Of a DNA stretch of 64,000 nt, positions 1-64,000 are shown piece after piece. The notes under the pieces were generated by a model that did no database searches, was not told the origin of the DNA, and saw nothing but the letters and a program-made list of their open reading frames with translations. Every line of letters starts with the position of its first letter. Within the stretch, counting starts at the first letter, position 1. The DNA comes from Nocardia vinacea. GTDB taxonomy: Bacteria; Actinomycetota; Actinomycetes; Mycobacteriales; Mycobacteriaceae. The position numbers and the translations under genes are program-made. Location of the stretch: assembly GCF_035920345.1 (NCBI RefSeq), contig NZ_CP109149.1:3100001-3164000 (forward strand). The letters run 5' to 3'.

Positions 1-1975
<1,975 letters not shown>

Positions 1976-2014
1976 CGAATTCGAGTTCCTTTGTGGGGGT
2001 AAGTGGTTCGGGTG

Positions 2015-3226
2015 TCAGACGCCGATCGCGGCGAGTTCGGCCTCGATGGCCGCCTCCAGCCGCTCCCGGATCTCGGGGACCGCGATTTTCTGGATGATCT
2101 CGTGGAAGAAGCCGCGCACTACCAGACGGCGGGCCGCATCCTCCGGAATACCGCGAGCGCGCAGGTAGAACAGCTGCTCGTCGTCGAAACGACCGGTCGC
2201 CGATGCGTGTCCGGCGCCGACGATCTCGCCGGTCTCGATCTCCAGGTTCGGCACCGAATCGGCGCGCGCGCCGTCGGTGAGCACCAGGTTGCGGTTCACC
2301 TCGAAGGTGTCGGTGCCCTCGGCGGCGGCGCGGATGAGCACGTCACCGACCCACACCGTGCGGGCATCGCCCTTGGGCGAATGCGGATCGCCCTGCAGCG
2401 CACCCTTGTACAGCACATTCGACTTGCAGTGCGGAACCGCGTGATCGATGAGCAGGCGCTGCTCGAAGTGCTGACCGGCATCGGCGAAGTAGAGGCCGAG
2501 CAGTTCGGCGTCGCCGCCGGGACCGTCGTAACGAACGTTCGCGGTGAGGCGCACCAGATCGCCGCCCAGTGTCACCGCGATATGCCGCAGGGTCGCGTCG
2601 CGACCGAGCTCGGCATGGTGCGCGGTGGTGTTCACGGCGTCGTCGGCCCAGTCCTGGACCGCGACGACGGTCAGCTTCGCACTGTCACCCAGCACGAATT
2701 CGACATTCTCGGCGTAGGTTCCGCTGCCACGCTGATCGATGACCACGGTGGCGACGGCGAAATTGCCGAGGCGAATCTGCAGGTGCCCGTAGGCGGTCTT
2801 GCCCTCGCCGGGACCGGTGACCGTGACGATCACCGCCTCGGCGACCTCGGTCTCCGCGCCGACCGACACGACCGTCGCCGACTCGAAGCCCGAATATGCC
2901 TGGGCGGCAACACGATCCGACGGCACACCGGCCGCACCGAGACGAGAGTCGGTGCGCGCCACCGTCTCCACGTGCACACCGGCGACCGAGGAGACCTCGA
3001 CCGTGGCCTTGCCGTCGCGGACCGCGGTGCCGTCGTGCAGACCGCGCAGTCGACGCAGCGGGGTGAACCGCCACGCCTCGTCCTTGCCCGAAGGCACCTC
3101 GAAGGCGTTCACGTCGTAGGAGGTGAAGACCTCACCCTTGTTGGTCGCGGCCCCTGCGCCCGGGTTCTGAATCGGCTTAGCCGTGGGGTTCTCGCCCTCG
3201 ACCGCTCCAATTACACCAGTCGCCAT
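2015..3226 (-). CDS. sufD: SufD Fe-S assembly scaffold subunit
   Basis: Beta-helix scaffold subunit of the SufBC2D complex, in the cytosol. It has 403 aa and shares the SufB/SufD C-terminal fold, ending with the RGIPEDAARRLVVRGFF region that closely parallels the end of SufB. The ATG at 3226-3224 shares one base with the sufB stop (TGATG), so translation is coupled to sufB. It stands in the order sufR-sufB-sufD-sufC-sufS. The N-terminal 45 residues are divergent, as is usual for SufD. Confidence 0.95.
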   Translation of the reverse strand: MATGVIGAVEGENPTAKPIQNPGAGAATNKGEVFTSYDVNAFEVPSGKDEAWRFTPLRRLRGLHDGTAVRDGKATVEVSSVAGVHVETVARTDSRLGAAGVPSDRVAAQAYSGFESATVVSVGAETEVAEAVIVTVTGPGEGKTAYGHLQIRLGNFAVATVVIDQRGSGTYAENVEFVLGDSAKLTVVAVQDWADDAVNTTAHHAELGRDATLRHIAVTLGGDLVRLTANVRYDGPGGDAELLGLYFADAGQHFEQRLLIDHAVPHCKSNVLYKGALQGDPHSPKGDARTVWVGDVLIRAAAEGTDTFEVNRNLVLTDGARADSVPNLEIETGEIVGAGHASATGRFDDEQLFYLRARGIPEDAARRLVVRGFFHEIIQKIAVPEIRERLEAAIEAELAAIGV

Positions 3227-4662
3227 CAGCCAACGGCCCCTTCCATCTGCAGCTCGATGAGCCGGTTCAGTTCCAATGCGTATTCCATCGGGAGTTCCTT
3301 GGCGATCGGCTCGACGAAGCCGCGCACGACCATCGCCATGGCCTCGTCCTCGGTGAGGCCGCGGCTCATCAGGTAGAACAGCTGGTCCTCGGACACCTTC
3401 GAGACGGTGGCCTCATGGCCCATCGTCACGTCGTCCTCGCGGATATCGACGTACGGGTAGGTGTCGGAACGACTGATCGTATCGACCAGCAGCGCATCAC
3501 ATTTCACGGTCGACTTGGAACCGTGTGCGCCCTTGTTGACCTGAACCAGACCGCGGTAGGAGGCCCGGCCGCCACCGCGCGCCACCGACTTGCTGATGAT
3601 GGTGGACGAGGTGTGCGGCGCCAGGTGCAGCATCTTCGCGCCGGTGTCCTGGTGCTGGCCGGGACCGGCGAAGGCCACCGACAGGACCTCACCACGGGCG
3701 TGCTCACCGGTCATCCAGACCGCCGGGTACTTCATGGTGACCTTGGAGCCGATATTGCCGTCGACCCATTCCATGGTCGCGCCCGCCTCGGCCTTGGCCC
3801 GCTTGGTGACCAGGTTGTAGACGTTGTTCGACCAGTTCTGGATGGTGGTGTAGCGGCAGCGGCCGCCCTTCTTCACGATGATCTCGACCACCGCGGAGTG
3901 CAGCGAATCGGACTTGTAGATCGGCGCGGTGCAGCCCTCGACGTAGTGCACGTAGGCGCCCTCGTCGACGATGATCAGGGTCCGCTCGAACTGACCCATA
4001 TTCTCGGTATTGATCCGGAAGTAGGCCTGCAGCGGAATATCGACGTGCACGCCCGGCGGCACGTAGATGAACGAACCACCCGACCACACGGCGGTATTCA
4101 GCGCGGAGAACTTGTTGTCACCGGCCGGGATCACCGAGCCGAAGTACTGCTCGAAGATCTCCGGATGCTCGCGCAGACCGGTGTCGGTGTCCAGGAAGAT
4201 GACCCCCTGCTTCTCGAGGTCCTCGCGGATCGAGTGGTAGACGACCTCCGACTCGTACTGCGCGGCGACACCGGCGACCAGGCGCTGCTTCTCCGCCTCC
4301 GGGATGCCGAGCTTGTCGTAGGTGTTCTTGATGTCCTCGGGCAGGTCTTCCCAGCTCTCGGCCTGCTTCTCGCTGGAGCGCACGAAGTACTTGATGTTGT
4401 CGAAGTCGATACCGTCGAGGTTGGAGCCCCAACTCGGCATCGGCTTGCGATCGAAGATGCGCAATGCCTTTAGCCGGTGCTCGAGCATCCAATCGGTCTC
4501 GTTCTTCTTGGCCGAGATGTCGCGGACGACAGCCTCGGACAGGCCTCGTTGCGCACTGGCACCGGCCACATCCGAATCGGCCCAGCCGTAACCGTATTTG
4601 CCCAGGGAAGCAATGGTTTCTTCCTGAGTGAGCGGTTGCACCTGGTCGGTGGTCGTCGTCAT
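3226..4662 (-). CDS. sufB: SufB Fe-S assembly scaffold, without intein
   Basis: Main scaffold subunit of SufBC2D. It has 478 aa, the usual length for an intein-free SufB. The family landmarks [40 protein letters not shown] and the C-terminal [17 protein letters not shown] are all present. The M. tuberculosis orthologue (Rv1461) carries an intein; here the reading frame is continuous and no intein motif is seen. The ATG at 4662 overlaps the sufR stop by four bases (ATGA), so it is co-transcribed and probably translationally coupled with its regulator. Confidence 0.97.
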
Positions 4663-5474
4663 TCGGCACTCCTTCCGGAGTCGTTCGTACGTACCACTGC
4701 GGGCTGTGCAGCGGTTTTATGGGAAGCGTTATCGGTGATAGGGAGAACGAACAGCGGCACATGGGTAGTGCACGCGCAGTCGCCATTGGCGATCGTCGCA
4801 AGTCGCTGCACGTGGGTTCCGAGCAGGTCCCGGAAAGCCTCGAGTTCGGCCTCGCACAACTGTGGGAATTCCTCGGCGACGTGGGCCACCGGGCAGTGGT
4901 GCTGGCAGATCTGCACGCCCGCGCCGACCTTGCGGGTGGACGCGGCGAATCCGGCGTCGGTGAAGGCCTCGGCGATCTCGTCCGCCTTGGCGGTGGTGGT
5001 CTCGGGGGTGTGTTCGGCGACCGGTTCGATGCCCTCGACGATGGTCCGCGCCCGCTTGCGCGCGAAATCGGCAATCGCCTGCTCCCCGCCGATCTCACCC
5101 AGCTGGCGAAGGGCCGCACCGGCCAGATCGTCGTAGGCGTGGCCGAGCCGTCCCCGGCCGACGGCCGTCAGCTGATATTGCTTGGCGGGACGGCCGCGAC
5201 CCTTCTGCTGCCACGGCGCCGAGCGGCTGGCCCGCGCCTGACCGGATTCGATCAGGGCGTCCAGGTGCCGACGGACGCCGGCCGGCGTCAGGCCGAGCTT
5301 GGTGCCGATCGCGGTCGCGGTGATCGGGCCCTCTTCGAGCAGCAGCTGAACCACGGCGGCGCGAGTATGTCCTTCACCGCCCGTGACCAGGGGCGCGGGC
5401 GCAGCAACAGACCCGGCACCGGTACGGCGACCGGCCCCTCGATCCTCGTCGTGCGGTAAACCCACGGTTTTCAC
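4659..5474 (-). CDS. sufR: SufR, Fe-S-sensing repressor of the suf operon
   Basis: First gene of the suf operon, 271 aa. An N-terminal winged helix-turn-helix (about residues 35-105, with [14 protein letters not shown] as recognition helix) is followed by a C-terminal cysteine cluster C190-X3-C194-X12-C207 and then C233/C235. This matches the family arrangement that binds a 4Fe-4S cluster. The start is GTG at 5474-5472; no in-frame ATG fits better. The first 34 residues are disordered-looking. In the family the holoprotein represses suf and loss of the cluster derepresses it. An ACACT-N5-TGTGA repeat covers its own start codon, which supports autoregulation. Confidence 0.93.
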
Positions 5475-5485
5475 AACACCAGTGT
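5471..5485 (-). promoter_or_regulatory. Probable SufR operator overlapping the sufR start
   Basis: Read on the minus strand this is ACACT-GGTGT-TGTGA, an inverted repeat whose right half contains the GTG start codon of sufR. It agrees with the ACACT-N5-TGTGA motif I recall being reported for mycobacterial SufR. A second short dyad, GGAA-TTAG-TTCC, lies just upstream at 5489-5500, and a possible -10 hexamer TAGATT lies at 5509-5504. A repressor bound here would block either initiation or early elongation. Confidence 0.75.
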
Positions 5486-5832
5486 GACGGAATTAGTTCC
5501 CGGAATCTAATAAGGGTGCCCTGAGTTGAACGGGCCGATGACCTGCACGGGAGCGCCTTTCCCGCGACGTTCGGATGCAACACGTTCGCCACCTGCGGGT
5601 CTCGTGCCACGGCCGGCCCGGGCACCCAACGAAATTACGAGTGCGATTTAGGCCACACCTCGGTGACGGAAATCCGTCAGCGCACCGTGACCACCTTCAT
5701 CTGCACCTGATAGCGGGGTCGATTCGAACTTCCGGGGCCACGCCTGCGCTTGGGTCCGAACGTAGCGCGACCTGCCCCGCGGTCGGTTCCGCGGGCACCG
5801 GATACGCCGGTGGTATCGGCTACGCTGACCGC
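5486..5832. other. Divergent suf/mptB intergenic region
   Basis: About 350 bases without a gene between sufR and mptB. It holds the suf promoter side (TAGATT at 5509-5504 on minus) and the leaderless mptB promoter at its right end. Open frames across it on plus are an upstream extension of mptB and have no family resemblance. I see no other structured element. Confidence 0.6.
5821..5826 (+). promoter_or_regulatory. -10 box of a leaderless mptB promoter
   Basis: TACGCT lies 6 bases before the GTG at 5833, the spacing expected when transcription begins at the start codon. There is no ribosome-binding site before this GTG. It is the main argument for choosing 5833 over upstream starts. Confidence 0.6.
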
Positions 5833-7575
5833 GTGATGTCAGGCGAACACGGCGAACCAGGTGTCGAACGCAGCCGGTCGACCACCCTGATTCGCCTGCG
5901 TCGGACCGCGCCCATCAGCACCGCCGTTGCGCTGGGGCGCCGGATCATCGGTCTGGATGTCCCGCCCGACCACACCGTCGGCGACACCCTGCACATCAAC
6001 GAACCCGAAGCCGCCGAACTCAACCCGCAGGAGACCGCACAACTGCGTCGCGTCCGTCTCCTGGGCGCGACGGGTGCGGTCATGATGGCCATCGGCGCGC
6101 TCGGTCTCGGCGCCCAGCCCACGCTGCAGAATCCGACCTACGGCAAGGCGATTCTCGGGCTGCCCGCGCGCGTGCACAATTCGGGACTGGCGACGACCAT
6201 GGTCGGCACGGTCATCGTCATGTTGGCCTGGCTGCTGCTCGGCCGATTCGCACTCGGCTTGCAGTCCAACCGCATTCGCCGCATCAGCCGATCACAACTC
6301 GACCGCACACTGCTGCTGTGGATCATCCCGCTGTCGGTCGCACCGCCGATGTTCAGCCAGGATGTCTATTCCTATCTGGCCCAGGGTGAGATCGCGGCGA
6401 GCGGACTCGATCCCTATGACGTCGGCCCGGTACAGGGACTCGGCCAGGACCATATTCTGACGCGCAGCGTCCCCAATATCTGGCAGAATTCGCCCGCGCC
6501 ATACGGCCCCCTCTCGATTTGGCTGGGCAAGGGCATCGCCGAAATCGTCGGCGACAATATGCTCGCCGGAGTGCTGCTGCACCGAATGCTGGCGTTGCTC
6601 GGCGTGGCCTGCATCGTTTGGGCACTGCCGCGACTGGCACAGCGCTGTCGGGTATCGCCGGTGGCCGCATTGTGGCTCGGCGCCGTGAACCCACTGGTGA
6701 TATTCCACCTGGTATCCGGTGTACACAACGAGGCCATGATGCTCGGCCTGATGCTGGTCGGATTGGAATATTGTCTGGCGGCCCTGAGCAATATCGGACC
6801 GATGCGTGGACACACACTCGTGCTGCTCTTATCGGGCACCACCCTGATAGCGCTGTCCGCCATGGTCAAGATTCCGTCGATGCTGGCACTGGCATTCGTG
6901 TGGATGGCATTGAGCCGAAAATGGGGCGGTGATTGGCGTGCCGTGCTCAGATCCGCGCTATTCCTCGGCTGCGTCACCGGTACCGTCATGCTCGCGGTAT
7001 GCCTGGGCAGCGGTCTCGGTTTCGGCTGGATAGACACCCTGACCATGGCCAACTCGGTGCGCAGCTGGATGTCGCTACCCACCGCGCTCGGGGTCGTCAC
7101 CGGATTCGGCGGCGTTCTACTGGGATTGGGCGACCACACCACCGCCCTGTTGAGCATCACCCGACCGATCGCGGCGCTCGCGGCCTCGCTGATCGTGGTG
7201 CGGCTGATGGTGGCCACCTGGCGCGGACGGCTGCATCCGGTCGGTGCGCTCGGCGTCGCCTTCGGCGCGGTCGTCCTGCTGTTCCCGGTGGTGCAGCCTT
7301 GGTATCTGCTCTGGGGCATCGTCCCGCTGGCGGCGTGGGCCAGCCGACCCGCCTTCCGGGTCCCGGCCACGATCGCCTCGGCGGCGATCAGCGTCATGCT
7401 CATGCCTTCCGGCAGCGAAATCCAGCCTTTCGTCCTTATCTATGCGGCCTGCATCACCATCCTCACCTGCACGCTGATGATCCTCGCCACCCGCAAGTCG
7501 CTGCCGTGGCGGCTACACCACCTCGGCGCCGACACCGCGCCCACCGCCGCCGGTCCTTCCGGACCGCAGAGTTGA
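5833..7575 (+). CDS. mptB: MptB-type alpha-1,6-mannopyranosyltransferase
   Basis: Polyprenyl-phosphomannose-dependent GT-C glycosyltransferase that builds the lipomannan/lipoarabinomannan core at the membrane. It has 580 aa from GTG 5833 (ATG at 5836 is the alternative). There are more than ten predicted membrane segments. The GT-C acidic motif lies in the first large loop (FSQDVYSYLAQGEIAASGLDPYDV), followed by SPAPYGPLSIWLGKGI. The neighbours match M. tuberculosis, where I recall Rv1459c (MptB) as divergent from sufR and followed by an ABC exporter. Length and position both fit MptB rather than the related MptA. Confidence 0.9.
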   Translation: MMSGEHGEPGVERSRSTTLIRLRRTAPISTAVALGRRIIGLDVPPDHTVGDTLHINEPEAAELNPQETAQLRRVRLLGATGAVMMAIGALGLGAQPTLQNPTYGKAILGLPARVHNSGLATTMVGTVIVMLAWLLLGRFALGLQSNRIRRISRSQLDRTLLLWIIPLSVAPPMFSQDVYSYLAQGEIAASGLDPYDVGPVQGLGQDHILTRSVPNIWQNSPAPYGPLSIWLGKGIAEIVGDNMLAGVLLHRMLALLGVACIVWALPRLAQRCRVSPVAALWLGAVNPLVIFHLVSGVHNEAMMLGLMLVGLEYCLAALSNIGPMRGHTLVLLLSGTTLIALSAMVKIPSMLALAFVWMALSRKWGGDWRAVLRSALFLGCVTGTVMLAVCLGSGLGFGWIDTLTMANSVRSWMSLPTALGVVTGFGGVLLGLGDHTTALLSITRPIAALAASLIVVRLMVATWRGRLHPVGALGVAFGAVVLLFPVVQPWYLLWGIVPLAAWASRPAFRVPATIASAAISVMLMPSGSEIQPFVLIYAACITILTCTLMILATRKSLPWRLHHLGADTAPTAAGPSGPQS

Positions 7576-7629
7576 CGAGACAGGGGTGTCGTCCGGGTCA
7601 CATCCGTCGACGGCTTACGGTGTGACACC

Positions 7630-7707
7630 GTGAGGGAGCGAAGCGAGCGAACAATGGGCACAGCACCCTTGGACGCGACGGAGCCGAGCACCGAGGCGCG
7701 ATGGTGA
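7630..7707 (+). CDS. 25-codon spacer ORF coupled to the ABC ATPase start (ERSERTM type)
   Basis: GTG-initiated ORF, peptide beginning VRERSERTMGTAPLD and ending in TEARW. Its TGA (7705-7707) overlaps the GTG at 7704 and lies within five bases of the ATG at 7701, so ribosomes finishing here could restart on the exporter gene. The DNA GAGCGAAGCGAGCGAAC is closely repeated in a second such ORF at 61405-61485. The upstream ribosome-binding site is weak. It may be a dispersed repeat that supplies a coupling leader rather than a functional peptide. Confidence 0.45.
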   Translation: MRERSERTMGTAPLDATEPSTEARW

Positions 7708-8636
7708 CCGCAGCCTCGGAACCCGCCGTCTGTATCGACGGCGTCGTCAAACGTTACGGCGAGACCACCGCCGTCGCCGGGATCAGCTTCGCGGTCGAAC
7801 GGGCACAGGTGCTGGCCCTGCTCGGCCCGAACGGCGCGGGCAAGACCACGACGGTCGAAATGTGCGAGGGGTTCAAAACCCCGGATGCCGGGTCGGTCCG
7901 GGTCCTCGGACTCGATCCGATCGCCGACTCCGACCGGTTGCGGCCGCGCATCGGCGTCATGCTGCAGGGCGGTGGCGCGTACCCGGGTGCGCGCGCGGGC
8001 GAGATGCTCGATCTGGTCGCCGCCTACTCGGCCGATCCGCTCGATCCCGAGTGGTTGCTGAAAACCCTTGGCCTGCAGGACAACCGACGCACTCCGTACC
8101 GGCGGCTGTCCGGCGGCCAGCAGCAGCGGCTCGCCCTGGCCTGCGCACTGGTCGGGAAGCCGGAGATCGTCTTCCTCGACGAACCGACCGCGGGCCTGGA
8201 CGCGCAGGCCCGGCTCATCGTGTGGGAGCTGATCGACGCGCTGCGCCGTGACGGGGTCACGGTGCTGCTCACCACGCACATGATGGACGAGGCCGAGCAA
8301 CTGGCCGACCAACTGGTGATCATCGATCACGGACAGATCGTCGCCTCCGGAACACCCGCCGAGGTCACCGCACAGGGCGCGGCCGGTCAACTGCGCTTCA
8401 CCGCCCCGCCGAAACTCGATCTGCGGCTGCTGAAAACCGCTCTGCCGGAAGGCTTCTCGCCGCGCGAGACGATGCCGGGACAGTATCTGGTCGAGGGTGA
8501 GATCGATCCGCAGGTACTGGCGACGGTGACCGCGTGGTGTGCGCAGCAGAATGTGCTGGCCACCGATATCCGAATCGATCAGCGTCGCCTCGAGGACGTC
8601 TTCCTGGAACTCACCGGACGGGACCTACGCGGATGA
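7701..8636 (+). CDS. ABC exporter ATP-binding protein next to MptB
   Basis: ATPase of a two-component exporter whose membrane half is the next gene. It has 311 aa from ATG 7701 (GTG 7704 equally possible). Walker A GPNGAGKT lies at 42-49, LSGGQ at 136-140, Walker B IVFLDEP at 156-162 and the H-loop in LLTTHMMDEAEQL. The C-terminal domain (about 220-311) is of the kind found in DrrA/CcmA-like drug and polymer exporters. It sits between mptB and its permease as in M. tuberculosis Rv1458c. The position suggests export of a cell-envelope lipid or glycan, but the substrate cannot be told from sequence. Confidence 0.88.
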   Translation: MVTAASEPAVCIDGVVKRYGETTAVAGISFAVERAQVLALLGPNGAGKTTTVEMCEGFKTPDAGSVRVLGLDPIADSDRLRPRIGVMLQGGGAYPGARAGEMLDLVAAYSADPLDPEWLLKTLGLQDNRRTPYRRLSGGQQQRLALACALVGKPEIVFLDEPTAGLDAQARLIVWELIDALRRDGVTVLLTTHMMDEAEQLADQLVIIDHGQIVASGTPAEVTAQGAAGQLRFTAPPKLDLRLLKTALPEGFSPRETMPGQYLVEGEIDPQVLATVTAWCAQQNVLATDIRIDQRRLEDVFLELTGRDLRG

Positions 8637-9424
8637 ATCAGCCAGATCTCGCCGGGAACCGCTTCGCGCCGGGCACTTTCACCCCCGATCCGCGCCCGAG
8701 CAGCCGCCTCGCCATGATGACCGCGCAGACCCGGCTCGAACTGATCCTGTTGCTGCGCAATGGCGAACAGCTGCTGCTCACCATGTTCATTCCGATCACG
8801 CTGCTGGTCGGGTTGAGTCTGTTGCCGTTCGGGGACCTCGGCGAGGACCGGGTCGACAAGATCGTGCCCGCGGTCATGATGGTCGCGGTCATGTCGACCG
8901 CCTTCACCGGACAGGCGATCGCGGTCGGATTCGACCGGCGCTACGGTGCGCTCAAACGCCTCGGCGCGACCCCACTCCCCCGCTGGGGCATTGTGGCGGG
9001 CAAGAGCGCCGCGGTGCTGATCGTTGTGGTGATGCAGGCAATTCTGTTGGGAGCCATCGGATTCGCGCTCGGCTGGCGACCGGAACTCGCCGGGCTCGCG
9101 CTCGGCGCGCTGGTGATCGCGCTCGGCACAGCCACTTTCGCGGCAATGGGTCTGCTGCTCGGCGGCACGCTCAAGGCGGAGATCGTGCTGGCGCTGGCGA
9201 ATATCCTGTGGTTTGTCATGCTCGGCATTGCGAGCATCGTGTTCGCATCCGACGACCTGCCTTCGGCGGTGAATGTGCTCGTGCGGTTGGTGCCGTCCGG
9301 GGCGCTGGCCGTCACGCTGGAAGACGCCATGCGCACCAGCATCGACTGGTTCGGCATCGCCGCCCTCGCCGCATGGGGTGGGATCTCCGGCTTCCTCGCC
9401 ACCCGCTTCTTCCGCTTCGACTAG
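8633..9424 (+). CDS. ABC-2 type permease, partner of the preceding ATPase
   Basis: 263 aa integral membrane protein with about six hydrophobic segments and the ABC-2 layout, including the GFDRRYGALKRLGATPLPR intracellular stretch that usually contacts the ATPase. The ATG at 8633 overlaps the ATPase stop (ATGA), so the two subunits are coupled. The equivalent in M. tuberculosis is Rv1457c. The gene is followed by about 130 bases with a weak inverted repeat (CGAGATCG at 9431-9438 and CGATCTCG at 9478-9485) before ctaA, which has its own promoter. Confidence 0.87.
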   Translation: MNQPDLAGNRFAPGTFTPDPRPSSRLAMMTAQTRLELILLLRNGEQLLLTMFIPITLLVGLSLLPFGDLGEDRVDKIVPAVMMVAVMSTAFTGQAIAVGFDRRYGALKRLGATPLPRWGIVAGKSAAVLIVVVMQAILLGAIGFALGWRPELAGLALGALVIALGTATFAAMGLLLGGTLKAEIVLALANILWFVMLGIASIVFASDDLPSAVNVLVRLVPSGALAVTLEDAMRTSIDWFGIAALAAWGGISGFLATRFFRFD

Positions 9425-9542
9425 CCCGCTCGAGATCGCGGCGGGGCCTCTCGATCGATGTCGCCGAGGCGTCCGCCCGATCTCGATCGGCGGCAACGAC
9501 GGAATGTAGTAGACCGGGTGCGGGTGGTTGAAGTGGCCCGGC

Positions 9543-9548
9543 TACGAT
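9543..9548 (+). promoter_or_regulatory. -10 box of a leaderless ctaA promoter
   Basis: TACGAT is placed 6 bases before GTG 9555, the same geometry as at mptB. No Shine-Dalgarno sequence precedes the GTG. Confidence 0.6.
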
Positions 9549-9554
9549 CGTTGG

Positions 9555-10529
9555 GTGCTGTATCGCGCATTCCTGCGACTCGTCGATCTGCTCCCGCTGC
9601 CCTCGTTGCGGGTGCAGCGCTTGATCGCCATCGCGGTCATCGTCTCCCAGGCGGGTATCGCCGTCACCGGTGCGATCGTGCGGGTCACGGCGTCCGGACT
9701 CGGATGCCCGACCTGGCCGCAGTGCTTCCCGGGCAGCTTCACCCCGACCGGTGTGGCCGAGGTTCCGGTGCTGCATCAGACCGTCGAATTCAGCAACCGC
9801 ATGCTGACCTTCGCGGTGACGCTGTGCGCGGCGCTCATCGTGCTCGCCGTCACCCGCGCCCGCCGCCGTCGCGAGGTGCTGGTGTACGCGTGGTTGATGC
9901 CGGGCGGGACGGTGCTGCAGGCGATTATCGGCGGTATCACCGTGCGCACCGGTCTGCTGTGGTGGACGGTGTCGGTGCATCTGCTGGCGTCGATGCTGAT
10001 GGTGTGGGTCGCGGTGGTCATGTTCGCGAAGGTCAGCGAACCCGATGACGGCATCGAAGTGATCCAGGCGCCCGGGCCGCTGCGCTGGCTCACCGGGCTG
10101 AGCGGGGTCGCGCTCGCCGGGGTCCTCATCGCGGGGACGCTGGTCACCGGCGCCGGACCGCATGCGGGCGATAAGAGCATCGAACGACCGGTCGAACGCC
10201 TCCAGGTCGAGATCGTCACCCTGGTGCATCTGCACTCGCAGCTGCTCGTCGGCTATCTCGCACTGCTCATCGGCTTGGCCTTCGGCCTCTTCGCCGTCGG
10301 CATCACCCCCGCCGTCCGTACCCGCCTGTTCGTCCTGCTCGGCTTGGTCTGCGCCCAGTCCCTGGTCGGCGTCGTACAGTACTTCACCGACGTGCCCGCC
10401 GCCCTGGTCGCGACCCACGTCGGCGGCGCCGCAGCCTGCACCGCCGCTACCGCCGCCCTCTGGGCTTCCCTGCGCACCCGCGAACGCGTCACAGCGTCGG
10501 TCTCCGACTCCGCCGAACAGTTGGCATAG
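9555..10529 (+). CDS. ctaA: CtaA (Cox15) haem A synthase
   Basis: Membrane haem O monooxygenase that makes haem A for the aa3-type cytochrome oxidase. It has 324 aa and eight hydrophobic segments. Conserved haem-ligand regions are visible: LHQTVEFSNRML in the first half, the ITVRTGLLWWTVSVHLLAS segment, LVHLHSQLLVGYLALLI and LVATHVGG in the second. A CxxxxxxxC pair (GCPTWPQCFPG) follows the first segment. GTG 9555 is chosen because of the -10 box and because family members begin shortly before the first membrane helix. CtaB, which makes the haem O substrate, is encoded about 10 kb away. Confidence 0.92.
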   Translation: MLYRAFLRLVDLLPLPSLRVQRLIAIAVIVSQAGIAVTGAIVRVTASGLGCPTWPQCFPGSFTPTGVAEVPVLHQTVEFSNRMLTFAVTLCAALIVLAVTRARRRREVLVYAWLMPGGTVLQAIIGGITVRTGLLWWTVSVHLLASMLMVWVAVVMFAKVSEPDDGIEVIQAPGPLRWLTGLSGVALAGVLIAGTLVTGAGPHAGDKSIERPVERLQVEIVTLVHLHSQLLVGYLALLIGLAFGLFAVGITPAVRTRLFVLLGLVCAQSLVGVVQYFTDVPAALVATHVGGAAACTAATAALWASLRTRERVTASVSDSAEQLA

Positions 10530-10543
10530 CGCACACTGTTCCG

Positions 10544-11572
10544 ATGCGCCCTTCAGCGTCGAGTACCGAAGCGCCACAACCGTTCCCGGATATCGAGCCG
10601 TATGAGGTCGGACTCCTCGAAGTCGGCGACGGAAACCAGGTCTATTGGGAGACCAGCGGCAACCCGCACGGTAAGCCCGCGCTCGTAGTGCACGGCGGAC
10701 CGGGCAGCGGCGGCCAGCGCGGATCGCGAAAGTTGTTCGATCCCAACGTGTATCGAGTCGTTCTCTTCGACCAGCGCGGATGCGGGGAGAGTCTGCCGCA
10801 TGCCTCGGACCCCACTGTCGATATGGCGCACAACACCACTGACCATCTGATCGCGGATATCGAGCGGCTGCGCGAGCACCTCGGGATCGAACGGTGGCTG
10901 CTGTACGGCGGCTCGTGGGGATCGACCTTGATCCTGGCGTATGCGCAGCGATATCCGGAGCGGGTCAGCGCGGTTGTGCTCGTCGGCGTCACGATGACGC
11001 GCCCAGAGGAGATCGAGTGGCTGTATCACGGTGTCGCGCGATTGTTGCCTGGCGAGTGGGAGGCATTCCGGAATGGGGTGCCCCCGGGCGAGCGCGACGG
11101 AAACCTGGTTGCGGCCTACAACCGCCTGATCAACAGCCCGGACGCGGACGTGCGCACCAAGGCCGCCCGAGAGTGGTGTGCCTGGGAGGATGCGATCATC
11201 GCGCATGAGAACCTCGGCAATCCGGGGCAGTACAGCGCGAAGCCGGATGACGCGATGCTCGCTATGGTCCGGATCTGCACGCATTACTTCGCCAATGCCG
11301 CCTGGCTCGAGGATGGCGTACTGCTACGTGAGGCACACAAGCTCGCGGGAATTCCCGCCGTGTTGATCCACGGCCGCCTCGACCTGTCCGGACCTCTCTA
11401 CACCGCTTGGCAATTGGCGCGGGCCTGGCCCAGTGCGGAGCTGCGGGTCATCGAGGATTCCGGCCATACCGGCAGCCCGGCCATGCGCAACGCGATACTC
11501 GAAGCATTGGCCCGCTTCGGCAGTAGCGAATGGTCCGATGATCGGATGCAATTCGGCGGCGAGCGCGGCTAA
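10544..11572 (+). CDS. pip: Proline iminopeptidase-like alpha/beta hydrolase
   Basis: Serine peptidase of family S33 that removes N-terminal proline. It has 342 aa. HGGPG (50-54) forms the oxyanion region, GGSWGS supplies the nucleophile S124, and HGRLDLSGP and DSGHTGS supply the acid and the histidine. Family landmarks FDQRGCGES and WLLYGGSWGSTLILAYAQRYP are present. It starts 14 bases after ctaA, so read-through from ctaA is likely. It is not part of the mycobacterial gene order as I recall it, so it belongs to an accessory insertion. Cytosolic; no signal peptide. Confidence 0.9.
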   Translation: MRPSASSTEAPQPFPDIEPYEVGLLEVGDGNQVYWETSGNPHGKPALVVHGGPGSGGQRGSRKLFDPNVYRVVLFDQRGCGESLPHASDPTVDMAHNTTDHLIADIERLREHLGIERWLLYGGSWGSTLILAYAQRYPERVSAVVLVGVTMTRPEEIEWLYHGVARLLPGEWEAFRNGVPPGERDGNLVAAYNRLINSPDADVRTKAAREWCAWEDAIIAHENLGNPGQYSAKPDDAMLAMVRICTHYFANAAWLEDGVLLREAHKLAGIPAVLIHGRLDLSGPLYTAWQLARAWPSAELRVIEDSGHTGSPAMRNAILEALARFGSSEWSDDRMQFGGERG

Positions 11573-11575
11573 CCT
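11570..11575 (+). promoter_or_regulatory. -10 box of a leaderless promoter inside the end of pip
   Basis: TAACCT lies 7 bases before ATG 11583; the TAA is also the pip stop codon. No ribosome-binding site is visible for the next gene, which favours a leaderless transcript. Confidence 0.5.
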
Positions 11576-11582
11576 GGCAGGC

Positions 11583-12494
11583 ATGCCGGTCACCGTCCTT
11601 GTGCCAGATGATTATGGAGTCGGGGTATTGGCCCGGCTCGATGAGATTCGCCCGGTGCGGTATTCGCCCGGCGAACCGCTGCCCGCGGGGGCGGAGTTGG
11701 CGGAGGTGCTGGTTCCGGCGTTTCTGGCTCGGCCCGATTCGATCGATATGGCCGGGTTGCCGAAGTTGCGGTTGGTGCAGATGCTGACGGCCGGGGCCGA
11801 ACGGTGGATCGGTCGGCTGCCGGATGGGGTGCTGCTGTCGAATGCGCGGGGGGCGCATGGTGGCAGTTCCGCGGAGTGGGTGGTTGCGGCGCTGCTCACG
11901 ATTTATCGCGAGCTGACGGAGTTCGCCGATTTGCGGCGCGAGCAGCGCTGGTATCAGCATCGGACGGATACGTTGGCGGGTAAGCGGATCCTCGGCATCG
12001 GCGCGGGTGATCTCGGTATCGAATTGCGCCGCAGGGTCGAGGCTTTCGATGCGACCTTGACGCTGGTCGGCACGACCGCCCGCGACGGTGTGCACGGTGT
12101 CGACGAATTGCCGTGGCTGCTCAGCGAATTCGATGCCGTCGTGCTGATGGTTCCGGTGACCGATCAGACTATCGGCATGGTCGATGCCGAATTCCTGGCC
12201 AAGATGGCCGACGGCGCGGTACTGGTGAATGTCGCGCGTGGACCGATCGTGCGGACCGAAGCGCTACTGGCCGAACTAGTTTCGGGACGATTGCGCGCAG
12301 CCCTTGATGTCACCGACCCGGAGCCCCTTCCGCCCGAGCATCCGCTCTGGACAGCGCCCGGGCTGTTGCTGACACCGCATGTCGCGGGAAGTAGCCGAGG
12401 CAGTCTCGAACGCGCCTACGCCGTTGTCGCTGCGGAGATCGCCCGATACACGGCTGGTCAATTACCGAAAAACCTTGTGCGCGGGGATTATTGA
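11583..12494 (+). CDS. D-2-hydroxyacid dehydrogenase family protein
   Basis: 303 aa NAD(P)-dependent oxidoreductase of the 2-hydroxyacid dehydrogenase superfamily. The Rossmann motif is GIGAGDLG (GxGxxG). The NVARGPIVRTEALLAEL block carries the substrate-binding arginine, LDVTDPEPLPPEHPLW holds the acid, and LTPHVAGSS supplies the catalytic histidine. It resembles phosphoglycerate dehydrogenase-like or glyoxylate reductase-like enzymes but is shorter, without a regulatory domain. The substrate is unknown. It converges on the next gene with a 22-base gap. Confidence 0.85.
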   Translation: MPVTVLVPDDYGVGVLARLDEIRPVRYSPGEPLPAGAELAEVLVPAFLARPDSIDMAGLPKLRLVQMLTAGAERWIGRLPDGVLLSNARGAHGGSSAEWVVAALLTIYRELTEFADLRREQRWYQHRTDTLAGKRILGIGAGDLGIELRRRVEAFDATLTLVGTTARDGVHGVDELPWLLSEFDAVVLMVPVTDQTIGMVDAEFLAKMADGAVLVNVARGPIVRTEALLAELVSGRLRAALDVTDPEPLPPEHPLWTAPGLLLTPHVAGSSRGSLERAYAVVAAEIARYTAGQLPKNLVRGDY

Positions 12495-12516
12495 ATCGCT
12501 CACGGATGAACGATCG

Positions 12517-13353
12517 CTACGCGAACCGCGGCCGAGTGACGCGCGCGAGTGTTCGGATCAAAGCATCCGATGCCAGTTGCCCGCGTTCGATGCGCAACCC
12601 CGCATAGCAGGGATCGCCGTTCTCGACGAGCCCGACGATCGTCGGCTCATCCAATTGCTCCGCGGCGAACGCATATATCTGCTCCAACTTCGGCACGATC
12701 AGACCGTAATCGAGCGCCCGCGCCACGCGTCCCTCGAGCGCGAGCACACCATCGACGGACATATTCGCCAGCGGATACACCTCGGGAAAAACATTCCGCA
12801 GGTCGAGGAACAGGCGGACCGAGCTGCGGCGCGGATCGGCCGACCAGCCGCCGAGGGCCCCGAACCGGCCGAGCGCCAGCGTCGGCCGCGCCACCATGAC
12901 GTGGGTGAACAGCACGCGCATGAGTGTCACATTGATCATCAACCGCTCGGCGGGCAATTCGGCCGCCGCCAACTCCTGATGTTCCAGATAACCGGCGACG
13001 ATGCTGCGATTGTGCGCCCGGTACCACGCCGCGGGCGAAGGGGCGATGAGAAATTCGAGCCACAGCCGGGCACCGGGCGTCGACGCATCGCGGGCATCGG
13101 CATGATGCAGCAGCGCGGCCTCCAGTTTGTCGTGCAGTAAGCGGTCGTTGATTGCCCGCCACCACGGGCTGCCGGTCTCGGAGTGCAGCACACCGCGCGC
13201 GAGTTCCCACTGCAGAAAGGCGATTTCGGCCCGACGGTAGGCGCGGAGTTCCGGCGGATAGAAGCTCTCGGCGAGCGCGACGCGGTGCTGCGCGTCGGCA
13301 TGCGCGGCGCCGACCCGCCGAGCCGCCAACTCGCTCGCCTTATCCGCGTTCAT
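12517..13353 (-). CDS. Hypothetical protein, 278 aa
   Basis: I do not recognise a family. The protein is largely alpha-helical, with no signal peptide or clear membrane segment. Tryptophan, tyrosine and histidine recur (for example ETGSPWWRAINDRLLHDKL and APSPAAWYRAHNRSIVAGYLEH). Two cysteine-free thirds are followed by a short GDPCYAGLRIERG element. The start ATG 13353 is preceded by AGGGGA at a good distance and by TAAGGT, a possible -10, which supports it. It is transcribed alone, divergent from the DJ-1 gene. Confidence 0.75.
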   Translation of the reverse strand: MNADKASELAARRVGAAHADAQHRVALAESFYPPELRAYRRAEIAFLQWELARGVLHSETGSPWWRAINDRLLHDKLEAALLHHADARDASTPGARLWLEFLIAPSPAAWYRAHNRSIVAGYLEHQELAAAELPAERLMINVTLMRVLFTHVMVARPTLALGRFGALGGWSADPRRSSVRLFLDLRNVFPEVYPLANMSVDGVLALEGRVARALDYGLIVPKLEQIYAFAAEQLDEPTIVGLVENGDPCYAGLRIERGQLASDALIRTLARVTRPRFA

Positions 13354-13543
13354 CGTCCCCTACCTTACGATCCGGACGCCTCCCACACCCGCAACCAGAG
13401 ACCCATCATTATTCCGATATCTCTTACAGGCGATCCTATTGGTGCTTCGATGAATGTGTGCCTAACGTCGATATCGTGACGAACTGACACCCTGCATATG
13501 CAACGTCAGCACGTCGACCAATCCCCTGATCAGGAGGCACACG

Positions 13544-14236
13544 ATGTCGAAGGTTCTTTTCGTCATGACCGGCGTCGACTATTGGACACTCGCCGATGGC
13601 ACGAAACATCCGACCGGCTACTGGGCCGAAGAGGTCGTGGCTCCATATAAGGCCATCAAGGCGGCGGGTCACGAGATTGTGGTGGCCACTCCCGACGGCG
13701 TCGTACCGACGGTCGACCAGGGCAGTCTCGCACCCGAGGTCAACGGCGGTGCGGACGGTGCCGCGGAGATCGCCGAGACCCTGGCCGATGCGGCAGAACT
13801 GCGCAGCCCGATCCGGCTCGAGGATGTCGACCTGGCCGAATACGACGCCGTGTACTACCCGGGCGGACACGGCCCGATGGAAGATCTGTCGGTGAATGCC
13901 GACTCCGGCGCCCTGCTCAATGCCGCGCTGGCCTCGGGCAAACCGCTGGGTGTCGTCTGCCACGCGCCCGCCGCGCTGCTCGCGACCGCCATCGACGGCG
14001 ATTCCCCGTTCGTCGGCTACCAGGTCACCGGATTCACCAATGCCGAAGAGGCACAAGCCGGATTCGCCGATAAGGCCAAGTGGCTGCTGCAGGATCGGCT
14101 GGTCGAGCTCGGCGTCGATTTCCGCGAGGGCGAGCCGTGGGCCCCGCATATCGAGGTCGATCGCAATCTCTACACCGGCCAGAATCCCGCCTCGTCGGCA
14201 CCGCTGGCCGCAGCGATCGTCAAAGCGCTGGGCTGA
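13544..14236 (+). CDS. DJ-1/PfpI family protein (Hsp31/glyoxalase III-like)
   Basis: 230 aa class-I glutamine amidotransferase-like protein. The nucleophile elbow GVVCHAPAALL gives C139-H140, and E29/E30 in GYWAEEV are placed like the activating glutamate of Hsp31-type enzymes. The N-terminus (FVMTGVDYW) and the long insertion after strand 2 resemble the HchA/Hsp31 group that acts on glyoxals, so a stress-related deglycase or glyoxalase III role is plausible. The ribosome-binding site AGGAGG lies seven bases before the ATG, one of the strongest in the window. Its stop codon lies inside the first unit of a tandem repeat. Confidence 0.85.
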   Translation: MSKVLFVMTGVDYWTLADGTKHPTGYWAEEVVAPYKAIKAAGHEIVVATPDGVVPTVDQGSLAPEVNGGADGAAEIAETLADAAELRSPIRLEDVDLAEYDAVYYPGGHGPMEDLSVNADSGALLNAALASGKPLGVVCHAPAALLATAIDGDSPFVGYQVTGFTNAEEAQAGFADKAKWLLQDRLVELGVDFREGEPWAPHIEVDRNLYTGQNPASSAPLAAAIVKALG

Positions 14237-14278
14237 CTCGAGACCTGGGCTGACTCGAGACCTGGGCTGACTCGAGAC
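14228..14278 (+). repeat. Three perfect 17-bp tandem repeats
   Basis: The unit CTGGGCTGACTCGAGAC occurs three times without change at 14228, 14245 and 14262. The first copy includes the last codons and stop of the DJ-1 gene. The array ends 3 bases before the flotillin remnant, so it marks the junction between intact and decayed DNA. Confidence 0.95.
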
Positions 14279-14280
14279 CG

Positions 14281-14652
14281 CTCGCCGATGCCAAGGCCCG
14301 CCAAGCGGCCGTCGAAATGGCAACGCGCGTCGCACAACTCGAAGCACAGCAGAAGGAACAGCAACTGCAGGTCGAGATCCGCAAGCCGGCGGATGCCGAT
14401 GCCTTTCGCCAGACCACCCTCGCCGCGGCGGGCCGTGACGCGCGGACCAGCCAGGCCGAGGCCGAGGCCGAGGAGACCCGTTTGCGCGCGGAAGCCGCTG
14501 CGGCACAGACGAAAATGCAGGCACTCGCCGAGGCCGAGGCGATCAAACTCCGGGCCGCCGCCCAAGGCCGAGGCCACCCGGCTCACCAGTCAGGCGAGTC
14601 GGCGGCGATCCTCGACCGTCTCGCCGCCGACGCCCGAAGTACCCTTCGGTAA
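14281..14652 (+). pseudogene. Decayed flotillin/SPFH C-terminal fragment
   Basis: Conceptual translation in the frame of 14281 gives a flotillin-type C-terminal coiled coil: LADAKARQAAVE, then RVAQLEAQQKEQQLQVEIRK, PADADAFRQ and Ala/Glu-rich repeats. This part resembles the region after the SPFH domain; the SPFH domain and membrane anchor are absent. Near 14565 the flotillin-like text continues in another frame (KAEATRLTSQAS) and near 14605 it returns (AAILDRLAAD), as if two small indels compensate. No ribosome-binding site precedes the internal ATG at 14317. I read it as a gene remnant, joined to the 17-bp repeats. Confidence 0.7.
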
Positions 14653-14735
14653 GGGCCGTTGGCCCCTTGTTCGACATTCGGTGTCTCTGCGACCGTGATA
14701 CGTCCGATCGTCGGCAAGCGGAAAGCGAACTCGCC

Positions 14736-15413
14736 GTGACATCGCTGTTGTGGATCGCGCTGCCCTATGGCGCGTTCGTGTCGTTCGTGCTCGGTCACAT
14801 CTGGCGCTACCGGCGCGACGGTTTCCGCAGCTATACCAGTTATCCGGAGATGGACCGTAGCCAACGGTTCGGATCGACGGCATTTCGGTCCGGGGTGTGC
14901 CTCATAGTCCTCACCCGCCTGATCAATGTAATCACCACCGAACCACACGCCCGACCCTCCGGTGCGCTGCACGTGGTCACCATGATCGTGCAGATCGGCG
15001 GTGTCGCCGCGGCCGCGGTCGGGGCGGTGTTGCTGTTCCTACCGGATCTGATCACCGGCCCGTCGCGTCCCGTGATCACCCCGCTGGACCGCATCACGTT
15101 CCCGGCCCTGACGGCCGCGCTGCTGTCCGGAGTGATCATCGAATACGATCCGACCACGGTGGCCCGCGAATATCGAACCGGCGAAACGCTTTTCGCGTGG
15201 TTCCGCTCGCTGGTCACCATCGATCCGTATCCCGAGGCCATGCAGCATGCACCGCTCATCTACCAGGCGCGGGGATTGATCCTGCTGCTGATCCTCGGCA
15301 TCTGGCCCTTCACCCGGCTCGCGGGCATCTTCGCGGGCCCGGTCGCGCGGCTGGTCCTGCGCCCTGTCCCACGCCGGACTCGCGAACTGGACGGCGCGAC
15401 CATGGAAGCCTGA
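14736..15413 (+). CDS. Orphan NarI-like membrane protein lacking haem ligands
   Basis: 225 aa, the same length as E. coli NarI, with five hydrophobic segments. Family landmarks are visible: GHIWRYRRDGF after helix 1, TLFAWFRSLVTIDP and GIWPFTRLAGIF in the last helix. Set beside E. coli NarI from memory, the four haem b ligands His56, His66, His187 and His205 fall on R51, R61, R179 and G197. All four histidines are therefore gone. No narG, narH or narJ is nearby. The GTG at 14736 gives the natural N-terminus; its ribosome-binding site (GGAAAG) is weak. It is probably not an electron carrier, but an intact frame suggests it is kept. Confidence 0.75.
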   Translation: MTSLLWIALPYGAFVSFVLGHIWRYRRDGFRSYTSYPEMDRSQRFGSTAFRSGVCLIVLTRLINVITTEPHARPSGALHVVTMIVQIGGVAAAAVGAVLLFLPDLITGPSRPVITPLDRITFPALTAALLSGVIIEYDPTTVAREYRTGETLFAWFRSLVTIDPYPEAMQHAPLIYQARGLILLLILGIWPFTRLAGIFAGPVARLVLRPVPRRTRELDGATMEA

Positions 15414-15418
15414 ACAGC

Positions 15419-15769
15419 TCAGTTCTCGTTGCGCGCCTTGGGAAAACGGGTCTGCCGGGCGACCCAACCGGCCATCTTGGCCCAGTGCCCCTTGCGCGGC
15501 GTGACCACCGAGATCAGCTCGCGGTCCCATTCATCGGCCTCGGTCAGGCCGTTGATGGTCTCGACCAATTCCTTGGCGGTCGCCAGATCGTCGACCACGC
15601 GGTCACCAAGGACACCGTCGGAGCCGACCAGGGTGACGCGCACGCCCGCGCGGCCGATCGGCTGCAGTACAGCGGTGGCGGAGCCGCCGTGCTCGGCGAC
15701 GAATCCCTTGACTGAATCCACTAGGGAACCCGACAGCTGCACTGGGGCGGTGGCGGCTTGAACACTCAT
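15419..15769 (-). CDS. Conserved small protein divergent from qor
   Basis: 116 aa acidic cytosolic protein from ATG 15769 (an upstream extension to 15832 would overlap the qor start and is unlikely). It is rich in valine and has a basic C-terminus (RFPKARNEN). No catalytic motif is recognised. In M. tuberculosis I recall Rv1455 in the same place, divergent from qor (Rv1454c), so this is probably its counterpart. Function unknown. Confidence 0.75.
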   Translation of the reverse strand: MSVQAATAPVQLSGSLVDSVKGFVAEHGGSATAVLQPIGRAGVRVTLVGSDGVLGDRVVDDLATAKELVETINGLTEADEWDRELISVVTPRKGHWAKMAGWVARQTRFPKARNEN

Positions 15770-15830
15770 GGCGGTTAGTTTACTGACCGGTACGTTCGGG
15801 TCCAGACCCCTTGGGTGTAGAACGGATCTC

Positions 15831-16796
15831 ATGCGCGCTATTCAGGTTTCCGAGCACGGCGGTCCCGAAGTCCTGAACTACGTCGAGGTGCCGGATCCGC
15901 AGATCGGTCCGGATCAGCTGCTCATCGACACCCAGGCGATCGGCATCAACTTCATCGATACCTATATCCGCACCGGCCGCTACCCGCAGGCGGTGCCCTA
16001 TATTCCCGGCGCCGAGGGCACCGGTGTGGTGGCCGAGGTCGGCGCGAATGTGACCGAATTCGCAGTCGGCGACCGGGTCGCCTGGGCGGCCGCACCCGGC
16101 AGCTATGCCCAGCGGGTCGCCGTACCGGCGGCGGTCGCGGTCAAGGTGCCCGACGGTGTCGACGCACCGGTCGCCGCCTCGGCGCTGCTGCAGGGTATGA
16201 CCGCGCACTACCTGATCGAATCGATCTACAAGCCCGAACCCGGCGAGACCGTGCTGGTGCACGCGGGCGCGGGCGGCGTCGGTCTTATACTCACTCAGCT
16301 CGCCGTCGCGCGCGGGGTGCGGGTGATCACCACCGTTTCCTCGGACGCGAAGGAAAAACTGTCCCGTGAGGCGGGCGCGAGCGAAGTACTGCGTTACAGC
16401 GATGATCTCGCCGATCAGGTTCGCGCACGCACCGAGGGCGTCGGCGTCGCGGCCGTATACGACGGTGTCGGCGCGGCCACCTTCGAGGCCAGCCTCGCAT
16501 CTCTGCGGGTGCGCGGCATGCTGGCCCTCTTCGGCGCGGCCAGCGGCCCGGTACCGCCCTTCGATCTGCAGCGCCTCAACCCGGCAGGGTCGCTGTTCGT
16601 CACCCGCCCCACGCTGGTGCACTACACCCGCGACCGTGCCGAATTGCTCTGGCGCGCAACCGATATCCTCACCGCGATCGCCGACGGAACGCTGCATGTA
16701 CGGATCGGTGCCACGTATCCGCTGGCCGAAGCCGAGCAGGCGCACCGCGATCTCGAAGGCCGCAAGACCACCGGCTCGATCGTCCTGCTGCCGTAA
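15831..16796 (+). CDS. qor: Zinc-independent quinone oxidoreductase (QOR)
   Basis: 321 aa NADPH:quinone reductase of the medium-chain dehydrogenase superfamily, cytosolic. The N-terminal GroES-like domain has GINFIDTYIRTGRYP and PGAEGTGVVAEVG. The nucleotide-binding domain has the AGAGGVG motif (HAGAGGVGLILTQLA). The structural-zinc cysteines of alcohol dehydrogenases are absent, as expected for QOR. The start ATG 15831 is the natural N-terminus MRAIQVSEHGGPE. It is part of the conserved block with ctaA and ctaB. Confidence 0.92.
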   Translation: MRAIQVSEHGGPEVLNYVEVPDPQIGPDQLLIDTQAIGINFIDTYIRTGRYPQAVPYIPGAEGTGVVAEVGANVTEFAVGDRVAWAAAPGSYAQRVAVPAAVAVKVPDGVDAPVAASALLQGMTAHYLIESIYKPEPGETVLVHAGAGGVGLILTQLAVARGVRVITTVSSDAKEKLSREAGASEVLRYSDDLADQVRARTEGVGVAAVYDGVGAATFEASLASLRVRGMLALFGAASGPVPPFDLQRLNPAGSLFVTRPTLVHYTRDRAELLWRATDILTAIADGTLHVRIGATYPLAEAEQAHRDLEGRKTTGSIVLLP

Positions 16797-16968
16797 CCAC
16801 ACGCCAACGGCCGTGCACCGGCGCGGCCGTTGGCACCTGGAATCCATTGCCCAGCAGCACGATCGCACCCCCGCCACTGACGAGCCGGTCTCGCTGCCCG
16901 ACAGCCCGAATCGCGCTTCCGGCCGCTGCCGAGCCGGTTTCCGCCGTCCGGCAACCAGATCCGCCGAA

Positions 16969-17571
16969 TCAGTAGTCCTGCCCGGTCAGACCACGATAAA
17001 TGAACCGCGTCAAACCCTCGATCGCCTGTTCATCCGTCAGCGTGACGGAACCGTCCTCGACCGCCGCCAACATCCCCTGGGTGACCTGGAACATCATCGC
17101 CAGACTGGCATCGACACTGCTCGGCAGCCGTAATCCCTTGTCGGCCAGGCCATCCAGATGATCGGCGATATCCGCGCGCTGTTCGACCCCGAACTGTCCG
17201 AGCGCCCGAGCGAAATCCTCGCTGACGATCGCCGCCTGAGCAATCGCGCGCATCACCGCCCCATGTTCCCGAGAGAAGGACCAATACCCGGCGATGTGAT
17301 ACCGCACCGCCTCCGGATCACTGAAATCGGATTTGTGTTCGGGCTGCTCCGCGCGCTCGTCTCCGGCGCTCGCCAGATCGTTCAGCAGCGCCTGGAGTAG
17401 CTCCTCCTTGCTCGCGAAGTGGTTGTAGAACGACCCGGCCGCGCGCCCAGCGGCCGCCGTGATGTCGGTGATCTTGGTGTTCAAGTAGCCGCGTTCGGCG
17501 AACACCCGCCGCGCCGCATCCTTCAGTGCCTGTTCGGTCTCTGCGGACTTTTCCCGGCGACTCGACGTCAC
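16969..17571 (-). CDS. TetR family regulator
   Basis: 200 aa. The N-terminal HTH (residues about 12-58) includes FAERGYLNTKITDITAAAGRAAGSFYNHFASKEELL, typical of TetR. The C-terminal ligand domain is of the unspecialised kind. The GTG at 17571 is preceded by AAGGAGG with a 7-base gap, a very strong site. It is divergent from an oxidoreductase/monooxygenase pair and separated from it by two inverted repeats, so it most likely represses both directions until an aromatic or quinone-like ligand binds. Confidence 0.9.
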   Translation of the reverse strand: MTSSRREKSAETEQALKDAARRVFAERGYLNTKITDITAAAGRAAGSFYNHFASKEELLQALLNDLASAGDERAEQPEHKSDFSDPEAVRYHIAGYWSFSREHGAVMRAIAQAAIVSEDFARALGQFGVEQRADIADHLDGLADKGLRLPSSVDASLAMMFQVTQGMLAAVEDGSVTLTDEQAIEGLTRFIYRGLTGQDY

Positions 17572-17611
17572 TCACACCACCTCCTTGACACGAAAACCTA
17601 TCAATCCCCAT

Positions 17612-17642
17612 ACTGAATGCAGATTCAGTGAATTTCAATTCA
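17612..17642. promoter_or_regulatory. Two adjoining TetR operators
   Basis: ACTGAAT-GCAG-ATTCAGT (17612-17629) is a perfect 7-4-7 inverted repeat. It is followed at once by TGAAT-TTCA-ATTCA (17629-17642), a 5-4-5 repeat of the same half-site. The two dyads share base 17629 and lie between the TetR gene and the divergent oxidoreductase gene. Identical half-sites and a common spacer length argue for one dimeric repressor binding twice. Confidence 0.75.
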
Positions 17643-17656
17643 GATTGGTGAAGGTC

Positions 17657-18631
17657 ATGAAAGCAGCAGTCCTGCGCAGCGCAGGCGAAAGTCCTGTGTA
17701 TGCCGACTTCGACGAGCCGGAGGTGACCGAAGGCCGGGAGCTGGTCGAGCTGGTGGCGGCAGGCATTCATCCGATCGTTCGATCGCTGGCGGCCGGTACG
17801 CACTACGGCAGCACCGACGCCTATCCCCTGATCCCAGGCATCGACGCGGTGGCGCGCACCACCGACGGCGCGCTCGTCTACACCGGTTTCCCACAGGCTC
17901 CTTACGGCACGCTGGCCGAACGCATGGCGGTGCCCGCGCGGATGCGGATTCCGCTCCCGACCGGCGCCGATCCCGCGCGAATCGCCGGTGGACTCAACCC
18001 CGGGTTGTCCTCGTGGCTGGCCCTGCGCGAGCGCCGCTACGCACTGCCCAACCAGCACCTCGGCACCGTGCTGATCCTCGGCGCCACCGGGGCAGCAGGT
18101 CTGCTGGCCGTGCAGAACGCCTTCGTGCTCGGCGCGGACCGGGTGATCGCCGCCGGACGCAATCCGTCGGCACTCGAGCGGGCGGCGGGATACGGCGCGA
18201 CCACGGTCACGCTGCAGGACGCCAAGGACGCCACCGCGTCGGCGCTGGCCGAGGCGATCGGGACCGTGGCGCCGAGCCTGGTGCTCGACTATGTGTGGGG
18301 CACACCGGCCGAGGCCGCCTTCGCGGCGCTCGGACGCCAAGGCCTGACCGAGGACGACGCAGATATCGCGTACATCCAGATCGGCGCCACCGCGGGTGCC
18401 GAGGCGGCCGTTCCGGCCGCGCTGTTGCGCAGCCGTCGCATCGCGATCTCCGGTAGCGGGGCCGGATCCGCGTCGGTGCAGTCGATCCTGGCCGCAATCC
18501 CCGAGTACATGCAGTTGATCGCCGATGGCCGGTTGGACACCGCGGTGCAGGAGTTCCCGCTCTCGAAGATCGAAGAGGCTTGGGCCGCCGCGCAATTCGG
18601 CGCCACCCGGGCAGTCGTCGTCCCGGATTGA
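17657..18631 (+). CDS. Zinc-independent alcohol dehydrogenase/quinone reductase family protein
   Basis: 324 aa member of the medium-chain dehydrogenase superfamily, GroES-like N-terminus (PLIPGIDAVARTTDG) and a Rossmann motif LGATGAAGLLAVQ. No zinc-ligand cysteines are seen. The start ATG 17657 follows GGTGAAGG; in-frame codons upstream run into the operators and are not used. It heads a two-gene transcript with the FAD monooxygenase and is probably controlled by the divergent TetR. The substrate is unknown. Confidence 0.83.
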   Translation: MKAAVLRSAGESPVYADFDEPEVTEGRELVELVAAGIHPIVRSLAAGTHYGSTDAYPLIPGIDAVARTTDGALVYTGFPQAPYGTLAERMAVPARMRIPLPTGADPARIAGGLNPGLSSWLALRERRYALPNQHLGTVLILGATGAAGLLAVQNAFVLGADRVIAAGRNPSALERAAGYGATTVTLQDAKDATASALAEAIGTVAPSLVLDYVWGTPAEAAFAALGRQGLTEDDADIAYIQIGATAGAEAAVPAALLRSRRIAISGSGAGSASVQSILAAIPEYMQLIADGRLDTAVQEFPLSKIEEAWAAAQFGATRAVVVPD

Positions 18632-18675
18632 TCTATCGACGGTAACCAACCAACGCAATTCGGTACGGAGATATA

Positions 18676-20097
18676 GTGCACGACCAAACGCAAGTACTCA
18701 TCGCAGGCGCCGGACCCACCGGCCTCACCCTCGCCATCGACTTGGCCCGCCGCAATATTCCGGTGCGCATCATCGACCGGGCCACCGAATTCTTCGCGGG
18801 ATCGCGCGGCGACGGTATCCAGCCGCGCACGCTCGAGGTTTTCGACGACCTCGGCGTGCTGGATGCGGTCCGCCGGGCCGGATCACCGTCACCAGTGATC
18901 CGCGCGTACTTCGGCGGTGAATTCGCGGGCGAACATCGGATGGCCGAACCAGTCGAGCCGACGCCATCGGTCCCCTACCCCAACCTCTGGGTGCTCGGGC
19001 AGTCGCGGACCGAGGCGATCCTGCGTGACCGGCTCGCGGAGTTCGGCGTGCGGGTCGAACTCGCCACGGCGCTGGTCACTTTCGAACAGGACGAGACGGG
19101 CGTCAGCGTCCAATTGGCGCACGACGGTGTCATCGAGGCGTTGCGTGTCGCCTATCTGGTCGGCGCGGACGGCGGGAAAAGCACCGTCCGTAAGACGCTC
19201 GGCATTCCGTTCGAAGGCACCACCGACGATTCGATCCGAGTGTTGCTGGGCGATGTCGGTGCCGATGCGCTCGATCACGCCTACGGCTACTGGTTCGCCG
19301 CGGCCGGTCGGCCGATGGAGGGAATCATGTTGTCCCCGTTGCCCGGTGGCAGCCAGTTCCAATTCGGTGCGCCATTGGACACCGACGCCGAGCCCACCCT
19401 CGAGGTGCTGCAGAAGTTCGTCGACCGCTATGCCGGAAATCTGGATATCGTCCTGACCGATCTCACCTGGGCGACAGTATGGCGGCCGAATATTCGTCTG
19501 GCGCAACGATTCCGAGAGGGTCGGGTATTCCTCACGGGCGACGCCGCACATGTGCATCCGCCCACCGGCGGACAGGGCATGAACACCGGTATCCAGGATG
19601 CCTACAACCTCGGCTGGAAGCTCGCCGCCGCGGTCGCGGGCGACGAATCACTGCTGGACAGTTACGAATCCGAACGCCGCACAGTAGCCGCACGGGTGCT
19701 CGGGATCAGTACCGAACTGCTGGACAAGCTGGTCGACGGTGCCGAGGACGCCATGCAGCGCGGTGCGGAGACACGTCAATTGGATATCAGCTACCGAGAT
19801 CGCGCCGACCACGGCGTGCTCGTCGCCGGTGATCGCGCACCCGACGCACCGGTCAAAGATGCCGAGGGGCGGCCGATTCGACTGTTCGACCTGTTCCGCG
19901 GACCGCATGCGACGCTGCTGTCATTCGGTGAAACCGACGTACCGCCCGAGCCCGGTGTCGAGGTGTACACGGTGATCTGCCCCGGCGACAAGGCGACTGG
20001 ACAGCACGTCGTGGATGTCGACGGTCACGCCTTCACCGCCTATGACGCGGTCGATGGCACCACCGTCCTCGTCCGGCCCGACGGATATATCGGCTGA
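18676..20097 (+). CDS. FAD-dependent aromatic-ring monooxygenase (PheA/TfdB type)
   Basis: 473 aa flavoprotein hydroxylase using NAD(P)H and O2. GAGPTG (11-16) binds the FAD ADP moiety, the DG-type motif is GADGGKSTVRK, and the second FAD motif LTGDAAHVHPPTGGQGMNTGIQD begins near residue 286. A short C-terminal thioredoxin-like region is present (DLFRGPHATLLSFG). The GTG start has CGGAG seven bases upstream. The typical substrates of this group are phenols or polyketides; with the upstream oxidoreductase and TetR it forms a small detoxification or catabolic unit. Confidence 0.88.
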   Translation: MHDQTQVLIAGAGPTGLTLAIDLARRNIPVRIIDRATEFFAGSRGDGIQPRTLEVFDDLGVLDAVRRAGSPSPVIRAYFGGEFAGEHRMAEPVEPTPSVPYPNLWVLGQSRTEAILRDRLAEFGVRVELATALVTFEQDETGVSVQLAHDGVIEALRVAYLVGADGGKSTVRKTLGIPFEGTTDDSIRVLLGDVGADALDHAYGYWFAAAGRPMEGIMLSPLPGGSQFQFGAPLDTDAEPTLEVLQKFVDRYAGNLDIVLTDLTWATVWRPNIRLAQRFREGRVFLTGDAAHVHPPTGGQGMNTGIQDAYNLGWKLAAAVAGDESLLDSYESERRTVAARVLGISTELLDKLVDGAEDAMQRGAETRQLDISYRDRADHGVLVAGDRAPDAPVKDAEGRPIRLFDLFRGPHATLLSFGETDVPPEPGVEVYTVICPGDKATGQHVVDVDGHAFTAYDAVDGTTVLVRPDGYIG

Positions 20098-20098
20098 T

Positions 20099-21088
20099 TC
20101 AGCCGAAGAAGCTGCCGATCGTGTCCCACCCGAGCACCGAATCCACCGCGAGACCACAGAACACCACGGCCAGATAGTTGTTGGACTGCAGGAACAGTCG
20201 CAACGGCTTCACCGATTCACCGCGCCGCACACCGGAGTACAGCTGGTGCGCCATGAGCAGGAACCACGCTCCGGCCACCAGTGCGACGGCCGCGTAGACC
20301 ACACCGGTAGCGGGGACCAGCGCGAGAGTGGTGAGCACGGTGAGCCAGGTGTAGATGACGATCTGCTTGGTGACGGCCTGCTCGGTGGCCACGACCGGCA
20401 GCATCGGCACGCCGGCCGCGCGGTAGTCCTCCTTGTAGCGCATGGCCAAAGCCCAGGTGTGCGGCGGCGTCCAGAAGAAGATGACACCGAACAGCGCGAT
20501 CGCGGGCCAGCCGATATTTCCGGTCGCCGCCGACCAGCCGACCAGCGCGGGCATACATCCGGCCGCGCCGCCCCACACCACATTCTGCGAGGTCCGGCGC
20601 TTGAGACCGAGGGTGTACACGAAGACGTAGAACAGGATCGTCGCGACGACCAGCAGGCCGCTGAGCAGATTCGCCTGCCACCACAGCCAGGCGAACGACC
20701 CGATACCGAGCGTGACACCGAAGACGAAGGCGTGCGAAGTCGGCACGGCCTCCCTGGCCAGCGGCCGCTTCGCCGTCCGCTTCATCACCTTGTCGATATC
20801 GGCGTCGGCGACGCAGTTGAGCGTATTGGCGCTCGCGGCGCCCATCCAACCGCCGAACAGCGTGACCAGGATCAGCCGGATATCGACATGGCCGCGATCG
20901 GCCAGCAGCATCGTCGGAATCGTCGCGACCAGCAGCAGCTCGATGACGCGCGGCTTGGTCAACGCGATATAGGCGAGGGGTCGCCGCAGTAGTCGGGACA
21001 GCAGGCCGTCGCCGGTCAACCGGTCGGCCAGCGCCGTCGCGGAGGAGCCGTGTGCACCATTGCCACCCGGCTGTTGCCCAATCCGCAC
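20099..21088 (-). CDS. ctaB: CtaB haem O synthase (protohaem IX farnesyltransferase)
   Basis: Integral membrane prenyltransferase that adds farnesyl to haem B. About 329 aa from GTG 21088, chosen because AGGAGA stands four bases before it; ATGs at 21112 and 21124 are alternatives. The UbiA-family aspartate motifs are [19 protein letters not shown] and the second-loop [25 protein letters not shown], with [17 protein letters not shown] between them. About eight or nine membrane helices. It works with CtaA and in actinobacteria is normally adjacent to the tkt operon, as here. Confidence 0.93.
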
Positions 21089-21395
21089 TATCTCTCCTCG
21101 CACGCTGTGCATCGCATCCGGCATGGAACCACCACCGCGCTCCCCTGCTCGAGCTGGTGCGAGGCGGCAACTACTACACACGATGGTAGACCCAGCCGCA
21201 CAGCCTTCTTTCCATAGCCCCCTCGCTCCGGCACGCTGTCGAAGCGATTCGACACCTGAACTAAGCCGGGTTCCTCACATGCCGGTCATCGGGCACATCT
21301 AGGGTAGTTGGGGTAAACCCGGTTCGCATTCCACAGCTGCCGTGCGCGCACCCCTCCGCCACCGTCGACGAAACAATGTCAGGAGAACCTCGGTC
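21089..21395. other. Divergent ctaB/tkt intergenic region
   Basis: About 300 bases that hold both promoters. On plus, TAGGGT at 21302-21307 could be a -10 for tkt. On minus, TACCAT (21187-21182) could serve ctaB. No hairpin or riboswitch-like structure is seen. A ribosome-binding site AGGAG for tkt is at 21381-21385. Confidence 0.4.
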
Positions 21396-23537
21396 GTGTC
21401 AGTCACAGACGACATCCGCGCCCTCACTCAGCCGCATCACCCGGACGACTGGACGGATCTGGACACCAAGGCCGTCGACACCGTTCGGGTTCTAGCCGCC
21501 GATTCGGTGCAGAACGCCGGGAACGGGCACCCCGGCACCGCGATGAGCCTCGCACCGCTGGCCTACACGCTCTACCAGCGCACCATGCGCCTGGACCCGA
21601 GCGATCCGAGCTGGGTCGGCCGGGACCGCTTCGTACTGTCCTGCGGTCACTCCAGCATCACCCAGTACATTCAGCTCTACTTGGCCGGATACGGTCTGGA
21701 GCTGAACGATCTCGAGCACCTGCGCAAGTGGGGCTCGCTCACCCCGGGCCACCCCGAATTCCGCCACACCGACGGCGTCGAGATCACCACCGGCCCGCTG
21801 GGTCAGGGTCTGGCCTCCGCGGTCGGTATGGCGATGGCGGCACGGCGCGAGCGCGGTCTGTTCGACCCGGACGCCGCACCGGGCACCAGCCCGTTCGACC
21901 ACTTCATCTACGTCATCACCTCCGACGGCGATATGGAGGAGGGCGTCACCTCCGAAGCCTCCTCGCTCGCGGGCACCCAGCAGTTGGGCAACCTGGTCGT
22001 GATCTACGACGACAACAAGATCTCCATCGAGGACGACACCACCATCGCCTTCACCGAGGATGTCGCCGAGCGCTACGCGGCCTACGGCTGGCACGTGCAG
22101 GTGGTCGAGGGCGGCGAGGACGTCGTCGCCATCGAGGCGGCGCTGGCTGCGGCCAAGGCGGAGACCGGTAAGCCATCGATAATCGTACTGCGCACCATCA
22201 TCGGCTTCCCCGCCCCGAACAAGATGAACACCGGCGCCGCGCACGGTGCCGCACTCGGCGCCGACGAGGTGGCCGCCACCAAGAAGATCCTCGGCTTCGA
22301 CCCGGAAAAGAACTTCCAGGTCGACGACGATGTCATCGCGCACACCCGCAAGGTCATCGAGCGCGGCCAGCAGGCGCATGCGGCCTGGCAGCAGCAGTTC
22401 GACGCGTGGGCCGCCGCGAACCCGCAGAACAAGGCGCTGTTCGATCGGCTCGCCAAGCGTGAGCTGCCCGCCGGCTGGGCCGCGAATCTGCCGACCTACG
22501 AGGCGGATCCGAAGGGTATGGCCACCCGCAAGGCGTCCGGCAAGGTGCTGGCCGCGCTGGCGCCGGTGCTGCCGGAACTGTGGGGCGGTTCGGCCGACCT
22601 CGCCGAATCCAACAACACCACTATGCCCGACACGCCGAGCTTCGGTCCGGAGTCGATCTCGACCGGTATGTGGAAGGCCAACCCGTACGGCCGCACCCTG
22701 CACTTCGGTGTGCGCGAGCACGCCATGGGCGCGATCCTGAACGGCATCGCCCTGCACGGCCCGACCCGTCCGTACGGCGGCACCTTCCTGGTCTTCTCCG
22801 ACTACATGCGCCCGGCCGTGCGCCTGGCGGCGCTGATGCGGGTACCCGCGATCTACGTGTGGACGCACGACTCCATCGGTCTCGGCGAAGACGGCCCGAC
22901 GCATCAGCCGATCGAACATCTGGCCGCGCTGCGCGCGATCCCGGGTCTGAACGTGGTCCGCCCCGGCGACGCCAACGAGACCACATACGCCTGGCGCACC
23001 ATCCTCGAGCGCGACAGCAGCGAGCACACCTCGCACTTCTCGGTCTCCGAACCGGCACACCAGGACGGGCCGTCCGCGCTCACACTGACCCGCCAGGATC
23101 TGCCGATCCAGGAGGGCACCAGCTACGAGGGCGTCAAGAAGGGCGGCTACGTGCTGGCCGAGGCGTCCACCGGCACTCCGCAGATAATCCTGATCGCGAC
23201 CGGATCCGAGCTCCAACTCGCGGTCGCCGCGCGCACTACGCTGGAGGCGCAGGGCATCGGTACCCGCGTGGTGTCGATGCCGTGTGTGGAGTGGTTCGAC
23301 GCGCAGGACAAGGCATATCGGGACGAGGTGCTGCCGCCGACAGTCGCCGCTCGCGTGGCCGTCGAGGCCGGTATCGCGATGCCGTGGTACCGGTTCACCG
23401 GTGACTCGGGCGAGATCGTTTCGATCGAGCACTTCGGTGCCTCGGCCGATTTCAAGACCCTGTTCCGCGAGTTCGGCATCACCGCGGAAGCTGTAGTCGC
23501 TGCCGCGCAACGCACGCTGGAAAACGTGAAGGGATAA
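21396..23537 (+). CDS. tkt: Transketolase
   Basis: TPP enzyme of the non-oxidative pentose phosphate pathway, cytosolic. 713 aa from GTG 21396, ten bases after AGGAG; the extension to 21342 lacks a site. Landmarks are NAGNGHPGTAMSLAP at the N-terminus, the TPP/Mg motif SDGDMEEGVTSEASSLAG ending near DDNKISIEDDT, HDSIGLGEDGPTHQPIEHL in the pyrimidine-binding domain, and a C-terminal domain with ATGSELQLAV. First gene of tkt-tal-zwf-opcA-pgl. Confidence 0.97.
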   Translation: MSVTDDIRALTQPHHPDDWTDLDTKAVDTVRVLAADSVQNAGNGHPGTAMSLAPLAYTLYQRTMRLDPSDPSWVGRDRFVLSCGHSSITQYIQLYLAGYGLELNDLEHLRKWGSLTPGHPEFRHTDGVEITTGPLGQGLASAVGMAMAARRERGLFDPDAAPGTSPFDHFIYVITSDGDMEEGVTSEASSLAGTQQLGNLVVIYDDNKISIEDDTTIAFTEDVAERYAAYGWHVQVVEGGEDVVAIEAALAAAKAETGKPSIIVLRTIIGFPAPNKMNTGAAHGAALGADEVAATKKILGFDPEKNFQVDDDVIAHTRKVIERGQQAHAAWQQQFDAWAAANPQNKALFDRLAKRELPAGWAANLPTYEADPKGMATRKASGKVLAALAPVLPELWGGSADLAESNNTTMPDTPSFGPESISTGMWKANPYGRTLHFGVREHAMGAILNGIALHGPTRPYGGTFLVFSDYMRPAVRLAALMRVPAIYVWTHDSIGLGEDGPTHQPIEHLAALRAIPGLNVVRPGDANETTYAWRTILERDSSEHTSHFSVSEPAHQDGPSALTLTRQDLPIQEGTSYEGVKKGGYVLAEASTGTPQIILIATGSELQLAVAARTTLEAQGIGTRVVSMPCVEWFDAQDKAYRDEVLPPTVAARVAVEAGIAMPWYRFTGDSGEIVSIEHFGASADFKTLFREFGITAEAVVAAAQRTLENVKG

Positions 23538-23543
23538 GAGCTA

Positions 23544-24674
23544 ATGGCACAGAACGAAAACGTCGCCGCCCTCTCCGCCGCGGGCGTCTCGGTGTGGCTC
23601 GATGATCTGTCGCGGGACCGGATCCAGTCCGGGAACCTGGCAGAGCTCATCGAAACCCGCAGCGTCGTCGGCGTCACCACCAATCCGACCATCTTCCAGG
23701 GTGCCCTGAGCCAGGGCCACGCCTACGACGGCCAGGTGAAAGAGCTTGCCGCCCAAGGCGCGGATGTGGATTCCGCGATCCGGACCATCACCACCGACGA
23801 TGTGCGTGCGGCCTGCGACGTGCTGGCCGGCGTCTACGAGTCCAGCAACGGTGTCGACGGCCGGGTCTCCATCGAGGTGGACCCGCGCCTGGCCTTCGAC
23901 GCCGAGCAGACGGTCGCGCAGGCCATCGACCTGTGGAAGACGGTGGATCGGCCCAACCTGTTCATCAAAATTCCGGCCACCGAGGCGGGCCTGCCCGCGA
24001 TCACCCGGGTGATCGCCGAGGGCATCAGCGTCAACGTGACCCTGATCTTCTCGGTCAAGCGCTACCGCCAGGTGATGGGCGCCTACCTCGACGGTCTGCG
24101 CGGAGCCAAGGCCACCAGCCACGATCTGGCCAAGATCCATTCGGTCGCTTCGTTCTTCGTCTCCCGCGTGGACACCGAGATCGATAAGCGACTCGAAACG
24201 ATCGGTACACCGGAAGCGCTGGCACTGCGCGGACAGGCGGGGGTCGCCAACGCGCGCCTGGCCTACGCCGAATACCAGGATGTCTTCGACGGTGGAGCGC
24301 ACACCTCGACCTACACGCATCTGGCCGCCTCCGGTGCGAATCGGCAACGGCCGCTGTGGGCTTCGACCGGTGTGAAGAATCCGGAGTACTCGGACACGCT
24401 GTATGTCACCGAACTCGTCGCGCCGAATACGGTGAACACGCTGCCGGAGAAGACCCTCGAGGCGGTCGCCGATCACGGCGAGATCCGTGGCGACGCCGTC
24501 AGCGGTACCGCCGCGGCCGCGCAGGAGGTCTTCGACAAGCTCACCGCGGTCGGCATCGACCTCGACGACGTCTTCGACGTACTCGAGCGCGAGGGTGTGG
24601 AAAAGTTCGAGAAGTCGTGGGAGGAGCTGCTTTCCGCCACGGCAGGCGAACTGGCCAAGTCCGGGGATAACTGA
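23544..24674 (+). CDS. tal: Transaldolase
   Basis: 376 aa class I aldolase-type enzyme that moves the dihydroxyacetone unit between sugar phosphates. Landmarks are [25 protein letters not shown] near the N-terminus, and the Schiff-base lysine in [15 protein letters not shown]. The length is that of the longer actinobacterial transaldolases. It starts six bases after tkt, so it is co-translated. Confidence 0.96.
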
Positions 24675-24678
24675 CCCG

Positions 24679-26238
24679 ATGGCCGGCACTCAGACGAATA
24701 CCTGGAAGAACCCGCTCCGCGACGAGCGGGATAAGCGGGTCCCCCGCATAGCGGGACCGTGCAGCATGGTGATCTTCGGCGTCACCGGCGATCTGTCCCG
24801 GAAGAAACTGATGCCGGCCATCTACGATCTGTCGAACCGGGGGCTGCTGCCCCCGGGCTTCGCACTGGTCGGCTTCGCCCGCCGGGACTACGCGGACGAG
24901 GACTTCGCGAATGTCGTGCTCGACGCGGTAAAAGCACACGCACGCACACCATTTCGGCAGGAGGTCTGGGACCACCTCGCCGAGGGCATCCGATTCGTAC
25001 AGGGCTCCTTCGACGACGATTCCGCCTTCGCCAAACTCGCCGACGTCCTGGCGAAGCTGGACAAGGACCGCGGCACCGGCGGCAATCACGCCTTCTACCT
25101 GTCGATTCCGCCGAATATGTTCCCGGTGGTGCTCGATCAGCTCTCCGAGCACAAACTGGCCCAACCGACGAAAACCAATGGCGAGGGCCGCAAGCCGTGG
25201 CGCCGGGTAGTGATCGAGAAGCCGTTCGGCCACGATCTGGACAGCGCGGTCGAACTCAACGCATTGGTCAACCGGGTGTTCCCGGAAGAGACGGTATTCC
25301 GCATCGATCACTATCTCGGCAAGGAGACGGTGCAGAACATCCTGGCGCTGCGCTTCGCCAACCAGCTCTACGAACCGATCTGGAATGCCAATTACGTCGA
25401 CCATGTGCAGATCACCATGGCCGAGGACATCGGATTGGGCGGGCGCGCAGGCTATTACGACGGTATCGGCGCGGCCCGCGATGTCATCCAGAACCACCTG
25501 CTGCAGTTGCTCGCGCTGACTGCCATGGAGGAGCCGATCAGCTTCGAGCCCAAGCAGTTGCAGGCGGAGAAGATCAAGGTGCTCTCGGCGACCAAACTCG
25601 TCGAGCCTCTCGATGAAACCACTGCGCGCGGACAGTACGCGGAAGGCTGGCAGGGCGGCGAGCATGTGGTCGGACTGCTCGATGAGGAGGGTTTCGACCC
25701 GCAATCGCGCACCGAGACCTACGCTGCGATCACCCTCGAGGTCGACACCCGACGCTGGGCTGGTGTGCCGTTCTACCTGCGCACCGGAAAACGCTTGGGC
25801 CGCAGGGTGACCGAGATCGCGGTGGTGTTCAAGCGAGCACCGCATCTGCCGTTCGACCAGACCATGACCGAGGATCTCGGGCAGAACGCACTGGTCATCC
25901 GGGTGCAGCCCGATGAGGGCATTACCACCCGCTTCGGTTCGAAGGTGCCGGGGTCGAGCATGGAAGTGCGCGATGTCAATATGGATTTCAGCTACGGCGA
26001 GGCGTTCACCGAATCCTCCCCCGAGGCCTACGAACGCCTGATCCTCGATGTGCTGCTCGGGGTGCCGTCCCTGTTCCCGGTGAACGCGGAGGTCGAATTG
26101 TCCTGGCGCATCCTGGATCCGGTGCTCGAGCACTGGACCGCCGACGGTAAACCCGAACAGTACGAGGCGGGGACCTGGGGTCCGGCCTCGGCCGATGAGA
26201 TGGTGGCCCGCACCGGGCGCGAATGGCGGCGGCCATGA
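24679..26238 (+). CDS. zwf: Glucose-6-phosphate dehydrogenase
   Basis: 519 aa enzyme producing NADPH and 6-phosphogluconolactone. NADP fingerprint GVTGDLSRKKLMPAIY near residue 35, substrate/active-site motif RIDHYLGKETVQN, and IEKPFGHDLDSA before it. ATG 24679 lies four bases after the tal stop. It corresponds to the zwf2 of M. tuberculosis by position. OpcA, encoded next, is its assembly/activation partner in actinobacteria and cyanobacteria. Confidence 0.97.
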   Translation: MAGTQTNTWKNPLRDERDKRVPRIAGPCSMVIFGVTGDLSRKKLMPAIYDLSNRGLLPPGFALVGFARRDYADEDFANVVLDAVKAHARTPFRQEVWDHLAEGIRFVQGSFDDDSAFAKLADVLAKLDKDRGTGGNHAFYLSIPPNMFPVVLDQLSEHKLAQPTKTNGEGRKPWRRVVIEKPFGHDLDSAVELNALVNRVFPEETVFRIDHYLGKETVQNILALRFANQLYEPIWNANYVDHVQITMAEDIGLGGRAGYYDGIGAARDVIQNHLLQLLALTAMEEPISFEPKQLQAEKIKVLSATKLVEPLDETTARGQYAEGWQGGEHVVGLLDEEGFDPQSRTETYAAITLEVDTRRWAGVPFYLRTGKRLGRRVTEIAVVFKRAPHLPFDQTMTEDLGQNALVIRVQPDEGITTRFGSKVPGSSMEVRDVNMDFSYGEAFTESSPEAYERLILDVLLGVPSLFPVNAEVELSWRILDPVLEHWTADGKPEQYEAGTWGPASADEMVARTGREWRRP

Positions 26239-27143
26239 TCGTCGATATGCCGCAGACCACCACCGGCGAGGTCACCAAACGCCTGGTGCGCCTTCGGGAG
26301 AGCAATGGTGTGATCACCATGGGCCGGGTGCTGACTCTGGTCGTGTGCACGCTGGACAGCTCCGAGGCCGAAGACGCCATCGACGCCGCCAATGACGCCA
26401 GCCGCGAACATCCCTGTCGCGTGGTTGTTTTGGCGCGGGGGGATCGCGAGGCCGAGACCCGATTGGATGCCCAGATCCGCGTCGGCGGCGATGCGGGTGC
26501 GGCCGAGGTGATAGTGCTGCGGCTGCAGGGTGATCTGATCAACCACGAGAGCAGCGTCGTCATCCCGTTCCTGCTGCCGGACACACCGGTGGTGGCGTGG
26601 TGGCCGCGTGGTGCCCCGGAGTTCCCGTCCAAGGATTCGGTGGGACGCTTGGCGACTCGCCGCATCACCGACGCCACCTTCGCCGCCGATCCGCAGGCGA
26701 CGATCAAGAAACGCCTCGGCTCCTACGCCTCCGGGGATACCGATCTGGCGTGGAGTCGCATCACCTACTGGCGGGCGCTCTTGGCGGCCGCCATGGACGA
26801 ACCGCCGTTCGAGCCGGTGGATTCGGTGATCATCTCCGGACTGCGCGAAGAACCCGCGCTGGATATGCTCGCGGGCTGGTTGGCCGCCCGGCTCGACTGT
26901 CCGGTGCGTCGCCGCTCGGGTGCGCTGCGCGTGGAGGTACGTCGCCCGACGGTGTCGATCGCGATCGAGCGGCCGCAGACCGGGCGCACCGCGACGCTGA
27001 CCCGCACCGGTGACCCGGATCAGCGAATCGCCTTGGCGCGCCGAGAAACTCGCGACTGCCTCGCCGAGGAGCTGCGACGGCTGGATGCCGACGAGATCTA
27101 TGCCGAGGCGCTCGCCGGAATCGAGAAGGTGACCTATGAGTGA
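26235..27143 (+). CDS. opcA: OpcA, glucose-6-phosphate dehydrogenase assembly protein
   Basis: 302 aa. Its ATG overlaps the zwf stop (ATGA), fixing the start at 26235 rather than the earlier ATG at 26223. The family features PFLLPDTPVVAWWPRGAPEFP and LGSYASGDTDLAWSRITYWRALLA are clear. OpcA is needed for full activity of actinobacterial Zwf. No catalytic motif. Confidence 0.94.
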   Translation: MIVDMPQTTTGEVTKRLVRLRESNGVITMGRVLTLVVCTLDSSEAEDAIDAANDASREHPCRVVVLARGDREAETRLDAQIRVGGDAGAAEVIVLRLQGDLINHESSVVIPFLLPDTPVVAWWPRGAPEFPSKDSVGRLATRRITDATFAADPQATIKKRLGSYASGDTDLAWSRITYWRALLAAAMDEPPFEPVDSVIISGLREEPALDMLAGWLAARLDCPVRRRSGALRVEVRRPTVSIAIERPQTGRTATLTRTGDPDQRIALARRETRDCLAEELRRLDADEIYAEALAGIEKVTYE

Positions 27144-27897
27144 GCGCGCGAACTTTCCCGCGAACACCGTCGAAGTACACAACGACACCGATGCCTTGAT
27201 CGCCGCCGCGGCCACGCGATTCGTCGCGGTCGTGGTGGCGGCGCAGGCGGCACGTGGCTCCGCATCGGTGGTGTTGACCGGCGGTGGGACCGGGATCGGA
27301 CTGTTGGAATCGGTCCGCAAGACACCCGGCGATATCGACTGGTCGCTGCTCGATGTGTTCTGGGGTGACGAGCGATTCGTGCCCGCGGGCGATTCGGAGC
27401 GCAATGATCTGCAGGCGCGGCAGGCGCTGCTGGATCATGTGCCGGTTGATCCGTCGCGGGTGCATCCGGTTGCCACCTCCGATGGTGAGTATCCGGATCC
27501 GGTCGAAGCCGCCGCCGAGTATGCGGCGGCGGTGCACGCGCACCTGGCCGAGCACGGGGCCTTCGATCTGCATCTGCTCGGTATGGGCGGCGAGGGCCAT
27601 GTGAATTCGCTGTTCCCGGATACCGATGCGGTGCGGGAACAGCACGAACTCGTTGTCGCGGTGCCGGATTCGCCGAAGCCGCCGCCGGTGCGGGTCACGC
27701 TGACGCTGCCCGCGGTGCGGCACAGTCGCCATGTTGTGCTGGTTGTCGGTGGTGCCGCCAAGGCCGAAGCCGTTGCCGCGGCGGTTGCCGGTGCGGATCC
27801 GGTGGAGATTCCCGCGGCGGGTGCCGTCGGGTCGGAATCCACTACATGGCTGTTGGATCGGGACGCCGCCGCGGCTTTGCCGGGTACCGCGAGCTAA
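27136..27897 (+). CDS. pgl: 6-phosphogluconolactonase
   Basis: 253 aa hydrolase for 6-phosphogluconolactone, last gene of the pentose phosphate operon. LTGGGTGIGLLE (substrate phosphate loop) and DVFWGDERFVPAGDSERND near the middle, and GMGGEGHVNSLFPDT are family motifs. Its ATG lies inside opcA (8-base overlap). It ends overlapping the convergent amidohydrolase gene by four bases, leaving no room for a separate terminator. Confidence 0.95.
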   Translation: MSERANFPANTVEVHNDTDALIAAAATRFVAVVVAAQAARGSASVVLTGGGTGIGLLESVRKTPGDIDWSLLDVFWGDERFVPAGDSERNDLQARQALLDHVPVDPSRVHPVATSDGEYPDPVEAAAEYAAAVHAHLAEHGAFDLHLLGMGGEGHVNSLFPDTDAVREQHELVVAVPDSPKPPPVRVTLTLPAVRHSRHVVLVVGGAAKAEAVAAAVAGADPVEIPAAGAVGSESTTWLLDRDAAAALPGTAS

Positions 27898-28664
27898 CTC
27901 AGCAGCTGCTGCGCGGTCGCGCCGAGGACCAGTTCACGCACGTGTGGTGAGCGGGTGGCGCGTTCGACGGTGGTGCGCGCGACGACCGGGTCGCCGTAGG
28001 GGGCATCCGAGCCGAAGAGGGTACGCTCGGGAATTTCGGCTATGGCCAGGCGGACCGCGAAAACGATACTGGCAGTGGACAGTTCGAGGTACATATTCGG
28101 GGTGTCGCGAACCAGTTCGATTGCGTCCATCCAGTGCGCTCCGCCGAGTTGGGATACCACGAGCGGCACGCGGGGGTAGCGTCGCGCGAGGTCGGTCAGG
28201 GTGCGCAGGTCGGCGGCGGTCGTGGGTGCGGCGCCGTGGACGACGACAGGGAGTCGATCGTGGTCGGTGGCGGCACGGAGTACCGGCTCGATCAGGGCCG
28301 CTTGGTCCGGCGGCGGGGTCAACTCACCGATGCCGCGCAGTCCGCGCCCGACTACGTCGCGTTCGACGATCGCGTCGGCATCGGGCGTGTCGAGTGGTAC
28401 CGAGGCGAATCCGATGAAGCGGTCCGGGTAGGCGGCGATTGCGGCATCGAGTTCGCGCCGGGCTGTTTCTCGGCCGAGGGCGCCGCCGCCCGCGAGAGCC
28501 TGCGTCAGTAGGTCCATCTCTTCGCGTAGTTCGGTGAGGTTTCCGGCTCGTTCGGGATGCGGTCGGGTCATGAACAGAATGGTCTTGTCCACGCCTGCCT
28601 CGTCGAGCACCGCGATGTGATCGGTGAGCGGGTCGTGGACGTGGCTGTGTGCGTCGATGATCAA
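27894..28664 (-). CDS. Amidohydrolase family TIM-barrel protein
   Basis: 256 aa from TTG 28664, chosen because AGGAGA lies four bases upstream and the protein then begins directly with the first strand LIIDAHSHVHD; the ATG at 28718 is possible. HSH at the N-terminus and GSDAPYGDP near the end form the metal-binding scaffold of amidohydrolase-2 (ACMSD-like) enzymes. Reaction unknown; such proteins act as decarboxylases or lactonases. It is divergent from a MerR gene, which may control it. Confidence 0.78.
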   Translation of the reverse strand: MIIDAHSHVHDPLTDHIAVLDEAGVDKTILFMTRPHPERAGNLTELREEMDLLTQALAGGGALGRETARRELDAAIAAYPDRFIGFASVPLDTPDADAIVERDVVGRGLRGIGELTPPPDQAALIEPVLRAATDHDRLPVVVHGAAPTTAADLRTLTDLARRYPRVPLVVSQLGGAHWMDAIELVRDTPNMYLELSTASIVFAVRLAIAEIPERTLFGSDAPYGDPVVARTTVERATRSPHVRELVLGATAQQLLS

Positions 28665-28732
28665 CGTTTCTCCTGACGGAATCGAGTTGCAGGCTCGAGT
28701 GTTGATCCCTGACACCATGGGAAGGTCAAATC

Positions 28733-29086
28733 ATGCTGATCGGTGAGCTGGCCAGCCGTACCGGCACCAGTGAGCGGCTGCTGCGGTATTACGAGCGGGT
28801 CGGGTTGCTGTCGGCCGAACGCCGCCACAATGGGTATCGCGAGTACGACGCGGATGCCGAGCGGCGTGTCGGGCAGATTCGCGCTTTGCTCGCGGCGGGA
28901 CTCTCGACCCGGGTGATCGGGCAGTTGCTGCCGTGCGCTGTCGACGACGGCGCGTTGCGGGCCTGTCCTGGCGTGTTGCCCGCGCTGCGGGATCGGCTGG
29001 CGGAGTTGGATCGTCGGGCCGTTGAGCTCGATACCGCTCGCGATCTGCTGCGGCGGACGATCGAGGAGACCGAGCAGTCAGGCTGA
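28733..29086 (+). CDS. MerR family regulator
   Basis: 117 aa. The N-terminal winged HTH (LIGELASRTGTSERLLRYYERVGLL and RHNGYREYDADAERRV) is diagnostic. The C-terminal half is a dimerisation coiled coil with two cysteines (LPCAVDDGALRACPG) that might bind a metal or react with oxidants. GGGAAGG precedes the ATG. The 68-base divergent region contains a long spacer between TTGATC and TCAAAT, as MerR targets often do. Ligand unknown. Confidence 0.88.
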   Translation: MLIGELASRTGTSERLLRYYERVGLLSAERRHNGYREYDADAERRVGQIRALLAAGLSTRVIGQLLPCAVDDGALRACPGVLPALRDRLAELDRRAVELDTARDLLRRTIEETEQSG

Positions 29087-29241
29087 TGCTGTGCACCATT
29101 CTGACCGCAGCCGATAAATCCGCGATTCGGCACCGGGGTACTCGGAGAAGTTTCTCGCAACTACCGCGGTGATCAGAATACTTTCGGAAATAGCGCCGAA
29201 ATCAGGTCCCCGGAGCAGCGTTTGTCGGAGATGATCACAGC

Positions 29242-31416
29242 GTGACCGAACAGCGAGTCGACCTCGAGGAGCGGTTCCGGGCCGAGCTATCGGCGCTGGA
29301 GCCGCGGCCCAGCCGTCCTATCGAACAGCCGGTCGAGGATGTCGGACTCACCGGAGCCCAGTGCCTGGACCTGTTCGAATCACAGGCGACCAGTAGGCAT
29401 CTCGATCTCGCAGCGCGCCGGTTGGGCAGCGCCAAGCGCGGCTATTACAGCATCGGGTCATCAGGGCACGAGGGCAATGCGGCGGTGGCGGCGGCCCTGC
29501 GCCCGACCGATCCGGCGCTGCTGCACTATCGCTCCGGGGCATTCTTCGTGCACCGGGCCAGGCAGGTGCCCGGTCTCGACCCGATCCGGGATGTGCTGCT
29601 CGGCATGGTCGCGGCGGCCGCCGAGCCGATATCCGGCGGCCGACACAAGGTTTTCGGCAGCAAACCGGCTGCGGTGATCCCGCAGACCTCCACCATCGCA
29701 TCACATCTGCCGCGCGCCGTCGGCCTCGCCTTCGCGATCGAGCGCGCGGCACGGCTCGGCGTCGCCTGCGAATGGCCCTCGGATTCAGTGGTGCTCTGCA
29801 GTTTCGGCGATGCGTCGGCCAATCACTCCACCGCCGCCGGCGCCATCAATGCCGCGATTCACACTGCACGGCAAGGGGTTCCGCTGCCGCTGCTGTTCGT
29901 GTGCGAGGACAATGGCATCGGCATCAGCGTTCCGACCCCGCCCGGCTGGATCGAACAGTCCTACGGCATCCGCCTCGGGCTGCAGTATTTCGACGCGGAC
30001 GGCAGCGATCTCCTCGATGCCGCGACAACCGCGACGCAGGTGGTCGACTGGGTGCGCGAACACCGCAAGCCCGCCTTTCTCCACCTGAGCACCGTACGAC
30101 TCATGGGACACGCCGGATCCGATGTCGAATCCGCCTACCGCAGCCCCACCGATATCACCGCCGACCTGCGCCGCGACCCGGTGATTGCAACCGGCCGCCT
30201 CCTGGTCACTTCCGGTATCGCCACCCCGACCGAAGTCATCGCACGCTACGACGAAATCGGCGGACGAGTCGCTGCCATGGCCGAATTGGTTTGTCGCGAA
30301 CCGAAATTGACTTCCGCCTCTGCGGTGATGGCCCCGTTGGTCTCGCCGCATCCGGACCTGGTCCAGGCCGATGTGTTGCGTCGAGGACACACAGTTGCAC
30401 AGGGTGATTCGGTGACGTTGGCGCAGGCGATCAATCAGACGCTCGCCGCACTGCTCGACCGGGACAACGACGTCCTGGTATTCGGCGAGGATGTCGGGCG
30501 CAAGGGCGGCGTGTACGGCGTCACCAAGGGGCTACAGAAGCAGTTCGGAGTGCGCCGCGTCTTCGATACGCTGCTCGACGAACAGAGCGTGCTGGGCACG
30601 GCTCTGGGTGCCGGGCTCGCGGGATTCGTGCCGATTCCGGAGATCCAGTATCTCGCCTACGTGCACAACGCCGCGGACCAGTTGCGCGGAGAAGCCGCCA
30701 CACTGTCGTACTTCTCCCAGGGGCAATACCGGAATCCGATGGTCGTCCGCATTGCCGGTTATGGCTATCAGAAGGGGTTCGGCGGCCACTTCCACAACGA
30801 CAATTCCATTGCGGCACTGCGCGATATCCCGGGCTTGATCATCGCCTCTCCCGCTCGCGCCGATGATGCCGCCGCCATGCTGCGCACCTGCGTCTCCGCC
30901 GCCCGCGTGGACGGCCGCGTCTGCATCTATCTCGAGCCCATTGCCCTCTACCACACCCGCGACCTGCACCGCCCCGGCGATAATGCCTGGCTTGCAACAC
31001 CTTCCGATACCGACCACATCGCCATCGGCCACGCCCGCGTCTACGGCGACGGCAGCGACCTCACCATCGTCACCTTCGCCAATGGGGTCCCCATGAGTCT
31101 GCGTGTAGCCCAACGCCTCTCGGATCGCGGCATCCGAGCCCGCGTTCTCGACCTCCGCTGGCTCTCCCCCCTCCCCCTCGACGACTTACTCGACCACGCC
31201 CGCGCCACCGGCCGAGTCCTCATCGCCGACGAAACCCGCCACACGGGCGGTGTCTCCGAATCCCTCTGCACAGCCCTGATCGACGCCGGTTTCAACGGCC
31301 CCGTAACCCGCGTAACCAGCGAAGACTCCTTCATCCCCCTGGGCCCGGCCGCCACTACCGTCCTCCTCGACGAATCCCGAATCGAATCCGCAGCCACGAA
31401 ACTCGTCACCCGCTAA
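29242..31416 (+). CDS. Fused alpha-beta E1 component of a 2-oxoacid dehydrogenase
   Basis: 724 aa TPP enzyme. Residues about 35-370 match an E1 alpha subunit, with the TPP motif GDASANHSTAAGAINAA through CEDNGIGIS. Residues about 390-724 match E1 beta, with VFGEDVGRKGGVYGVTKGLQ and EIQYLAYVHNAADQLRG. Normally these are two chains. The E2 and E3 partners are not in this window, so it either joins a complex encoded elsewhere or acts as an uncoupled decarboxylase. Branched-chain 2-oxoacids are the commonest substrates of the nearest-looking group. The GTG at 29242 has CGGAG upstream. Confidence 0.83.
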   Translation: MTEQRVDLEERFRAELSALEPRPSRPIEQPVEDVGLTGAQCLDLFESQATSRHLDLAARRLGSAKRGYYSIGSSGHEGNAAVAAALRPTDPALLHYRSGAFFVHRARQVPGLDPIRDVLLGMVAAAAEPISGGRHKVFGSKPAAVIPQTSTIASHLPRAVGLAFAIERAARLGVACEWPSDSVVLCSFGDASANHSTAAGAINAAIHTARQGVPLPLLFVCEDNGIGISVPTPPGWIEQSYGIRLGLQYFDADGSDLLDAATTATQVVDWVREHRKPAFLHLSTVRLMGHAGSDVESAYRSPTDITADLRRDPVIATGRLLVTSGIATPTEVIARYDEIGGRVAAMAELVCREPKLTSASAVMAPLVSPHPDLVQADVLRRGHTVAQGDSVTLAQAINQTLAALLDRDNDVLVFGEDVGRKGGVYGVTKGLQKQFGVRRVFDTLLDEQSVLGTALGAGLAGFVPIPEIQYLAYVHNAADQLRGEAATLSYFSQGQYRNPMVVRIAGYGYQKGFGGHFHNDNSIAALRDIPGLIIASPARADDAAAMLRTCVSAARVDGRVCIYLEPIALYHTRDLHRPGDNAWLATPSDTDHIAIGHARVYGDGSDLTIVTFANGVPMSLRVAQRLSDRGIRARVLDLRWLSPLPLDDLLDHARATGRVLIADETRHTGGVSESLCTALIDAGFNGPVTRVTSEDSFIPLGPAATTVLLDESRIESAATKLVTR

Positions 31417-31427
31417 CCGTCCGGGAC

Positions 31428-31470
31428 CGCGCGTCACTCGCCGACCCCTCATATCGGCGAGTACCGCGCG
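31428..31470. terminator. Bidirectional hairpin between convergent genes
   Basis: ACTCGCCGA (31436-31444) pairs perfectly with TCGGCGAGT (31454-31462) around a 9-base loop. Outer CGCGCG arms (31428-31433, 31465-31470) extend the stem past a 2-base internal loop. It lies between the ends of two convergent genes and has no U-run. Confidence 0.75.
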
Positions 31471-31483
31471 CCCGCTGGAACCG

Positions 31484-31912
31484 TTATCGCCGCAACCTCA
31501 GCACCGCTTCCAAGATTTCTCGCATCGACGGCCGAAACCTGTTGTGCGGCTCGTGGATCCAGCGCCGAAATCCGCGCCGCTCGTCAGCCGGAGACGGCAG
31601 CACAATGTATTTCGACGCGACGCCGACATTCCAGCGCAGCAGCGCGGGCGTCAGACTCTCCGGACACGGTCCGGACGGTCCGGTCAGAAAGGTCCACCGC
31701 CGCGACGCCGGATGCTCTATCACCGGCCCCAACGGCCCTTGCTGCTCCGCGACGACTTCCGTTGCCAGCCTCGAGGGCATCATCACCGCGCTGACAGGTC
31801 CGGTCTGCACGATGATCCGTGTCTCGGTCTCGGGCATGATCACTGCGGGCAGTCCCAGATCGCGTTGGTAGTGCCGACAGCGCTGCGCGGTTGCCTCTGC
31901 GCTACTGGGCAT
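31484..31912 (-). CDS. Small actinobacterial protein of unknown function
   Basis: 142 aa with CRHYQRDLGLPAVI at the N-terminus, a central RRWTFLTGPSGP and a C-terminal VLPSPADERRGFRRWIHEP. I have seen this layout in short Nocardia/Streptomyces proteins that are sometimes mislabelled as RNA polymerase subunit beta; no function is established. ATG 31912 has only a weak ribosome-binding site. It is divergent from the XRE regulator, and the 190 bases between carry a strong palindrome, so the two may be co-regulated. Confidence 0.7.
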   Translation of the reverse strand: MPSSAEATAQRCRHYQRDLGLPAVIMPETETRIIVQTGPVSAVMMPSRLATEVVAEQQGPLGPVIEHPASRRWTFLTGPSGPCPESLTPALLRWNVGVASKYIVLPSPADERRGFRRWIHEPHNRFRPSMREILEAVLRLRR

Positions 31913-32037
31913 TTCGCACCATCCGACGATCGTTCGTGGCTGTCGTCATCCGACCCCCTCAAACCGCGACGCAGGGGACGGTCCTCGATGACACCCACTG
32001 CCTCGGCGTGCCGTGATATCTTTGGTGTGGTAATGCT

Positions 32038-32054
32038 AGCGTGATTATCACGCT
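32038..32054. promoter_or_regulatory. Palindrome upstream of the XRE regulator
   Basis: AGCGTGAT-T-ATCACGCT is a perfect 17-bp palindrome, placed just after TAATGC, a possible -10, and about 50 bases before the XRE gene. A related half-site (CGTGATATC) lies at 32012-32020. It is the natural candidate for an autoregulatory operator of the XRE protein. Confidence 0.65.
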
Positions 32055-32102
32055 CCAGGAAGTGAATCGGATGAGTAGCGTCGGACGATACGCTGGGGAG
32101 CC

Positions 32103-32999
32103 ATGGGAACTCGATTACGGACCGCGCGAAAATTGTTGCTGGGACGCGAGATCGAGCATATGGTCCGCACCGCGGGTGTCAGCCAGACCGAGGCCGGCAA
32201 AATCATCGAGTCGACCCAGAGCCGAATCAACCAGCTTATCAACGGAGTCGGCGCCATCAGCGTCGGCGATCTCGAACTCCTCACGACCACACTGGGTTTC
32301 ACCGATCCGGGTTATATCGAGACGCTCAAGGAACTGCGCCGCGACAACCACAAGCGCGGCTTTTGGACCACCGGCCATCGCCGCGCCTACGTCGAGGACC
32401 TGCGACTGCTCGTCGATCTGGAGGCGCATGCCAGCCTGTTGCGCACCGCCGAGGCGGAGATCATGCCGGGACTCGTCCAGTGCGAGTCCTACATTCGCGC
32501 ACTGCACGAACCGGTTACTCCGGTCGCGGCCGACCGCGTCACCGTCGAGGAATCGGTGCAGGCGCGGCTGGCCCGGCAACAGGTCCTGACCGAGGCGAAC
32601 CCGCCGGAATTCCGCGCGATCCTGTCCGAATCCTGTCTGCGCCGCGAATACGGCGGGCGCGAGGTGATGCTCGAACAACTCGAACATCTGTCGAATCTGT
32701 CCAGACGGCCCAACATCCTGATCCAGGTCCTGCCATTCACCGTCACCACCCGCGGGGCGGGGATGGAGGACCGGTACACCCTGGTCCGGGTGCCGTCGCC
32801 GGGCGCGGCGGGTGACCTCGAGATGGCGATCGTGGAGAGCCAGGGCGATATCCGCTACATCGATGACAAACCCGCGGTGGCCGCCCGCGAAACCGTATGG
32901 TCCCGGCTCAGCGCGGCCGCTCTCGGCGCCGCGGACTCCCGCAAATTCATCGAGCACGTCGCACGATCGTTCCGCCGCAAGACATTCACCAGCACTTGA
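32103..32999 (+). CDS. XRE family regulator with DUF5753 sensor domain
   Basis: 298 aa. The Cro/C1 helix-turn-helix is at about residues 15-65 (SQTEAGKIIESTQSRINQLINGVGAISVGDLELL). The rest is the DUF5753 domain typical of WhiJ-like actinobacterial regulators (EIMPGLVQCESYIRAL, ESCLRREYGG, RPNILIQVLPFT, VESQGDIRYIDDKPAV). Such proteins normally pair with a small DUF397 protein; here that partner is two genes downstream with a methyltransferase between. The ATG follows GGGGAG. Confidence 0.9.
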   Translation: MGTRLRTARKLLLGREIEHMVRTAGVSQTEAGKIIESTQSRINQLINGVGAISVGDLELLTTTLGFTDPGYIETLKELRRDNHKRGFWTTGHRRAYVEDLRLLVDLEAHASLLRTAEAEIMPGLVQCESYIRALHEPVTPVAADRVTVEESVQARLARQQVLTEANPPEFRAILSESCLRREYGGREVMLEQLEHLSNLSRRPNILIQVLPFTVTTRGAGMEDRYTLVRVPSPGAAGDLEMAIVESQGDIRYIDDKPAVAARETVWSRLSAAALGAADSRKFIEHVARSFRRKTFTST

Positions 33000-33017
33000 C
33001 GAATCAGGAGCACCCGA

Positions 33018-33839
33018 ATGCCCGCCGACTTCGAGCCCCGTGAAATTGATGCGAGCCGACCATCCGCCGCTCGCATGTATCACTACTACCTGTCCGGGGA
33101 AGCCGTCTTCGAGGTCGACAAGATCTTCGGTGAGCGACTGTTCGAAATACTGCCATTCCTCGATGTGTGGGCGCATCACAACCGCGGATTCCTGCGTCGC
33201 GCAACACGATTCATGGTGGAGCAGGGCATCCGGCAATTCCTCGATATCGGTTCCGGACTCCCCACCGTCGGCAATACGCACGAGGTCGCGAGGGAATCCG
33301 CGCCGGATTCGCGGGTGGTCTATGTCGACAACGATCTGGAGGCGGTCAATCGCGCCCACGACCTTCTGCTGCACGGCGGTGCCCTCGACAACACCGCCAT
33401 CGTCGAGGCCGATCTGCGTTATCCCGACCTGATTCTGGACCATCCGGATACCCGGCGGCTGATCGACTTCGGGCAGCCGCTCGGTCTCTTGATCGTCAGC
33501 GTCTGGCCGTTCGTGCCCGACACCGACCAGCCGCACGAGCTGATGGCGCGACTACGCGACCGGCTCCCCTCGGGCAGTTATGCCGCGATGACCCATGTGT
33601 CCCTGGACGACGCAGGTTCGGAGATCAAGCAGCAAATGGCTGCCGCCGCCGCACTTTACGACGAGACCTCCGATCCGGTGTCCTTGCGCACCCGCGCCCA
33701 GTTCACCGCGCTCTACCACGGCCTGGACCTGGTCGAACCCGGTATCGCCTACGCACCGGACTGGCGCCCGGACCAACCGGTCGACCTGGAAGATACGGCG
33801 CGGCCGTGTAATTTCGCCGCCGTTGGCTATAAGCCTTAA
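33018..33839 (+). CDS. SAM-dependent methyltransferase of the DUF574 type
   Basis: 273 aa. The SAM-binding motif I is FLDIGSGLPTVGNTHEVA, followed by RVVYVDNDLEAVNRAH, and the N-terminal SRPSAARMYHYYLSG is diagnostic of the actinobacterial family formerly DUF574. The target is unknown. The ribosome-binding site CAGGAG lies 8 bases upstream, 18 bases after the XRE gene, so it is in the same transcript. Confidence 0.88.
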   Translation: MPADFEPREIDASRPSAARMYHYYLSGEAVFEVDKIFGERLFEILPFLDVWAHHNRGFLRRATRFMVEQGIRQFLDIGSGLPTVGNTHEVARESAPDSRVVYVDNDLEAVNRAHDLLLHGGALDNTAIVEADLRYPDLILDHPDTRRLIDFGQPLGLLIVSVWPFVPDTDQPHELMARLRDRLPSGSYAAMTHVSLDDAGSEIKQQMAAAAALYDETSDPVSLRTRAQFTALYHGLDLVEPGIAYAPDWRPDQPVDLEDTARPCNFAAVGYKP

Positions 33840-33902
33840 TGGACGAGCAACGGGTCTGCCAACCCCGTGCGACTCCTGCTTTACCCGTTGAAAGGACATG
33901 CA

Positions 33903-34301
33903 ATGACGCAGCCCACCTTCACCGTCGCCGAATTCCGCAAGGCGACCTTCAGCTCGCCCAACCAGAATTGCGTGCGCATCGCACGTAAGAACGGGTGGAC
34001 TGCGGTCTGGGACGACAAGCTCGCCGACGAGCGATACACGCCCGGAATGTCGTTGCCCGACAACGAAATTCTCGTCTTCACCGACGAGCAGTTCGACGTT
34101 TTCCAGGCCGGAGTGCGGGCGGGGCGCGTCGAGGATCGCCATCTGGCGATATCGCGCCGCGACGGCGGATACGTTTTCCGCGCCGCCATTCCCCAGCCGA
34201 TCGATGGCGTGGAGCTACTCTTCGATCAGGATGAGTTCGATGCCTTCCGACAGGGTGTGCTGAACAACGAATTCGATTGCGCGCGATTCATCGCGGCCTG
34301 A
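33903..34301 (+). CDS. DUF397 protein with a possible duplicated domain
   Basis: 132 aa from ATG 33903 (AAAGGA upstream). The first half carries the DUF397 signature FRKATFSSPNQNCVRIA followed by VWDDK and VFTDEQFDVFQAGVRAGR. The second half repeats the scheme in weaker form (GYVFRA, LLFDQDEFDAFRQGVLNNEFD). It is about twice the usual 60-70 aa. DUF397 proteins partner XRE/DUF5753 regulators such as WhiJ and have been suggested to act as antagonists. The gene ends the three-gene module. Confidence 0.82.
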   Translation: MTQPTFTVAEFRKATFSSPNQNCVRIARKNGWTAVWDDKLADERYTPGMSLPDNEILVFTDEQFDVFQAGVRAGRVEDRHLAISRRDGGYVFRAAIPQPIDGVELLFDQDEFDAFRQGVLNNEFDCARFIAA

Positions 34302-34305
34302 GATG

Positions 34306-34386
34306 TCGGGTCTCAGAATTCGTGGCGGAATCGCAGAATGTTTGGGAGGCGACGTGGCGGATCCGCCACGGTTCTGAGATTCCCGA
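34306..34386. terminator. Complex inverted repeat between convergent genes
   Basis: CGTGGCGGA-TCCGCCACG (34353-34370) is a perfect 18-bp palindrome. The left-hand DNA at 34306-34329 (TCGGG, TCTCAGAA, CGTGGCGGA) is also complementary, with small gaps, to the right-hand DNA at 34362-34386. Two mutually exclusive stems are therefore possible. It separates DUF397 from the convergent TetX-like gene and most likely ends both transcripts. Confidence 0.7.
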
Positions 34387-34459
34387 ACTACATCCTTGCC
34401 CGAACCGCGGGTGATCGCGCTGGCTGGGCGACCGGTTGCTTGGTCGTGTTCAGTCACCT

Positions 34460-35569
34460 TCAGCCCGGTTGAAAGAACTCGAGCATTCTCCGGCTGGCGT
34501 CCGGCGACATCAGCAATTCCTGCATGTCCGCGGACATCCGGGCGGCAGCGCTGGTGCGTTCGAACATCTCGCGTTCGTATTCTTTGACGGCGGCGGGATA
34601 GTCGTCCGGGTGCGCGGCCAGTGCGCGGCCGAGTAGGGCGCCGTCGAGCAGCGCCATATTGGCGCCTTCCCCCACCGGCGGCATCAGGTGCGCGGCATCG
34701 CCGAGCAGCGTGACGCTTGGTGTCGATGGCCAGGTCAGGCCGACCGGGAGAGTGGTGATCGACCGTGGCAGGACCGTGTCGTCGCAGGCTGCGATCAGTG
34801 CGGTGAACCGTGAGTCCCAGCCGGCAAACAGCTCGATCAGCCGCGCCCGGGCGGCGGCCGGGTCGTCGAACGCGATCCCGCTCGTGGCGAACCAGTCCTC
34901 GGCGGTGTTGTAGAAGCTGAGGCCGATCCGAACGCGGCCGTCGCCGTTGCGCTGCGCTGCCAGGGATTGTCCGTTGCCGAGCACCCAGTAGTTGCCGCGA
35001 CCGACCATCGCCGCGAGGTCGGGGTGGGTGCGATCGATGTCGGGAATACCGACCTCGACGACGTTCTGGCCGATATGCGCCGGGCGGGCGTCGGTGAGCA
35101 GCGCGCGCACCCGGGACTGCGCGCCGTCCGCGCCGACCAGCAGGTCATACGTCGCACTGCTGCCGTCGGCGAAGTGCAGCACGCCGTTGTCAGCGGACTC
35201 GAACGCGCGCCCCCAGCGCACCGCGTGTTCAGGAAGCGAGTCCAGCAGCAGGTTGCGCAGATCGGCACGGTCCACCTCGGGTCGCTCGAGCGGGGCGCCC
35301 TCGGGTGTGTCCTCCTGCAGCAGCAGGGTGCCGTCCGACTCCAGAAGCCGCATGTCCTGACCCTCACCACGGGCAATCGCGTAGAACTGGTCAATCAGAC
35401 CGGCCTCGCGCAGCGCCCGCTGCCCGGAGTGGATGTCGAGCATGCCGCCCTGACCGCGCGCACCACGCGACGATTCACGTTCATACACCACGGCGTCGAT
35501 GGCGTTCACGTGCAGCACCCGGGCAAGGGCCAAGCCACCCAAGCCGGCTCCGACAATGGCGATGGCCAT
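34460..35569 (-). CDS. TetX-like FAD monooxygenase
   Basis: 369 aa flavoprotein. GAGLGG (7-12) in the FAD-binding strand, the RADLRNLLLDSLP helix, the GADGAQSRVR motif and LLGDAAHLMPPVGEGANMAL are in the order and spacing of Tet(X) tetracycline-inactivating enzymes and their actinobacterial relatives. Divergent from a TetR gene with 67 bases between. The context fits an inducible drug- or polyketide-inactivating unit, but the substrate may equally be a host metabolite. Confidence 0.86.
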   Translation of the reverse strand: MAIAIVGAGLGGLALARVLHVNAIDAVVYERESSRGARGQGGMLDIHSGQRALREAGLIDQFYAIARGEGQDMRLLESDGTLLLQEDTPEGAPLERPEVDRADLRNLLLDSLPEHAVRWGRAFESADNGVLHFADGSSATYDLLVGADGAQSRVRALLTDARPAHIGQNVVEVGIPDIDRTHPDLAAMVGRGNYWVLGNGQSLAAQRNGDGRVRIGLSFYNTAEDWFATSGIAFDDPAAARARLIELFAGWDSRFTALIAACDDTVLPRSITTLPVGLTWPSTPSVTLLGDAAHLMPPVGEGANMALLDGALLGRALAAHPDDYPAAVKEYEREMFERTSAAARMSADMQELLMSPDASRRMLEFFQPG

Positions 35570-35583
35570 AGCTATCCTCGATT

Positions 35584-35628
35584 CACTGTATCACCCAATA
35601 CACTGTATCACTCCTAACGCTGTATTGT
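35584..35628. promoter_or_regulatory. Operator array with 17-bp periodicity (TetX/TetR)
   Basis: CACTGTATCAC occurs at 35584 and 35601 and a diverged copy CGCTGTATTGT at 35618, each 17 bases apart. Between the first two, TGTAT-CACCCA-ATACA and ATACA-C-TGTAT form inverted repeats. The array fills most of the 67-base region between the divergent genes and ends 8 bases before the TetR start. Confidence 0.75.
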
Positions 35629-35635
35629 CGTCGGC

Positions 35636-36316
35636 ATGTTGGTGTGGGAGCGGCCGGAGCCGCCGGATCGACCGACGCCGGCCCCGCTGAGCCGGGAGCG
35701 GATCGTCCGAGCAGCGATCCAACTCGCCGATGCGGACGGCCTGGACGCGGTGTCGCTGCGCAAGGTCGCCGCGGCGCTGGACGTCGGACCGATGCGGCTG
35801 TATGGCTACATCGCCACCAAGGAGGAGTTGCTCGACCTGGTGGTCGATGCGGTCTACGCGGAGATCAGGCCGACCGGAGACGGTTGGCGCGAGGTGCTGC
35901 GTTCCCTCGCCGAAACCATCCGGCAGGCCGCCCACCAGCACGAATGGTTCGCCGACCTGCTCGGCGGGCGGCCCCAGCTCGGGCCGAACACGCTGGCCAG
36001 CGGAGAGGCGGTGCTGGCCGCGATGGGCGGCGTCGACCTGGACACTGTCGTGCCGGCGGTCGCCGCGGTCAATGCTTACGTGATCGGCGCGGTACGCCGG
36101 GAGATCACCGAGCGGCGCGCCGAGCGGGTCTCCGGGATGGACCAGAAGCAGTGGCAGGCCACCTTCGGGCCTTATCTGCAGCGAACCTTCGCCACCGGCC
36201 GATTTCCCGCGCTGGCCTCGGTCGTCCACGATGGCCCCCACCTGGACGCCGACCAAACCTTCTGGACCGGCCTCGATTTCCTCCTCGACGGCATCGAAGC
36301 CCGCATCTCGAGCTGA
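35636..36316 (+). CDS. TetR family regulator with tetracycline-repressor C-terminal domain
   Basis: 226 aa. A proline-rich leader precedes the HTH (LSRERIVRAAIQLADADGLDAVSLRKVAAALDVGPMRLYGYIATKEELLD). The ligand domain resembles TetR_C of true tetracycline repressors, with long helices and the closing FWTGLDFLLDGIEAR. It probably represses itself and the divergent TetX-like gene. Leaderless or weakly led: no clear ribosome-binding site before ATG 35636. Confidence 0.88.
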   Translation: MLVWERPEPPDRPTPAPLSRERIVRAAIQLADADGLDAVSLRKVAAALDVGPMRLYGYIATKEELLDLVVDAVYAEIRPTGDGWREVLRSLAETIRQAAHQHEWFADLLGGRPQLGPNTLASGEAVLAAMGGVDLDTVVPAVAAVNAYVIGAVRREITERRAERVSGMDQKQWQATFGPYLQRTFATGRFPALASVVHDGPHLDADQTFWTGLDFLLDGIEARISS

Positions 36317-36636
36317 CGCGCGGCCGAGGGCCAGACGAGGGCCACCCACGGCACCAGCTCGCCGCTGACGCATTGAGAAGACACAACCTCATCAAAACTG
36401 AAGAAATGCCACGGAACTGAGATTCAAGCCGCATTACATCCCGTGAGACAACCGAAGGATCCAGTGGTGAGCGGAGATCAACATGTCACGCGATCCGAGA
36501 CCCCTACATGAGATCTGTCCCGGTGGCGCCGACCGATCCGACACGCGGTAGCCGCGACTTCCGGTGAATCCGATTCGGCGGCGCCACCGGGGAAATACAG
36601 TGGACATACGGTGACCAGCGGCGAAAGGGCACGGCT
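36317..36636. other. 320-base intergenic region with nested hairpins
   Basis: Contains CCCGGTGGCGCCG (36519-36531) and its exact complement CGGCGCCACCGGG (36579-36591) around a 47-base loop that itself holds the hairpin CGCGG-TAG-CCGCG (36544-36556). A promoter-like TACGGT lies at 36608-36613 and the SRPBCC gene begins at 36637. The first 180 bases show nothing I can name. Confidence 0.5.
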
Positions 36637-37116
36637 ATGACCACGATGTCCATGCTCGGCGAGGTACGACCCGAACACGATCGGGCGATCGAGGAGGGCC
36701 GGGTACTACTGCACTTTCTGCGGTCGTTCCGCATGCCCGCACTCGACGTATGGTCCGCCTGCGCCGAACGCCGGCAATTGGATCGCTGGTTCGGCAAGGT
36801 CACCGGCGGCAATGGCAACCTGACCATCGAACCGTTCGACGGTCCGGTCCCCGGCCCCATCGCAATCCGCGTCGAAGACTGCCGCGCGCCACATGATCTG
36901 GTGATCCACATCGACGGCGGCATCCTCGAACTGCATATGACCCAGGTGGGCGTCGTCACCAATCTCGAACTGATCCGCCGCCACATCTGCCCCGCCGACG
37001 CCTGCTCGGTCGGCCCGCGCTGGCAGTACCTGCTGGATCGGCTCACCGCCTACCTGGACCGACGCCCCCTCCCCAGCTGGGCCGACTACCCCGAATTGAC
37101 CAACGAATACCGCTGA
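36637..37116 (+). CDS. SRPBCC/AHSA1-like domain protein
   Basis: 159 aa. The START-like AHSA1 pattern is visible at FRMPALDVWSACAERRQLDRWFGKVTG and in the C-terminal helix GPRWQYLLDRLTAYLDRRPLPSW. Such proteins bind small hydrophobic ligands; a specific role cannot be given. The ATG has GAAAGGGC upstream. It is convergent with the epoxide hydrolase gene (5-base gap). Confidence 0.75.
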   Translation: MTTMSMLGEVRPEHDRAIEEGRVLLHFLRSFRMPALDVWSACAERRQLDRWFGKVTGGNGNLTIEPFDGPVPGPIAIRVEDCRAPHDLVIHIDGGILELHMTQVGVVTNLELIRRHICPADACSVGPRWQYLLDRLTAYLDRRPLPSWADYPELTNEYR

Positions 37117-37121
37117 CCCGG

Positions 37122-38120
37122 CTATTGCGTGAGGGCCGGATTCGGGACCAGGTCGCGGAGGTGGCTCGTGATCAGAGCGTTGACCTCGTCGGTGCGTTCC
37201 AACTGCACGAGGTGACCCGCGTCCGCGATCTTGGTGACGGCGCGCAGATCGGGAACGTTCGCACGGAGAGTTGCGAGCGGGTCGCGCCCGCTGAAGCCCT
37301 CCATATCCGGATCTCGGTCGCCGTAGAGGAAATACGTCGGAACGGAGATCTCGGCGTCGGCGAATTCGGCGGTGAGTTCCCAGTTCCGATCGAGCACGCG
37401 GTACCAGTTGAGACCGCCGGTGAAGCCGGTGCGCTCGAAATCCTGTGCCAGGGTGTCGAATTCGGCGATGGAGAACCACCGCCACGGCAGCAGCGGGGCT
37501 TCGGGGAGAACGTCGAGGTAGCCGGCGCCCTCGGCCGGGAAGCGCCAGGTGTCGAGATAGTGGTAGTCGGCGCTGAGCGAGTAGTAGACGCGAGCCAGGA
37601 ATTCCCTTGTGCGGCCGCCCAGTTCGGCATCGGCCACGCCCGGCTTCTGGAAATAGTCCAGATGCAGGAAGTGACGCTGAGCGGCCTTGGCCCATAGCTG
37701 CGATGGCGCGCGCGGCGGCCGCGGGGCGAACGGATTATTGAGCACGATGACACCGCTCACCCGCTCCGGCGCGCGCAACGCCAACTCCCACACCAGCGCG
37801 GCCCCGAAATCCAAGCCGACGAAGACCGCCTGCTCGGCGTCCATGTCATCGAGTAGGCAGAGCAGATCGCCGATAACGGCGCGGTTGGTGTAGTCGCCGA
37901 TATCGGTAGGTACATCCGTACGCCCATATCCGCGCAAATCCGGCGCAACGGCTCGGTAGCCCGCTGCGGCGACGGCCGCGAGCTGGCGATGCCACATGAA
38001 CCAGGTATGCGGAAAGCCGTGGCAGAAGATCACCGGATGCCCTTCGCCCTGCTCGGCGACATGCATGCGAATGCCGTTGCTCGTAACGAACCGATGGATC
38101 AATTCCACTACGGCCTCCAA
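37122..38120 (-). CDS. Epoxide hydrolase-like alpha/beta hydrolase
   Basis: 332 aa. HGFPHTW (34-40) is the oxyanion element, VGLDFGA places the nucleophile D104, DAGHLVQLE the catalytic H303, and cap-domain tyrosines (Y180, Y240) could activate the epoxide. An aspartate nucleophile rather than serine separates it from esterases, though haloalkane dehalogenases share it. Divergent from an SDR gene over a 42-base gap holding a KstR-like operator, which points to steroid catabolism. Confidence 0.86.
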   Translation of the reverse strand: MEAVVELIHRFVTSNGIRMHVAEQGEGHPVIFCHGFPHTWFMWHRQLAAVAAAGYRAVAPDLRGYGRTDVPTDIGDYTNRAVIGDLLCLLDDMDAEQAVFVGLDFGAALVWELALRAPERVSGVIVLNNPFAPRPPRAPSQLWAKAAQRHFLHLDYFQKPGVADAELGGRTREFLARVYYSLSADYHYLDTWRFPAEGAGYLDVLPEAPLLPWRWFSIAEFDTLAQDFERTGFTGGLNWYRVLDRNWELTAEFADAEISVPTYFLYGDRDPDMEGFSGRDPLATLRANVPDLRAVTKIADAGHLVQLERTDEVNALITSHLRDLVPNPALTQ

Positions 38121-38124
38121 TAGC

Positions 38125-38138
38125 TAGAACGTGTTCTT
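38125..38138. promoter_or_regulatory. KstR-like operator
   Basis: TAGAAC-GT-GTTCTT, a near-perfect dyad. It matches the KstR consensus TNNAACNNGTTNNA at all but the last base. It lies in the 42-base gap between the epoxide hydrolase and SDR starts and just upstream of TAATGT (38148-38153), a -10 candidate for the SDR gene, so a bound repressor would block both. Confidence 0.6.
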
Positions 38139-38162
38139 GTTTCACGGTAATGTCCCGGGATC

Positions 38163-39011
38163 GTGAACGGAATACCTCAGGTTCTAGGCGGCCGGGTCGC
38201 GGTGGTGACCGGCGCGAGCCGCGGCATCGGCAAGGGCATCGCGTTGGAGTTGGGTGCGGCGGGGGCCACCGTCTTCGTCACCGGGCGCTCGGCCGCACCC
38301 GGACGCCTGCCGGGGACCGTGCACGCGACCGCGGCCGAGATCGACCTGCTCGGCGGCGTCGGGGTTCCGGTCGTCTGCGATCACCGCGACGACGATGCGG
38401 TCGAGCGACTATTCGAGCGGATCCGCAACGAGCACGGGCGACTCGATGTACTGGTGAACAACGTCTACAACGCCCCCGCTGCCGCACGCTGGCTGGGCAA
38501 ACCGTTCTGGGAGGTGCCGCCGCAGGCCTGGGATGAGACATTCGACGTCGGCCTGCGATCACATTACGTCGCAAGCGTTTTCGCGGCCCCCCTGCTGATC
38601 GAATCGGCGGGCCTGATCGCCAATATCTCCTCCCCCGGCGCCGAGCGCTATATGCACAACGCGGTATACGGCGTCGCCAAGGCCGCGCTGGACCGGCTCA
38701 CCTCGGATATGGCCGACGATCTCGCCGAGTCGGGCGTCACGGTGGTCTCACTGTGGCCCGGAATCGTCGACACCGAACTGCTGCAAATGGTTCCACGCGA
38801 TAAGGACGGCCGCCGCGTCGTCACGCTGCCCGGTGAGGGCACCTACGACCTCGACAACGCCGAATCCCCCCGCTTTCCGGGCCGTGCCGTCGTCGCGCTG
38901 GCCGCCGATCCGGACCGCAGCCAACGCTCCGGATCGGCTTGGCGCATAGCGGATCTCGCCGAAGAGTACGGTTTCACCGACGTCGACGGCCGCATCCCGC
39001 GCAACGACTGA
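38163..39011 (+). CDS. Short-chain dehydrogenase/reductase (DHRS1-like)
   Basis: 282 aa NAD(P)-dependent oxidoreductase. TGASRGIGKG (16-25) binds the cofactor; the catalytic set is S156/S157, Y169 and K173 in NISSPGAERYMHNAVYGVAKA. The long C-terminus with WPGIVDTELLQM resembles the DHRS1 subgroup. GTG start at 38163. Likely controlled with the divergent hydrolase through the KstR-like site. Converges on a LysR gene with a 3-base gap. Confidence 0.86.
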   Translation: MNGIPQVLGGRVAVVTGASRGIGKGIALELGAAGATVFVTGRSAAPGRLPGTVHATAAEIDLLGGVGVPVVCDHRDDDAVERLFERIRNEHGRLDVLVNNVYNAPAAARWLGKPFWEVPPQAWDETFDVGLRSHYVASVFAAPLLIESAGLIANISSPGAERYMHNAVYGVAKAALDRLTSDMADDLAESGVTVVSLWPGIVDTELLQMVPRDKDGRRVVTLPGEGTYDLDNAESPRFPGRAVVALAADPDRSQRSGSAWRIADLAEEYGFTDVDGRIPRND

Positions 39012-39014
39012 GAT

Positions 39015-39848
39015 TCAGACCAGCATCAGGAAACGCTGCACCGATCGCAACGGCGTCGGCTTGATCCGCCAGGTCAGATAGATATGCGAGCGCGGCGCAT
39101 CCACGATGTCGACATAGACCACGCCCGGATGCGGTGCCCGAGAGCGCGCCAGCACCGGCACTATCCCGATACCGCGTTCGGCCGCGACGAGTTCGATCCA
39201 CTCGTCGAAATTCGTGCAGGTGATGACGGTGCGATTCGGATCGGGCGAGTCCCACGATTCGGCATTGGTGGTGCCGGAAACGGTATTGGCCACCAGCGGA
39301 AAGTGTGCGAGATCGGCCCAGCGCACCTCGACCGCGGTTGCCAGCGGCGAATGCACTGAAACCGCCAGAACTCGCTGCTCCGAACCTATTTCGCGGGATT
39401 CGAGATGGTGCGGCAGCCAGATATCGTTGCGGTGGATGGCGATATCGATCGAACGGTCGTCGAGCGCCGCCATCGGATCCTCCACGCGGCGTAGCGAAAT
39501 CCGGCCGCCAAGCGCCTCGTAGCGGGTGCGGATCGCGGCGAACCAGGCATCGGGCAGCAGCCAAGAGAATCCGACCTCGATCGTGGCGCGCATGCGCAGA
39601 TCCGCCTGGACGGTCTCGATATCGCCGATGATGCGTCTGCTGTGTTCGAGTAGCTCGGCTCCCTCGTCGGTCAAATCGAAGCGCCGGGACGTGCGCTCGA
39701 TCAACCGGCATTCGACCAGGCGCTCCAACTGCTGGATGGTTCGGGTCAGCGCGGGCTGGCTGAGGTGCAACCGGGCGGCGGCGCGGGTGTAGTTCGCTTC
39801 CTCGCAGAGCGCGACGTATGCCCGCAGGTGCCGCACCTCGATATCCAT
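39015..39848 (-). CDS. LysR family regulator
   Basis: 277 aa from ATG 39848 (MDIEVRHLRAYVALCEEANYTRAAARLHLSQPALTRTIQQLE, a textbook LysR HTH). The earlier ATG at 39881 would add 11 residues and cut into the promoter. The effector domain follows from about residue 90. Divergent from an MFS exporter 70 bases away, the usual target of such a regulator. Confidence 0.9.
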   Translation of the reverse strand: MDIEVRHLRAYVALCEEANYTRAAARLHLSQPALTRTIQQLERLVECRLIERTSRRFDLTDEGAELLEHSRRIIGDIETVQADLRMRATIEVGFSWLLPDAWFAAIRTRYEALGGRISLRRVEDPMAALDDRSIDIAIHRNDIWLPHHLESREIGSEQRVLAVSVHSPLATAVEVRWADLAHFPLVANTVSGTTNAESWDSPDPNRTVITCTNFDEWIELVAAERGIGIVPVLARSRAPHPGVVYVDIVDAPRSHIYLTWRIKPTPLRSVQRFLMLV

Positions 39849-39904
39849 GCGTCGAGCGTATACATCGTGCACAGAAAGCATTTCACAGGCTTGTCAGCGG
39901 ACCA

Positions 39905-39910
39905 TACCGT
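39905..39910 (+). promoter_or_regulatory. -10 box for the MFS gene
   Basis: TACCGT lies 8 bases before GTG 39919; no ribosome-binding site is seen, so the transcript is probably leaderless or nearly so. Confidence 0.45.
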
Positions 39911-39918
39911 CGGATCTT

Positions 39919-41052
39919 GTGACCGCATCAGCTCTCCTCGACACCCCGCGCCGCACCCTGGCACCGGCACTCGCCGCAGGTGCGGGCCTCGCCGGCGCCG
40001 TCGGTGTCGGGCGCTTCGCCTACACACCGCTGCTGCCCGCGATGGTGGACGCGCACCGCATCGATGCCCACGATGGCGCGCTCATCGCCGCCGCCAACTA
40101 TTCGGGCTATCTCGCGGGCGCGGTGCTACTCGCACGTCGTCCGGATATGAACAGCCGCAATATTTTTCGCACTTCGGCTGCGATCCTGGTGGTCAGTGAA
40201 GCATTGGTCGTATTGCCCGGCCCGACCGTGATACCCGCGCTGCTTCGATTGATCGCGGGGTTGGCCAGCGCGGTGATCTTCGTCGGCTGCGCGGGCGCGA
40301 TCGCTCGACTCGGTGGCCGCGCGCACGCTGCGGGCATCGCCTTCGGCGGGGTCGGCTCGGGTATCGCGCTCACCGGATTGCTCGCGCTGGCCGCGCAGCC
40401 GGTCTTGTCCTGGCAGGGTCTGTGGCTCGGCGCCGCCGGATTGACCGCCTTACTACTGCTGCCCGCCTTCCGACTGGATATTCACGGCGGGCGGAGCGCC
40501 GAGGTGGTCCATGCGAAACCTAAAAGCACGGCTTGGCGCGCGCTGCTCATCTCCTACTCGCTCGAAGGCGTCGGCTATATCGTGATCGGCACCTTCTTGG
40601 TCGCCGCCGTCGGCGCACACAACGCCACCGTGGGCTCGGCGATGTGGGTGATCGTCGGCGCGGCTGCCGCACCGGCGGTGCTCTGGAGCATTGCCGCACA
40701 TCGCTGGACACCGACGACCGCCCTGGTCTTCGGGCTACTCGCGCAGTGCGCCTCGTCGGCCCTGCTCGCCTGGTCGACGACCATGTGGTCGGCGGTTATC
40801 GCGGCGGCGCTGTTCGGCGGGACGTTCATGGGTATCTGCATGCTCGCGATCCAGATCGGCATCGAATTGACCGACCACCGGGCCGCGGCCACACTCACCG
40901 CAGGCTACGGCGCCGGGCAGATGCTGGGGCCCCTGGTCGTCGCACCGGTAATCGGCGACGGCTATGCGATGGCCTTCGTGATCGCGACCCTCGTGCTGGC
41001 GGCGGCGACAGCGGCAGCCGTCATCGTCGCCAGGCAACTCAAGCGAACTTGA
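39919..41052 (+). CDS. MFS transporter (YbfB/YjiJ-like)
   Basis: 377 aa, about twelve hydrophobic segments. GVGRFAYTPLLPAMV at the first helix is typical of the YbfB/YjiJ family, and IARLGGRAHAAGIAFGGVGSGIALTG follows the middle. GTG 39919 is preferred over ATG 39847, which overlaps the divergent LysR start. The substrate is unknown. Its 3' end overlaps the convergent secG by 14 bases. Confidence 0.85.
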   Translation: MTASALLDTPRRTLAPALAAGAGLAGAVGVGRFAYTPLLPAMVDAHRIDAHDGALIAAANYSGYLAGAVLLARRPDMNSRNIFRTSAAILVVSEALVVLPGPTVIPALLRLIAGLASAVIFVGCAGAIARLGGRAHAAGIAFGGVGSGIALTGLLALAAQPVLSWQGLWLGAAGLTALLLLPAFRLDIHGGRSAEVVHAKPKSTAWRALLISYSLEGVGYIVIGTFLVAAVGAHNATVGSAMWVIVGAAAAPAVLWSIAAHRWTPTTALVFGLLAQCASSALLAWSTTMWSAVIAAALFGGTFMGICMLAIQIGIELTDHRAAATLTAGYGAGQMLGPLVVAPVIGDGYAMAFVIATLVLAAATAAAVIVARQLKRT

Positions 41053-41272
41053 TCTCCAGGCCGATGCCGAGGATGGCGATGAGCCAGATCATGCCGGTGA
41101 AGATGGTGATGCGGTCGAGATTCTTCTCGACGACAGTCGAACCCGACAGGCTGGATTGCACACCGCCACCAAACAAGCTGGACAGACCTCCACCCTTGGC
41201 ACGGTGCAGCAGCACCAGCAGCACCAGCAGCACGCTGGTGACGATCAGGAGGATATCCAGGAACATCCGCAT
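41039..41272 (-). CDS. secG: SecG preprotein translocase subunit
   Basis: 77 aa with two membrane helices separated by HRAKGGGLSSLFGGGVQSSLSGSTVVEKNLDR, the SecG signature loop. Helps SecYEG-dependent export. ATG 41272 is chosen because TAGACT stands 7 bases before it. In the mycobacterial order secG is near tpi; here about 5 kb of accessory genes lie between. Confidence 0.92.
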   Translation of the reverse strand: MRMFLDILLIVTSVLLVLLVLLHRAKGGGLSSLFGGGVQSSLSGSTVVEKNLDRITIFTGMIWLIAILGIGLEIKFA

Positions 41273-41279
41273 GCCGGAC

Positions 41280-41285
41280 AGTCTA
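41280..41285 (-). promoter_or_regulatory. -10 box of a leaderless secG promoter
   Basis: TAGACT on the minus strand, 7 bases before ATG 41272, without a Shine-Dalgarno sequence. Confidence 0.6.
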
Positions 41286-41330
41286 TGGGTGCGCGCCGGT
41301 ACCGGCATAATCGCCCCGGCTCGACGCGAC

Positions 41331-42929
41331 CTACGGTGTGTCCACCGCGACCAGGTGCGTGGTGGTGTCCTGGCCGATCATGAACTCCGCGACGGCGCGC
41401 TCGCGCAGTTGGTCCTGGGCGGTGAGCCGCACCTGATGCTGGTGCATATGCTCAGACCAGGAACGCACCACGAACGCCTCGACATAGCGATCGACCACCC
41501 CGACGTCGCGATACAGCCGCCATTCCATCGCGCCGGTGCGCTGCATGGACCGTCCGACGAACACCATCGCGGCCAGGAATTCGTCGACCTTCTCCGGCGG
41601 GACATCGTAGGTGCGCAACACCAGCACGGGGCCGTCCTCGGGATCCGGTTCGACCACGAGCTGCGGTTCCGGCCAGAAGGCACTCGGGCTCAGATCCATT
41701 TCCTCCGCATTGTGGCGGATCGGTAGCCAGACCGAACTCAGCGCGGAGCCTGCCAACAGCACAGCGGCCGCCAGCAGTGCGGTCACCGGCCCCACCGCAC
41801 CCGCGACCAGACCCCACACCAGCGAACCGAGTGCCTGGCCGCCCATGAACACCAGCATGTACACCGACAACCCGCGCGCCCGCACCCATGCGGGCAGCAG
41901 CAATTGCATGGTCGAGTTCATCGTCGACATCGCGAGCAGCCAGGCAAATCCCGCCCCGACCACCAGCACCAGCACCACCGGCACACTGTGTAGCACCGCC
42001 GCACCCGCCGAGGCGATGCCGAACAGAACCGCGGCCGCGGTCAAGCGCTGCGTGGGTGTCAACAGCGCACGGACCCGACCCAAGCCGACCGCACCCGTCA
42101 CCGCGCCGAGCCCGAGCGCGCCGAGCAGCAGGCCGTAGCCCGATGAGGACAAACCGAGTTCGTCGCGGGCGATGACCGGAAGCAGCGCCCACACCGCGCT
42201 CGCCGGCGCTATGAACAGAATCGAGCGCAACAGCACCCGCCGGATCGCGGGCGCGGCGCGAATGAACCGGGTGCCCGCCTGCAGCGCCGCCAGCGGACGT
42301 TCACTGGGCAGCTTTTGTTCCTTCGCCGGTCTTCGCCAGCTGAGCAGCACCGTCACGATGCCGACGAACGACACCGCGTTCAGCGCGAACACCAGCGTCG
42401 GTCCGGACACCGAGACCAGTACGCCCGCGATGGCGGGTCCGACCGCGCGCCCGATATTGATATTCATACTGCCCAGCGCTGCAGCGGACGGAATCTGTTC
42501 GCGTGCAACGAGTTCCGGCTGAATCGCCTGCCAAGACGGCGCCGTCAACGCCTGCCCGCACCCGAGCAGGAACAGCAACGTCAACAGCACGCCCGGAGTG
42601 GTGTGCCCGGTCGCTGTCGACACCGCGAGCACGGCCGCCAACACCGCCATCGCCGACTGTGCCCCGACCAACAACCTGCGGCGATCCAACAGATCCGCCA
42701 ACACCCCCGACGGAATCGACAACAGCATCACCGGCAATGTCGTCGCCGTCTGCACGAATGCCACCAACGTCGCAGCATTGGGCGCATCGACCAGAATCCA
42801 CTGCGCCCCAACGGTTTGCATCCAGGTACCCAGATTCGAGACCAACTGCGCGATCCAGAGCGCCCGATAGATTCGCGACCGTAACGGCGCCCAGGTGGAT
42901 ACAGGTGTCGTCGCATCGGCAGTGGTCAC
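41331..42929 (-). CDS. MFS transporter fused to a monooxygenase-like (ABM) domain
   Basis: 532 aa from GTG 42929. Residues about 10-420 form a 12-segment MFS_3-type (EntS-like) exporter with LVSNLGTWMQTVGAQWILV at helix 1. Residues about 440-525 form a soluble dimeric alpha-beta barrel of the antibiotic-biosynthesis-monooxygenase kind (VLRTYDVPPEKVDEFLAAM, TGAMEWRLYRD, FVVRSWSEHMHQH). The same fusion is known in actinobacterial MFS_3 proteins. The longer frame to 43232 reads into a neighbouring gene and is not supported. Substrate unknown. Confidence 0.86.
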   Translation of the reverse strand: MTTADATTPVSTWAPLRSRIYRALWIAQLVSNLGTWMQTVGAQWILVDAPNAATLVAFVQTATTLPVMLLSIPSGVLADLLDRRRLLVGAQSAMAVLAAVLAVSTATGHTTPGVLLTLLFLLGCGQALTAPSWQAIQPELVAREQIPSAAALGSMNINIGRAVGPAIAGVLVSVSGPTLVFALNAVSFVGIVTVLLSWRRPAKEQKLPSERPLAALQAGTRFIRAAPAIRRVLLRSILFIAPASAVWALLPVIARDELGLSSSGYGLLLGALGLGAVTGAVGLGRVRALLTPTQRLTAAAVLFGIASAGAAVLHSVPVVLVLVVGAGFAWLLAMSTMNSTMQLLLPAWVRARGLSVYMLVFMGGQALGSLVWGLVAGAVGPVTALLAAAVLLAGSALSSVWLPIRHNAEEMDLSPSAFWPEPQLVVEPDPEDGPVLVLRTYDVPPEKVDEFLAAMVFVGRSMQRTGAMEWRLYRDVGVVDRYVEAFVVRSWSEHMHQHQVRLTAQDQLRERAVAEFMIGQDTTTHLVAVDTP

Positions 42930-42936
42930 TGGCCCG

Positions 42937-42942
42937 AGCATA
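42937..42942 (-). promoter_or_regulatory. -10 box of a leaderless MFS promoter
   Basis: TATGCT on the minus strand, 7 bases before GTG 42929. It decides the start against an in-frame ATG at 42941, which lies inside the -10 box. Confidence 0.65.
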
Positions 42943-42990
42943 GCGACGGGTCGAACTACGTGCCGTTCACCATTAGTGCGAATATGGTGA

Positions 42991-43623
42991 CTATGACCTC
43001 GGCACGGCTCGGGTCGATGCGGTGGCAGGCCGGGGCGACTGGTGGTCGACGAGCGGGATCGGCCGCCGCAGATCGACCATGGTCGCCAGCGGGATCGGAT
43101 GTTCACGCTCGATGATCGGCCCGACTTCCGGTGCGCCGATCGAGACCGACACAGTGCAGTCACCAGGTCCCAACGCCGCCAGCATGCCATCACGAACGGT
43201 TGCCACGAGTGGTCGAACCAGCACCGTGACACAGAGTTCGAGCTCGAATTCGCCCACCTGGCTGCCGTCGACGGTTACCTCGAGGCGCGGACAGTAGCTC
43301 CGAGTGACCTCGTGTTCGAACAACTCGACCTGTTCGACTCCGCCGGCGCGGGTTCGCATCGCCGCACTGTGCAGCCGCTGGTAGCGACGCCAACCCGCGA
43401 CCGCGACCCCGCCGAGATCAACCTCGAGCAACCCGTCCACCGCCCTGGCCACCTCACGCAGCGCCGCCGACCGCAGGACCTCGGTAGCGACCGGTGTTCT
43501 GCGCAAAGCCAGTTGCTCGACACCGCTCGCGCCCAGGCGCTCGGCCAACTCCCCCTCGACGACCTCACGCTCCACCTGCCCGAACAATACCGCCCGAGCC
43601 GTGATCGATATCGGCCTCGTCAT
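42991..43623 (-). CDS. Hypothetical cytosolic protein coupled to a membrane protein
   Basis: 210 aa, no signal peptide, membrane helix or known domain. It is rich in valine, glutamate and arginine and looks like mixed beta structure (LEVTVDGSQVGEFELELCVTVL). Its ATG (43623) overlaps the stop of the upstream membrane protein by four bases, so the two are co-translated. A tyrosine/cysteine motif TRSYCPRLEV stands in the middle. Unknown function. Confidence 0.65.
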   Translation of the reverse strand: MTRPISITARAVLFGQVEREVVEGELAERLGASGVEQLALRRTPVATEVLRSAALREVARAVDGLLEVDLGGVAVAGWRRYQRLHSAAMRTRAGGVEQVELFEHEVTRSYCPRLEVTVDGSQVGEFELELCVTVLVRPLVATVRDGMLAALGPGDCTVSVSIGAPEVGPIIEREHPIPLATMVDLRRPIPLVDHQSPRPATASTRAVPRS

Positions 43624-44450
43624 CGCGAAACCTCCCTGATGTGCAGCTGCGGCTCACCGACACTCAGCCGAACGTGAACAGCCGGAACAGTGGGGCGCAT
43701 GAATTCCCGAATATGAATCGACCGCCGCAGGTCCCCGGCCACCTGCACGCGTACCAACGGCGGGCGCGGATCACGGTGGTACGCGCGCGACCGATCGGCT
43801 GCCTTACGCCGCTGGCGCAGTACGAGCGTCGCCACACCGACGGCGAAGAGTAACAAGCCGATTCCCAACACTGCACCGAAGTGGTTGCCCCGCTGCGGAT
43901 CGTCCACCGCTGACCCTGCGGTCGGCGCGTCAGATGTTTCCGCGACAGCTGCTTGTGTGGTGGTCGTCGTGATCGGCTCGGTGGTCGTCGTGATCGGCTT
44001 GGTGGTGGTAGTCGTGCCGGAGCGAGGATCGATCGTGATCTGCCGGACTGCAGATGCCTCGCCACAGGCGGCGCTGATCGTCTGGGGGCCGGTTGCGGCC
44101 TGATTGGACACGGCAATGGAAGTGGCGAACACCCCCTGGGAGACCGACGCGTTCTGCGGCGAACCGGACCAGCTCGGGGTAAGCCGGATCACGTTACACG
44201 GCCAGTAACTGCCGTTCACTGTGATCTGTGTGCCGCGTTCCGCGCGGGTCGGCGCAACGTTGAAAGTGGGATCGGGACGCGGACAAGACTCCCCCACCGC
44301 CGTGCGAGCCGTAGTGCACGGCCCCGCCTGTCCGGTGATCGGCGTAGGCGAGGTTGTCGTAGGCGCCGACACCGCCAGCGGTACCGCCACCACGCCGAGC
44401 ACACCCGCCGCGGCCACCGCGACAAGGAACGCTCGTGCCTCGCTTCTCAT
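43620..44450 (-). CDS. Secreted/anchored protein with Thr-rich stalk and cytosolic tail
   Basis: 276 aa. A signal peptide (AFLVAVAAAGVLGVVAVPLAVSA), an Ig-like extracellular domain with four cysteines, a stalk of repeated ITTTT units, one membrane helix (FGAVLGIGLLLFAVGVATLVL) and a basic cytosolic tail of about 65 residues. The start ATG 44450 has GGAGAGG upstream; longer frames do not. The stalk DNA has two 21-bp repeats. It and the next gene look like an envelope protein with a cytosolic partner. Confidence 0.75.
   Translation of the reverse strand: MRSEARAFLVAVAAAGVLGVVAVPLAVSAPTTTSPTPITGQAGPCTTARTAVGESCPRPDPTFNVAPTRAERGTQITVNGSYWPCNVIRLTPSWSGSPQNASVSQGVFATSIAVSNQAATGPQTISAACGEASAVRQITIDPRSGTTTTTKPITTTTEPITTTTTQAAVAETSDAPTAGSAVDDPQRGNHFGAVLGIGLLLFAVGVATLVLRQRRKAADRSRAYHRDPRPPLVRVQVAGDLRRSIHIREFMRPTVPAVHVRLSVGEPQLHIREVSR
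43960..44001. repeat. Two 21-bp tandem repeats in the Thr-rich stalk
   Basis: Units at 43960-43980 and 43981-44001 differ by one base and encode the repeated ITTTT stalk segment on the minus strand. Confidence 0.85.
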
Positions 44451-44611
44451 AACCACCTCTCCGAAACGCCGATCGCCCAGCAACGATCCGTGCTCCGGAA
44501 TCAAGTCTGTGCCCGCCCCCACACACCGACACGAGTAACCCACTACCTGTTTCGACGGTCGCACCCGCCCAACGGCCAGCCGATTTGCGCGGTTTCCAGC
44601 GGCAACGGCCG

Positions 44612-44617
44612 TACCAT
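44612..44617 (+). promoter_or_regulatory. -10 box of a leaderless META-lipoprotein promoter
   Basis: TACCAT, 7 bases before ATG 44625, no ribosome-binding site. Confidence 0.55.
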
Positions 44618-44624
44618 CGGCTAC

Positions 44625-45419
44625 ATGTCGGCTACAACGGTGCGCGTCGGGATTTTTCTGGCTATGGCGGCCGGTCTGGTGGCCGGGTGTTCGGGGGACG
44701 ATGAGAAGGAGAACAAACCGGCGGGGTCGCCGATGGGACGCACTTTTGTCTCGACCGGGGTCGAGGGGCAGCAGATTCCGGGCGGCGGACCGATGACGCT
44801 CACCTTCGCCGATGGCAAGATCTCGGCGAACTCCGGCTGCAATACGGCCGATGGCACGGTGGATCTGACCGATGGGATCCTGCATATCGGCACGCTCTCG
44901 AGCACCCTGATGGCCTGTCCGGATGAACGCAGCCAGGCCGATAGCTGGCAGGACAAAGTGCTGATGTCGCTACCCAAATGGCGGGTCGACGATTCGACAC
45001 TGACGCTGACCGGAAAGGAAACAACGGTCACGTTGCTGGACAAGAAGATCGCTCAACCCGATAAACCGCTCATCGGCACGACATGGATCGTCTCCGCCCT
45101 GATGACGCCCGATGCGCAGATCCGTTCCCAGACGCTGGACGATGTGAAGCCGACGCTCACCATCGCGGCGGACGGCGCGGTCGTCGGCAGCGCGGGATGC
45201 AATCGCATGACCGGTCACGCCACCGCATCGCCCACCGCCAACGGCCCGGACGTCACGTTCCAGATCGGCACCACGAAGATGGCGTGCGCGCCGGAGATCA
45301 TGGAGGTCGAGCAGGCGGTGCTGAAGGCCCTCGACGGCAAGACAACGGCGACCATCGACGCGGACAATCTGATCCTGCGCAATACCAACCGCTTCGGCCT
45401 GACCCTGCGCGCGGCATAG
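44625..45419 (+). CDS. Lipoprotein with two META (HslJ-like) domains
   Basis: 264 aa. Signal peptide with lipobox LVAGC, then two META domains (about 38-145 and 150-262), each with a conserved SGCN or AGCN loop (ANSGCNTADG and GSAGCNRMTG) and a MAC motif (LMACPD, KMACAPE). HslJ/META proteins are envelope stress proteins. It is divergent from the stalked membrane protein, with about 175 bases between. Confidence 0.88.
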   Translation: MSATTVRVGIFLAMAAGLVAGCSGDDEKENKPAGSPMGRTFVSTGVEGQQIPGGGPMTLTFADGKISANSGCNTADGTVDLTDGILHIGTLSSTLMACPDERSQADSWQDKVLMSLPKWRVDDSTLTLTGKETTVTLLDKKIAQPDKPLIGTTWIVSALMTPDAQIRSQTLDDVKPTLTIAADGAVVGSAGCNRMTGHATASPTANGPDVTFQIGTTKMACAPEIMEVEQAVLKALDGKTTATIDADNLILRNTNRFGLTLRAA

Positions 45420-45421
45420 CC

Positions 45422-45940
45422 GTGAACCAAAACGCCTCCCGCACAACGGATCTCCGTCACCCGGACCGCAAACGCACCTGGCATACCGAGATCGGTCCGT
45501 GGCCGGATCTTCCGTCCGCCCATATCGAGAAGCTGCCCGCGCCGCCGTCCCCGGTAACCCTCGTCCGCTACGCCGAGCTCTACACCGCCGCTGGCCGCAT
45601 CCGCCGCACCGAACACGGCGGCTCGGATATGGATACCGTCACCGCGCTACTCGCCGCGCGAGACGAATTCCTGCACACCACCTTCACTTTGGGTTTTATC
45701 GACCCCGACGGCGCACTCCTGGCCGAATGCTCGGTCGGCATCTCCGATACCACAGCCAGGCTGTACATCGTGCACGCCACCAAGCAGCCCGCAGAACTCG
45801 CCCACCTCCTGCGCGGCACCCTGTACCGGTTGCACGTGCACTATCCGGACGTGCGGACCGCCGAAGTCTCGATGGACCCGCACGACGAACCTTTGGAGCT
45901 GGCGCTCACCGCCAGCGGTTTCATAGTGAACCACCTCTGA
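45422..45940 (+). CDS. Hypothetical protein, distantly GNAT-like
   Basis: 172 aa from GTG 45422, two bases after the META gene stop, so in the same transcript. The end (YPDVRTAEVSMDPHDEPLELALTASGF) resembles the last strands of a GNAT acetyltransferase, but the acetyl-CoA loop (R/QxxGxG) is missing. I take it as a GNAT-fold protein without obvious activity; this is a weak inference. Confidence 0.6.
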   Translation: MNQNASRTTDLRHPDRKRTWHTEIGPWPDLPSAHIEKLPAPPSPVTLVRYAELYTAAGRIRRTEHGGSDMDTVTALLAARDEFLHTTFTLGFIDPDGALLAECSVGISDTTARLYIVHATKQPAELAHLLRGTLYRLHVHYPDVRTAEVSMDPHDEPLELALTASGFIVNHL

Positions 45941-46007
45941 TCCCGACTACTTCCGCGTCAGGATCACCCGGTCCGCAATTCGCTCCGCCTCCCCGGGCGG
46001 GAGCGAA

Positions 46008-46289
46008 TTAGAGCTCCATGGTCACCCGATCGGCCGACTCCAGCTTGATCACCGTCCGCATCGGAATCGTCTTGCCGATGAATTGCGGACCGAGCACACC
46101 CGGATCGGTGAACTCCCCCGCCACCTCGATGCCGGCGGCGCTGCCGCTGGCCTTGGTGCCCTTGTAGGTCATCATCATCGGCGTCACGCTGTCCACCGTC
46201 GACCATTCGTAGCGGTCGTCGGTCGGCGAATAGCCGAGAGTGCCGAGCCGGTAGTACGGCTTGCCGCCGAAGGTGCCCTCGGCTTCCAC
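46008..46289 (-). pseudogene. Internal fragment of a DUF1579 gene
   Basis: 93 codons from GTG 46289 to a TAA. The text GTFGGKPYYRLGTLGYSPTD through MRTVIKLESADRVTMEL matches the middle of DUF1579 proteins. The N-terminal half is absent and the usual C-terminal 15-20 residues are also cut. The start is two bases from the tpi terminator hairpin and has no ribosome-binding site. It looks like a gene truncated at both ends when the region was rearranged. If translated it would be a short soluble protein of unknown use. Confidence 0.6.
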
Positions 46290-46290
46290 G

Positions 46291-46338
46291 CGAATCAGCC
46301 CGGCAACACGCGATCGGGCGTGCTACCGGGCTGATTCG
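46291..46338. terminator. Strong hairpin after tpi
   Basis: Arms 46291-46311 and 46318-46338 pair at 19 of 21 positions (13 consecutive from CGAATCAGCCCGG) around the loop GATCGG. It lies 12 bases beyond the tpi stop and would end the gap-pgk-tpi transcript. No U-run follows. Confidence 0.8.
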
Positions 46339-46350
46339 AACATTCACCCG

Positions 46351-47136
46351 TCAGGGCAGCGGACCACCCGCGGCAATCGCGGACAGCGTGGCGAATTCGT
46401 CGCCCTTGAGCGACGCACCGCCGACAAGCGCGCCGTCGATATCGGTCTGCGCGACCAACTCGCCCACGTTCTTGGCATTCACCGAGCCGCCGTAGAGCAC
46501 CCGCACACCCGCCGCGACCTCGGCCGAGGCCAGTTCGACGAGTTCCGCGCGAATCGCACCGCAGACTTCCTGCGCGTCGGCGGGGGTGGCGACCTTACCG
46601 GTGCCGATGGCCCAGACCGGCTCGTAGGCGATGACGATCTTCGAAATCTCTTCGGCCGTCAGACCTTTGAGCGAGCCACGCAACTGCTCGAGGTTGTACT
46701 CGACGTGGGTCTTCGCCTCGCGGACATTGAGACCCTCACCGATGCACACGATCGGGGTGATCCCGTACTTCAGCGCCTGCTTGGTCTTGGCCAGCACGGT
46801 GGCATCGTCCTCGGAGTGGTACTGCCGCCGCTCCGAATGGCCGACAACCGCGAAGGTGCAACCCAGTTTGGCCAGCATGGCACCGCTGATCTCACCGGTG
46901 TACGCGCCCTCGTCGTGGGTCGACACATCCTGCGCACCATAGGTGAGCAGCAGCTTGTCACCCTCGACAAGGGTCTGCACGCTGCGGATGTCGGTGAACG
47001 GCGGGATGACCGCGACGTCGACCTTCGCGAAGTACTTCTCCGGCAGCGCGAAGGCGATCTTCTGCACCAGGGCGATGGCCTCGAGGTGGTTGAGGTTCAT
47101 CTTCCAGTTGCCCGCGATGAGCGGTTTGCGTGCCAT
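46351..47136 (-). CDS. tpiA: Triosephosphate isomerase
   Basis: 261 aa glycolytic enzyme. GNWKMNLNH at the N-terminus, [13 protein letters not shown] with the catalytic histidine, [16 protein letters not shown] with the catalytic glutamate, and the phosphate-binding [11 protein letters not shown]. It starts 3 bases after the pgk stop and closes the operon. Confidence 0.97.
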
Positions 47137-47139
47137 GGT

Positions 47140-48354
47140 TCAGTCCTCCAGTACCGCGATGCCGGGCAGTTCCTTGCCCTCGAGGTATTCCAGGGATGCC
47201 CCGCCACCAGTGGAGATGTGCGAGAAACCGTCCTCGGGCAGGCCGAGCGCGCGGACGGCCGCGGCCGAATCGCCACCGCCGACAACGGTGAAAGCACCCT
47301 TGCCCGTCGCGGTCACAATCGCCTCGGCGACACCCCGGGTACCCGCGGCGAAGTTCTCGAACTCGAATACGCCCATCGGGCCGTTCCAGAACACCGTCTT
47401 CGCCTCGGTGAGTAGTACCGCGAACCGGTCCACCGACTCGGGACCGACATCCAATCCGAGCCAGCCGTCCGGAATCTCGTGGGCGGGCACCACCTTCGAA
47501 TCCGCGTCGGCCGCGAACTTATCCGCGACGACGATATCGCGCGGCAGGTGGATGACATCCGCGTAGCGCTCCAGCAGGCCCTTGCAGGTCTCGATCATCT
47601 CCTCCTGCAGCAGCGAGCCGCCGACCGAAAGCCCCTGTGCGGCAAGGAAGGTGAAGCACATGCCGCCGCCGATCACCAGGGTGTCGACCTTGGGTGCGAG
47701 TGCCTCGATGACGGCCAGCTTGTCGGAGACCTTGGAGCCGCCGAGCACGACCGCGTACGGGCGCTCCGAGTTCTCGGTCAGCTTGGCAAGCACCTCGACC
47801 TCGGCGGCGACCAGCGTGCCCGCGTAGTGCGGCAGCAGCTTGGCCACGTCGTAGACCGAAGCCTGCTTGCGGTGCACCACACCGAAGCCGTCGGAGACGA
47901 ACGCGCCATCATCGCCGACCAACTCGACCAGGGCCGCGGCCAATTTGGCCCGCTCGCCGTCGTCCTTGCTGGTCTCACGCGGATCGAAGCGCACGTTCTC
48001 CAGCAGCAGTACATCGCCGTCGGTGAGGCCCTCCGAGCGCGACAACGCGTCGTAGCCGACGACGTCACCGGCCAGCTGGACATTGCGGCCGAGCAGCTCG
48101 GCCAACTTCACCGCGACCGGGGCAAGGGAGAATTTCGGGTCCGGCTCACCCTTCGGACGGCCGAGATGCGCCGTGACGACCACCTTGGCGCCGGCCTCGA
48201 CCAGCGCCTTCAGCGTCGGCACCGAGGCGATGATGCGCCCCGGATCGGTGATCTCGCCGTTCTCGTCGAGGGGGACGTTCAGATCGGAGCGCACGAGTAC
48301 GCCCCGACCCTCGACACCCTCGCTCAGCAGGTCCTGGAGTGTCTTGACTGCCAT
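47140..48354 (-). CDS. pgk: Phosphoglycerate kinase
   Basis: 404 aa. [23 protein letters not shown] and the C-terminal nucleotide-binding [13 protein letters not shown] are family landmarks. The ATG 48354 (MAVKTLQDL) is chosen over an earlier one that would run into gap. Middle gene of gap-pgk-tpi. Confidence 0.97.
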
Positions 48355-48359
48355 GCGCG

Positions 48360-49709
<1,350 letters not shown>

Positions 49710-50693
49710 TCACGCTTCGTCGAGCAGTTCGGCGGTGACGGCCGATTCGGTATCGGGTACGCCCAACTCCTTGGCCCGGCGGTCCGCCATCGACAGCAGC
49801 CGTCGAATTCGGCCTGCCACAGCGTCTTTCGTCATCGGCGGATCAGCGAGCTGGCCGAGTTCCTCCAGTGACGCCTGGCGGTGCTGCACCCGCAGCTTGC
49901 CCGCCGCGGCCAAATGGTCGGGCACCTCGTCGCCCAGAATCTCCAGTGCACGTTCGACTCTCGCGGCGGCGGCGACCGCGGCACGGGCCGATCGGCGCAG
50001 GTTGGCGTCGTCGAAATTGGCCAGGCGGTTCGCCGTGGCCCGCACCTCGCGCCGCAGCCTGCGCTCCTCCCAGACGATCCGGGTGTCCTGCGCACCCATC
50101 CGAGTCAGCAGTGCGCCGATGGCCTCGCCGTCGCGCACCACGACCCGATCAGTGCCGCGCACCTCACGCGCCTTGGCGGTGATGCCGAGCCGGCGCGCCG
50201 CACCGACGAGTGCCAGCGCGGCCTCCGGACCGGGGCAGCTGACCTCGAGCGCCGAGGAGCGACCCGGTTCGGTGAGCGAGCCGTGTGCGAGAAACGCTCC
50301 GCGCCAAGCGGCTTCGGCATCACCGATGCTGCCGCCGACCACCTGCGCGGGCAGACCGCGCACCGGACGGCCGCGCACATCGAGCAGGCCGGTCTGTCTG
50401 GCCAGCGCCTCGCCCTCCTTGGATACCCGCACCACATAGCGCGAGGTCTTGCGCAAACCGCCCGCGCCGAGCACGTGCACATCGGAGCCGTAGCCGTACA
50501 GCTCGAAGATCTCGCGCCGTAGCCGGCGCGCGATGGAACCCATATCCACCTCGGCCTCGACGATCACCCGCCCGCCGACGATGTGCAGGCCGCCCGCAAA
50601 CCGCAGCAGCGCAGACAATTCCGCCTTGCGAGAACTCACCTGCGAGACCGTGAGCCTGCTCAGCTCGTCCTTCACTTCGGCTGTCATCGCCAC
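49710..50693 (-). CDS. whiA: WhiA sporulation/cell-division regulator
   Basis: 327 aa. The N-terminal LAGLIDADG-like domain ([26 protein letters not shown]) and the C-terminal HTH ([36 protein letters not shown]) are both complete. The metal/catalytic acids of homing endonucleases are not expected here. GTG 50693 is eight bases after AAAGGAG; ATG 50687 overlaps the yvcK stop (ATGA) and is an alternative. Confidence 0.95.
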
Positions 50694-51730
50694 GAGACGC
50701 GCTCCTTTCCACCCAACCCGGAACGCACATCCTGACCCATGTGCCGTCCCTCGACTCGAAGCCCTGCCATATGTGGCCGAGGTTGCCGGATCAGCTGATC
50801 CAGTGCGGCGGCAAGCTTTCCGGGGTGATGCCGGTCGGTTCCCGCTTCGGCGACATCGGAGAAGGTTACTCGCGCCCGCAATTGTTCGGCAGCCCTGGCC
50901 ACATGTTCTCTTTCGCGACCCTCCGGCACCGACCCGGAATCGACCAGTACCTCGTCGACCACGAATTCCGGTGCGTGCTGGGACAATACATGTAGATGGC
51001 GTTCCGCGGAGAAACCCGCCGTTTCTCCGGGCTCCGCAGCCAGATTCAGCACCAGGACCTTGCGTGCTCTGGTATAGACCAGCGCGTCACGCAATTCGGG
51101 CACGAGCACATGCGGAATCACGCTGGTGAACCAGGAACCCGGGCCGAGCACAACGACATCGGCGTGTTCGATGGCCGAGGTTGCCTCCGGACTGGCGGGC
51201 GGATCGGACGGAATCAGCCGCACCCGCCGCACCTTGCCCGGGGTCGTCGCGATGGCGACCTGGCCACGGATGCAGCGGCTCACCCGCGGATCCGCTTCCA
51301 GACCAGAAACATCCGCCTCGATATCGAGGGCGATGGGCGACATCGGCAGCACCCGTCCGGTGATTCGCAACATCTTGGCGACCTCGTCTAGCGCGGCGAC
51401 CGGATCGCCGAGCACCTCGGTCAGTCCCGCGAGGATCAGATTGCCGACCGAATGTCCGGCCAGCGCGCCGGTGCCGCCGAAGCGATGCTGCACGGTGCGC
51501 GTCCACACATCGTCACTGTCCGCGGCGAGCGCCGCGAGGGCCATGCGCAGATCGCCGGGCGGTGGCACACCGAGCTCGGCACGCAGTCTGCCCGATGACC
51601 CGCCGTCATCGGCGACGGTCACCACCGCACTGATCTTTCTGGTCAGCCGCCGCACCGCGGTGAGCGTCGCGTACAGCCCGTGCCCGCCACCGAGCGCAAC
51701 TATGGCGGGATCCGATTCCCACCCCGTCAT
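50684..51730 (-). CDS. yvcK: YvcK/CofD-like protein (gluconeogenesis factor)
   Basis: 348 aa. [19 protein letters not shown] at the N-terminus binds a UDP-sugar in the family, with [11 protein letters not shown] and [14 protein letters not shown] following. In mycobacteria the orthologue (CuvA, Rv1422) affects cell-wall growth and carbon use. Coupled to rapZ by ATGA and to whiA by an overlap. Confidence 0.93.
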
Positions 51731-52731
51731 TCGCGCCCCAGATCCCGATGCACAACCCGCACGACATCGGCCGGACCGGATTTCTCCGTCTCCGAGCCGA
51801 CCAGTTCGCCGAGCGCCTCGGCTATCGCCACGCTGCGGTGTTTACCTCCGGTGCAGCCCACTGCCACCGTCATGTATCGCTTCCCCTCTTGGCGGTAACC
51901 ATTCGTCGTCAGGTCGACCAGGTGGTGGCAGGTGCTCAAGTAATCGGCCGCGCCGGGACGCGACAATACATACTCGCTGACCACGGTCTCCTGTCCCGAA
52001 TGTTCCCGAAGTTCCGGTATCCAATGCGGATTGGGTAGAAAACGCACATCCAACACCATGTCCGCATCGAGTGGAACCCCATACTTGAATCCGAACGACT
52101 GCACCGTCAGCTGCAGTGCGGTGGGCGCGCCGCCGCCGTAGGCCTCCTCCAGCTTGCGGTGCAGCTGGTGGATCGAGAGTTCGGTCGTGTCGATCACCAG
52201 GTCGGCCGCCGTTTTCACGGCGGAAAGGCGGATCCGTTCGGCAGCGATGCCCGCCGAGAGCGTACCGTCGGCGCTTTCACTCTGCAGCGGGTGGCGTCGG
52301 CGCGCGAAGCCGAAGCGCCGGATCAGCACGTCATCGGACGCCTCGAGGAACAGGATCCTGGTCGGCACGCCCGCGGAGCGCAGCTGATCGGTGACGGCCG
52401 AAAGATCGCCGGTGAAGAAGCGACTGCGCACGTCCATGACCAGCGCGAGCCTGCGGATCGGTGGTTCGGCGGAGGCGCCGAGTTCGACCATCCGCCCGAT
52501 CAGCTCGGGCGGCAGATTATCGGTGACATACCAGCCGAGATCTTCGAGTACACGGGCCGCGGTACCGCGACCCGCGCCGGATAGGCCGGTCACGATGACC
52601 ACCTCGACCTTTGGCTGCGCTGGGTTGCCGTCGCCGCGTTCGACAGGTGCGCCGAGGGTGCCCGCGGGGCCGGTCCGCCCAGCGGTCGACCGCGGGCTGC
52701 CCGCACTGTTGTTCGATTCGACGCGTGTCAT
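51727..52731 (-). CDS. rapZ: RapZ-like nucleotide-binding protein
   Basis: 334 aa with a 40-residue disordered N-terminus. The P-loop reads GLSGAGRGT (49-57), with arginine where most P-loops have lysine; I recall the same change in M. tuberculosis Rv1421, so it is a lineage feature, not damage. The C-terminal half has SFGFKYGVPLDADMVLDVRFLPNPHW and IGCTGGKHRSVAI-like VGCTGGKHRSVAI. In Enterobacteria RapZ controls an amino-sugar enzyme through small RNAs; the actinobacterial role is not settled. Confidence 0.93.
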   Translation of the reverse strand: MTRVESNNSAGSPRSTAGRTGPAGTLGAPVERGDGNPAQPKVEVVIVTGLSGAGRGTAARVLEDLGWYVTDNLPPELIGRMVELGASAEPPIRRLALVMDVRSRFFTGDLSAVTDQLRSAGVPTRILFLEASDDVLIRRFGFARRRHPLQSESADGTLSAGIAAERIRLSAVKTAADLVIDTTELSIHQLHRKLEEAYGGGAPTALQLTVQSFGFKYGVPLDADMVLDVRFLPNPHWIPELREHSGQETVVSEYVLSRPGAADYLSTCHHLVDLTTNGYRQEGKRYMTVAVGCTGGKHRSVAIAEALGELVGSETEKSGPADVVRVVHRDLGRE

Positions 52732-52814
52732 GTCCTACCGGATCTGTGTCAGGGTGCCTGTCGATCATCCCGCACCGGTTCCGGTATCGGGCGCAGACAC
52801 ACAACGTAGGTGTC

Positions 52815-54863
52815 TTATTCCTCCCGCAATGCGGCCAAAACGGCCTTCGCGGTCGCCACACCGATGCCGGGCACCTCGGTGATCTGCTCGACCGTGGCCT
52901 CCTTCAGTTTGGCGACCGACCCGAAATGGGTGACGAGCGCGGTCCGGCGGGACTCGCCGAGGCCGCGCACCGAGTCCAGTGCGGACGCGGTCATCCGACG
53001 GGAGCGTTTGCTGCGGTGGAAGGTGATGGCGAAGCGGTGCGCTTCGTCGCGCACCCGTTGCAGCAGATACAGCGACTCACTGTTGCGCGGCATGATCACC
53101 GGATCGCTCTCCCCCGGCACCCACACCTCCTCCAGCCGTTTGGCCAGGCCGATCACCGCGACATCGGTGATGCCGAGTTCGTCGAGGACCTCCGCGGCGG
53201 CCGCGACCTGGGGTGCGCCGCCGTCGACCACATAGAGATTGGGTGGATAGGCGAATCTGCGCGGGCGGCCCGTGCGTGGGTCGACGCCGGGGCGTGAAGT
53301 GAGTTCGAGGTCGTCGTCTACGTGTCCGTTTTCCGGACCAGCTGTCAGCTCCTCGGCCTCCAGTTCGTCCCGCTCGCGGCGCAGACGATAGAACCGCCGT
53401 CTGGTCACCTCCGCGATGCTGCCGACATCGTCGGAGCGGCCCTCACCCGCGGCCTCTTTGATCGCATAGTGGCGATACTCGGACTTGCGCGGCAGGCCGT
53501 CCTCGAACACCACCAGCGAAGCCACCACATCGGTGCCCTGCACGTGGCTGATATCCACACACTCGATTCGTAGCGGCGCGCTGTCCAGATCGAGGGCATC
53601 TTGAATGTCTTGCAGTGCAGCGGATCTCGAGGTCAGATCGCCCGCACGCTTGAGTTTGTGCTGGGCCAGCGCCTCCATCGCATTGCGCTGCACGGTTTCG
53701 GCGAGCGCCTTCTTGTCACCGCGCTGCGGCACCCGCAGCCGCACCGCCGAGCCGCGCAGTCTGCTCAGCCATTCCTCCACCTGTTCGGCATCGGCGGGCA
53801 GTTCCGGCACCAGCACCTCGCGCGGCACCGCGGTGGCCGGTTGTTCGGCCTCGCCCTGTTCGGCCTCGCCCTGTTCGGCCTCGCCCTGTTCGGCCTGTGC
53901 GGCCTGCTCGCCGTAGAACTGGGTGAGGAACTGCTCGACCAGTGCGGCGACCTCGCCACCGGCCTCCTGCCCGTCGATGGCGTCGCCGGATTTGTCGACC
54001 ACCCAGCCGCGCTGACCGCGCACCCGGCCGTCGCGGACGTGGAAGATCTGGACCGCCACCTCGAGCTCATCGATGGCGAAGGCGACCACATCGGCGTCGG
54101 TGCCGGTGCCGAGGACGACGGCCTGCTTCTCCAGTGCCCGCCGCAGCGCCTGAACGTCGTCGCGGAGCCGGGCGGCGGTTTCGAAGTCCAGATCCTCGGC
54201 GGCGTCGTGCATCCGGCGCTCCAAGTCGCGCACCATGCGATCGGTGCGCCCGGCCAGGAAGTCGCAGAAGTCCTCGACGATCCGGCGATGCTCATCGGCA
54301 TCGACGCGGCCGATGCACGGGGCCGAGCATTTGTCGATATAGCCGAGCAGACAAGGCCGCCCGATCTGGTTGTGCCGCTTGAAGACTCCGTTGGAGCAGG
54401 TGCGCGCGGGGAAGACCCGCAGCAGCAGATCCAGGGTTTCCCGAATGGCCCAGGCGTGCGCGTACGGCCCGAAGTACCGTACCCCCTTCTTGCGTGCGCC
54501 GCGATAGACGAACAGCCGCGGGTATTCCTCGTTCAGGGTGACCGCCAGCACCGGATACGACTTGTCGTCCCGATACCGCACGTTGAATCGCGGATCGAAC
54601 TCCTTGATCCAGTTGTATTCCAGCTGAAGGGCTTCCACCTCGGTGGAGACCACGGTCCATTCGACGCTGGCCGCCGTCGTGACCATCTGCTTGGTTCGCG
54701 GATGCAGCGACGCCACATCGGCGAAGTACGAATTCAACCTGCTGCGCAGGCTCTTGGCCTTGCCGACATAGATCACACGCCCGTGCGCGTCCCGGAATTT
54801 GTAGACACCGGGTTCAACGGGAATCGTGCCCGGCTTCGGCCGGTAGGTCGCGGGATCTGCCAC
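52815..54863 (-). CDS. uvrC: UvrC excision nuclease subunit
   Basis: 682 aa nucleotide-excision repair nuclease. GIY-YIG domain at the N-terminus ([29 protein letters not shown]), UVR motif near 210, RNase H-like nuclease with [22 protein letters not shown], and HhH motifs at the end ([18 protein letters not shown]). GTG 54863 is the start: it gives VADPATYRP, matching the family N-terminus, and has TAGGCT seven bases upstream. A low-complexity insertion EQGEA repeats at about residues 323-340. Confidence 0.95.
53842..53897. repeat. 15-bp tandem repeat inside uvrC
   Basis: The unit TGTTCGGCCTCGCCC occurs three times exactly (from 53842, 53857 and 53872) plus a partial fourth. On minus it encodes repeated EQGEA in the linker between the UVR and nuclease domains. 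Copy number can vary without a frameshift. Confidence 0.9.
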
Positions 54864-54870
54864 GAATCCA

Positions 54871-54876
54871 AGCCTA
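54871..54876 (-). promoter_or_regulatory. -10 box of a leaderless uvrC promoter
   Basis: TAGGCT on minus, seven bases before GTG 54863. It would drive uvrC-rapZ-yvcK-whiA. Confidence 0.6.
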
Positions 54877-54910
54877 TCGACCGGCTCCGACACATCCGCA
54901 CGGGCGCGGC

Positions 54911-55756
54911 TCAGCCGAAGCGGCGGGCACTGGCGACGATCGCGTCGCACAGCGCCTGCTCCGGCGCGGACAGGGTCGTACGCCGCCGCATCAGCACGAA
55001 TTCGAGGTCGCCGAGCACCGGAAGCCGCGGGTCGGCGAGCACGCACAGACCGTCCGGGATCAGGGTTTCGGCATGCACGATGACGCCGAGACCGGCGAGG
55101 ACCGCAGCGCGCAAGCCGAGCTGACTGTCGCTGGTACAGGTCACACGCCAGGTGCGGACGTCGCGTTCGAGAGCCTGCAGTGCGATGCGGCGGGTGAGGC
55201 TGGGTGGCGGATAGGTCACCAGCGGGACCGGATCGTCGAATTCCGTTGTGGCCGAACGGCCCGCCCACACCAGGCGGTCACGCCACAACAGTTCGCCGTG
55301 CCGTTCACCGGGCAGGCGTTTGCCGACGACCAGGTCGAGTTCACCGGTCTCCATGCGGGTTTTGAGGTTTTCGCTCAGGCCGACGGTGAGTTCCAGATCG
55401 ACCCCCGGATGGGTGCGCTGGAATTCCAGGAGTACGTCGGGGAGTTCACGGGCCATCACATCATCGGAGGCGCCGAGCCGGATCAGGCCGGTGAGGGTGG
55501 AGTCGGAGAAGTAGCGCTCGGCCTGGCCCTGCGCGTCGAGGATGGTGCGGGCGAAGCCGACCATGGCCGCACCGTCGGCGGTCAGCGCGAGATTGCGCGT
55601 ATCGCGGCGGAACAATTCGCGCCCTACGGCCTTCTCCAATCGGGCAATGTGGCCGCTGATGGTGGACTGACGCAGGCCGAGGATCCGACCGGCGGCGGTG
55701 AATCCGCCCGCGCGCTCGACGGCAAGGAAGGTGCGCAGCAGTTCGGGTTCGAACAC
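54911..55756 (-). CDS. LysR family regulator
   Basis: 281 aa from GTG 55756 ([49 protein letters not shown] is a clear LysR HTH). GATAAT stands six bases upstream. The effector domain is complete. Divergent from a bile-acid-symporter family gene, which is probably its target. Confidence 0.9.
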
Positions 55757-55762
55757 ACCCCA

Positions 55763-55768
55763 ATTATC
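55763..55768 (-). promoter_or_regulatory. -10 box of a leaderless LysR promoter
   Basis: GATAAT on minus, six bases before GTG 55756. Confidence 0.5.
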
Positions 55769-55795
55769 ACGGTTTGCGTTTACAGATATCAATCT

Positions 55796-55812
55796 GAACG
55801 CCTTTCGCGTTC
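55796..55812. promoter_or_regulatory. Inverted repeat in the LysR/symporter gap
   Basis: GAACGC-CTTTC-GCGTTC, a perfect 6-5-6 dyad, upstream of both -10 boxes. Likely LysR binding site. Confidence 0.6.
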
Positions 55813-55826
55813 AATTGGCCGAGTCG

Positions 55827-55832
55827 TACGGT
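55827..55832 (+). promoter_or_regulatory. -10 box of a leaderless symporter promoter
   Basis: TACGGT, six bases before GTG 55839. Confidence 0.55.
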
Positions 55833-55838
55833 CTACTG

Positions 55839-56843
55839 GTGAAGTTGCTCGCCAAACTCCGGATCGATGCGTTCATGCTGGGCATCCTGGCCAGCGTCGC
55901 GGTGGCCGCGCTGCTGCCCGCGCGGGGTGTCGCGGCCGATACGCTCGACTGGATCACCAAGATCGCGATCGGTGTGCTGTTCCTGCTCTACGGCGCCCGG
56001 CTCGAGCCTCGTGAGGCACTGGCAGGATTGCGGCATTGGCGGTTGCATTCGACGGCGCTGGCGGTGACCTATCTGATCTTCCCGCTGATCGGGCTGGCGC
56101 TGCACGCGCTGGTGCCATCGGTACTGACCGACGATCTCTACACCGGCGTGCTGTTCCTGTGTCTGGTGCCGTCGACCGTGCAGTCATCGATCGCCTTCAC
56201 CTCGATTGCCCGCGGGAATGTGGCGGGCGCGGTGGTCAGCGCGTCGCTGTCGAATCTGATCGGCGTCTTCGCGACCCCGTTACTGGTCATGCTGCTGATG
56301 GACACCACCGGCAACGCAACCGTCTCCCCCACCGCGATCCTCGCGATCGTCGTTCAGTTGCTGCTGCCGTTCCTGGCGGGCCAACTCTTGCGGCCCCGGA
56401 TGACCTGGCTGCTGCGGCATACCACGGTGACCAGGGCCGTCGATCGCGGTTCGGTCTATCTCGTCGTCTATGCCGCCTTCAGCGCGGGCATGGTGGAACA
56501 CATCTGGAGCGGCATTTCGCCGCGGGCGCTACTGGCAATCGTCGCGGTTTGCGCCGGCATTCTCGCCGTAGTCCTGACGATTACCACCTTCGGCAGTCGC
56601 CTCCTTGGTTTCGCCCGCCCCGATCAGATCGTCACCGTGTTCTGCGGTTCGAAGAAGAGCTTGGCCACCGGTCTCCCCATGGCCTCGGTCCTGTTCGCGG
56701 GACATCCGGTCGGCTTGATCGTGTTGCCGCTCATGGTCTTCCACCAGATCCAATTGCTGACCTGCACTGTGCTCGCTCAGCGCTACGCGCGATCAGCACA
56801 GTCCGATCTCGCGGCAGCCGAGCCATCCGTACAACCGGCCTGA
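55839..56843 (+). CDS. Bile acid:sodium symporter family transporter
   Basis: 334 aa, about ten hydrophobic segments. The SBF_like pattern is seen at LYGARLEPREALAGLRHWRLH, LCLVPSTVQSSIAFTSIARGNVAGAVVSASLSNLIG and FCGSKKSLATGLPMASVLF. The family (RCH1/YfeH-like) moves organic anions or affects calcium balance; substrate unknown. GTG 55839 gives a short N-terminus before the first helix. Confidence 0.87.
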   Translation: MKLLAKLRIDAFMLGILASVAVAALLPARGVAADTLDWITKIAIGVLFLLYGARLEPREALAGLRHWRLHSTALAVTYLIFPLIGLALHALVPSVLTDDLYTGVLFLCLVPSTVQSSIAFTSIARGNVAGAVVSASLSNLIGVFATPLLVMLLMDTTGNATVSPTAILAIVVQLLLPFLAGQLLRPRMTWLLRHTTVTRAVDRGSVYLVVYAAFSAGMVEHIWSGISPRALLAIVAVCAGILAVVLTITTFGSRLLGFARPDQIVTVFCGSKKSLATGLPMASVLFAGHPVGLIVLPLMVFHQIQLLTCTVLAQRYARSAQSDLAAAEPSVQPA

Positions 56844-56853
56844 TCCGAGCTGT

Positions 56854-57291
56854 TCACCACTCGGCGTCGGCAATCCGAATATCGAACCACGCCTTGGCTT
56901 CCGGTCGCGACAGCTGGTAGAGGATCGTCGCCGATGCGCCCAGCGTGAAGAGGACGACGACCAGCCGGGCCAAGTCCGGGACAGCCTCGACGTGAATCCT
57001 CAGTACCGCGACGGACTGCAGCATGACCGAAACAATCGCGACGCGGCGTACCCGCGGCCCACGACCGAGGGCCAGCACCGCGAGGCCGAGCACCCAACTG
57101 CAGCCGAATTGCAGCGCTGCGGATCTGGCCGCCTCGTCCCCGGCGATCAGACCCATGACGACCGGATACGCGAGGCCGAAGCCCGCGAGTCCAAATGCGG
57201 CCTCTCTGGCCGCGCGGACCGATTCGGGCGGGCCGGCCGGCCGCGCCGTCCGCACGGCCGACGATTCGAAATATGCCTCGGCATCATCCAT
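56854..57291 (-). CDS. Small membrane protein of unknown function
   Basis: 145 aa with four hydrophobic segments after a polar N-terminus. ATG 57291 has GGGGAG five bases upstream. No family recognised. It converges on the symporter gene with a 10-base gap. Confidence 0.7.
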   Translation of the reverse strand: MDDAEAYFESSAVRTARPAGPPESVRAAREAAFGLAGFGLAYPVVMGLIAGDEAARSAALQFGCSWVLGLAVLALGRGPRVRRVAIVSVMLQSVAVLRIHVEAVPDLARLVVVLFTLGASATILYQLSRPEAKAWFDIRIADAEW

Positions 57292-57409
57292 GGCCACTCC
57301 CCGTCGAGCTTGCGCACCGCAATGTGGTGGGCGTCACAGCAAGCTAATTCAGTTCGGGGGACTCGGCATTCAGGAACAGCAGAGTGTGTCGTAGGTCACA
57401 TACCGAACA

Positions 57410-58093
57410 TTAGGCCAGTTCGTGTCGCCGCAGTACCTCGAGCAGACCTTCGGCGCGCTCCACCGTCGGCAACGGATCGACCAGCGCGAAACCGCAGCCC
57501 GCCGCGACCGCGCCGCCATCGGCCTCGGCACTGTCGCCGACCATGAGCGCCGATTCGGGACGCACACCGAGTTGTTCCACCGCGGCCCGGAAGATCCGCG
57601 GATCCGGCTTCACCGCACCGACTTCGAACGACAGCGTGTGCGCGGCGACGAGCCGATCCCAACCGTTGGCGGCGAACGCCGGGCGAATATCGAAGGCGAT
57701 ATTGCTCACTACAGCGACCGGGATACCCTGTGCCGCCAGGACTTTCAGGACGGCGTCGGTGTCCGGATACGGCGTCCACGCCAGCGGGTCCAGCATCCAG
57801 TCATAGAGCTGCTCGATCAGCGCTGATGTCGGCACCCCGGCTTGTCGCAGCACCTCGTAGTAGGCCATGCGGTGCATTGCCGGATCCAGATCCCGCCGCT
57901 CCCAGGCGAGCCGCCCCGCGGCATCGAAGACTGCACCGTGGCCGACGGGCGTCGTCATCCGATCCAGGATCGCAGCCTGCTGCGACCGGTCCAGGGGTTT
58001 GTTATCTGCCCCGACCATATCGGCCCAGGTTTCATCGGGTTCCAGCCGGAACAGCGTGCCGGAGAAGTCGAAAAGAACTGCCTCGATCGCCAC
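57410..58093 (-). CDS. HAD family hydrolase with an altered DxD motif
   Basis: 227 aa. Motif I is FDFSGTLF: D9 is the nucleophile, but the usual second aspartate is S11. Motif II is VVSN, motif III the lysine of GAVKPDPRIF, motif IV GDSAEADGGAVAAGCG. Loss of the second aspartate removes the acid/base needed by phosphatases; dehalogenases and phosphonatases have other residues here. Real activity is uncertain. Confidence 0.85.
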   Translation of the reverse strand: MAIEAVLFDFSGTLFRLEPDETWADMVGADNKPLDRSQQAAILDRMTTPVGHGAVFDAAGRLAWERRDLDPAMHRMAYYEVLRQAGVPTSALIEQLYDWMLDPLAWTPYPDTDAVLKVLAAQGIPVAVVSNIAFDIRPAFAANGWDRLVAAHTLSFEVGAVKPDPRIFRAAVEQLGVRPESALMVGDSAEADGGAVAAGCGFALVDPLPTVERAEGLLEVLRRHELA

Positions 58094-58278
58094 CGGGCCA
58101 GCCTACCGATTGCGACGGTTGTCCTTAAGGGCGAGCGGATTGGCTTCAGCGCCAATTCCGCTGAGAATCCCGCACCGAATGGGCGGTCAATGCAATTGCC
58201 CGCTAACCGTTTTCGCTGAACTCACCAGCGCTGGGAGCCCACAGCGTCGGATTTCACGCGACGCTCGCCGATCGGCGA

Positions 58279-58284
58279 TACAGT
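58279..58284 (+). promoter_or_regulatory. -10 box of a leaderless ggt promoter
   Basis: TACAGT, seven bases before ATG 58292. Confidence 0.55.
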
Positions 58285-58291
58285 GCCGTCC

Positions 58292-60244
58292 ATGAGTGGC
58301 ACGCGAAGAACCTGGGTCAGCGCCGCGGCGGCGCTCACGCTCATCGTCGGCGTTGTCAGCGGATGTTCATCCGACGACACACCGGCGAACGCGGCGTGTA
58401 GTGCGACGCCGAACGGGACCCCGGTGGTCGCGACCTCAGCGGGTGCGACTCCAGGCGCGACCAAGGATCTGAGCACCAATCCCGAGATCGCGACCGGCTA
58501 TCGGTCCGATATGACGGCGGTGCGCACCAAGACCTACGCGGTGTCCACGGCCAACCCGGTCTCTACCAAGGCCGCCTGTGAGGTGCTGAGCAACGGCGGC
58601 ACGGCCGCGGATGCACTCATTGCGGCGCAGATGGTGCTCGGGTTGGTGGAGCCGCAGGCCTCCGGTATCGGTGGCGGCTCGTTCATGCTCTATTACGACG
58701 CGGCCAGCAAGAGTGTGGAGGCATACGACGGTCGGGAGATCGCCCCAGCGGCGGCGACCGAGAATTATCTGCGCTGGGTCAGCGATACCGATCGGACCGA
58801 GCCGAAGCCGAGTGCCCGTGCGAGCGGACGCTCGATCGGCGTGCCCGGCGTCTTGCGCATGCTGGAACTGGCGCATCGCGACCATGGCAAGACCGCTTGG
58901 CGGGACCTCTTCGACCCGGCCATCGGACTGGCCGATCGCGGCTTCCCGATCAGTCCGCGCCTGGCCGGTCAGATCGCCGAATCCGCCAAGGATCTCGCGG
59001 TGGACGAGTCCGCGAAGGCCTACTTCCTCAATCCGGACGGCACCCCGAAACGGGCCGACACCCTACTGACCAACCCGGCAATGTCCAAGACCTTGAACGC
59101 CATTGCCACCGACGGCGCGAATGCCTTCTACACCGGCGCGATCGCCCACGACATCGTCGACGCGGCCGGATCCACTGCAGGGGGGCGCACCCCGAGCCTC
59201 ATCACCGCCAACGACCTCGCCGGATATCAGGCCAAGAAGCGGACCGCGCTCTGCACGAGCTACCGCACGCACGAGATCTGCGGTATGCCGAGCCCGTCCT
59301 CGGGCGGCATCACCGTCGCGGCCACCCTCGGCATTCTGGAGAACTTCGACCTGTCCGCGCTGAAGCCGGACAATATCGACCGCAACGGCGGCAAGCCGAA
59401 GGCCGAAGCGGTGCATCTGATCTCGGAGGCCGAGCGGCTCGCCTACGCCGACCGGAACAAGTACGTCGCCGATACGGATTTCATTCCGCTGCCGGGTAAT
59501 TCACCGCAGACCCTGCTGAACAAGGACTATCTGAAGCAGCGCGCCGGTCTCATCGATCCCGGCCACAGCATGGGCACCGCGCAGCCGGGCGATTTCGGCC
59601 CGGTGCCACTCGGTGTCGGCCCGCAGCCGCCCGAGCACGGCACCAGCCATATCTCGGTCGTCGATAAGTACGGCAATGCCGCCTCGATGACCACCACGGT
59701 CGAATCGGCCTTCGGATCGTTCCATCTCGTCGACGGATTCGTGCTGAACAACCAGCTCACCGACTTCTCCGCCGATCCACTCGGCACCGACGGCGCCCCC
59801 GTCGCCAATCGCGTGCAGCCGGGTAAGCGGCCGCGCAGCTCGATGAGCCCGACCCTGGTCTTCGACCACAATGCCGACGGCTCCCGCGGCGATCTGACTC
59901 AGGTCGCCGGCTCCCCCGGCGGTTCGGTGATCATCCAGTTCGTCGTGAAAGCCCTTGTCGGCGTGCTGGATTGGGGCCTGGACCCGCAGCAGGCGGTCTC
60001 TGCGGTCGCCTTCGGCGCCGGAAACACTCCGGCCACCGGCGTAGGCGGCGAACATCCCGCCATCAACGCCATCGACAACGGCGATCACGACCCACTGGTC
60101 CTACGCCTGCGCGAACTCGGCCACCAGGTCTCGGTCGCCCCCCAATCCAGCGGTCTCAGCGCACTGCAACGCGACGGTACCGAAGGCTGGATCGGCGGTG
60201 CGGATCCCAGACGCGAAGGCGCCGTCCTCGGCGACACCCGCTAA
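58292..60244 (+). CDS. ggt: Gamma-glutamyltransferase lipoprotein
   Basis: 650 aa. Signal peptide with lipobox VVSGC, so anchored outside the membrane. It self-cleaves into two subunits before the nucleophile Thr451 in PPEHGTSHISVVD. The gamma-glutamyl-binding ASGIGGGSFMLYYD and the oxyanion region SMSPTLVFD and SPGGSVIIQF are present. It hydrolyses or transfers gamma-glutamyl groups of glutathione-like thiols and peptides. ATG 58292 is chosen from the promoter. Confidence 0.92.
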   Translation: MSGTRRTWVSAAAALTLIVGVVSGCSSDDTPANAACSATPNGTPVVATSAGATPGATKDLSTNPEIATGYRSDMTAVRTKTYAVSTANPVSTKAACEVLSNGGTAADALIAAQMVLGLVEPQASGIGGGSFMLYYDAASKSVEAYDGREIAPAAATENYLRWVSDTDRTEPKPSARASGRSIGVPGVLRMLELAHRDHGKTAWRDLFDPAIGLADRGFPISPRLAGQIAESAKDLAVDESAKAYFLNPDGTPKRADTLLTNPAMSKTLNAIATDGANAFYTGAIAHDIVDAAGSTAGGRTPSLITANDLAGYQAKKRTALCTSYRTHEICGMPSPSSGGITVAATLGILENFDLSALKPDNIDRNGGKPKAEAVHLISEAERLAYADRNKYVADTDFIPLPGNSPQTLLNKDYLKQRAGLIDPGHSMGTAQPGDFGPVPLGVGPQPPEHGTSHISVVDKYGNAASMTTTVESAFGSFHLVDGFVLNNQLTDFSADPLGTDGAPVANRVQPGKRPRSSMSPTLVFDHNADGSRGDLTQVAGSPGGSVIIQFVVKALVGVLDWGLDPQQAVSAVAFGAGNTPATGVGGEHPAINAIDNGDHDPLVLRLRELGHQVSVAPQSSGLSALQRDGTEGWIGGADPRREGAVLGDTR

Positions 60245-60249
60245 CCCGC

Positions 60250-60286
60250 GGTGCTCTATCCGGTCTACCGCATCGGATAGAGCACC
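60250..60286. terminator. Bidirectional hairpin between ggt and the PH-domain gene
   Basis: GGTGCTCTATCCG (60250-60262) and CGGATAGAGCACC (60274-60286) pair over 13 bp without mismatch; 11-base loop. It lies six bases beyond the ggt stop. Confidence 0.8.
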
Positions 60287-60430
60287 GGCCGCCGCCGAGC
60301 GCCGGGTCGCCCTGCGCGAATCTCAGAACAGCGGTAACGCTTTTCGGCGGCGAACCGCAATCGGCCAGAAGTAGGTCATGAGCGGATCGTCAGCGAATGC
60401 CTCGGCGACATGCTGACATCCGGCTGCCGA

Positions 60431-60931
60431 CTACTCCTCGGCGGCGGTGTATTTCGCGCCGAGTGCGCGCAGCTCATCCAGGGCCTCGACGGCGCGTTGC
60501 TTGTCGTTGGAACGGATCGCCATGAGGGGGACGTAGTCGTCGTCGACCAGCTCGAGGCGGGCCCAGGACTTTCGGTCCGGGAAGGAGACGCCGCGGATGT
60601 ACTCCCAGGGGAATTCGGTGTCACCCAGGATGTTCCGCACCGAGATGCCGCGCTTGCCGACACGGATGCGCGGCCGGGTCAGCAGGAGTACCGCCGCCGC
60701 ACCGAGCACGCCGATGCCGATCATCGCGAACTGGTCCGCGAGGCGGAAGTTCACACCGGTCGAACCGTGGCGCAACAGGATGCCGCCCGCGGTGAAACCA
60801 GCGACGAGCAGCACCGCCACAGTCCATGCGGTCCGCACCGCGCGATGCGGCCGCACCTCGAGCTCCCACTCGCCGGAGCCCGATTCGGCAGCCGCGGCCG
60901 GGCCTCTACGCCAGATGCGAACGACCGGCAT
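60431..60931 (-). CDS. PH-domain membrane protein after ribH
   Basis: 166 aa. Two membrane helices (about 36-55 and 68-85) precede a bacterial PH domain (RIRVGKRGISVRNILGDTEFPWEYIRGVSFPDRKSWARLEL). It starts three bases after ribH. M. tuberculosis Rv1417 has the same place and layout. Its job is unknown; PH-domain proteins of this type usually act at the envelope. Confidence 0.85.
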   Translation of the reverse strand: MPVVRIWRRGPAAAAESGSGEWELEVRPHRAVRTAWTVAVLLVAGFTAGGILLRHGSTGVNFRLADQFAMIGIGVLGAAAVLLLTRPRIRVGKRGISVRNILGDTEFPWEYIRGVSFPDRKSWARLELVDDDYVPLMAIRSNDKQRAVEALDELRALGAKYTAAEE

Positions 60932-60934
60932 GGT

Positions 60935-61519
<585 letters not shown>

Positions 61520-62764
61520 TCACTGGGCGGTCTCGCCGAGATCGAGTTCATCCAGCCCGATCAGGTCGTGCCCCATCCGGTCCCGCTTGGTGCGCAGGTA
61601 CCGCAGGTTCTCGGCGTTGGCGCGCAACGGCATCGGCACCCGCTCGGTGATCTTCAGCCCGTAGCCGTCCAGTCCGACTCGCTTGGCCGGATTGTTGGTG
61701 AGCAGGCGCATCGACCGAATCCCGAGATCCACCAGTATCTGTGCGCCGGTGCCGTAGTCGCGGGCGTCGGCGGGCAGACCGAGCTGCAGATTCGCGTCGA
61801 CCGTGTCGTGGCCCGAATCCTGCAGCTGGTATGCCTGCAGCTTGTGCATCAGCCCGATGCCGCGCCCCTCGTGTCCGCGCATGTAGAGCACCACACCGCG
61901 CCCCTCCTGGGCCACCATCTCCAGTGCGGCGTCCAGCTGCGGACCACAATCGCAGCGCAGCGAACCGAAGACATCACCGGTGAGGCATTCGGAATGCACC
62001 CGCACCAGCACATCGTCGCCGTCATCGATATCGCCGCGCACCAGCGCGACATGTTCGACATCGTCGTAAATGCTCTGATAGCCGACGGCCTTGAATTCGC
62101 CGTGCGCCGTTGGGATCCTGGCCTCGGCGACCCGAATGACCTGCTTCTCGTGCTTGCGCCGCCAGGCGATCATTTCCGCGATGGAGATCAGCGCCAAGTT
62201 GTGCTCGTCGGCGAAGACGCGCAGTTCCTCGGTGCGGGCCATATGGCCCTCGTCCTTCTGGCTGACGATCTCGCAGATGACACCGGCGGGCTGCAATCCA
62301 GCCATCCGCGCCAGATCGACCGCGGCCTCGGTGTGCCCGGGACGACGCAGCACGCCGCCCTCCTTGGCGCGCAACGGAACCACGTGACCGGGCCGGGTCA
62401 GATCGTCGGCCTTGGCGTTCGGATCGGCGAGTAGTCGCATGGTGGTGGCACGGTCGGCGCCGGAGATACCGGTGGTGATGCCCTCTCTGGCATCGACCGA
62501 AACTGTGTAGGCGGTGCCGTGCTTGTCCTGGTTCTGCGCGTACATCGGCGGCAGGCCGAGCCGATCGCAGTCCTCACCCGTGAGCGGCACACAGATATAA
62601 CCCGAGGTGTAGCGAATCATGAAGGCGACCAGCTCGGGGGTCGCCTTTTCCGCCGCGAAGATGAGGTCGCCCTCGTTCTCACGGTCCTCGTCGTCGACGA
62701 CGACGACCGCCTTACCGGCAGCGATATCGGCGACTGCGCGCTCGATGGTGTCGAACCTGGTCAC
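61520..62764 (-). CDS. ribBA: Bifunctional 3,4-DHBP synthase / GTP cyclohydrolase II
   Basis: 414 aa. The N-terminal RibB half has [10 protein letters not shown] and the RibA half has the zinc cysteines in [19 protein letters not shown] plus [10 protein letters not shown]. It makes both precursors of riboflavin. GTG 62764 gives [15 protein letters not shown], the family N-terminus, with GGAG ten bases upstream; the ATG at 62800 is less likely. Confidence 0.95.
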
Positions 62765-63024
62765 GTCTGTTGTGCTCCATCTCGAAATAGGTGCCCCCAT
62801 ACAGTACTGTGCTCAACCTGCCGCACCTGCGGCGCGGCGTGTTCGCGGCCCCCTGCTGTCTCGCGTCCGAGCGGTCGAGACATACGACTGCGCCGTATGC
62901 GCTTCAGCCACTCGGCTGTGTTCGGTGGCAGCGCCTTCGGCGCGGCCGCGAGCCGGGCCGCGAACGGTCGCTCGCAAAACTCGCTCCGTGGTGGCCGCCG
63001 GGGCGCGAGCGGCAAGTTCAGCAC
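62761..63024 (-). other. Spacer between ribE and ribBA, with an open frame and hairpins
   Basis: An 87-codon frame from GTG 63024 fills the gap and its TGA overlaps the ribBA GTG (GTGA), as the ERSERTM spacer does for ribH. The text RSEFCERPFAARLAAAPKAL has no family I know. Small perfect stems lie at 62881-62899 and 62905-62918. A -10-like TACTGT at 62806-62801 could drive ribBA. It may be coupling leader, repeat or chance. Confidence 0.3.
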
Positions 63025-63039
63025 AGCGTCTACTCGCCG

Positions 63040-63663
63040 TCAGCCGCGCTGTTGGAGGCGTTCGACGTACTTGGCGATGACATCGACTTCCAGGTTCACC
63101 TTGGTACCGACGGCGGCGGCACCGAGGTTCGTCATGGACAGGGTGGTCGGGATCAGCGAGACCTCGAACCAGTCGCGATTGCCGTCGGTGGCGGGCGCGT
63201 CGGCGATGCCGAGGCCCGAGACGGTCAGCGAGATGCCGTCGACGGTGATCGAACCCTTCTCCACTACATAGCGGGCGATCGCGTCGGGCAGCGAGATCCG
63301 CACGACCTCCCAGTTCTCCGAGGGCGTGCGCGCGAGCACGGTGCCGGTGCCGTCGACGTGGCCCTGCACCAAGTGGCCGCCGAGCCTGCTGTTCAGCGCG
63401 GCCGCACGCTCGAGATTCACCCGCGAACCCGTGCCGAGTCCGCCGATGCTGGAGCGGTTCAGCGTCTCCTGCATCACGTCCACGGTGAACGAATCGCCGT
63501 CGACCACGTCGACAACGGTCAGGCAGACGCCGTTGACGGCGATCGAATCACCGTGTCCGGCATCGGAAGTGACCAGCTTGCCCCGGATCGTCAGCCGAGC
63601 GGCATCGGCCAGCTCTTCGGTGGCCACGATCTCGCCGAGTTCCTCGACGATGCCTGTGAACAT
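63040..63663 (-). CDS. ribE: Riboflavin synthase
   Basis: 207 aa. MFTGIVEELG at the N-terminus and two similar barrels, the second with GRLGGHLVQGHVDGTG, make the lumazine-binding sites. It turns two lumazines into riboflavin. ATG 63663 has AGGGAG upstream. ribC in M. tuberculosis naming. Confidence 0.95.
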   Translation of the reverse strand: MFTGIVEELGEIVATEELADAARLTIRGKLVTSDAGHGDSIAVNGVCLTVVDVVDGDSFTVDVMQETLNRSSIGGLGTGSRVNLERAAALNSRLGGHLVQGHVDGTGTVLARTPSENWEVVRISLPDAIARYVVEKGSITVDGISLTVSGLGIADAPATDGNRDWFEVSLIPTTLSMTNLGAAAVGTKVNLEVDVIAKYVERLQQRG

Positions 63664-64000
63664 GCCTTGACTCCCTGTCGCGTCGTTTCTACGGTTGCCG
63701 AACAGCCGGGATCCGGCGACTATTCCCGTCGGTACGCCGATCCCTCCTCAGCCTAACGACGCCGGGTCGTAGACGACACTGCGGTTCCAACCAACGGTCG
63801 GTCGATACCGTGGCTCGGCAAGTCCCCGGGAAAGCAGACCGCAGGGCACCTCAGGCCGCGCCGAACCAGCGGCAATTATTTTTCGAAGCGAAATAGTGCA
63901 CTGCCGCGCGAAAAAGTCGCCGCTTCCCCGCCGACGACATTTATTCATTCCTATTTTCGTGACCACACGAATGGATTTCATCCATCGCACATAGAGTCGA
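63664..64000. other. Region upstream of ribE, no supported gene
   Basis: 337 bases to the window edge. 63870-63965 is clearly AT-richer than the rest, with a small dyad TTTCG-AAG-CGAAA and runs of A and T. An FMN riboswitch was looked for and not seen. An 80-codon minus frame here lacks any family resemblance. Confidence 0.4.

Follow-up and report, generated by a model that had tools for sequence, protein, structure and literature searches.

The window, by which we mean the whole stretch of 64,000 nucleotides analysed (positions 3,100,001-3,164,000 of the one 10.36 Mb contig searched as the genome), contains an ABC transporter ATPase gene and a ribH gene, each directly preceded by the small leader ORF that the earlier note had described (Table 1). 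Both ORFs are present, at 7630-7707 (+) and 61405-61485 (-), and their peptides have ERSERTM in common, that of the first reading VRERSERTMGTAPLDATEPSTEARW*. The window holds exactly two occurrences of the shared DNA core, GAGCGMAGCGAGCGAAC, one in each leader ORF, and at both copies the leader stop overlaps the next start as an NTGA, again in agreement with that description. The start of the ATPase gene is most likely GTG 7704-7706 rather than the ATG at 7701, because 22 empty orthologous loci open with GTGA at this place; with GTGA 7704-7707 as the right boundary, copy 1 is 74 bp long and in frame. About 10 bases 5' of the copy 1 leader GTG lies TACGGT (within 7614-7629), which is conserved in front of the GTG in most empty ABC loci. 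This hexamer may be the -10 box of a leaderless transcript; across the family, leaderless starts are no general rule, as just 10 of 85 copies have TANNNT shortly 5' of the left NTG. At ribH, we infer from the sequence that GGAAAGGA acts as a Shine-Dalgarno-like site for the copy 2 leader, and the similar GGAAAGG or GAAAGG precedes the ATG in many empty ribH loci.

Table 1. Features at the two element copies in the window
Feature	Position	Strand	Remarks
Upstream ORF	5575..7575	+	666 aa; 54 bases between its end and copy 1
Element copy 1	7630..7703	+	74 bp; begins with the left GTGA and stops just short of the right GTGA; right arm shortened
Leader ORF, copy 1	7630..7707	+	25 codons; TGA 7705-7707 overlaps GTG start 7704-7706
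ABC transporter ATPase gene	7704..8636	+	Pfam PF00005; start placed from relatives
ribH (6,7-dimethyl-8-ribityllumazine synthase)	60935..61408	-	Pfam PF00885
Right ATGA, copy 2	61405..61408	-	leader stop TGA and ribH start ATG
Leader ORF, copy 2	61405..61485	-	26 codons; stop inside ATGA 61408-61405
Element copy 2	61409..61485	-	77 bp, the canonical length
GGAAAGGA, Shine-Dalgarno-like site 5' of copy 2 leader start	61491..61498	-	placed from sequence and relatives
ribBA-like gene, upstream of copy 2	61520..62800	-	Pfam PF00926 and PF00925

A repeat family of about 77 bases

Both window ORFs are copies of a repeat of about 77 bases that has more than 100 copies in this Nocardia genome. The left-arm core gave 31 exact and 27 one-mismatch matches genome-wide against 1 for a reversed control pattern, a wider left-arm pattern 89 against 0, and a right-arm pattern 118 against 0. 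The 189 places listed were examined as 78 stretches, 18 of the 118 right-arm places not being among them, and a profile built from 35 seeds picked for NTGA at both ends recovered at least 124 copies; as this count is confined to the 78 stretches, the true number in the genome is probably above 124. No autonomous long version was noticed among the profile hits in these stretches. A complete copy spans NTGA to NTGA, usually 77 or 80 bp apart. Its left arm (GAGCGNAGCGAGCGAAC) is followed by a hairpin that varies among copies and then by a right arm, in which a tetramer resembles a Shine-Dalgarno sequence. The left NTGA supplies the start codon of the ORF and the right NTGA its stop, the latter NTGA being also where the downstream gene starts. 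In an alignment of 95 distinct copies (A1) both arms are constant and the centre varies in sequence and length.

NTGA was present at both recognised ends in 98 of the 124 hits. The remaining 26 include window copy 1, because the parser missed the GTGA at 7704; it therefore stands outside the 98-copy counts and is in frame after hand correction. Single copies number 76 and those in tandem arrays 22, and the NTGA-NTGA distance is 77 in 35 copies, 80 in 34 and another value in 29. The earlier note had held that a dispersed element of this kind should show a frame and overlap preference, and the distance equals 2 modulo 3 (in frame) in 87 of 98 copies and the ORF is intact in 85 of 98; as inheritance may account for the length 77 and likewise for the length 80, these 98 copies are not independent. 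Copies of other lengths are in frame in 18 of 29 cases (binomial P 0.0014 versus one third), these also including kin, so that neither frame nor end statistics count independent events. Of 98 copies, 96 have a Shine-Dalgarno-like tetramer ahead of the right NTG, compared with 30 of 85 for the left NTG, a pattern that would fit termination followed by restart. A subfamily opening GTGACCGAGCG...GAGGGAA was seen in the studied genome (L036, L041, L046, L063, L084, L093, L100), most of its copies having GTGAC at the end, which could reflect duplication of, or a preference for, the base that follows RTGA.

Sequence comparison suggests that the centre of the element likely forms a structure-conserved hairpin. 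Swapping halves between copies weakened the fold (own mean -7.05 versus permuted -5.57 kcal/mol, 0 of 5000 as low), as it did for 22 representatives (-6.46 versus -5.22 kcal/mol, 0 of 5000 as low). The effect was smaller in a control region (columns 1-26; -3.66 versus -3.00, 0 of 2000), and the value for columns 59-100 was reached by 37 of 2000; since the control region also beats its shuffles, relatedness contributes to the fold signal. Within length classes, a stem of at least 4 pairs occurred in 58 of 104 central regions, chimeras giving a mean of 39.1 and a maximum of 49 in 500 trials; 122 of 153 regions were parsed for this stem test, some only in part.

Occupied starts, empty sites and distribution

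We called a frame coding-like if it had at least 50 codons and a third-position GC excess. Among 85 array-terminal copies, the right NTG opens such a frame in 61 (0 and 2 of 85 in the shifted frames), which bears out the overlap with a downstream start beyond the two cases of the earlier note, and the left TGA terminates one in 36 of 85 (shifted 4 and 2). Simple starts are thus the site of some copies, while others occupy junctions where a stop and a start overlap. The downstream genes are functionally unrelated by Pfam; seven others are trpB-, hemA-, thioredoxin-reductase-, dut-, der-, sdhA- and purB-like, these names being our reading of the families. A left arm without a right arm is fused in frame to long ORFs at four loci of the studied genome (L062, L064, L101, L045) and in relatives (L174, L179, L195, L257). 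In L174, L179 and L195 the lone left arm precedes sdhA-like sequence with N-termini MSERSER..., and the matching sdhA-like gene of the studied genome has a complete element in front. The fused arms look like products of decay of the element into an N-terminal extension.

Searches of 40 Nocardia genomes returned 30 loci for each of the two window genes. The ABC-ATPase start is filled in 8 of 30 (the studied genome, G009, G023, G017, G026, G039, G038 and, in tandem, G005) and empty with a GTGA start in 22; the element versions at this start differ among lineages, which suggests that it was occupied repeatedly. At ribH the element is found in the studied genome and G009, and the 28 of 30 loci that are not filled all open ATGAGYGG, one of them (L135) with another repeat-like sequence upstream. 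The trpB-like junction holds a copy in the studied genome, and the one in Nocardia anaemiae is empty; flank identity is 93-95% and GTGA alone is common to both ends. Orthologous empty sites carry a single RTGA start, and among the matches listed tandem number differs at three sites between the studied genome and N. vinacea or N. pseudovaccinii. Flanks in the studied genome match named Nocardia loci at up to about 99% identity, from which its genus is taken. With at least 124 family members in the sampled genome parts and empty orthologous sites, the earlier proposal of a dispersed element proved largely right. The further idea that it joins operons found no support, as copies occupy the starts of pre-existing genes, whether in operons or not. 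Among single copies, which are related to one another, the two NTGAs agree in their first base in 59 of 76 (shuffled mean 36.5, sd 4.1) and in the base that follows in 64 of 76 (mean 54.2, sd 2.1), with weaker signals alongside. Such correlation between the ends resembles a short duplication of the target site, start codon included, an appearance that tetranucleotide ends together with selection could mimic.

At least one exact left arm was found in 119 of 150 Nocardia genomes, the studied genome having 65 and the next highest 47, 45 and 41. A one-mismatch pattern occurred in 19 of 151 genomes of the family, with 0-3 per genome outside Nocardia. In named genomes, a 33-base pattern matched 52 stretches (42 Nocardia, 3 Pseudonocardia, 1 Nonomuraea and 6 MAG); 46 of its 58 occurrences were parsed with both ends, 43 of these 46 in frame. 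The 3 copies from two Pseudonocardia species are all complete, at 77 bp, and none of the Nonomuraea and MAG matches was parsed as complete. Plasmid or phage cargo was set aside, as blastn with copy 2 (84 bases, E limits 0.001 and 0.01) gave no match among 72,556 records of plasmids and 50,697 of phages. Four loci from another genus of the family (L184, L185, L186, L187) contain a distinct conserved repeat, GTGAGCGAGCGAAGCGAGTGATTGTCGCGGGTGGCCCCGCGTGCTCTGG..., with the look of a left arm and no clear right arm.

Comparison with MIRUs and other small repeats

The insertion site of mycobacterial MIRUs is called a DTGA-type start/stop site. According to a 2025 review, MIRUs appear to be mobile and insert at start codons, with an ORF coupled to the gene at -4 spacing (PMC12548453, citing Supply 1997), and another paper states that those of the senX3-regX3 region are confined to M. 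leprae and the M. tuberculosis complex (PMC4213456). The Nocardia family shares with MIRUs the 77-bp size, the occurrence as short repeats both interspersed and in tandem (76 single, 22 in arrays), insertion at start codons (NTGA ends and single-RTGA empty sites) and an ORF in gene direction with a 4-nt overlap with the downstream start (85 of 98 Nocardia ORFs intact). It differs in belonging to another genus and in having no significant sequence similarity to MIRUs: the Nocardia profile scored at best 3.0 bits (E 0.11) against 14 MIRUs, unrelated places in the same loci reaching 8.5 bits, and a MIRU profile at best 6.5 bits against Nocardia copies (E 0.06, not significant). Sequence homology to mycobacterial MIRUs was accordingly not detectable, neither profile direction giving significant similarity. 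In a sample of 151 genomes, a mycobacterial core pattern matched 6, which all belong to a single other genus, and none of the 10 Nocardia genomes included. Since the rule is the same without significant similarity, we call the family MIRU-like and do not file it as MIRU.

The mycobacterial MIRU elements that we extracted, with NTGA at both ends by pattern selection, were in frame in 13 of 15 cases. Their end positions 0, 4 and 5 agree in 10, 13 and 11 of the 15 (two from one array), levels reached by 8, 0 and 2 of 2000 shuffles, and position 8 is also somewhat high (9 of 15; 32 of 2000 shuffles); the agreement is consistent with a 6-bp duplication. Two loci taken to be from Mycobacterium (L206, L209) hold longer MIRU forms with a central inserted palindrome, GTGGGGGCACCTCCCGCTTGCGGGGGAG, that parallels the central hairpin of the Nocardia family.

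REP, BOX and MITE-type small repeats are short and dispersed, with a hairpin and without a transposase gene. All this is true of the Nocardia element, which differs in being fully spanned by an ORF, in having start and stop codons as its ends and in its directly repeated arms. Operon leader peptides and uORFs are small ORFs directly 5' of a gene that overlap its start. The Nocardia ORF likewise adjoins a gene and overlaps its start, but it recurs more than 100 times before unrelated genes and has empty alleles in relatives. A known structured RNA family was considered and set aside, as 5 loci compared with Rfam at an E limit of 0.1 yielded no hit. At the level of titles and abstracts, we found no literature describing this repeat in Nocardia.

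A probable mobile element at RTGA start codons

Very probably, these repeats form a family of mobile elements, short and seemingly non-autonomous, which occupy RTGA start codons in sense orientation and would be nearly transparent to translation. The sequence shows that the left NTGA gives the small ORF its start codon at the former gene start, and that the ORF stops in the right NTGA, which now serves as the gene's start. Ribosomes that formerly started on the gene would instead translate a peptide of about 25 residues, stop at the NTGA and restart on the gene, aided by the GAGG/GGAG-type motif of the right arm. Because its ORF ends on the next start, the element could enter operons without obviously breaking them, and being nearly transparent to translation it could survive in core operons. 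The leader peptide itself is probably unimportant, since its sequence varies.

How the site is chosen is a separate matter. Insertion might have no preference, the survivors being sense insertions at RTGA starts, in which case the rule would be silent on the enzyme; this falls just short of being probable and is compatible with the mobile-element explanation, from which it differs only in the choice of site. Selection does act, as the ORF is lost more often where no frame lies downstream: it is intact in 68 of the 72 copies that an open frame follows, compared with 7 of the 13 others (Fisher P 0.0006). Against selection as the only cause, few complete copies lie off open frames, a frame of at least 60 codons following 72 of 85 copies, while of the remaining RTGA sites of these stretches 2389 of 5302 have one; random insertion might be expected to leave neutral intergenic copies. 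Weighing against the mobile-element explanation, 13 of 85 array-terminal copies are without an open 60-codon frame downstream, 7 of them keeping an intact ORF, and 26 of the 124 hits have no recognised NTGA end. More tentatively, and with rather less expectation of being right, the family may be a second, independently evolved one, non-homologous to MIRUs, which an enzyme that reads the structure-conserved hairpin (as ssDNA or RNA) would actively direct to RTGA starts instead of selection merely retaining it there, right-arm loss leaving N-terminal extensions.

We consider it very unlikely that the copies are regulatory leader peptides of the attenuator or uORF type, retained because some signal is sensed through their translation to control the gene that follows. 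A small ORF before each gene, the Shine-Dalgarno-like right end and the hairpin would suit such a role, as would the higher mRNA that is reported to accompany longer MIRU-VNTR tracts before fpg1 in M. tuberculosis (PMC2734929). However, the downstream genes share no function, most of the relatives compared lack the element at each of the two window sites, the middle of the peptide shows free sequence variation and the 5 loci compared with Rfam gave no match. Very unlikely, too, is a MITE-like element mobilised through terminal inverted repeats by a DDE transposase: the family is short and dispersed, has no gene of its own and shows correlated ends, but its arms are alike in direct orientation (in 94 of 95 copies the direct score exceeds the inverted one) and no terminal inverted repeats were found, the inverted arm score equalling that of shuffled arms (4.2 and 4.3), which disfavours this kind of transposon. 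Chance similarity in a GC-rich genome, which the mere two copies in the window might have allowed as the source of the shared ORF core, has a negligible probability and was ruled out by the 58 genome-wide left-arm matches against 1 for the control, together with 118 against 0 for the right arm and 89 against 0 for the wider left-arm pattern.

For annotation, the mobile-element explanation means that a gene start or N-terminus next to such an element is easy to place wrongly, as probably happened at 7701/7704. The rule stated for mycobacterial MIRUs is extended by these repeats to Nocardia (119 of 150 genomes) and to two Pseudonocardia species. What moves the repeats, how they reach start codons and how core operons tolerate them are questions made directly testable by the high copy number and by the filled and empty sites in related species.
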